Positions 1 to 34,133 of a stretch of DNA of 34,133 nucleotides are shown piece by piece (positions within the stretch are counted from its first letter, which is position 1; each line of letters opens with the position of its first letter). The translations under genes and the position numbers were made by a program. A model generated the notes under the pieces. That model did no database searches, was not told where the DNA came from, and worked only from the letters and a program-made list of their open reading frames with translations. This DNA comes from Candidatus Didemnitutus sp. (GTDB taxonomy: Bacteria; Verrucomicrobiota; Verrucomicrobiia; Opitutales; Opitutaceae), in contig JAUXXD010000138.1 of assembly GCA_030681265.1 (NCBI GenBank), forward strand, positions 1 through 34,133. The letters are read 5' to 3'.

Positions 1-1364
<1,364 letters not shown>

Positions 1365-1381
1365 GTGCCGCTCCCCGCGCG

Positions 1382-2182
1382 CTACGGCTGCGGCGCGAAC
1401 ACGCGCACGTAATCGACGCGCAGCTCCTGCGGAAATGTGGTCGTGTCATCCGGGTATTGCGGCCAGTAGCCGCCCACCGCGAGATTGAGGATGAGAAAAT
1501 GCGAGACGTCGTCATAAACCCACTCGCTGCCGGACGGCAGATCGGCGGGAGTGCGCACCGCATAAACGCGGCCATTGAGCGACCATTCGATCCGGCCCGG
1601 CGACCAGTCGATCGCATAGATGTGGTAACCGTCGGCGAGACTGGCGCCGTCGGGGAGCGTGGTCGATTTTGAAATTCCGTTCGGTCCCGAGTAGCCCGGT
1701 CCGTGCAGCGTCCCGTGTAATTTGTGCGGCTCGTGACCGACGACTTCCACGATGTCGATCTCACCGCATTGTGGCCAGCCGACGGTGGCAATGCGGTCGG
1801 CGAGCATCCAGAACGCCGGCCAGATGCCCTGCCCCTGCGGCAATTTCATCCGCGCCTCGATGCGACCATAGGTGACGCTGAATTTGCCCGACGTCTTGAT
1901 GCGCGCGGACGTGTAACCGCCGTCGGCTTTGCGCATGGCACGCAGCACGAGGGCCCTGCCGTTCACGGCGGCGGCGTCCGCCACGACGAACGAGTTTTCG
2001 CGGGTCGCCGTGTATTCCTGCAACTCGGCGTTGCCCCACCCATCAGCGCCCAAATCGTAGGTCCACTTGGCCGCGTCTGGGGCAGAGCCGAGGGGTTGGT
2101 CGAATTCATCCTGCCAGATCGGTGTGGCCGGCAGGGTGGAGCAGGAAAGCGTCATCATGAGCAAGAGAGCGGAGGTTTTCAT
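1382..2182 (-). CDS. Secreted glycoside hydrolase family 16 (endo-beta-1,3-glucanase/laminarinase-like)
   Basis: A 266-residue exported beta-glucanase. Residues 1-20 form a signal peptide (MKTS, hydrophobic LLLMM, then LPA before the mature domain). The GH16 signature EIDIVE lies at residues 141-146, giving E141 as nucleophile, D143 as helper and E146 as acid/base. Upstream WPAFWML is the usual aromatic strand. The length fits a single catalytic domain with no carbohydrate-binding module. I chose the ATG at 2182 because the signal peptide starts there; an in-frame start at 2239 would overlap GH30 and bury the signal peptide. It is the last gene of the leftward unit, 37 bases after GH30. GH16 covers laminarinase, lichenase, agarase and others; laminarinase is inferred from the GH30 and GH1 neighbours. 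Confidence 0.9.
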   Translation of the reverse strand: MKTSALLLMMTLSCSTLPATPIWQDEFDQPLGSAPDAAKWTYDLGADGWGNAELQEYTATRENSFVVADAAAVNGRALVLRAMRKADGGYTSARIKTSGKFSVTYGRIEARMKLPQGQGIWPAFWMLADRIATVGWPQCGEIDIVEVVGHEPHKLHGTLHGPGYSGPNGISKSTTLPDGASLADGYHIYAIDWSPGRIEWSLNGRVYAVRTPADLPSGSEWVYDDVSHFLILNLAVGGYWPQYPDDTTTFPQELRVDYVRVFAPQP

Positions 2183-2219
2183 CAGCGCAGTGGTGCAGCG
2201 GGGGAAGGGAAAGGCGCAG

Positions 2220-3644
2220 TCAGCGCAAGGCCGGTGCACCTACATAGGTTTGGATCGCATGCGCGGGAATCCGGCATGCGAGGGACGAATCGCCGGAGAT
2301 CAGGCTGAAGTCGATCGGCCCGGCGGTCTCATTGAGCACGACGGCGACGAGACTGCCGTCGGGATTGACAAAAGCCACCGACTGCAATTCGGCGGGACCG
2401 ACCTGCGAATCGAGGCAGCGCGCGCCGGGGCGCACGAAGCGGCTGAAATGGCCGATGTAGTAGAACGAATTCTGGTAGTGCACTTCGCCAGTCGCGGTAT
2501 CGACGAGCACGGGGGCGTCGCAGAAGTTGCCGACGTGGTTGGGGCCGCCGCGCGTATCGAGCACGATGTTCCAATCGATCCACCCGCACACCCAGTTGCG
2601 GAGATCGCCGATGATGTTGCGCGCGTAACGCTCGCCGCGGTCCCAGCGGCCGATCTTCGCGCCGCCTTCCACGCAGCCTTCGGTGAAGAGAATGTGTTTG
2701 TCGGGGTAGCGTTCGTGCACGCGCGACGACGCGGCGAAGTCTTCACTCACATACCAATGCAGGCCCAAGCCCCACAGATATTTCGCCGCTTCAGGATCAC
2801 CATACACGGCGTCGGCGCGCGCTTCCAGGCGGTCGCGGTTGTGGTCCCACGCCATCAGTTTCACGTCGGCGAGTCCGGCGCGATGCAGAGCCGGCCCGAG
2901 GTGGTCGCGGACAAAATCACGCTCCTCATCCGGCGTGTAGAGGCACGACTCCCACACTTGCTTTGCCTCGGGTTCGTTTTGCACGGTCAGGCCCCAGATC
3001 GGAATGCCCTCCTCCCGCAACATGTGTTGCACGAACTTCACGTAGAAGAGCGCCCACGACGGCCGATACTCGCCGCGCAATCCGCCGCCTTCGTCCATGC
3101 GGTTGTTGGTCTTCATCCACGCCGGCGGACTCCACGGCGACGCCACGAGTTTGAAATTCTCCGCGCCGGCAATCGCCCGTGCGTCGTGGAGCAACGGCAT
3201 GAGCCAGCGGCGCATCGGTTCGAGAGTGAAATTGCGCAAATCGTAGTCGCCCGGCGTGTCGTTGAGCGTCCAAATGTTCAGTGAAAAATCGCTGCTGTTG
3301 ATATGCGTGCGGGTGAGCGTGTAACCGAGACCGGTTTCCGCGTCGAAATAACGGCGGAGAATTTCTGCACGGCGCTCCGGCGGCAGTTGCGCGAGGACCC
3401 AGGCCGAGGATTCGGTCAAGGAACCGCCGAAGCCGACGATCTCCTGACGCGGCGCCTGCGGATTGAGCACGATGGTGGCTCCGCCGCTTGCGCCCGCGAG
3501 GGGAGCGGCGAGCGGCGTCAGCCGGTGTCCGTTGTCCCGGGCGGTTTCTACGACCGACCAAGTGCGAGCCGAGAGCGATGTGAGCATGAGGCAGGAGGTG
3601 AAGACCGTGCCGATGGCACCGTGAGTGAAAGCGCGCGCAGACAT
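2220..3644 (-). CDS. Secreted glycoside hydrolase family 30 (beta-1,6-glucanase or glucosylceramidase-like)
   Basis: A 474-residue protein with an N-terminal export signal (hydrophobic stretch about residues 10-24). GH30 landmarks are clear: GFGGSLTESSAW (71-82), SPWSPPAWMK (169-178), acid/base E224 in VQNEPE, HWYV (296-299) and nucleophile E322 in LFTEG. The C-terminal third is the beta-sandwich that accompanies the barrel in this family. The ATG at 3644 is preferred because a signal peptide follows; the frame stays open upstream only by overlapping the transporter gene. It begins 11 bases after the transporter stop codon, so the two are surely cotranscribed. Among GH30 activities, beta-1,6-glucanase fits best with a GH16 partner and would trim laminarin side branches. 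This choice is inference; beta-glucosidase or beta-xylosidase activity also exists in the family. Confidence 0.9.
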   Translation of the reverse strand: MSARAFTHGAIGTVFTSCLMLTSLSARTWSVVETARDNGHRLTPLAAPLAGASGGATIVLNPQAPRQEIVGFGGSLTESSAWVLAQLPPERRAEILRRYFDAETGLGYTLTRTHINSSDFSLNIWTLNDTPGDYDLRNFTLEPMRRWLMPLLHDARAIAGAENFKLVASPWSPPAWMKTNNRMDEGGGLRGEYRPSWALFYVKFVQHMLREEGIPIWGLTVQNEPEAKQVWESCLYTPDEERDFVRDHLGPALHRAGLADVKLMAWDHNRDRLEARADAVYGDPEAAKYLWGLGLHWYVSEDFAASSRVHERYPDKHILFTEGCVEGGAKIGRWDRGERYARNIIGDLRNWVCGWIDWNIVLDTRGGPNHVGNFCDAPVLVDTATGEVHYQNSFYYIGHFSRFVRPGARCLDSQVGPAELQSVAFVNPDGSLVAVVLNETAGPIDFSLISGDSSLACRIPAHAIQTYVGAPALR

Positions 3645-3655
3645 GGCGAAGAGCT

Positions 3656-5038
3656 TCAAGCGGTAGTAGGCTCCAGTTTGCGGGCCGCCAAATCCAACTC
3701 GATTTGCCGCACTTGCGGTTCGTCGAGCGGGTAGAAGAATATGGCGAGGCCGCTCAACAACGCGAAGACGGCCGGCAACAAACTGAAAAGCACCATGATG
3801 CCGCCGATGGCGGTCGGTGTTTGCGCTGTGTTGGCGACGAATCCGCAATACGCGAGCACCCAGCCCATCATCGCACTGCCGATGGCGAGGCCCATCTTTT
3901 GCGCGAAAACGGCGGCAGAAAACACGAGACCGGTCGTGCGGCGCTTGGTCTTCCACTCGCCGTAATCGGCGGTGTCGGCATACATCGACCAGACGATGGC
4001 GGGGGTCGGACCGACGAGGAAGGTGCCGATGATGTTGAGCACGTGCAGCAGCACGATGTTCTGCGGATCGACGAAGTAGAACGCGCCCATGGTGACCGCG
4101 TTGGCGGCGGTGAGGGCGATCATCAGCAAGCGGCGCGAAAAGAATTTCGTGAACAGTTTGGTCGACAGCGCGCCGCCAATGAACGCGAGCGTGCCGAGCA
4201 TGGCGAAGAGCGAGAATTTCGCCTCATCGCCGACGCAGTATTTGAAATAGTAGATGCCCGCGCCGTTGCGCACACCGACGTTGGTGAGCGTGAGAAACGC
4301 CGCGACGAAGAGCACGAGCCACGGACGGTTGGCGAGGAGTCCGAGAAAATCCTTCTTGAGCGACGCATCCTGCTGCGGCGGCGGTTGCACGCGCTCCTGC
4401 GTCTGCGAAAACGTATAGAGGAACAGCGCGACGGACACGACGGCGAAGATTGCCATGGTGTAGCGGAAGCCGTCGGCGGGATTGTCGCCGCCGAGAAAAT
4501 CCTTCAGCGGTAGCGTGAATCCGCCGATGAGAAAGGCGGCGGCAAAGGCGCAAACAAAGCGGTAAGTGGAGAGCGAGGTGCGGTCCTCGGAGGACGGCGA
4601 CATGACCCCCATCAGCGCGGAATACGGAATATTCACGACGGTGTAGGCCAACCACATCAGCGAATAAGTGACGTAGGCGTAGATCAGTTTGCCGGAGTCG
4701 CCGAGATCCGGATTGGCGAACATCAGGTAGCCAAGCAACCCGTAGGGAACCGCGCCCCAGAGAATCCAGGGACGAAATTTACCCCAGCGCGTGTTGGTGC
4801 GATCAGCGAGGATGCCCATCAGCGGATCGGTCACGGCGTCGAGCACACGTGTGAAGAGCATCATCGTGCCCACGGCGACGGCCGGGATACCGAACACATC
4901 GGTATAGTAGTAGAACAGGAAAAGGTTGAACGCTTGGAAAAAGAAATTCGAAGCCGTATCGCCTAAGCCATAGGCGAATTTTTCCCGAAAAGACAGCCGA
5001 GGGGTTGGAGTGGACAAGGGGTGGCGGGGTTGGAGCAA
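3656..5038 (-). CDS. GPH-family sugar:cation symporter (MFS, MelB-like)
   Basis: About 460 residues with roughly twelve hydrophobic helices. The N-terminal FREKFAYGLGDTASNF and the loop DPLMGILADRTNTRWGKFRPW are the hallmark of the glycoside-pentoside-hexuronide:cation symporters, which carry sugars across the inner membrane driven by Na+ or H+. It follows the TonB receptor by 125 bases and precedes GH30 by 11. It would import the di- or oligosaccharides released in the periplasm for the cytoplasmic GH1 enzyme. The start is uncertain: no ATG is available before the first helices, and the proposed start is TTG at 5038, with another in-frame TTG seven codons on. No ribosome-binding motif helps to decide. 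The family is certain; the substrate is inferred from neighbours. Confidence 0.9.
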   Translation of the reverse strand: MLQPRHPLSTPTPRLSFREKFAYGLGDTASNFFFQAFNLFLFYYYTDVFGIPAVAVGTMMLFTRVLDAVTDPLMGILADRTNTRWGKFRPWILWGAVPYGLLGYLMFANPDLGDSGKLIYAYVTYSLMWLAYTVVNIPYSALMGVMSPSSEDRTSLSTYRFVCAFAAAFLIGGFTLPLKDFLGGDNPADGFRYTMAIFAVVSVALFLYTFSQTQERVQPPPQQDASLKKDFLGLLANRPWLVLFVAAFLTLTNVGVRNGAGIYYFKYCVGDEAKFSLFAMLGTLAFIGGALSTKLFTKFFSRRLLMIALTAANAVTMGAFYFVDPQNIVLLHVLNIIGTFLVGPTPAIVWSMYADTADYGEWKTKRRTTGLVFSAAVFAQKMGLAIGSAMMGWVLAYCGFVANTAQTPTAIGGIMVLFSLLPAVFALLSGLAIFFYPLDEPQVRQIELDLAARKLEPTTA

Positions 5039-5098
5039 AGCAGCGGCGGAGCGGCGAAGGAGCGAGCGCTCGCCTCAAACCGCGGAAAAAACAACCGA

Positions 5099-5140
5099 CC
5101 AAAAAGGTGTCCGCCCGGCCGCGAAAACGGACGCGGGCGG
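5099..5140 (-). terminator. Hairpin plus T-run between receptor and transporter genes
   Basis: Arms CCGCCCG (5111-5117) and CGGGCGG (5134-5140) pair perfectly. Read leftward, they are followed by ACACC and then five T (5105-5101). The structure lies 23 bases after the receptor stop, inside the putative operon. It could partially terminate transcription, so that the receptor is made in excess over the downstream genes, or protect the receptor mRNA's 3' end. The 16-base loop makes it weaker than a classic terminator. Confidence 0.45.
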
Positions 5141-5163
5141 CACCGTGAATCCATCAACAATGG

Positions 5164-8076
5164 TCAGAACGTGTAACCAAACTCAAGGCGCACGCTGCGG
5201 CCCGGAGCGTAGATAAGACCGTAGAGATCTTTGTCATTCATCACATTGTTGACGTTCAGTTGCAGGTAGGCGTCGTTATCGCGCACCTTGAACGGATAGC
5301 GGGCCATCAGGTCGAGGTTTAGTCGTGGCTTGTGTTTGAGGACGATGAGCTGGCCGACGGCGTTGGTTTGCTTCTGGCCGGCGACCGTGATGCCGGAGAA
5401 GTATTCGCGCTCGGATTCCCACTGACCGCCGAGGCCGAGTTCAAGACCTTTGAGGCGATCGCCGGAAGTGAAGCGATAATTGGCCCACGCGCTCACGGAA
5501 TGCGCCGGTGTGTCATCGCGACTTTGCCCGGCGCCCCAACCGATACCGGTCCAGGTGGAGGTGTCGCTCGGGTCGGTGTAAACTTCGTTCAACTTGTAGC
5601 CGGTGAGGCCCCAGTTGCCATCAGGGAAATACCAGACGGCCCAGCGGTTTTGCGGGTGCGGGTATTTGATGAACTTGCCGGGGTTGGTGATGACGCGCTT
5701 CGTGTGCGCGTAGGAGAGCATGAGTTGGAAGTTGTCGGTCGGGCTGAAGAGAATCTGCGCATCCCAGCCGTCGGATTCGTCCTGCTGTTGCACGTAGGAT
5801 TGATAACCGTTGCCGTCACCGCGATCTTCCCAACCGTTATTGGTGTTGGCGTCGGTGATGTAGAGCCAGCCCGGCCAGCCGGGGTTGGTGCTCTGGGTGA
5901 GCGCAAACACGCGGTCGAGGTAGGCGGCACCGGTCGGAGCGGAAGCATTGACATACCAGCTACCCGCGAGCTGGTAAATCGCGCCGGCGGTGACACCGGC
6001 ATTCCATTGGGGGAGTGCGGCGTCGGCGGCCCCGTTGCCACCGTTGCTGCCACCGGGGACGCTGCTCGGGCTGAAGTTGGCGACGTTGTAGGTAATGGGA
6101 CGCGCCGGATTAAAGGTTCCTTTCAAAGTGGGCATCCACCATTGGCCGAAGGGCACGCCCGAGCGTTCGATTTTGAATTTGCTAATCGTGCCGGAGAGAC
6201 GGCCCTCCATCAGGTCGATTTTGATGCCGATTTCCTTGCTCTCGGCGATAGTCGCGCCGAGGGGATTACCCGCGGCGTCGCGCAGGCCGCCAAAGTTGGG
6301 CTGCACGCCGCCGGCGCGCAGGGCGTAGATGCTGACTTGCGGCAGCACTTTCACCATCGCGCCGATCTGGTCGGTCGTTTCGCTCTGGGTCGGGCGCTGG
6401 ACGGAGCTGGTGCTCGCCGCCGGGTGGAAGGTGGCGGAGTTAACGCTGTTGTCGTTCTTGTCGCGGCGAAGACCGCCGACGATGATAAGGCGCTCGTCGA
6501 AGAACTTGCCTTGATACACCGCGTAGTCGCCGATGTTTTCCGCGCTGGTCAAGGTGCGGTTGATGGCGACCATGGCTGCGTCAGCGGCACCGTTGCCCTG
6601 CTTGCCGAAGCGAATGTAGCTGGTGTCGGTCGGGTTCTTGTAATTGAAGGTGTTGTTGGCGGTGCGGGAGAAGGCGACGGTGCTGTCGGCCTTTTCAATT
6701 GAGCGGCCGAAGAGAAAACTGTTGTCGATCGCCATCCACTTGCTGTTTTCGAAGAGTTTCACGCCGTAGTTCAACTCGAAGCGGAACTGGTCGCGGGTGT
6801 TCTTTTCGTGTGTATCGCTCCAGAGGTATTCAAAAATCGTGTTCGGCGTCTGGCCGAGCGCGTATTCGCTGTGGCCGTTGGCAACGTCGATCGGGAGCAC
6901 GGTGATGGTGCCGCGGAGGCCGGCGGGGCCGACGTTCTGGCGCATCGAGCCGTTCACATCGCGGGAGTCGAAGGTGACGTTGGAGCGGTTATAGCCAGCC
7001 AGAAGGTTCAGGCTGGGCATGATCTCCTGGGTGACTTGGAAGCGCAGGTTTGATTGCTCGGAGTCGCGGTAGGTGTCGGGACCGGACCAGCGGAAGGTGC
7101 GGTTGTCTTTGCCGGCGAATTGCACGAAGCCGGAGCTTTGCAGACGGTCGGCTTGGCCAACGCCATCGATATCGGAGCGCGCGCGCACGCTTTGGAAACC
7201 GATGCCGGAGAGATTTTGTTGCCCGAGCTCGAGGTCGAGGACGACTTCGGTCTTGGGGGTGGGCTGGAAGGTGAAGCTGGGGGAAACAAACCAGTGGTTC
7301 TCTTGGAAGAGTTCGGTGTGGTCGCGGTGATCCTGCCAAGCGCCGCTGACACGGAAGCCGACTTTGCCGGAATCGCCGAGCGGGCCGGTGGTGTCGAACC
7401 ATCCGCGCATGAATTCATTGGTGCCGACCACGAAGCCCGCCTCCGTGACGGACTTCTTCATGTTCGCTTCCTTGGGCAGGTAATTGACGATGCCACCGAA
7501 GTTGCCGATGCCGTAGAGCAGCGCGGCAGGGCCGCGAATGACTTCGACGCGGCCGATATTGACGGAATCGGTCGCGCTCTGACGGCGGTAGCCGTCGCGC
7601 AGGACGACATCGGTGATGTAGCCGCGGATCTTGAAGGTGGATTGCGTCTTGTTGGCCGTGGCGCCCTCGGGATTGTGCACGCCACCCGCTCCGTGGAAGG
7701 TGTTGGAGCCTTGGTCATTTTGTGACTGCAGGATGATGCCCGAGCTGTAACGCAGCGATTGGCGCAAATCGTCCGAACCTGTGTCGCGGATGAACGCTTC
7801 GGTGATGACTTCGATCGGCATCGGCAGGTCCTTGATCGCCGTGTCGAGGCGAGTGCCGGAAATCGTGTTGGTGGCACGATAGCCTTTGTCCTGTGTCGTG
7901 GTAACTTTAAAGGGCGACAAGACCACGGTCTCGGAGGATTCGGCTGCGCTTGTCGTGGAATCGGGGGTTTCCTCTTTGGCAGTTGCCTGCGCCAAGGCTG
8001 ACGACGGCCAGCTCGTCAGGCCAAACGCGCAGACCAAAAATCCCGTGCCGAGCACGGAACGGAGTTTTGTGTTCAT
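5164..8076 (-). CDS. TonB-dependent outer-membrane receptor, probably for beta-glucan oligosaccharides
   Basis: A 970-residue outer-membrane transporter. Residues 1-30 form a signal peptide ending ALAQA. ETVVLSPFKV near residue 50 is the probable TonB-interacting stretch. The plug domain runs about 70-200 and contains LPMPIEVIT, FKIRGY and the conserved VEVIRGPAALLYGIGNFGGIVNY. The rest is a 22-strand barrel ending in aromatic SVRLEFGYTF, with a terminal Phe as expected for outer-membrane insertion. There is no carboxypeptidase-like N-terminal extension and no SusD gene, so this is not a Bacteroidetes SusC/D pair. It heads a leftward unit with a sugar symporter, GH30 and GH16. By sequence alone such receptors are often labelled siderophore receptors; the neighbours argue for a glucan ligand. 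Start ATG 8076; a TTGACA promoter lies about 120 bases upstream. Confidence 0.93.
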   Translation of the reverse strand: MNTKLRSVLGTGFLVCAFGLTSWPSSALAQATAKEETPDSTTSAAESSETVVLSPFKVTTTQDKGYRATNTISGTRLDTAIKDLPMPIEVITEAFIRDTGSDDLRQSLRYSSGIILQSQNDQGSNTFHGAGGVHNPEGATANKTQSTFKIRGYITDVVLRDGYRRQSATDSVNIGRVEVIRGPAALLYGIGNFGGIVNYLPKEANMKKSVTEAGFVVGTNEFMRGWFDTTGPLGDSGKVGFRVSGAWQDHRDHTELFQENHWFVSPSFTFQPTPKTEVVLDLELGQQNLSGIGFQSVRARSDIDGVGQADRLQSSGFVQFAGKDNRTFRWSGPDTYRDSEQSNLRFQVTQEIMPSLNLLAGYNRSNVTFDSRDVNGSMRQNVGPAGLRGTITVLPIDVANGHSEYALGQTPNTIFEYLWSDTHEKNTRDQFRFELNYGVKLFENSKWMAIDNSFLFGRSIEKADSTVAFSRTANNTFNYKNPTDTSYIRFGKQGNGAADAAMVAINRTLTSAENIGDYAVYQGKFFDERLIIVGGLRRDKNDNSVNSATFHPAASTSSVQRPTQSETTDQIGAMVKVLPQVSIYALRAGGVQPNFGGLRDAAGNPLGATIAESKEIGIKIDLMEGRLSGTISKFKIERSGVPFGQWWMPTLKGTFNPARPITYNVANFSPSSVPGGSNGGNGAADAALPQWNAGVTAGAIYQLAGSWYVNASAPTGAAYLDRVFALTQSTNPGWPGWLYITDANTNNGWEDRGDGNGYQSYVQQQDESDGWDAQILFSPTDNFQLMLSYAHTKRVITNPGKFIKYPHPQNRWAVWYFPDGNWGLTGYKLNEVYTDPSDTSTWTGIGWGAGQSRDDTPAHSVSAWANYRFTSGDRLKGLELGLGGQWESEREYFSGITVAGQKQTNAVGQLIVLKHKPRLNLDLMARYPFKVRDNDAYLQLNVNNVMNDKDLYGLIYAPGRSVRLEFGYTF

Positions 8077-8196
8077 AGTAGGTGTTGGGTTGGGTATTCC
8101 ATGGCCGCCGGGGGACTCTGTCGAGGATCAGGACGCATGGGATTGGTTTTTAGGGGGGGAATTGCCGGCCAGCCGCTTCGGCTTGGTGACGGCGAA

Positions 8197-8226
8197 ATTC
8201 GAGCAATATGTGCAGCGCTCTGTCAA
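8197..8226 (-). promoter_or_regulatory. Sigma70-type promoter of the TonB receptor operon
   Basis: Read leftward, a perfect TTGACA (8226-8221) is followed after 18 bases by TCGAAT (8202-8197, 4 of 6 consensus). Transcription would start near 8190, giving a leader of about 115 nt before the receptor ATG. A TGCACAT copy of the putative operator half-site lies within the spacer. Confidence 0.55.
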
Positions 8227-8232
8227 CTTTTT

Positions 8233-8267
8233 GGTGCATTTGAGTGTGCATAAACTTTAACATGCAC
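8233..8267. promoter_or_regulatory. Putative operator cluster 1 (GTGCAT half-sites)
   Basis: GTGCAT occurs at 8234-8239 and 8246-8251, with its inverse ATGCAC at 8262-8267. The last two form a perfect inverted repeat with a 10-base spacer. The cluster lies immediately upstream of the receptor -35 box. It is a candidate binding site for the adjacent LacI-family regulator. Confidence 0.5.
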
Positions 8268-8337
8268 TTGTTATTTGTTATTACCTTATTCTTTATTTAT
8301 TTAGGTAATTTATTAGCTCGTTAAAAAATCACTCAAT

Positions 8338-8362
8338 TGCACTTTTAATTAATTTTAGTGCA
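8338..8362. promoter_or_regulatory. Putative operator 2 (TGCACT/AGTGCA inverted repeat)
   Basis: TGCACT (8338-8343) and AGTGCA (8357-8362) form a perfect inverted repeat with a 13-base AT-only spacer. It uses the same half-site as cluster 1 and sits 60-84 bases before the LacI ATG, where it could control the regulator-GH1 transcript. Confidence 0.45.
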
Positions 8363-8421
8363 TTTATTTTAATCCTTGAATTACCGTAAGTGTGTGCTAC
8401 CGAATACCACGCATTCCACCG

Positions 8422-9474
8422 ATGGCTTCCGTCAACCAAGAGCTCATTGCGCAAAAATTGCAGATTTCGCGCACGACTGTGTCCCGCAGCCTGGCGAATC
8501 ACCCCGCGATTAGCGCCGAGACGCGCGCACGGGTGCTCGCAGCTGCGGAGGAATTGGGTTACCGCATGTCCCCCGGGCGGGCGACGCGCCGCAGCAAATC
8601 CTCCCGTTCCTTCACCATCGGCGTCCTCGTCGGCATCCCAGTGGAGAATGTCACGATGGCCACCTTCCCCTTCATCCTGAAAGGCATCCGCGACCGTGCG
8701 GAAATCGAACGCGTGTCGGTGGATATTTCCTATCAGGCACCGGGCGATTTCAACTCCGAGGCCAATCGCGAGGCAAGCATCCGGCAAATCCGCGCCAACG
8801 ACTGGCGTGGAGCCATTTTGATCTACCCATTCCCCGAACTCGCCTTGGACATGATCTCCCGCCGCGTCTCCACGGTTTCGGTGCTAGAAAGCTACAACCA
8901 TCCCGGCATCGACATCATCGACACCGACGATGCCTCGGGCGTGCTCGATCTTGTTCTGCGCCTCTCGCAAGCCGGACACCAACGCATCGGCTTTCTCTCG
9001 TGGGATTATCCGGTCGGCGGCCATTGGGTCGCGCGACGCTTTAGCGGCTACGTAGAGGCCCTCTATTACCAAGGACTTGAATTCCGCCCGGAATGGGTGC
9101 TCAACGTCCACAAAGCCGAAACGCGTCTCTCTCCCGAGGAAGTAACCTCCGCCGTGGTGCGCATCATGGAGCGTGACCGGGTCACTGCGTGGGTCTGCGC
9201 CGCCGACCACCAAGCCTATCCCCTGATCAAAGACCTGCGACTCCGCGGCGTGCAGGTGCCGGCGCAGTGCTCCATCACGGGTTTCGACGGCCTTGAGCCA
9301 CCACCCGGTTTACCCCGCGCCACCTCCATGCGCGTGCCGCACGAGCACATCGGCTCCTCCGCGCTCACCCGGCTCATTAGTCGCATCCAACACCCCACCT
9401 CTCCCCGCCGCAAAATCTACGTCGAAGGCGAGCTGGTTGACGGGGAAACGATCGCCCCACCCACCCACTCCTGA
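8422..9474 (+). CDS. LacI-family transcriptional regulator of the glucan locus
   Basis: A 350-residue repressor/activator. The N-terminal HTH (about residues 5-25, LIAQKLQISRTTVSRSL, then NHPAIS and TRARVLAAAEELGYR) is the LacI DNA-binding head with hinge helix. From about residue 65 a periplasmic-binding-protein-like domain binds the effector (IGVLVGI; later DDASGVLD, GHQRIGFLSWD, and STITGFDG-like SITGFDGLE). The ATG at 8422 is preferred over GTG at 8392 because the HTH begins directly after it. It is divergent from the receptor operon and 8 bases ahead of GH1, the classic arrangement of a local sugar regulator. The effector is probably a glucose-containing oligosaccharide, which is inference. 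Confidence 0.93.
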   Translation: MASVNQELIAQKLQISRTTVSRSLANHPAISAETRARVLAAAEELGYRMSPGRATRRSKSSRSFTIGVLVGIPVENVTMATFPFILKGIRDRAEIERVSVDISYQAPGDFNSEANREASIRQIRANDWRGAILIYPFPELALDMISRRVSTVSVLESYNHPGIDIIDTDDASGVLDLVLRLSQAGHQRIGFLSWDYPVGGHWVARRFSGYVEALYYQGLEFRPEWVLNVHKAETRLSPEEVTSAVVRIMERDRVTAWVCAADHQAYPLIKDLRLRGVQVPAQCSITGFDGLEPPPGLPRATSMRVPHEHIGSSALTRLISRIQHPTSPRRKIYVEGELVDGETIAPPTHS

Positions 9475-9482
9475 TTCCGCCC

Positions 9483-10835
9483 ATGCGCACACCCGCACCT
9501 CTCCGCTTCCCCCCCAATTTCGTCTGGGGCACCGCTACCGCCGCCGCCCAAATCGAAGGCGCCGCCCGGACCGACGGAAAATCCGAATCCGTCTGGGACC
9601 GTTTCGCCCGCCGCCCCGGCGCGGTGTTCAACGGCGACACCCTCGACATAGCCTGCGACCACTACCATCGCTTCGATCAGGATTTCGCCCTGATGGCGCG
9701 CCTCGGCATCAAACACTACCGGCTCTCCCTCGCCTGGCCGCGCCTCATCCCCTGCGGCGATGCAACCATCAACCAACGCGGTATCGATTTCTACCACCGG
9801 CTGTTCGATTCGCTCGAAAAACACGGCATCACGCCGTGGGTGACCCTGTTTCACTGGGACTTGCCGCAAGCACTCGAAGCGCAAGGCGGCTGGCGTTCAC
9901 GCGTCGTGCCCGAAGCCTTCGCCCGCTATGCCGACGTCGCCGTCAAGGCCTTCGGCTCCCGCGTGAAAAACTGGATCACGCTCAACGAAATTCGCTGCTT
10001 CACCGTGCACGGCTACGCCGGACTTGGCAAAGCACCCGGTGCCGCCGAGGCCCCCGGCGTCGTTAACCAAACCATCCACCACGCCCTCGTGTGCCACGGT
10101 CACGCCGTCCGCGCCGTGCGCGAACACGGCGGCCGCGGCGCCCGCGTCGGTCTCACGGACAATTGCGAGACCGTCATTCCCTTCACGGAAACCGCGCCCG
10201 ACATCGCTGCAGCGCGCGCACACTTCGTCGAGACGAACCAGTCCATTCTCGGCGCAATCTACGGCGGGGGATATGCCCCCGCCTACCTGCGCCGTTGCGG
10301 CGCAGACCGTCCGCGCGTCACCCGTGGCGACTTTGCCCTCATCAGCCTCCCCACGGATTTTCTCGGCCTCAACATATACACCGGCCTGACGGTGCGCCGC
10401 GGAAAAAACGGCAAGCCGGAACGCGTGCTCGCCTCCCCCAGTTACCCGAAAACCGACAGCCCGTGGCTCGAACTCGCGCCGCGCGCCCTCTATTGGGGCC
10501 CGCGTCTCGCCGCTGAAGTTTACGGCGTGAAAAATATCTACATCACGGAAAATGGCTGCGGCTACAACGACGACCAAGTGGTCAAGGGCGAGTGCCAGGA
10601 CCTGCACCGCGTCGAATACCTACGCAGCTACCTCAAGGAACTGCACCGCGCCATGCAGGACCGCACCCCCGTGCGCGGCTACTTTCTCTGGTCATTCCTC
10701 GATAATTTTGAATGGGCTGATGGCTACACCCGCCGCTTCGGAATCGTGCACAACGACTTCAAGACCCAGCAGCGCACGCCGAAAATGAGCGCCCATTGGT
10801 ATGCCCGCGTCGTCGCCGACAACGCGCTGCTCTGA
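9483..10835 (+). CDS. Glycoside hydrolase family 1 beta-glucosidase (cytoplasmic) with NEI active-site variant
   Basis: A 450-residue retaining beta-glycosidase without a signal peptide, so cytoplasmic. It starts with the family's [18 protein letters not shown] (residues 9-26). [13 protein letters not shown] (78-90) and [11 protein letters not shown] (121-131) follow. The acid/base Glu is E169, but the usual TxNEP reads TLNEI, with Ile170 in place of Pro. The nucleophile is E356 in YITENG, and W-containing [12 protein letters not shown] near the C-terminus builds the glucose site. It shares a transcript with LacI (8-base gap). It would cleave imported cellobiose- or laminaribiose-like products to glucose. 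6-Phospho-specific GH1 is unlikely, as no phosphotransferase gene is nearby. Confidence 0.93.
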
Positions 10836-10862
10836 GCGCGCATGACGCCCTTTTGCCTTGCG

Positions 10863-10885
10863 ACGGTGCGCTGAGTGCCGTTTTT
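10863..10885 (+). terminator. Possible terminator of the LacI-GH1 unit
   Basis: ACGGTGC (10863-10869) pairs with GTGCCGT (10875-10881), including two G-T pairs, with a five-base loop, and runs into five T (10881-10885). It lies 28 bases after the GH1 stop and 45 before purA. The stem is modest, so confidence is limited. Confidence 0.4.
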
Positions 10886-10930
10886 GCTTTCCGGCAACTG
10901 GGACTCGTTCCTCTGGCTGCCGCACCTCGC

Positions 10931-12454
10931 ATGTCGCTCACGCCCTTTCGCAGTCAGTTGATCGCCGACGTCGGCATTTCCTTCGGTGACGAAGGCAAAG
11001 GCCGCCTCATCCCAGAGCTCGTGCAAGAATTACACGGCACGCCCGCCGCGGTCTCCGTCGTCTTCAAAGTCAACGGCGGTTCCAACTCCGGCCACACCGC
11101 CGGCGGCATTAAACTCAACCTTCTGCCCGCGGGCGTCGTCGAAAAAAGCGTCGCGCATCTCGCCATCGGGGCCGGCGTCGTCGCCGATCCGCGTAAAATT
11201 CTCTGGGAAGCCCAACCGCTCGAATGCAAAGGCTACGCCATCTTCAGCCGGCTCGTCGTCGATGAACGCGCGATGGTTTCCGATTTTTCGCACCGCCTGC
11301 TCGACCTCGCGTGGGAAGACTACCGCGTCAACGTCCTGCAGGAAGAAGCGCGCGGCTCCACCGGGCGCGGCATCACGCCCGCCTACCAGGACGAAACCGG
11401 CCAGTGGCAAATCACGTTCGCCGACTTCCTCGGCGGTCCGAATTTCTTCGCGCGCAAACTTGCCGCGCGCGCCGATCGCGCGTTGCGCACGATTCAACAC
11501 GTCTGCCAGGTCAGCCCTGCAACGTGGGACACGTTTTTCGACAAGCTTTCCGCGGCGGAAGCCAAGGCCAACGCCGAAGCGGTCGCGATGGGACTTTTTC
11601 AACCGGCCGACTTCGATTTCAGCGCGTTTCGCGGCCAGGAACCGTTCACGCTCAATCTCGCCGAACTCACCCGCGTTTATTGGGAAGCCGGACAAGCGCT
11701 CCGCGCCAACATCGGCGAAGTCCGCGAACTCGTGCTGCGTGAACTCGCCCAAGGCCGCTCCATCGTCGGCGAATTCGGTCAAGCCTACTGGCTCGATAAA
11801 CGGCACGGTTTCTCGCCGAACGTCACCGCCTCGCACACCTTCACCCCGGAGTTTTTCGAGAGCGCCGGCATCCCCGTGCAATCGATTCACACCTTCGCCG
11901 TCGCGAAAGCCTACGACACCAAAGTCGGCACGCACACCTTCCTCACGCAGATGGAGGACGCGCATCCGCTCTGCCAGAAGTTGAAGCAAATCGAATTCGG
12001 CACCGTCACCGGCCGCCAACGTATGGTTGGTTGGTATGATGCGGTCGAAAAAGGCGACGCGCTGCGCTACGGGGGATTTCAGGATTTGATGATCAACAAA
12101 ATCGACGCGCTTGCCGGCGCGGACGAATTGCTCATCTGCACGGCCTACGAAGACGCGTCCGGGCAACGCTACGCTCATGTGCCGCGCAACGAGGCGCTGC
12201 GCCGCACGCTGCGTCCGGTTTATTCACGACATGCCGGTTGGCGTGAAGACATCTCGTCCGTGCGCCGTTTCGCTGATTTGCCCCGCGCCGCGCAATGCTA
12301 CGCGGCGGCGATGATGCGCAGTTTACTTGCCGTGGCCTATGGCGCCAACTTGCCCGCGGAGTTGCCAAATTTGCGCTTCCTCGGCGTCGGCCCGCAACCC
12401 TCGCAAATCATCAAAGACGTGCCCTCGACGCGCGACTTACTTTCGCTCCAGTAA
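10931..12454 (+). CDS. purA: Adenylosuccinate synthetase, long divergent form
   Basis: Joins IMP and aspartate using GTP to give adenylosuccinate, the first step to AMP. The P-loop reads SFGDEGKGR (residues 18-25), with catalytic Asp20 retained. NGGSNSGHT supplies His55. [12 protein letters not shown] corresponds to the IMP-binding segment and [16 protein letters not shown] to the switch/Asp loop. At 507 residues it is about 75 longer than the usual 430, mostly from extra sequence in the middle (about residues 200-260), and the family's EGAQG is changed to EFGQA. The GPDR-type C-terminal motif reads VGPQPSQ. The ATG at 10931 is right before the first strand; an upstream in-frame extension lacks family similarity. 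I see no sign of decay. PurZ is unlikely because Asp20 is present. Confidence 0.88.
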
Positions 12455-12458
12455 AGAT

Positions 12459-12478
12459 CCCCGGAGCAAGCTCCGGGG
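12459..12478. repeat. GC-rich palindrome after purA
   Basis: A 20-base palindrome, CCCCGGAGC-AA-GCTCCGGGG, begins 4 bases after the purA stop. It could end the purA mRNA as a hairpin, though no T-run follows. GCTCCGGGGCATTA at its right side recurs as GCTCCGGGGTATTA at 12587-12600 beside a decayed palindrome. Confidence 0.7.
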
Positions 12479-12504
12479 CATTACCGAAAACAGTCCCATC
12501 ACAT

Positions 12505-12564
12505 GTGGGAGCGAGCTTGCTCGCGACTCAGGCCGTAGCTTGTCGCGAGCAAGCTCGCTCCCAC
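12505..12564. repeat. REPIN-like element: Pseudomonas-type REP sequences as a perfect inverted pair
   Basis: The 22-base left arm (12505-12526) starts GTGGGAGCGAGCTTGC and ends TCGCGA. Its exact reverse complement occupies 12543-12564. The 16-base spacer is 12527-12542. GTGGGAGC...TTGCTCGCGA is the consensus of extragenic palindromic (REP) sequences known from Pseudomonas, where paired copies are called REPINs and are mobilised by RAYT (TnpA-REP) transposases. No RAYT gene is in this window. The pair is flanked by near-identical 14-base direct repeats (12470-12483, 12587-12600). Confidence 0.85.
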
Positions 12565-12586
12565 CCTTTAATCCAAGCCGGAACGA

Positions 12587-12600
12587 GCTCCGGGGTATTA
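12587..12600. repeat. Second copy of the GCTCCGGGG(C/T)ATTA repeat
   Basis: It differs by one base from 12470-12483 and is in the same orientation. Together the two copies bracket the REPIN-like element. Its own left palindrome arm (CCGGAACGA) has decayed. Confidence 0.65.
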
Positions 12601-12614
12601 GACCCAAAGGGAAT

Positions 12615-12642
12615 AAAAAAGCCGGGCGGCCCTGCCCGGCTT
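12615..12642 (-). terminator. Intrinsic terminator of the leftward manC-to-HTH gene chain
   Basis: AAGCCGGGC (12619-12627) pairs with GCCCGGCTT (12634-12642) over a six-base loop. Read leftward, the stem runs straight into six T (12620-12615). This is a textbook rho-independent terminator, 24 bases after the stop codon of the small HTH gene. Confidence 0.85.
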
Positions 12643-12666
12643 GAAACTTTAAACTAAGTCCGAAAC

Positions 12667-13032
12667 TCAGGCGCGTTTTTTGACGAGGCCGAGCTCTTTC
12701 TTGATGTTCTGGACACTCGGCAGCGAGATGCCCAACGCCTTCGCGATTTGGGTGCCCGTCTTGCCTTCGTTCACGAGGCCCTTGAGCTTTTGTTTAAGCT
12801 CAGGCGTGATCGTGGCGCGCGGTTTACGACCAGTGCTCTTAGGAGCAGCGGAGGCCGAACTGGAAGAGCCGCCGACCGCAGCACGTAGTGCATCAATGAA
12901 CGAATTCATCGACTTAAAGCCATGCTTGGCGGGAAGCGCGAGCAGCTTGCTATTCAAGCCGGCTATCTCTTTCTCCAATTTCGCCAATTGCAGCTGATAC
13001 TGTTTAATTTTCTGTAGTTTATCGGTAACCAT
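12667..13032 (-). CDS. Small coiled-coil/helix-turn-helix DNA-binding protein
   Basis: A 121-residue basic protein I cannot name. Residues 1-35 are a Lys/Gln/Leu-rich amphipathic helix likely to form a coiled coil (DKLQKIKQYQLQLAKLEKEI). A short helical segment (MNSFIDALRAA) follows, then a Ser/Ala linker (about 58-68) with the basic GRKPRATI. The C-terminus (about 78-121) is a resolvase/Hin-like HTH: ELKQKLKGLVNEGKTGTQIA, KALGISLPSVQNI. Coiled coil, flexible linker and small DNA-binding module resembles the architecture of H-NS-like nucleoid proteins, without evident homology. ATG 13032 is preferred over 13068, which would place the operator palindrome inside the gene. It has an AAGG motif 8 bases before the start, the nearest thing to a Shine-Dalgarno in the window. 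It follows folC by 72 bases and ends before a strong terminator. Confidence 0.75.
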   Translation of the reverse strand: MVTDKLQKIKQYQLQLAKLEKEIAGLNSKLLALPAKHGFKSMNSFIDALRAAVGGSSSSASAAPKSTGRKPRATITPELKQKLKGLVNEGKTGTQIAKALGISLPSVQNIKKELGLVKKRA

Positions 13033-13042
13033 AAAATCAACC

Positions 13043-13060
13043 TTATGCCAGTTGGCATAA
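13043..13060. promoter_or_regulatory. Perfect palindrome before the HTH gene, probable operator
   Basis: TTATGCCA-GT-TGGCATAA is an 18-base palindrome centred about 20 bases before the HTH start. Read leftward it falls within the 17-base spacer of a weak TTGCCT/TAAGGT promoter. A second palindrome, ATCGCG-TC-CGCGAT, lies at 13077-13090. Both positions suit autoregulation. Confidence 0.6.
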
Positions 13061-13104
13061 TTAGGCAAGAAACTACATCGCGTCCGCGATACCCTGCTCT
13101 TACA

Positions 13105-14412
13105 CTACATATCTTGCAGATTCCCCTCTCCTGCGCCGCGTTGTGGATCGATGCGCGCCAAGATCTCGCCGAGCAGGTAAATGGAACCCGTTACCACCAC
13201 CATATCTTCCGGCCCTCCCGCGGTGCATGAGTGCGCATTCGGGAAAAGTTGTTCGAGCGTCGAACGTTGGAAGCGCGGCAACGCTTCCGGCGCAATCAAC
13301 GCCTCCATCTCGGCATAACTTAAAGCGCGCGGTTGCTGCGGCGGCACCAAATGAACTTCGCGACCGTAGCGACAGATGACATCGAGCAACGCACGCGCGC
13401 GATATTCGCCCAGCACACCGGTAATGATCACCGGCTTGCGTCCAGTTTCCGCCACCAGCCGATGCAAATTATTCTCCAACACCTGCGCGCCTTCGGGATT
13501 ATGCGAGGAATCAAGAATCAACTGCCGACCGCCGATCTCCGTGCGCTCCCATCGTCCCGGCCAACACACGCGTTGCAATCCCAGTGCAGTCGTGGCCGCA
13601 TCAACCTGGGGAAACCGTAAACTCAACAAACGCGCAATCAGCGTCGCCGTCGCGGCATTCCATCGCTGATAATCTCCTTCGAGATTGGTCGTCGGATACG
13701 CGCCCAGATCCTCACCGAAGATTTCGCGCACCGAGTAAACCGGCGCATGTCGCGCCCGCGCAATCGCCCGGATGGCTTGCTCCGCCTCCGCCGGCACGCG
13801 CCCCAACACGAGCGGACGTCCGGCCTTGATGATGCCGGCTTTCTCCGTCGCGATCTTGGTCACGTTGTCGCCGAGTTGCTCGATGTGATCGAGACCGATT
13901 GACGAGATCGCCGTCACTTCCGGTTGCACGACATTGGTGGCATCGAGACGTCCGCCGAGTCCGACTTCAATCACCGCCACATCCACGGCGTGTCGCGCAA
14001 ATTGCAGAAACGCCATGCCGGTCATGAATTCAAAAAAACTGGGGAAATCATCCGGTCCCGTTTCACCGATTCGCTCCGCGAACGGACAAAGTTCGTTCAC
14101 GTAAGCGACGATTTCTGCCTCGCTCAATTGGCGGCGGTCGACTTGCACGCGTTCGCCGAGTTTGACCAAGTGCGGCGATGTATAAAGTCCGGTGCGCAAT
14201 CCCGCAGTGCGCAAAATTGCTTCCGTCATCGCCGAGACCGAGCCTTTTCCATTGGTGCCGGCGATGTGCACAACCGGATACTGCCGCTCCGGATGCCCGA
14301 GCGCCGCCGCCAGCGTGCGCATGCGGTCGATGCCGAACTTCACTCCCGCCGTCTTTAGCGCGTAGAGGTATTCCGTGGTCGCCGGGTAATCGGCGAAACG
14401 CTGCGACGCCAT
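13105..14412 (-). CDS. folC: Folylpolyglutamate synthase / dihydrofolate synthase
   Basis: ATP-dependent Mur-ligase-like enzyme adding glutamate to dihydropteroate and folates. It has 435 residues, the family's usual length. YPVVHIAGTNGKGS contains the P-loop GTNGKGS at 52-58. LYTSPHLVKLGERV and the later VIEVGLGGRLDATN are folate/Mg-site signatures. ISSIGLDHIEQLG follows, with the C-terminal domain containing ILDSSHNPEGAQ. Start ATG 14412 is 10 bases after the accD stop. The accD-folC order is common in bacteria. Confidence 0.96.
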   Translation of the reverse strand: MASQRFADYPATTEYLYALKTAGVKFGIDRMRTLAAALGHPERQYPVVHIAGTNGKGSVSAMTEAILRTAGLRTGLYTSPHLVKLGERVQVDRRQLSEAEIVAYVNELCPFAERIGETGPDDFPSFFEFMTGMAFLQFARHAVDVAVIEVGLGGRLDATNVVQPEVTAISSIGLDHIEQLGDNVTKIATEKAGIIKAGRPLVLGRVPAEAEQAIRAIARARHAPVYSVREIFGEDLGAYPTTNLEGDYQRWNAATATLIARLLSLRFPQVDAATTALGLQRVCWPGRWERTEIGGRQLILDSSHNPEGAQVLENNLHRLVAETGRKPVIITGVLGEYRARALLDVICRYGREVHLVPPQQPRALSYAEMEALIAPEALPRFQRSTLEQLFPNAHSCTAGGPEDMVVVTGSIYLLGEILARIDPQRGAGEGNLQDM

Positions 14413-14422
14413 GGCGGAGAAG

Positions 14423-15319
14423 CTACTCGGCGGCAGCCTTGGCCGCTTCGGAGCGCTTGGTCGATGCAGGGACCCGCTTCGTCTTCACGAAGAGAGCCTG
14501 CAAATAATCACGCAGCGCATCGCGCATCGCGGTGCGCGGCACAATTTGGTCGATCAAGCCATGCTTGAGCAAAAACTCCGCCGTTTGAAAACCGGGTGGC
14601 AAGGTTTGCTTGGTCGTTTCTTTGATCACGCGCGCCCCAGCAAAACCGATCATCGCGCCCGGCTCGGCGATAATCACATCGCCCAACGTCGCAAAACTCG
14701 CCGTCACGCCACCGGTCGTCGGATGCGTCAACACCGAGATAAACGGCAACCTGGCCTCCGCGAGACGCCCGAGCGCGGCACTCGTTTTTGCCATCTGCAT
14801 CAAACTGTAAATGCCTTCCTGCATGCGTGCGCCGCCTGACGAGCTGACGATGATGCAGGGGATTTTCTTCTTCAGCGCCCGCTCAATTGCGCGCGTGATT
14901 TTTTCCCCAACTGCGGCACCCATCGCGCCGCCGCAAAAACGAAAATCCATCACCGCCAGCGAAACGGAAATCTGGTGTATCTTGCCCGTGCCGCAAATCA
15001 CCGCTTCCGGTAGACCGCTGTCTTTCTCGTATTTCTTGAGACGATCCGTGTAGGCGGCGGAATCGACGAATTTGAGCGGATCGGCCGATTTGACCGCTGC
15101 GTCGTGTTCCTGAAACGTGCCTTCATCGAGCAATCCCGCAATGCGGGCGCGCGAACCGATCGGAAAATGGTGTCCGCTCGCGGGCACCACCATCAAGTTG
15201 GCCGCCAAGTCTTTATTGAAGATAATCTCTCCAGACAGCGGGCATTTCGTCCACAATCCCTCAGGGATGTTCTTCTTCTTCTTGGGCGTTGCTAACTTAG
15301 GTTTGGAAAAATGAGTCAT
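14423..15319 (-). CDS. accD: Acetyl-CoA carboxylase carboxyltransferase subunit beta, zinc ribbon degenerate
   Basis: A 298-residue beta subunit that transfers CO2 from biotin to acetyl-CoA, giving malonyl-CoA for fatty acid synthesis; it needs an AccA partner, not in the window. The crotonase-fold body is intact ([56 protein letters not shown]). The N-terminal domain aligns with the family's four-Cys zinc ribbon (LWTKCPxCGEII...CPxCGHHF), but the positions read C26, S29, V45 and S48. Only one ligand remains, although the surrounding residues are conserved. The reading was checked on the bases. The downstream gene folC starts 10 bases on; ComF-like lies 8 bases upstream. Confidence 0.95.
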
Positions 15320-15327
15320 GGGCGCGA

Positions 15328-16062
15328 TCAGCCGTGACCAAATGTGACGACGTCGAGGTTCACTGCGCCAGCTTTCCGCAGGACTGCGGCGCAGGCGTTG
15401 AGAGTGGAACCGGTTGTGAAGACGTCATCAATGAGTAGGTAATGCTGGGCCGGATTTATGACCACCCCCGCCGCCAATGAAAAGGCATTTCTGAGGTTCT
15501 GCTGGCGGGTCTCCCGATCAAAATGCGTTTGCGATAAGGTGTCGATCGAGCGCACGAGCAACTCTGCGACCACCGCGCGTCCTTCCGTGGCGCGGACCGC
15601 CGCCTCGGCGAGCAACAAACTCTGGTTGTAGCGTCGCTCGCGCAGTTTCCGCGGATGCAGCGGCACCGGCACGATGCACTTGCCCACCAGAAAATCGACA
15701 TAGCCCGGCGCGCGACGCATCAGCGTCACCACATCCTCCAACACGTGCAGGCCGTGATGGTATTTCAACGCGTGCACGAGCGCCCGCCCGCTGCCCTTGA
15801 GCAGAATCGCCGTTTTCCCTTCGCCGAAATGCGGCATCAATGCTTCGCAGTGGGTGCACAGGCGATTAGCCAACATCTCGCCGTAATAGGGATGCCCGCA
15901 AGTTGAGCAATGCGGCGGCACCACGACATGCAACTCCGGCGTGCAACGCGTGCACACGTGACGCAGCGCGCCCTCCTCCACTTTATCGCCACACGCCACG
16001 CAAGCGCGCGGAAAAATAACCTCCAGCGTGTCGCGAACGAATTGGCGGGCGGCGGTTTTCAT
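15328..16062 (-). CDS. ComF-family phosphoribosyltransferase-like protein
   Basis: A 244-residue protein with CVACGDK and CTRC then CSTCG and CTHCEA, two CxxC zinc-binding pairs in the N-terminal third. A type I phosphoribosyltransferase domain follows: [31 protein letters not shown], and the PRPP-binding [17 protein letters not shown]. ComF proteins are linked to DNA uptake during natural transformation in competent bacteria, though many species keep them with unknown roles. The gene sits in a tight chain: 6 bases after truA, 8 before accD. The pilus ATPase gene elsewhere in this window makes competence possible, but no other com gene is visible. Confidence 0.9.
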
Positions 16063-16068
16063 CGGGCT

Positions 16069-16824
16069 TCAATAAAACACGCGCACCAGAAACAAGCCTT
16101 GCGGCGGCGCCGTTTGCACCCGCGCCACGCGTTTGGCGTCGCGCAGCATTCGGCCGACGTCGGCCACGGCAAGTTTGCCGAGTCCGACATGAACCAGCGC
16201 ACCCGTGAGGCTGCGCACCATCTTGTAGAGGAAACCGTCCGCCTCGAACACAAAGCGCACGCGGCGACCACGCCGCCGAATCTCCAACCGCCGCAGATGG
16301 CGCACCGTCGTCTCGCGCTCCGTGCCGCCCTCGGCCGAAAACGCCTTGAAGTCATGCTTACCGCGCAGCAGCGCCGCCGCCGCTTCCACCGCGGCCCAAT
16401 CCATCTCCCACCCGATTGCCCAACAGTAGGGCAACGTAAACGGATCCGGTTCGCCGAGGAAAATTTCGTAATGGTAAATTTTCCCGCGCGCCGCAAACCG
16501 CGCATGAAAATCCGCCGGCGCAGGGCGCAACGACTGGAGTTGGATTGTGCGCGGCAAACCCGTCTGCATTGCGCGCCGCAGTTTCTCCGCGCCGTGCGGC
16601 CAGACCGCGTCAAAATGAAAAACTTGCGCGCGCGCATGCACGCCCGCGTCGGTGCGTCCGCTGCCGTGCACCCGCGTGTCCGTTTTCAATACCTTGGCCA
16701 GACTCCGCTCGATCACATCCTGAATCGCATCGCCGCTCGCCTGACTCTGCCATCCGGTGAAGCGCGTGCCGTCGTAGCTACAGACGCATTTCCAACGGGT
16801 TGGTTGAGCGGACGCGGTTTTCAC
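16069..16824 (-). CDS. truA: tRNA pseudouridine synthase A
   Basis: Converts uridines 38-40 of the tRNA anticodon arm to pseudouridine. It has 251 residues, the usual size. VCSYDGTRFTGWQ near the N-terminus, the catalytic Asp in GSGRTDAGVHA, and FHFDAVW follow the family order. The middle FxARGKIYHYEI and the C-terminal FLYKMVRSLTGALVHVG match too. The start is GTG at 16824, as no ATG precedes the first strand. It lies 11 bases after ruvX and 6 before the ComF-like gene. Confidence 0.96.
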   Translation of the reverse strand: MKTASAQPTRWKCVCSYDGTRFTGWQSQASGDAIQDVIERSLAKVLKTDTRVHGSGRTDAGVHARAQVFHFDAVWPHGAEKLRRAMQTGLPRTIQLQSLRPAPADFHARFAARGKIYHYEIFLGEPDPFTLPYCWAIGWEMDWAAVEAAAALLRGKHDFKAFSAEGGTERETTVRHLRRLEIRRRGRRVRFVFEADGFLYKMVRSLTGALVHVGLGKLAVADVGRMLRDAKRVARVQTAPPQGLFLVRVFY

Positions 16825-16835
16825 GGGACGAAAAA

Positions 16836-17264
16836 TTACGCTTCGGGCAAAGTGGGCGGAAATTTCTGATCGAGAAAATCCTGCAAAATGATCGTGGCGG
16901 CGCGAGAATCAATCACGCCGCTCCCGCGCACGTCGCGACGGTCTTTTTTGCTGATGGTCGACTCGGCAGCGTAACTCGTGAGCGTCTCGTCCACGCGGTG
17001 CACGGGCAGTTGGAAACGGGCGGTCAATTCCTCCACAAACGCATCGACCTCGGCCGCCTTGAAACCGACGGAGCCGTCCATGTTGTAAGGATAACCGACC
17101 ACCAAATCGGTGATACGCCGCTGCCGGATGACGTCGGCGATCCTCGCCCAATGCATGGCGCTCGTCGCGTCGAGCACGGCAGGTAACGGCGTGGCGACAC
17201 CGACTTCATCGCCGTAAGCGAGGCCGATGCGCTTGGTGCCGTAATCGAGACCGAGACAACGCAT
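16836..17264 (-). CDS. ruvX: YqgF/RuvX family putative Holliday junction resolvase / pre-16S rRNA nuclease
   Basis: A 142-residue RNase-H-fold protein. The N-terminal strand LGLDYGTKRIGLAYGDE carries the first acidic residue. VVGYPYNMDGS, VDETLTS and the C-terminal IDSRAATIILQDFL supply the remaining catalytic positions. In E. coli the homologue processes the 16S rRNA 5' end; resolvase activity has also been reported in the family. ATG 17264 begins right at the first strand. It precedes truA by 11 bases and follows manC by 73. Confidence 0.94.
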   Translation of the reverse strand: MRCLGLDYGTKRIGLAYGDEVGVATPLPAVLDATSAMHWARIADVIRQRRITDLVVGYPYNMDGSVGFKAAEVDAFVEELTARFQLPVHRVDETLTSYAAESTISKKDRRDVRGSGVIDSRAATIILQDFLDQKFPPTLPEA

Positions 17265-17337
17265 GATCGAAAAGGGAAAGCGCGCGGACCGCTAGGCCGC
17301 GAATGATCGCACGAATCGTAGACGCGTCACGCTCATG

Positions 17338-18423
17338 TTAGAGGAATTTCGCCGTCGCGGCGTCGGCCCCGAGGCGCTTCAGGAGCGCCTTGATTTCCTG
17401 CGCGCGCTCTTTGGTGCACACGAGTGTGGCGTCGGCCGTGTGCACGACCACGAGATCGCTGGCACCAACGACCGCCGTGAGATGGCCGCTCGTGGAAACG
17501 ACGATGTTGTTCGCGCCGCCCTCGACCAGCGCGAGTCCGCGCAACACGTTTTGGGCGGCGTCAGCGGGAAAGTGATTCGCCACCGCCGGCCATGCGCCAA
17601 CGTCGTCCCAATCAAACGTCGCGGGCACCACGACGACGTTGGTCGATTTTTCCATCAACGCGTAGTCCACGGAAATTTTGGGCAGCGTCGGATAAACGGC
17701 CGCGAGCGCCTGCGGCCAATCCGTCTGCGCCACCGCTGTTTCGAGCGTCAGCAATTCCGCATACAGCGCCGGAGCGTGCGCGCGAAACGCCGCTTCCACC
17801 GACGACACACTCCAGATGAACATGCCCGCGTTCCAAAAGTAGCGGCCCGAATCGAGGTAACGTTGCGCCGTGGCGGCATCGGGTTTTTCCACGAAACGTT
17901 TCACCGCCATCACCTCGCGTCCGCCGACGGTGCGCCACGCGCCGCCTTGCTCAATGTAGCCGAAACCTGTCGCGGGCTCAGTCGGTTTGATCCCGAGCGT
18001 CACGAGCACCTCGGCACTGGCGGCCGCGGAAAACGCCACCTCGAGCAACGCCTGAAATTCCGCCGTGTTGTGAATCACATGATCCGCCGGCAACATCGCG
18101 TAGGTCGCACGGGGATTGCGCGCCTTGACGAGCAACATCGCCAAGCCGGTTGCCGCCGCCGTGTCGCGCCCCATCGGCTCGGCGACGAGATTGGCGTCGG
18201 GCAATTGCGGGCACGCCGCGCGCACGCCGGCGAGTTGCTCCGTCGTGGTGATGACGAAAATATTTTCCCGCGGCACGAAGCCGAGCACGCGATCCACCGT
18301 CTGCGTAAGCATCGGCGTTTCCCCGACGATCGGCAGCAGGTGCTTCGGCACCGAGTGGCGGCTGGCCGGCCAGAAACGCTCCCCGCGCCCACCCGCCATG
18401 ATAACAACAAATCGATCTGACAT
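17338..18423 (-). CDS. manC: Mannose-1-phosphate guanylyltransferase
   Basis: Makes GDP-mannose from mannose-1-phosphate and GTP for polysaccharide synthesis. 361 residues: the nucleotidyltransferase only, without the C-terminal isomerase half of bifunctional ManC/AlgA. VIMAGGRGERFWPASR near the N-terminus is the nucleotide-binding signature, followed by PKHLLPI. LPADHVI and GFGYIEQG, then VKRFVEKPD, WNAGMFIW and FDWDDVGAW, are in the order expected. ATG 18423 is chosen because the signature begins at residue 7; longer in-frame starts extend into the upstream promoter region. It is the probable first gene of the leftward chain and is divergent from the rhodanese gene by 88 bases. Confidence 0.95.
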   Translation of the reverse strand: MSDRFVVIMAGGRGERFWPASRHSVPKHLLPIVGETPMLTQTVDRVLGFVPRENIFVITTTEQLAGVRAACPQLPDANLVAEPMGRDTAAATGLAMLLVKARNPRATYAMLPADHVIHNTAEFQALLEVAFSAAASAEVLVTLGIKPTEPATGFGYIEQGGAWRTVGGREVMAVKRFVEKPDAATAQRYLDSGRYFWNAGMFIWSVSSVEAAFRAHAPALYAELLTLETAVAQTDWPQALAAVYPTLPKISVDYALMEKSTNVVVVPATFDWDDVGAWPAVANHFPADAAQNVLRGLALVEGGANNIVVSTSGHLTAVVGASDLVVVHTADATLVCTKERAQEIKALLKRLGADAATAKFL

Positions 18424-18511
18424 GCGGTAAACGATTCCCGTGGCCCTCCGTCCGTCAACGGCGAACTGGATTTGCTTTTCCGCGCTCGGTCGGCCTAATC
18501 GCGGCCCTGTC

Positions 18512-18832
18512 ATGTCCGTTCCCCACGAAATCGACGTCACCACCGCTGCCGCCATGCGCCAGCAAGGTGCCCGCCTGCTTGATGTGCGCGAAGCGAGCGA
18601 ACTCGCCGTTTGCCAACTGCCCGGCTGCTTACATGTGCCGATGGGCGAGATTCCGGCGCGCTTGACCGAATTCCCAGCGGACACTCCCCTGCTCGTGCTC
18701 TGTCATCACGGCGGCCGCAGTGCGCGGGTCACCCAGTTCTTGCGGGCCAACGGTTTCGACCAAGCCATCAACGTCGCGGGCGGCATCGACGCGTGGGCGC
18801 GGCAAATCGACCCCGGGCTGGCCCGTTATTGA
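18512..18832 (+). CDS. Single-domain rhodanese-like sulfurtransferase
   Basis: A 106-residue cytoplasmic protein with one rhodanese domain: LLDVREASELAVCQLPGCLHVP, then the active-site loop with Cys64 in VLCHHGGRSARV, and NVAGGIDAW near the end. It can carry a persulfide sulfur on Cys64. Such small proteins supply sulfur or act in redox and detoxification reactions; the acceptor here is unknown. The ATG at 18512 starts the domain; a longer in-frame version from 18440 would overlap the divergent promoter. The small basic gene follows after 69 bases with its own promoter. Confidence 0.93.
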   Translation: MSVPHEIDVTTAAAMRQQGARLLDVREASELAVCQLPGCLHVPMGEIPARLTEFPADTPLLVLCHHGGRSARVTQFLRANGFDQAINVAGGIDAWARQIDPGLARY

Positions 18833-18847
18833 GGTTCACCGCGAGGC

Positions 18848-18876
18848 TTGACTCGCACGCAACCTTCCCGACTAAT
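18848..18876 (+). promoter_or_regulatory. Promoter of the small basic gene (and perhaps rimO)
   Basis: TTGACT (18848-18853, 5 of 6) and ACTAAT (18871-18876, 4 of 6) are separated by exactly 17 bases. Transcription would begin near 18883, about 20 nt before the ATG at 18902. Confidence 0.55.
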
Positions 18877-18901
18877 CACCGTTCACTTACCTACCAACAC
18901 C

Positions 18902-19003
18902 ATGGGCAAACAATACAACAAGGTTATCAAAAAGAAACGCCGCGTCGCTTATCTCAAGCGCAAGAATGCCGCCGTCAACACGGCTCGCAGCAAGAAGAAG
19001 TAA
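18902..19003 (+). CDS. 33-residue highly basic small protein upstream of rimO
   Basis: A very short gene: ATG 18902 to TAA 19001-19003. The peptide starts MGKQYNKVIKKKRR and ends TARSKKK. Fourteen of 33 residues are Lys or Arg and none is acidic, so it should bind RNA or DNA and resembles very small ribosomal or ribosome-associated proteins in composition. Support for it being real: a near-consensus promoter ends 25 bases before it, the leader ACCAACACC directly before ATG matches that of the TonB receptor, and a perfect hairpin follows 26 bases after the stop. It lies just ahead of rimO, which modifies a ribosomal protein. I recognise no named family. The ribosomal idea is inference. Confidence 0.75.
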   Translation: MGKQYNKVIKKKRRVAYLKRKNAAVNTARSKKK

Positions 19004-19029
19004 ACGCGGCGCTCACCGCCCTTCCTTTC

Positions 19030-19058
19030 GCGCCCGCTCTCGCGGGCGCATTTCGTTT
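19030..19058 (+). terminator. Perfect hairpin between the basic small gene and rimO
   Basis: GCGCCCGC (19030-19037) and GCGGGCGC (19042-19049) pair over the loop TCTC and are followed by ATTTCGTTT. The structure ends 9 bases before the rimO ATG. It can serve as a terminator or attenuator for the short gene, or as a translation-control element for rimO. Confidence 0.65.
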
Positions 19059-20474
19059 ATGTCCATCAAAGTCAGCCTCATCTCCCTCGGGTGCGCCAAG
19101 AACCTCGTCGATAGCGAGATCATGGTCGGTCACCTGCACCAAGCCGGCATGGTGGTCATTCCCGAAGCGGAAAAGGCCGACGTCGTGATCGTCAACACGT
19201 GCTCCTTCATCGATTCGTCCAAGGAAGAGTCGATCGGTCACATTCTCGAAGTTCACCAAAACCGCGGCATGCGCAAACGCCGCCGCGAGCAGATTCTCAT
19301 CGTCGCGGGCTGCATGTCGCAGCGTTTCTCGAAGGATTTGCCCAGCGCGATGCCCGAAGTGGATGCCTTCATCGGTCTCGACCAGGTCACCCAGGTCGCA
19401 CCGATCATCGAGGGACTTGTCGCCAAGGAACGTGGTAAAAAGGACGCGCCGGCGAACTTCGTTGCCGGCCGCTCGACCTACATCCCCGACTACGACACGC
19501 CACGTTTCCGTCTCACCCCGAAACATTTTGCCTACATCAAGATCGCCGAAGGCTGCAACCACCCGTGCACCTTCTGCATCATTCCGCAGATCCGCGGACG
19601 CCACCGCAGCCGCACGGTCGATAGCGTCGTCGCCGAGGCGCGCCAGCTGGTCAAAGAAGGCGTGAAGGAAATCAATCTGATTTCCCAGGACACGACTTTC
19701 TTCGGGATGGACACGTGGGAACAGCGCCCGAACGCGCGCACGCCCGTCGATTCTACGCGCGGCACCGCCCTCACTACGCTTCTCCGCCAGCTCAACGCCA
19801 TCGAGGGTGATTTCTGGATTCGTCTGCTCTACACCCACCCCGCGCATTGGAGCGACGAGTTGATCCAGACCATTGCCGAGTGCCCAAAAGTTGCGCGTTA
19901 CATCGACATTCCGCTCCAGCACATCAGCGACCACATGCTCGGACTGATGCAGCGCGAGACGAGCGGTGATTACATCCGCGACCTCATCAAACGCATCCGC
20001 GCCGGCATCCCGGGCATCGCGATCCGCACCACCTTCATCGTCGGCTTCCCCGGCGAAACCGAGGCCGACGTCGACGAACTCTGCGCTTTCATTCGCGAAG
20101 CCAAGTTCGAGCGCCTGGGCGTTTTCCGCTACTCGCAAGAGGAGGGCACGCGCGCGTCGAAGATGGAGGAGCAGCTTCCGCCGAAGGTGAAGGAAGCGCG
20201 CTGGCACAAGACGATGGCGCTGCAACAGGAAGTCGCACGCGAAGTTTCCAAGAGCTATGTCGGCCGCAAACTCCGCGTGCTCGTCGAAGAACCCGGCGTC
20301 GCCCGTGGCGAAGCCGACGCCCCCGACATCGACGGCCGCGTTTACGTGCCCAAGAGCCTGCCGGTCAGCGAATTTGTCGACGTGACGATCAACGCGTTCC
20401 ACGACTACGACCTGCTCGCGTTGCCGAAGGGCGAAGAGCCCGTCGTTTACAAGATCGCGAAGCAGGCGCAGTAA
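19059..20474 (+). CDS. rimO: Ribosomal protein S12 methylthiotransferase RimO
   Basis: Radical-SAM enzyme that adds a methylthio group to an aspartate of ribosomal protein S12. 471 residues. The N-terminal UPF0004 domain carries three cluster Cys: C12 in SLGCAKNLVDSE, C48 in NTCSF and C85 in AGCMSQ. The radical-SAM motif CNHPCTFC is at 166-173 (C166, C170, C173). The C-terminal TRAM domain (about 400-465) binds RNA or protein. SLGCAKNLVDSE distinguishes RimO from tRNA-modifying MiaB. ATG 19059 directly precedes the conserved start; the frame extends upstream only through the small basic gene's region. There is no Shine-Dalgarno and a hairpin stands before the start. Confidence 0.96.
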   Translation: MSIKVSLISLGCAKNLVDSEIMVGHLHQAGMVVIPEAEKADVVIVNTCSFIDSSKEESIGHILEVHQNRGMRKRRREQILIVAGCMSQRFSKDLPSAMPEVDAFIGLDQVTQVAPIIEGLVAKERGKKDAPANFVAGRSTYIPDYDTPRFRLTPKHFAYIKIAEGCNHPCTFCIIPQIRGRHRSRTVDSVVAEARQLVKEGVKEINLISQDTTFFGMDTWEQRPNARTPVDSTRGTALTTLLRQLNAIEGDFWIRLLYTHPAHWSDELIQTIAECPKVARYIDIPLQHISDHMLGLMQRETSGDYIRDLIKRIRAGIPGIAIRTTFIVGFPGETEADVDELCAFIREAKFERLGVFRYSQEEGTRASKMEEQLPPKVKEARWHKTMALQQEVAREVSKSYVGRKLRVLVEEPGVARGEADAPDIDGRVYVPKSLPVSEFVDVTINAFHDYDLLALPKGEEPVVYKIAKQAQ

Positions 20475-20549
20475 GTCGGTCGCGTTAAGCGCGGTCCGGT
20501 TACGTCAGGTGCCACCGCTTAGTCTCTAGTCCGGCGCACCCACTCCGCG

Positions 20550-22016
20550 CTACGCGCGCGGCATGTCGGCGAATTGGCGAATGATGCCGTCGAACGATCC
20601 GTTGGTGAAAAACACCACGAGCTGCGCCTTCGTCGCCGCGTCTTTGGTATTCTCCACGAGGCGCTCCAGCAACGCGGCATTGGTCGGCGCGGCGTAACCG
20701 TGCACACCCTGCGCATCGAGAAACTGCACCAAGGCCTCCGTATCGAAGCGCTCCTCAGGTTTCAGTTTTTCGATGCGTGCGATCGGACCGAGATAAACTT
20801 CATCCGCTAGCGCGAGTGAGCGCATGAACGCACCTTGCATGACTTTCGTGCGCGACGTGTTACTGCGCGGTTCGAAGGCCGCATGAATCACGTGCTGCGG
20901 AAACCGCGCACGCAACGACTGCAACGTTTCCGACAGCGCCGTCGGGTGATGTCCGAAATCCTCCACGACCTTCATCATCGTCGTGTTGACCAGCATTTCC
21001 TGCCGCCGCTTCACGCCGCGAAACCGCCCCAGCACTTCCAAGTCGAGTAGCGCCTTGGCTCCGCCGTTTGTAATATAATACGTTACAAGTTCCGGTCCGT
21101 CGCCGGGGGCGAGCAACGCGAGTTGAGCGGCGGTGGCGGCCATCGCGGCGTTGCGGGCATTGTAGAGGCCGGGCTGGCTCCAACGCACGTTGTGCCACTT
21201 TGCCCCGCGCCAATGCAGCGTGAAACTCGCTCCGTCGGCGCGCTCGGCAAAATCAGTCAGGCGCACGTCGTTGTGCTCGCCCGTGCCAACACGCACGACG
21301 CGCGTCCACGAGAGATCGCCGAGGGCGCGCAAGTTGTCGTCATCGCCGTTGAGCACGATCCAGCCGTTGCGCGGCACGATGCGTGTGAGGTGCCGGAACG
21401 TGCGCTGCACATCCGCCAAATCACGGAAAATGTCCGCGTGGTCGAATTCGAGATTGTTCAACACCGCGACGTGCGGCGCATAGTGGATAAACTTGCTTCG
21501 CTTGTCGAAGAACGCGCTGTCGTATTCGTCGCCTTCGATCACAAATGGATCGCTCGGCGTGCCGAGATGGCTGCCGGTCGGCGGATCCTGAGGAACGCCA
21601 CCGATCAAGTAGCCGGGATCGCGGCCGTGTTCGCGGAGCAGAAACGCCGTCAGTGCCGTGGTCGTCGTTTTGCCATGCGTGCCGGCGATGACGAGATTCC
21701 GGCGACCGGCGAGCACGTGATCCGCCAGCAGTGCGGGGAGCGATGTGAAGGCGAGCGCGCGTGTGTCGAGCAACCATTCCACCTCGTCATTGCCCCGCGT
21801 CATGGCGTTGCCGATGACGACGAGGTCGGGCGCGAGTGCGGCGAGACGTTTAGCGTCGAAGCCTTCGTGCAAGGCGATGCCGGCCTCGGCGAGCACGGTG
21901 CTCATCGGCGGGTAAACATTCGCGTCGCAGCCGAGCACCTCGTGCCCCGCTGCGTGCGCCAAGAGCGCTGCGTGGCCCATCGCTGTCCCGCAAATCCCCA
22001 TGAAGTAGATTCTCAT
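20550..22016 (-). CDS. mpl: UDP-N-acetylmuramate:L-alanyl-gamma-D-glutamyl-meso-diaminopimelate ligase
   Basis: Reattaches recycled murein tripeptide to UDP-MurNAc, a peptidoglycan-recycling step in the cytoplasm. 488 residues. The N-terminal Rossmann segment MRIYFMGICGTAMG is followed by the ATP loop GTHGKTTT (112-119). The diagnostic GDEYDSAFFDKRSKF separates Mpl from MurC, with NLEFDHADIF after it. The C-terminal domain includes DFGHHPTA and ER-type AFEPRSNTSR. The start ATG 22016 sits at the first strand. It lies divergent from the M2 peptidase gene across 117 bases and converges on rimO. It implies meso-DAP peptidoglycan in this organism. Confidence 0.95.
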   Translation of the reverse strand: MRIYFMGICGTAMGHAALLAHAAGHEVLGCDANVYPPMSTVLAEAGIALHEGFDAKRLAALAPDLVVIGNAMTRGNDEVEWLLDTRALAFTSLPALLADHVLAGRRNLVIAGTHGKTTTTALTAFLLREHGRDPGYLIGGVPQDPPTGSHLGTPSDPFVIEGDEYDSAFFDKRSKFIHYAPHVAVLNNLEFDHADIFRDLADVQRTFRHLTRIVPRNGWIVLNGDDDNLRALGDLSWTRVVRVGTGEHNDVRLTDFAERADGASFTLHWRGAKWHNVRWSQPGLYNARNAAMAATAAQLALLAPGDGPELVTYYITNGGAKALLDLEVLGRFRGVKRRQEMLVNTTMMKVVEDFGHHPTALSETLQSLRARFPQHVIHAAFEPRSNTSRTKVMQGAFMRSLALADEVYLGPIARIEKLKPEERFDTEALVQFLDAQGVHGYAAPTNAALLERLVENTKDAATKAQLVVFFTNGSFDGIIRQFADMPRA

Positions 22017-22133
22017 GTTCGTCGCGCCGATGGTGCCGGCGCGTTGGCGAAGGGAAAGCGTTTTCCCGCCAATTGCGACTTGCGGTCGCGCCTTCGCGAT
22101 TGAGCCGGTGCGCGAATCGCCTACGGTGCCGCC

Positions 22134-23924
22134 ATGTTGAACGTTCGCTGGTCCCTGCGTTTCGCCCTGCTCTTGGTCTTCGGCTCCGCCGGTGCGCAGG
22201 CCGATACCAACCCCAACCAAGAGCGCGCCGACCGTTTCCTCGCGCTGGTAAACTCGGCCTACCAAGCCATCTCGACAGTGGAGGCAAATGCGATTTGGGA
22301 CGCATCCACCGACGTGTCACCCGTGCACGACGCCGCCGCGGAAACGGCCAGCCGCGCCCGCGCTGCGTTCATGGGTAATCCCACCTTGATCAAGGAGACG
22401 AAGACGCTGCTGCTCTTGCGCAAGGACCTCAACGCCACCACCACGCGCCAGCTCGAACGCTTGATTTTGATTTCGGCCGAGGGACCGATGACGAATCCTT
22501 CGCTCACGCGCGCCCGCATCGCTGCGGAGACCGCGCAGGCGTCCACGCTCAATAGCTTCGAATTCAAGTTGCACGGAAAGCCCGTCACGGTGAACGAAAT
22601 CGACAACTTGCTCGCCACGTCCGTCGATCTCGCGGAGCGACGCGCGGTGTGGGAAGCCTCGAAGGAGTCCGGCAAGGCGCTGAAAGAGGGCTTGGTTAAG
22701 TTGCGCGACCTGCGCAACGGCGTGGCGCAGGAAATGGGTTTCAACGACTACTTCGCGCTGCAGGTCGCAGGCTACGGCATGACGACCGAGGAGATGGTGC
22801 AGCTGAATAATGAGTTCATGCAGGTGCTGCGTCCGCTCTATTTGCACTTACACACGTGGGCGAAGCACGAGTTGGCGAAAAAGTTCAACCAGCCCGTTCC
22901 CAACCGCATCCCCGCGCATTGGATCAACAACCGCTGGTCGCAGGAGTGGGATGGTCTCGTCGCTGCCGCGGACCTCGAGAAATTTTTCAAAAACGCAGCG
23001 CCCGAATGGATCGCGAAAGTTTCCGAGGATTTCTATGTCGGACTTGGCTTTCCGGCATTGCCGCAAAGTTTCTGGGACAAGTCGGATTTGTTTCCGGTGC
23101 CCGCGGGCAGCACGCGCAAAAAGAACACCCACGCCTCGGCGTGGCATCTCGACCTCGAAAACGACCTGCGCTCATTGCAAAGCATCGAGTCCAACTCGTG
23201 GTGGTTTAACACGAATCACCACGAATTCGGCCACATCTACTACTTCATGGCCTACACCCGTCCCGAAGTGCCGCCGCTCCTGCGCACGGGGGCGAATCCG
23301 GCGTTTCACGAGGGTTTCGGCGAATTGACCGCGCTCGCCTCGGCGCAAGTCCCCTACTTGAAATCGCTCGGGGTGCTGCCAGCGGATTTTGTAGCGGACG
23401 AAACGGCTTTTCTCCTCAGCAATGCACTCGGCACCGGCATTCCGTTTATCTTCTGGGCCTCGGGCACGATGACGCATTGGGAGGCTGACATCTACGCAAA
23501 CCAGTTGCCGCCCGCGCAGTGGAACGCCCGCTGGTGGCACTACGTGCGCGAGTTCCAAGGCATCGAGCCGCCCAGTGCGCGTAGCGAGGAATGGTGCGAC
23601 GCCGCAACCAAAACGCACATCAACGACACTCCCGCCTACTACTATTCCTACGCCATTGCCCAGGTTTTCAAATTTCAACTGCACGACTACATCGCGCGGC
23701 ACATCCTCCACCAGCCGCCGCAATCCTGTAATTACGCCGGCAACAAGGCCGTCGGTGATTTCTTCCGTGGCATCATGGAAAAAGGCGCCGACACCGACTG
23801 GCGCACGTTGCTCAAGGAAGTCACGGGCGAGGAACTTTCCACTCGTGCCATGGTGGAATACTACGCGCCGCTGCTCGCGTGGCTCGAAGAGCAAAACCGC
23901 GGCCGCAAGATCGGCTGGGAGTAA
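22134..23924 (+). CDS. Exported M2-family (ACE-like) zinc dipeptidyl carboxypeptidase
   Basis: A 596-residue peptidase that would remove C-terminal dipeptides from peptides in the periplasm. The signal peptide covers residues 1-23 (FALLLVFGSAGAQA). The zinc site is H363-EFG-H367, with the third ligand E393 in NPAFHEGFGE; NHHEFGHIYYF and LRTGANPAFHE closely follow animal angiotensin-converting enzyme. WWFNTNHHEF precedes it. PAYYYSYAIAQVFKFQLHDYI near the C-terminus is also family-typical. The length fits one ACE-type domain. The next gene follows after 5 bases. Confidence 0.93.
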   Translation: MLNVRWSLRFALLLVFGSAGAQADTNPNQERADRFLALVNSAYQAISTVEANAIWDASTDVSPVHDAAAETASRARAAFMGNPTLIKETKTLLLLRKDLNATTTRQLERLILISAEGPMTNPSLTRARIAAETAQASTLNSFEFKLHGKPVTVNEIDNLLATSVDLAERRAVWEASKESGKALKEGLVKLRDLRNGVAQEMGFNDYFALQVAGYGMTTEEMVQLNNEFMQVLRPLYLHLHTWAKHELAKKFNQPVPNRIPAHWINNRWSQEWDGLVAAADLEKFFKNAAPEWIAKVSEDFYVGLGFPALPQSFWDKSDLFPVPAGSTRKKNTHASAWHLDLENDLRSLQSIESNSWWFNTNHHEFGHIYYFMAYTRPEVPPLLRTGANPAFHEGFGELTALASAQVPYLKSLGVLPADFVADETAFLLSNALGTGIPFIFWASGTMTHWEADIYANQLPPAQWNARWWHYVREFQGIEPPSARSEEWCDAATKTHINDTPAYYYSYAIAQVFKFQLHDYIARHILHQPPQSCNYAGNKAVGDFFRGIMEKGADTDWRTLLKEVTGEELSTRAMVEYYAPLLAWLEEQNRGRKIGWE

Positions 23925-23929
23925 AGACC

Positions 23930-24424
23930 ATGCCTCGTCTCTCCGGAATCTTCGCCCTCGGTTTCGCGCTCACGGCGATCGGATTTGCCGAAACGCCTCC
24001 GACCTGCCGCGTGAGCGACCTCGCGTGGCTGGCCGGACATTGGCGCGGCACACTCGCTTCGGGAGCGACATTCGATGCGCATTACACCGACACGACGGGC
24101 GGCACGGTCGTCGGCGCAAGCAAGGAAGTGCGCGGTGGACGCACGGTGGGCGTGGAACTGGAGTTGTTCTACGAGCGCGACGGCTCGGTGATTTACCAGC
24201 CATTCCCCAACGGCGTGAAGAGCGAACGGCACTTTCCGCTGCGGGAGCACGACGTCGCGGCGAACCGCGTGGTGTTCGAAAACCAGGAGCACGATTTCCC
24301 GCAGACGTTTAGCTTTCAGCGTCGCGATGCCGCCACGTTGGTCATCACGCTGCAAGGACCGGGCAAGAACGGTGCGTTGCGCGAAATCACTTACACGCTC
24401 GCGCGCGTGGTTGCGACGCCTTGA
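23930..24424 (+). CDS. Small exported DUF6265-like protein
   Basis: A 164-residue protein with a signal peptide (about residues 1-20, ending GFAETPP). The mature part begins with RVSDLAWLAGHWRG and continues with TGGTVVGASKEVRGG, then a chain of short beta strands (FYERDGSVIYQPFPNG, FENQEHDFPQTFSFQR). This is the pattern of DUF6265, small lipocalin-like beta-barrel proteins of unknown function. It starts 5 bases after the M2 peptidase stop and is surely cotranscribed; it could be a ligand-binding companion, which is a guess. ATG 23930 is chosen for the signal peptide and the spacing. Confidence 0.8.
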   Translation: MPRLSGIFALGFALTAIGFAETPPTCRVSDLAWLAGHWRGTLASGATFDAHYTDTTGGTVVGASKEVRGGRTVGVELELFYERDGSVIYQPFPNGVKSERHFPLREHDVAANRVVFENQEHDFPQTFSFQRRDAATLVITLQGPGKNGALREITYTLARVVATP

Positions 24425-24619
24425 GCGAATGGGGCCGGCGGGACACCCTGAATTCCGCTGCGATTCGTTTCCCATTTCCGGGAAAGTCTAATCCCGCCCC
24501 TGAACGAAACCGCGTTCAGCACTCGCGGGGATAAATTTGTTATACGCTTGCTTCCAATGTGTTAAAATAGTCCGGCTCACTGGCATGGCGGCTGCGAATA
24601 GGGAGTTATCTCGCCCCTC

Positions 24620-26116
24620 ATGCTCACTTTCCGGCGCCTCCTTATTCTCTCTTTTTTTTGTCGTGTGATCGCGTTGGCGACCGCGCAGACGGCGGCGCCC
24701 GGGCCAGAACGCCTCTCGCTCGATGATGCTGTGCGGCGTGCCGTAGCGAAGAACTTCACCATTCAGTCCGACTCCTATGATGTCGCTATCGCGAAGGCGC
24801 GCGTATTGGAGCAACTCGGCATTTTCGACCCGCAGCTCACCGGCAGTTTCACCTACCGCGAAAACGAAATCCCCGGCACCACGTTCACCGCCGGTCTGCG
24901 CGATTTCACGGTGTCGCAGTCCGACGATTACTCACTCGGCCTCGCCGGATTGTTGCCGTGGGGTATGACCTACACGTTGGGCGCCACGGCGAGCAACAGT
25001 CGCGGCACGTTCAATCTCTTCGCGGACAGTTACAGCACGTTCGCCGGCATCACGGCGCGGCAGCCGCTGTTGCGCGGCTTTGGTTTCGGCAACACGACGG
25101 CGCAAATCCGCATTGCGCAAACGAACCGGGCGATCACCGAGTGGCAATTCAAGCAGTCGGTCATCGATACCGTCACGCGCGTGATTTACGCGTATTACGA
25201 TTTGAACTTCGCCCATGCCTCGCTCCGCAGCGCGCAGCGTTCGCGCGAGTTGGCGGCGCAGTTACTCGATGAAAACGAAAAGCGTTTCCGCGTCGGGGCG
25301 ATGTCGGAGTTCGACGTCACCTCGGCCCGCTCCCGCTTAGCCAACCGCGAGGAAGGCATTCTCAATGCCGAGCGTTTTGTCCGTGAAGCGGGGAATGCGT
25401 TGAAGGCGCTCATCTCGGACGAACGCACGATGCGGTTGCACGAATGGCAAATTGAGATCGAGCCGATGATTACCCTGCCCTTCACCGTCGTCGATGCGCG
25501 ACTGGATTTCCAAGAGGCGCTGAAAAAGCGGCCCGACTATCAACAAGCGCAGTTGAATTTGAAACGCAGCGCAATTAACGCGCGTTACCAGCGCAACCAG
25601 CTCCTGCCCCGCGTCGATCTCGTGGGCAGCTACGGCTACAACGGCGTCGATCCTAGTCGCGCCACGGCGCAACGGCTCGTGCGCGACCAGGATCACCCCA
25701 ACTTCAGTTACGGCGTGCAGGTGACGATTCCGCTGACGTTTACGACGGAGCGTGGTCGCCATCGCGCCGCGAAATTTGGCCAGCGCCAAGCCGAGATCGA
25801 CCTCGCCCAAGTGGAGCAAAATATCGTCGTCGCCGTCGGCAACACCGCCGCCAACATCAGCACGACACACGCCCGCGTGGAGGCCGCCCGGCGCGCGCGC
25901 GAACTCGGCGAACAAACGCTCGATGCCGAGCAAAAGCGCCTGCGCGCGGGCACAGGTAATACGTTTTTCGTCGTCCAGCAGCAGGAGTTGCTCGCTTTCG
26001 TCGAAATCGCGGAATTGCGCGCCGAGGCGGATTATCGCAAGGCCGTCGCGGAATACGACCGGCAGCTCGGAATTACGCTGGAAAAGCTAAATATCAGCGT
26101 GGCTGCGCCGAAGTAA
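24620..26116 (+). CDS. TolC-family outer-membrane efflux protein
   Basis: A 498-residue outer-membrane channel component. The signal peptide is residues 1-23 (ending ALATAQ). Two TolC/OEP repeats follow: LSLDDAVRRAVAKNFTIQ starts the first helical half, and the second includes DFQEALKKRPDYQQAQLNLKRSAINARYQRNQLLPRV-type helices (about 300-345), ending in long coiled-coil helices. No membrane-fusion or inner-membrane pump gene lies beside it, so its partner is unknown. 195 bases separate it from the previous gene; there TAAAAT (24563-24568) looks like a -10 box but has no good -35. A strong terminator follows. Confidence 0.92.
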   Translation: MLTFRRLLILSFFCRVIALATAQTAAPGPERLSLDDAVRRAVAKNFTIQSDSYDVAIAKARVLEQLGIFDPQLTGSFTYRENEIPGTTFTAGLRDFTVSQSDDYSLGLAGLLPWGMTYTLGATASNSRGTFNLFADSYSTFAGITARQPLLRGFGFGNTTAQIRIAQTNRAITEWQFKQSVIDTVTRVIYAYYDLNFAHASLRSAQRSRELAAQLLDENEKRFRVGAMSEFDVTSARSRLANREEGILNAERFVREAGNALKALISDERTMRLHEWQIEIEPMITLPFTVVDARLDFQEALKKRPDYQQAQLNLKRSAINARYQRNQLLPRVDLVGSYGYNGVDPSRATAQRLVRDQDHPNFSYGVQVTIPLTFTTERGRHRAAKFGQRQAEIDLAQVEQNIVVAVGNTAANISTTHARVEAARRARELGEQTLDAEQKRLRAGTGNTFFVVQQQELLAFVEIAELRAEADYRKAVAEYDRQLGITLEKLNISVAAPK

Positions 26117-26143
26117 TCTTGGTGTTTGTTATGTGTGTGTCCA

Positions 26144-26178
26144 CAGGCGGCGACTTCTTCAAGGCGCCGCCTGTTTCT
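26144..26178 (+). terminator. Intrinsic terminator of the TolC-family gene
   Basis: CAGGCGGCG (26144-26152) and CGCCGCCTG (26165-26173) are perfect 9-base arms with a 12-base loop, followed by TTTCTT. It stands 28 bases after the stop, in the convergent gap with the DUF1080 gene. Confidence 0.75.
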
Positions 26179-26213
26179 TGGCGCGATCGGCCGCACGCGG
26201 CGGCTTGCCGTCA

Positions 26214-26864
26214 TCAAAGTCTGCGCACCTTAATGTTGCGGAACTCGACGCCCTCGCCGGCCAATGCAAAACAGCCTTTGCGTAACTGGCCGAGATCGCG
26301 ATAGCCCGCGAGGCGACTCGCCGCCAAGGCTTTGCGCCAACTCGGCGAGTCGATCATGAACTCCATCACGCGGTCGCCGTTAATCCAGAATTCGACTTGG
26401 TTGCCGTAAACGACGATCTTGGCGCGATACCAGACATCAAATTGCGGCGGGAGTGCGCGGTCGGGCGGGCTGATACCATTGCCGCCCAGCGCATCGCCGT
26501 GGCCCGACAATGCCATCATGGGGCCGGTTTCTTCTGGTTTTGCTTCATCTTCGGAAACGCGGAAATAGACGGCGCCGTTGCCACCCGCGGCGACCTTCCA
26601 ATCGAACATAAATTCAAAGTCCTCGTAGTCCGCCATGCTGACCAACGCACTGCCCGCCGTGCCGACTAACGAGCCGCCCGCGGCCGACCAATTGGCGGAA
26701 ATCTTATTGGCCCGGTAACCGCGCCAATCGGAAACATCCTTGCCGTCAAAAAGCAGGCGCCAGCCTTGGGAGCGCTCATAAGCGGTGATCTTTGGCGGTT
26801 CTGCCGCCAATGCCGTCACACTCAGACACAACGCCGCGACCCATCCGAAAAATTTAAGGCTCAT
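26214..26864 (-). CDS. Exported DUF1080 (3-keto-disaccharide hydrolase-like) protein
   Basis: A 216-residue secreted beta-sandwich protein. The signal peptide is residues 1-22 (SVTALAAEP). The mature part opens with WRLLFDGKDVSDWRGYRANKI, the DUF1080 hallmark, and continues with MADYEDFEFMFDWKVAAGGNGAVYFRV. WYRAKIVVYGNQVEFWINGDRV and the final GVEFRNIKVRRL are also typical. These laminin-G-like domains are very frequent in Verrucomicrobiota and Planctomycetota; some members hydrolyse 3-keto-glycosides. The family's usual YQVLDD-type segment is replaced by MMALSGHGDALGG, so activity is uncertain. ATG 26864 is chosen for the signal peptide. It follows the LysE-type gene by 73 bases. Confidence 0.87.
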   Translation of the reverse strand: MSLKFFGWVAALCLSVTALAAEPPKITAYERSQGWRLLFDGKDVSDWRGYRANKISANWSAAGGSLVGTAGSALVSMADYEDFEFMFDWKVAAGGNGAVYFRVSEDEAKPEETGPMMALSGHGDALGGNGISPPDRALPPQFDVWYRAKIVVYGNQVEFWINGDRVMEFMIDSPSWRKALAASRLAGYRDLGQLRKGCFALAGEGVEFRNIKVRRL

Positions 26865-26937
26865 GCTCCCTGATCTTGCGAAGGTTTCCCCGCAGGTCAA
26901 TCCGGCGAAAGTCCCGCGGCGAGCCGGTTCGGCAATT

Positions 26938-27585
26938 CTAATGCAGCGACGTCAGCGCCAAGCGGACGGCGAGCGCGAGCAACAACACCCCCATCACGCG
27001 ATCAAACCAATGGCCGAGTCGCAAAAACGCTCGGCGCACTCGCACTTTGGTAAAAAATACCGACACGCAGGTAAACCAAACGGCCGTCGCCACCACCATC
27101 CATGCGCCGTAGCCGGCCTGCACCCAACGCGGCGTGGTTGGTTGAATCACGGTCACAAAGAGCGCGACGAAGAAGAGCGCGGCCTTGGGATTGAGGACGT
27201 TGACGAGAAACCCGGTCACAAACGCCGCTCGCGGTGATGGCACGTCTTGCTCTGGCACCGGGGGAGTGCCGTTGGCTACGGTTGCGTCCGCCGCTACGGG
27301 TTGACTGCGCAGTGCCCCGATTCCGATCCACGTCAGGTAAAGTGCGCCACCATACTTCGCGATGGTGAACCACAGCTCGGATTGCGCGACTAGCACACCG
27401 ATGCCCAACAACGAATACCCCACGTGCACGGAAATGCCCGTGCCGATGCCCAGACTAGTCCAAATCGCGACGGCCCGCCCGTGGCGAATACTTTGACGCA
27501 ACACGATGGCGAAGTCCGGGCCCGGGCTCGCCACCGCAAGCAGATGTGCCAGCGCCACCAGAAAAAACTCGGCCCAATAGGTCAT
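26938..27585 (-). CDS. LysE/RhtB-family amino acid exporter
   Basis: A 215-residue inner-membrane protein with about six hydrophobic helices. The N-terminal LLAVASPGPDFAIVLRQSIRHGR holds the family's PGP motif, and GFLVNVLNPKAALFFVALF in the middle is the second conserved block. Members export amino acids such as lysine, threonine or homoserine lactone; the substrate cannot be told. ATG 27585 begins the first helix; the frame stays open upstream into the end of the HDOD gene but without membrane character. It may follow the receiver-HDOD gene on one transcript (68-base gap). Confidence 0.92.
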   Translation of the reverse strand: MTYWAEFFLVALAHLLAVASPGPDFAIVLRQSIRHGRAVAIWTSLGIGTGISVHVGYSLLGIGVLVAQSELWFTIAKYGGALYLTWIGIGALRSQPVAADATVANGTPPVPEQDVPSPRAAFVTGFLVNVLNPKAALFFVALFVTVIQPTTPRWVQAGYGAWMVVATAVWFTCVSVFFTKVRVRRAFLRLGHWFDRVMGVLLLALAVRLALTSLH

Positions 27586-27653
27586 GCGTAGGCGCCCAGC
27601 GATGCCGGAACAGCCGCCGCGATTCAATGTTTCTCTGCGCCAACGCGGATCGC

Positions 27654-29360
27654 TTAAAGCAAAATACGCTCCGGACTGGGCTCGCGGTCCGTGCGGAAGT
27701 TGACGCAACTCTCCTGCGCCGCTTCGAGGAATTTCTTCAGGTTGAAACCGAAGTAGGTCTTGTCGCGCATCACATGCCACGCTGCGGTTTGGTCGAGCGG
27801 GAGAGCCGGATTCGCGACGAATTCGCCGTGATGCCCGAGGCCGTTACGCGCGCAAAGCTCCCGCGCCAACGCCACAATCCCCACGAGTTCCTGATCCTCG
27901 GTGGCGGCTCCGGGTGTGTCCCACCAACGGAGCACATTACAATAGGCATTGGGCAATCCCCGTTTGGCCCCGAAATACGCTGCCATCTCTAGTGTCGTCC
28001 AACCGAGGAAGAGCTGCTCCGCGACGCGTTGGGAAACTTTGTTTTTCAGGGAGTAAGTCCGAATCGTTTGAAATCCCACCGGATGCAGGCGCACCAGCAG
28101 AAGTTTGCCCAGATCGTGGATGAGCGCGGCCGTGCAGGCACGGTCCTCGAGACTCCGGAATTCGAAAAACCGACTGATAAACTGCGCCATGTGCACCGTC
28201 CCGCGCTGAAATCTCGCGTAGTGGATCCAACTCAGTGGAGGAACGTTCATCCAACGTTCTTCGGTAGTCCCGAGGTCGCGCGAGACGCCGATCAAGCGTT
28301 GCTCCCCAATGAGGCTGACCGCCATGCGCGGATCTTCAATTCGGGCGTCGTCGGCATCGCGGATGTGGGCCGAGTTGGCCATGATCAGCAACTCCACGCT
28401 TAGGCCGGGGTCCTCGCCCACCAAGTCCATCAGTGGAGTGAGACTGGTGGGATTATCCGCCACCAACATTTGAAACGCCGCCGCGACCGTCTCCATCACG
28501 GGTGCGCCGCGCAATTGGTCCAGTTCGCGCGATAGTTGCGCTGGGGTCATCAACGGACAACGTTTTTGCGGCACGGCCGTTTCCCAGTGCTGGCGCAATT
28601 GTTCCTCGTTACGCAGACGCACTTGATCCTCGGTCAAAAGACCGGTCGGCACGATATCGGCGTGTTGGAAATAGAAGACTAATTTGCGCGCCAACTCGAG
28701 GTGCGTGCGCACGGCCGCGTAGTCCGTCCACGAAGCCTCTTCCACACTCGCCTTCAACTCGGTGAGGCTCTCCACCACACCCCACGCGCCGACAATTTCA
28801 GCGTTCTCGATGACTTCGCCCAGCCGAGCCGCAACTTTCGGGGCCGCGTGGATCTTCGCCCAAGCCGCCACTTCCTGCTGCACCGTGCCGAGTTCAGTTT
28901 GCAGCGCGTCCAATTGCCGCCGCATCTCGGCGGGAGTGATGCCCATTTGAGCGCAAAATGACCGCTCTTCCTCGAAATGCAGCGCCCGCCACGGATTCGC
29001 CACTGCTTTGGCAACTTCGACGAGAAGCGCCTCCTCCTGGTAGGGCTTCACCATGAAATTCTGCACTTTCAGCTCCTGGGCGCGATGCACGAGATCGCGA
29101 TTGCTCGTCGATGCGTAGATGACCACGGGAATCTGCTTCAAGATCGGGTCGCGTCGCAGCGAATAGATGAATTCCATGCCACTGTCCTGCGCCAACTTAA
29201 GCTCTGTTATCACCAGATCGATCACCACATTTTCGCGCAAACAATGCCACGCCTCCGCTGTATTACCCGCGTAGGCGAGGCGGTGACCAGCTCGCTCCAG
29301 AATTCCACGCATGGCTTTCCGGGCGATGTCAGAAGGATCAATTAAAAGTAGGTTCGCCAC
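27654..29360 (-). CDS. Receiver-HDOD regulatory protein with Glu at the phosphoacceptor site
   Basis: A 568-residue cytoplasmic protein. Residues 1-120 form a CheY-like receiver: LLLIDPSD (D8, with Pro at the second acidic position), then DLVITELKL, in which E53 stands where the phosphorylated Asp should be, S84/T85, and Lys105 in FMVKPY. A helical linker (about 130-230) follows. The C-terminal half (about 280-480) is an HDOD domain: LMDLVGEDPGLSVELLIMANSA, IHYARFQRGTVHMAQF and ALIHDLGKLLL. HDOD proteins relay signals to motility, biofilm and cell-cycle processes. The start is GTG at 29360. It lies 119 bases downstream of pilB, so control of type IV pili is a reasonable guess. Confidence 0.9.
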   Translation of the reverse strand: MANLLLIDPSDIARKAMRGILERAGHRLAYAGNTAEAWHCLRENVVIDLVITELKLAQDSGMEFIYSLRRDPILKQIPVVIYASTSNRDLVHRAQELKVQNFMVKPYQEEALLVEVAKAVANPWRALHFEEERSFCAQMGITPAEMRRQLDALQTELGTVQQEVAAWAKIHAAPKVAARLGEVIENAEIVGAWGVVESLTELKASVEEASWTDYAAVRTHLELARKLVFYFQHADIVPTGLLTEDQVRLRNEEQLRQHWETAVPQKRCPLMTPAQLSRELDQLRGAPVMETVAAAFQMLVADNPTSLTPLMDLVGEDPGLSVELLIMANSAHIRDADDARIEDPRMAVSLIGEQRLIGVSRDLGTTEERWMNVPPLSWIHYARFQRGTVHMAQFISRFFEFRSLEDRACTAALIHDLGKLLLVRLHPVGFQTIRTYSLKNKVSQRVAEQLFLGWTTLEMAAYFGAKRGLPNAYCNVLRWWDTPGAATEDQELVGIVALARELCARNGLGHHGEFVANPALPLDQTAAWHVMRDKTYFGFNLKKFLEAAQESCVNFRTDREPSPERILL

Positions 29361-29479
29361 GGGGCGACGGGTAAGAGATTAGAGTGCACTATTGAGCACC
29401 CCATCGGCACAATTTGCAATTCGTTGAGCTAGAGTGGCTGATAAACCGAAATTTCTGCAAAACACGCCAGTTACTGGAC

Positions 29480-31210
29480 TTACTTTTCGCGCAACTCCAT
29501 GTCCTGCGGCACCGTGCTGAGTGCCTCGGCCATCGTCGTCAGTCCTTCGCGCACTTTGAAAATGCTGTCTTGGTGCAAGGTCTTCATGCCGGCGCGCATC
29601 GCGATTTTCTTCAATTCCGCCGTCTCCGCTTCCTTGTTGATCGCTTCAATCAACTCTTCGTTCGTCACCAACAGTTCGTGGATACCCACACGGCCCTTGT
29701 AGCCGGTGCCATTGCACTTCGAGCAACCTTGCGGACCGGCCTTGAACACCGGCCCGCTCCAACCGCCGAGGGCGCGCTCGATAATGTCTTTTTCGCGACC
29801 CTCCGGCTCATAGGCCACGCGGCAACTCTTGCACACGCGCCGCATCAGGCGCTGCGCACACACACACACCAGCGACGACGAAATCATGAAGGGCTCGATG
29901 CCCATATCCACAAGGCGCGCCACCGTGCTCGGGGCATCGTTGGTGTGCAGTGTCGAAATCAACATATGCCCGGTCAACGCCGCCTCGACCGCGATGTTGG
30001 CCGTTTCCTTGTCGCGGATTTCGCCCACGAGAATGATGTCGGGATCCTGCCGCAAAAAGGCGCGCAACGCGGCGGCAAAGGTCAGCCCGATTTGCCGGTG
30101 CATCTGCATCTGGTTGAGACCGGGCAAGGTATATTCGATCGGATCTTCCGCCGTGCGAATCACCACGTCGGGCGTGTTGATTTCGTTGAGCGCGGAGTAG
30201 AGCGTCATCGACTTGCCCGACCCCGTCGGTCCGCAGTGCAAAATCATCCCGTAAGGCTGGCGGATGCACTCGCGATACTTGGCGAGATTTTCCTCAGTGA
30301 AACCGAGCGCCGGCAACGGCAGCGTGCTCTTCTGTTTGTCGAGAATACGCATCACGACGCCCTCGCCATGATTGAGCGGCGCCGTCGAGACGCGCAAATC
30401 GATATCGACACCCTTCTTGCTGAACTGCTTGAAAACGATCCGGCCATCCTGCGGCAAACGGCGCTCCGCGATGTCGAGGTTGCACATGATCTTCAAGCGC
30501 GCCACGAGGGCGCCCGAAACCTTTGCCGGCAGGCGGAGTTTCTCCTGCGTCAAGCCGTCGATCCGGTAGCGCACGACCAAATCTTTTTCCTGCGGCTCGA
30601 TGTGAATATCCGAGGTGCCGCTAAAATAGGCATCCTCGATGATGCGATTGGCGAGTTGGATCACCGGTGCCGAGTCTTCGTGCGTCAGGTCTTCCTCGCT
30701 GACCGTGACTTCATCGTCGCTGAACTCCGCGCCCAACTGATCCACGACGTCCGAAAATTGCACCTGCTCCGGCGCCTGATCCTTTTTCAGCTTTTCCCGG
30801 ATGTCCTTCTCTTCGCTGAGCAATCGTGCCACGCGCAATCCGGTCTTCTCTGCGATCTTGGCGACCACTTGGGTCTCAAAGGGATTCGCCATCGCGATCA
30901 ACAGGATGTCTCCCACCCGACCAACGGGGAGAATCTGATTTTTTTCGCAAAACTCCTGATCAATCACTGCGAACGTCGCCTGGTGCGGCCGGAAGCGAGC
31001 CGCATTAAACGGCGTCAGGCCCAACGCACGGCACTTTGCCACCTGCAATTGAAAAGGCGTGATCTTGAAATCCGCCAACAGCAGTTGCTCGAGCTTCCCG
31101 CCCGTCGCGTCATCGGAACGATTGACCAATGTCGCGCGCTGTTCGGCGTTTAATTTGCCGAGCTCGAGCAGTTTGTCGACAATCTGGGTCTGGATGCGTC
31201 CGAGCGGCAT
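29480..31210 (-). CDS. pilB: Type IV pilus assembly / type II secretion ATPase, PilB/GspE family
   Basis: A 576-residue hexameric ATPase that powers pilin polymerisation at the inner membrane. An MshEN-like N-domain spans about 10-140. The ATPase core follows: Walker A GPTGSGKS (327-334), the Asp box TAEDPIEY, Walker [13 protein letters not shown] (389-400) and the His box STLHTND. The zinc-binding tetracysteine pattern (CKSC, then [13 protein letters not shown]) marks the PilB/GspE group rather than the retraction ATPase PilT. The start ATG 31210 comes one base after the stop of the stand-alone N-domain gene, so translation is probably coupled. No other pilus gene is in the window. PilB or GspE cannot be separated from this alone. 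Confidence 0.93.
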
Positions 31211-31211
31211 A

Positions 31212-31718
31212 TCAGGGCGTGGGCTGGGCGGCAGCCGCGTTGCGTTCTTCGGTGAAACGTTCGAGCACGTCGGAAATGATATCCATGCTGGTGGCCTGCC
31301 ACAGGATCGGGCCGCCCAGGTGTTTTTCCCAATGCGTGCGCACCGCGGGGCTGAGGTAGTAAGCCGAGGCGACGAACCAAAAATCCTCCTCCTTATCGTA
31401 GGGCACCGTCCACGTCGCCCAGCACATGCCAATATCCAATCCTTTCCGCACGGCTTCCGGCACGTCGTAATGCCGCAAATCCGCCACACCGAGCGCGTGC
31501 TCCTCCATCACCACATGCAACACATCCTCCTCGCGCAGCACTTTCTTTTCGCCGACCAAAATGCCGAGGAGTGACGCCTTGCGGTAATGGCCCGCAGCGA
31601 CGTGTTCGAGCAAGCGGTCATTAGCTGCCTCGAGATCCTCGAATTTCACCAAATTATGCTCCACCAAGGCGGACCCCAGCAAGCGATTGGCGCGCATGAG
31701 GAGTGGTCGGTGTTCCAT
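31212..31718 (-). CDS. Stand-alone GspE/PilB N-terminal-like (MshEN-type) protein
   Basis: A 168-residue soluble protein without an ATPase core. [21 protein letters not shown] (about 14-34) resembles the helical first part of MshEN domains, and [23 protein letters not shown] is a second such unit. The rest ([36 protein letters not shown], then [10 protein letters not shown]) follows the alpha/beta fold of the second part, ending where PilB would start its core. MshEN domains bind cyclic di-GMP in some proteins. The gene stops one base before the pilB start and lies 20 bases after obgE. A partner or regulator of PilB is inferred; divergence is large. Confidence 0.7.
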
Positions 31719-31738
31719 AACAGGAGGCGAACGCTGGT

Positions 31739-32770
31739 TTAGCGCCCCTTCGCTGGCGATTTATTTTCCTTTTTTCGCAAGCGGCGCACTCGTTTTAACA
31801 ATTCTTTCTTAAGTTTCGGAATGCCTTCCTCACTCAGACACGAGATGGGAATCAGTTCGACCTTCTTGTAGCGGGTTTTGAATTTCTTCAGATTTGGCCC
31901 CGCGGCGTCTTCGTCCATTTTGTTCGCGGCGACGAGACACGGCTTCTTCAGCAACTTCGGATCGTAGAGTTTCAACTCGAGCAAGAGTTGTTTGTAGTCG
32001 TCGCGCGGGTCGCGGTCATCGGTGCCCGCCATGTCGATAATGATGAGTAAAATCGCGCAACGCTCGATGTGTCGCAGGAAGCGATGGCCGAGTCCGCGAT
32101 TCTCGCTCGCCCCGGCAATCAGTCCGGGCACGTCGGCCATGACCAAGCGATCATACTCTTCCAAATACTCGATCACACCGATTTGCGGATGCAGCGTGGT
32201 GAACGGATAAGCCGCCACTTTCGGGTGCGCCTTGGTGATGAGCGTCGTCAGTGACGATTTGCCCGCGTTCGGAAAACCGACCAAGCCGATGTCGGCGATA
32301 CTCTTTAATTCCAGCCGATACTCGCCGATCTCACCGGGTTCGCCCGGACCGCTTTGGCGCGGGGCACGGTTGACCGACGATTTGTAACGTGTGTTGCCAA
32401 AGCCGCCCTTGCCGCCTTTGCACAACACGAATTCCTGACCGTCTTCGAGGATTTCCACCAGCACTTCGCCGGTATCGAGTTTGTAAACCACCGTGCCCAG
32501 CGGCACCCGCATGATGGCTGGGCGGCCTTCGCGTCCGTTGCAATCCTTGCCCAAACCGTGTTCCCCGCGCTCGCCGTTCCAGTGTGGTTTGTATTTGAAA
32601 TCGATCAGGTTGTTCTGGTCGTCGTCGCCGCGCAGCACCACATCGCCGCCCTTGCCGCCGTCGCCACCGTTGGGGCCGCCCCACGGTTCGTATTTCTCGC
32701 GACGAAAGCTCACGCAGCCGCGGCCTCCGTCGCCGGCGTGGGCCTTAATGTTGGTTTCGTCGATAAACAT
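31739..32770 (-). CDS. obgE: Obg/CgtA GTPase
   Basis: Essential GTPase involved in 50S ribosome assembly and stress response. 343 residues. The glycine-rich Obg fold occupies 1-158 (AGDGGRGCVSFRREKYEPWG, GGDGGKGGDV, KGGKGGFGN). The G domain has P-loop GFPNAGKS (165-172), switch YPFTTLHP, G3 DVPGLIAGA, NKMD and a SCLSEEG G5. The short Lys/Arg-rich C-terminus is variable in the family. ATG 32770 starts the conserved MFIDE. It is 75 bases downstream of ftsZ, in the same direction; obgE beside ftsZ or rpmA is common. Confidence 0.97.
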   Translation of the reverse strand: MFIDETNIKAHAGDGGRGCVSFRREKYEPWGGPNGGDGGKGGDVVLRGDDDQNNLIDFKYKPHWNGERGEHGLGKDCNGREGRPAIMRVPLGTVVYKLDTGEVLVEILEDGQEFVLCKGGKGGFGNTRYKSSVNRAPRQSGPGEPGEIGEYRLELKSIADIGLVGFPNAGKSSLTTLITKAHPKVAAYPFTTLHPQIGVIEYLEEYDRLVMADVPGLIAGASENRGLGHRFLRHIERCAILLIIIDMAGTDDRDPRDDYKQLLLELKLYDPKLLKKPCLVAANKMDEDAAGPNLKKFKTRYKKVELIPISCLSEEGIPKLKKELLKRVRRLRKKENKSPAKGR

Positions 32771-32845
32771 GGAGCCTACGGTGCAGAATCCCCCGCGCTT
32801 GCCAAGTGGTGTTCGCGCGAACTCTCCGAGAGCCAATTTCGCCGT

Positions 32846-34132
32846 TTAACCGGCAATCTTGATGCCGCGGCGCAAATAAGTCGGCACATCGAGGTCCTGG
32901 CCCTCAAACAAGTTGCGATCCGAACGCTCAAATGAACCACGGGAAACCTGCGCTTCCGTCGCACCAAAGCCAAATTCCTGCTGCTTAATCGGCGCAGTTA
33001 CCGCCGTAGCCAACAAGTCATCCGCCGCCGTGTTCCCGGTTCGAGTGTCGCGCCGCCTCGACCCGATTCCGGCCTCTTCGCTGTCACCTGTGCTTGTCAC
33101 CGTGGAACGCGCCCCGCGCTTGCCGCCGCCTGCGGGAGTCACCCGTGTAAAACTGCGCCCGCCCAAATCCGCGGCCCCAAGCACGCAGATCTCTATCCGA
33201 CCTGTCATGCTCTCGTCGATCGCGGCACCCATAATGACGTGTGCCTCGCGACCGAATTCCTCCGTCACGGCTGTCATCAACTCGTTCACCTTGGCGAGAC
33301 TCAGATCGGGCCCGCCGGTGATGTTCACCATCAGGCGATCCGCCTTGCGGGCGAATTCCGGTGTTTGCAGCAACGGACACGCCTTCAAATCTTCCAGCGC
33401 CAACTTCGCCGCCGCATCACCTGTGCCCACGCCGAGGCCGAAGAGTGTTTTGCCTCCGCGCGTCTGGAACGCCGTGCGCAAAGCCTGAAAATCCAAATTG
33501 ATCAATCCCGTGCGCGACAGCATGCCCCACACGGATTTCACACCGCGCCCCATCCATTCATCGGCCCGCGCAAACGCAGCAAGCACACTCGCGCCTTCCG
33601 TGCCCTCTTGGAGCAACAAATCATTGGAGAGCGGCACCACCGCATGACAGCTCGTGCGCAACTGCGCCAACGCTTCCTCCGCCTGCTTGCGGCGGCGTCC
33701 GCCTTCGAAACTGAATGGCAACGTCACGAACGCGATGACGAGCGCGCCCGCTTCGCGCGCCAGATCAGCGATCAGTGGAGTCGCGCCCGAACCCGTGCCA
33801 CCGCCCAGCCCGGCGACGAGAAACACCAAATCCGTGTCGCGCACGATTACTTCGATCCGCTCGCGATCCACTTCCGCCGACTCGCGGCCCAACTCCGGAT
33901 CACCACCCGCACTCAAGCCGCGCGTCTTGCTCGTGCCGAGCAACAATTTTTCCGCCACCGGCGAGGCACTCAGCGCTTTCAAATCGGTGTTGATGATCGC
34001 CAATTGCAAGCGGTCGAGATTCTCGCTCTTCAACCGGTCCACCGCATTCGAGCCGCCGCCGCCGACGCCGATCAACTTGATCCTGACGTCGTGATCGGAG
34101 CAATTTTCCATGGAAATTTCAGAAGTATGCAT
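32846..34132 (-). CDS. ftsZ: Cell division protein FtsZ, T7-loop variant (start near window edge)
   Basis: Tubulin-like GTPase forming the division ring. 428 residues if it starts at ATG 34132; ATG 34111 (MENCSDHD) is equally possible and the gene could extend beyond the window. IKLIGVGGGGSNAVD is the T1 loop and NTDLKAL the next motif. The T4 loop is GGGTGSG (110-116), the tubulin-like form rather than the usual FtsZ GGGTGTG. PFSFEG follows. The T7 loop reads NLDFQA: D214 is present, but Ala217 replaces the second catalytic Asp (NxDFxD in other FtsZ). The C-terminal tail DLDVPTYLRRGIK fits the conserved peptide that binds FtsA and other partners. Next gene obgE. Confidence 0.94.
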   Translation of the reverse strand: MHTSEISMENCSDHDVRIKLIGVGGGGSNAVDRLKSENLDRLQLAIINTDLKALSASPVAEKLLLGTSKTRGLSAGGDPELGRESAEVDRERIEVIVRDTDLVFLVAGLGGGTGSGATPLIADLAREAGALVIAFVTLPFSFEGGRRRKQAEEALAQLRTSCHAVVPLSNDLLLQEGTEGASVLAAFARADEWMGRGVKSVWGMLSRTGLINLDFQALRTAFQTRGGKTLFGLGVGTGDAAAKLALEDLKACPLLQTPEFARKADRLMVNITGGPDLSLAKVNELMTAVTEEFGREAHVIMGAAIDESMTGRIEICVLGAADLGGRSFTRVTPAGGGKRGARSTVTSTGDSEEAGIGSRRRDTRTGNTAADDLLATAVTAPIKQQEFGFGATEAQVSRGSFERSDRNLFEGQDLDVPTYLRRGIKIAG

Positions 34133-34133
34133 G

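Follow-up and report, generated by a model that had tools for sequence, protein, structure and literature searches.

The window, a stretch of 34,133 bp from Candidatus Didemnitutus sp., carries on its forward strand a gene for a basic protein of 33 amino acids (18902..19003, with the ATG start at 18902 and the stop codon at 19001-19003; product MGKQYNKVIKKKRRVAYLKRKNAAVNTARSKKK). It is located between a gene for a rhodanese-like protein (18512..18832, forward strand; PF00581) and rimO, encoding the ribosomal protein S12 methylthiotransferase (19059..20474, forward strand; TIGR01125, 476 bits versus a cut-off of 357). As the initial annotation had read it, the gene comprises 33 codons, and its product contains 14 lysine or arginine residues and no aspartate or glutamate. 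Based on conservation and on an AlphaFold2 model, the protein is composed of a core (residues 1-22) and a variable tail, with a helix predicted over residues 7-32. The ATG at 18902 was preferred over a longer frame starting with TTG, since this is where homology with the relatives of the peptide begins. No Shine-Dalgarno sequence was visible by eye ahead of the gene.

Upstream of the start codon lies a -35 element (TTGACT, 18848..18853, forward strand), followed after 17 bases by a possible -10 element (ACTAAT, 18871..18876, forward strand), which was read by eye, has 4 of 6 matches and is weak; read together by eye, the two display 9 of 12 promoter matches. There is good support for the -35 half, as TTGACT is kept in all 40 rimO-linked loci with sufficient upstream sequence, beginning 44-58 bases 5' of the start, compared with 0.3% of random placements in the same loci and with 3 of 38 loci other than the rimO-linked ones. 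The -10 half is weak, and a consensus promoter scan of positions 18400-19200, which demands an A at position 2 of the -10 element, returned no promoter. Of the near-consensus promoter with 17-base spacing that had been proposed for this gene, the -35 half is thus upheld and the -10 half stays weak. The perfect 8-base hairpin noted behind the gene was found again as a terminator-like structure at 19030..19049 (forward strand; GCGCCCGC-TCTC-GCGGGCGC), comprised of eight pairs, all G-C, and followed in the window by a short T-run. Folding of 19004-19062 gave -24.8 kcal/mol (z -2.9). Among the rimO-linked relatives, 35 of 41 have a T-tailed hairpin (7 bp or longer, the tail being T-rich) no more than 80 bases past the stop codon, as against 1.2% of random windows and 8 of 37 other loci. 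The conservation of both the -35 element and the hairpin among the rimO-linked relatives indicates that in the window's family the 33-aa gene probably forms its own transcription unit.

Over 21 core codons compared among nine close loci, 97 synonymous and 64 nonsynonymous changes were counted (pooled, non-independent pairs), while about 21% of the changes would be synonymous in a random expectation. Together with its conservation across the phylum, this synonymous excess sets the gene above chance, and the open reading frame almost certainly encodes a real, conserved protein. The single sequence, used as the query, matched 37 of 57 genomes at E<=10, with 32 of these matches falling below 1e-3 and the window's own genome being counted, and a 27-row profile matched 199 of 288 Verrucomicrobiota genomes at a lenient E<=1. 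With a 50-row profile at E<=0.01, the peptide was detected in 153 of the 190 Verrucomicrobiota genomes that were at least 97% complete, exactly once in 151 of these 153, and no match was obtained in the other 37. A narrow-pattern scan of genome contigs yielded 207 confirmed cases and at least 79 loci, those listed being Verrucomicrobiota by record title. The peptide, widely conserved and mostly single-copy, therefore has the properties of a lineage-specific conserved small protein; the lack of conservation at the peptide level, which had been named at the outset as the result that would count against it, was not encountered.

When 21 genomes lacking a convincing match were rechecked at E<=10, one (G066) gained a credible match (E 1.4e-5), another (G062) showed a borderline full-length match (E 0.12), and the remaining 19 still gave none. 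A genome of the window's genus (G008, 79% complete) lacks the peptide, its contig ending in rimO, 8 bases past the match, at the site where the peptide is expected. Four genomes of the window's family (G020, G026, G028 and G031), searched with the single sequence, had neither a match nor a close rimO. Near-complete genomes without the peptide are found in family f11 and in part of genus g50, where loss and strong divergence are both possible.

The alignment of 50 members shows a fixed core, consisting of the first ~22 residues and gapless from Met1 throughout the phylum, followed by tails that vary by lineage. M1, Q4, K10 and R13 are invariant in all 50 members (one M standing for a GTG start), and G2, K7, R14, Y17 and R20 each vary in at most two. 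The distant member in G066, whose peptide begins MGQQLRKRVKRAARIRR, has not kept R13. The window's peptide has a short, K-rich tail, and its close relatives are nearly tail-less; H1-like tails with KKAAAKK repeats occur among others in loci L061, L070, L107 and L109, and in a number of Opitutia records (e.g. L038 and L043) the tail is long and acidic. One member (L075, from a record titled Akkermansiaceae) carries an HHH_5 domain at its C-terminal end; the best NCBIfam resemblances of this protein are to L21, phasin PhaH and NuoE, with S2 scoring lower, so that the domain is a weak pointer. AlphaFold2 predicts the 33-aa peptide as a single helix (residues 7-32; mean pLDDT 87.4, pTM 0.45).

The linkage with rimO was scrutinized in the 190 near-complete genomes, 45 of which belong to the window's family, counting rimO as present at E<=1e-100 against TIGR01125. 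Both genes are found in 32 genomes of the family and are adjacent in all 32; ten have the peptide alone, none has rimO alone, and three have neither. Outside the family 96 genomes possess both genes, and adjacency, checked in 33 of them, was found in none. In total, 128 genomes have both genes, 25 the peptide only, 14 rimO only and 23 neither, which corresponds to an odds ratio for co-occurrence of 8.4, uncorrected for kinship. Of the 79 loci in named records, 41 are followed on the same strand by a rimO match, and at some of the others the sequence ends shortly after the peptide. One of the 41 (L048, titled Candidatus Didemnitutus mandela) has kept the peptide and TTGACT, while its rimO match is a 42%-identical fragment. 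Those of the near-complete f11 and g50 genomes without the peptide that were listed in both the peptide and the rimO searches (four of f11 and three of g50) lack rimO too. Synteny between the peptide and rimO is thus local, not extending beyond the family of the window in the genomes checked, and the peptide is independent of RimO. Of the conservation and rimO synteny originally put forward for verification, the former was confirmed (153 of 190 genomes) and the latter fails outside the family (0 of 33 genomes checked). The functional argument drawn from the S12-modifying neighbour is consequently weak, adjacency being limited to one family in which ten genomes have the peptide without rimO.

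Among 20 loci selected for taxonomic spread (one of which, L142, is on the same contig as the TypA-linked locus L055), the nearest neighbour on one side is related to translation or RNA in at least six: GluQRS (L134), YacP (L138), TypA (L142), LeuRS (L149), Tgt (L152) and an RlmI-like methyltransferase that scores below its curated cut-off (L135). In L137 a class I tRNA synthetase is the second gene downstream. The neighbours tested at other spread loci either had no match or were unrelated (a DASS transporter, a trypsin-like protease, a HAD hydrolase and an oxidoreductase). At the 39 named loci without an intact rimO, the commonest shared neighbour is a group that includes an OGG-type DNA glycosylase (15 loci, with L035 tested for family), followed by sugar-oxidoreductase-like genes (12 loci) and by smaller groups for Rho (5), YacP (4), TypA (3), RlmI-like (3) and YebC (3); the families were identified by testing some members, and the counts lack a matched control set. 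In L035 and 14 other loci the glycosylase gene is located one or two genes after the peptide in a common gene order, and the bigger groups seem to represent a single related lineage with a gene order in common. As evidence for function the neighbours are mixed, and offer a hint at most.

On balance we lean, by a little, towards a lineage-specific small protein that binds rRNA in the manner of a ribosomal protein. The basic N-terminal segment (G-x-Q-x-N-K, followed by a helix with K10, R13, R14, Y17 and R20) would lie against rRNA, and the lineage-specific tail would be tolerated outside this site. Consistent with such a role are the gapless core starting at Met1 and the single match in 151 of 153 genomes; the tiny size, the very basic composition and the single predicted helix, as in bS22 (in the part of PMC10618245 available); the translation- and RNA-related neighbours at at least six of the 20 spread loci, with RimO in the window's family; the HHH_5 domain of L075, which is like those in the L21 and S2 models; and the retention of the peptide in the ten family genomes where rimO was not found. 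Against it, no related ribosomal protein of solved structure was found and 37 of 190 genomes gave no match; the group with the OGG-type glycosylase, at 15 of 39 loci, outnumbers TypA, RlmI-like and YacP neighbours, the HHH domain of L075 scores for phasin and NuoE as it does for L21, and the H1-like tails are compatible with DNA binding. The narrower proposal of a new Verrucomicrobiota ribosomal protein with its own rRNA site, missing from the libraries consulted and possibly bound close to the position that uL30 leaves vacant, is plausible but falls somewhat short of probable. A search for uL30 (rpmD) at E<=0.001 gave no match in any of 12 genomes. The peptide, too, is missing from two of these (G038 and G039), and therefore is not a simple replacement of uL30.

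The main rivals are nucleoid binding and an assembly factor. As a nucleoid-associated or general nucleic-acid binder, the basic helix, extended in some members by KKAAAKK tails, would coat DNA or RNA without occupying a fixed ribosomal site. The composition of the peptide, the H1-like tails of several members, the HHH domain of L075 and the glycosylase-containing group found close to 15 of the 39 loci that lack an intact rimO all fit such a protein; however, the first 20 residues are fixed by position beyond the needs of charge (M1, Q4, K10 and R13 in 50 of 50 members), and the close relatives of the window's peptide have almost no tail, so that we consider this role unlikely, if far from negligible. 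Less likely again is a ribosome assembly or hibernation factor that binds at certain stages only, to which the neighbours TypA, RlmI-like and RimO and the 37 genomes without a match could point, but which agrees poorly with a very short peptide of one predicted helix and no folded domain. A role as a dedicated RimO partner in the methylthiolation of S12 would account for the adjacency in 32 of 32 family genomes and for the co-occurrence (uncorrected for kinship), and is very improbable in view of the ten peptide-only and zero rimO-only genomes in the family, the 25 and 14 such genomes among the 190, and the absence of adjacency in the 33 outside genomes checked. That the frame is open by chance, as its shortness and the missing Shine-Dalgarno sequence could suggest, is ruled out by the conservation of the peptide, and contradicted by the synonymous excess and the -35 element as well.

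The 33-aa peptide had no match in Pfam or NCBIfam. When 27 members were compared with Pfam, the sole match was to CBFB_NFYA (two members, best E 0.01), and with NCBIfam to a ribonuclease P model (one member, E 0.16); both are taken as chance. A search of sequences of solved structures, which has weak power at such a length, returned no ribosomal match and a single hit to a methyltransferase (E 4). Among open-access papers, none was found linking Verrucomicrobia with a novel ribosomal protein, small proteins with ribosome profiling, or Akkermansia muciniphila small proteins with essential genes determined by transposons. The one paper connecting Akkermansia with ribosome structure deals with mTOR and gut microbiota, and one on Verrucomicrobia (PMC7203096) does not mention a small basic protein in the portion available. 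As far as these searches of libraries and papers reach, the Verrucomicrobiota family is undescribed. The initial annotation had suggested an undescribed ribosome-associated or RNA-binding protein: the first part holds, there being no Pfam or NCBIfam match, and the role is our best reading only. If this reading is true, the Pfam and NCBIfam copies searched are missing a housekeeping protein that is present in much of a major phylum. The protein would serve as a marker for the phylum and as a target when Verrucomicrobiota ribosome structures are first determined, and would be a further case of incomplete ribosomal protein catalogues.

Several known small proteins were compared with the peptide. 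The tiny basic ribosomal protein bTHX (PF17070) was rejected, as neither the peptide nor any of the 27 members matched it, and no Thx was over the cut-off in the 12 genomes searched. A stand-in for bS21 was likewise rejected, bS21 being present in 11 of the 12. The small basic protein of TIGR04137 (NCBI type hypoth_equivalog) resembles the peptide in being small, basic and lineage-restricted, but differs in sequence: the peptide has no match to this model (threshold 50 bits), and the genome's true member is a separate gene located elsewhere (G000:C199:16108-16254). By our own inference TIGR04137 is probably the PVC signature protein CT421.2, for which unspecific binding of nucleic acids was reportedly observed in a 2014 study. 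In the portions of the sources available, CT421.2 is described as a PVC-wide signature protein of ~53 aa in Chlamydiaceae (PMC3444138) and is also taken up in a reviewer's comment (PMC2474590).

Like the 33-aa peptide, bS22 (mS38/COX24_C, PF08213; the analogue of eL41) is tiny, very basic and helical, according to the available part of PMC10618245. Identity with bS22/COX24_C was rejected, since the peptide has no PF08213 match at E 10 and there is none among the 27 members. The genome's own bS22-like peptide, also of 33 aa and above the Pfam cut-off, is encoded by a separate gene (G000:C159:33490-33576; L161:1091-1189), and its overlap with our peptide is one basic stretch of seven residues (E 0.065). 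A COX24_C peptide is above the cut-off in 7 of the 12 genomes searched. The bL37 and bL38 proteins, in the partial source at hand, are lineage-specific ribosomal proteins, as the peptide may be; neither was hit when the peptide was searched against PDB sequences, among which the inclusion of their chains is unconfirmed. The same part of PMC10618245 describes the Borrelia ribosome, in which bS22 and bL38 were both found although unannotated in its genome, and attributes beta strands to bL38, in contrast to the single helix predicted for the 33-aa peptide.
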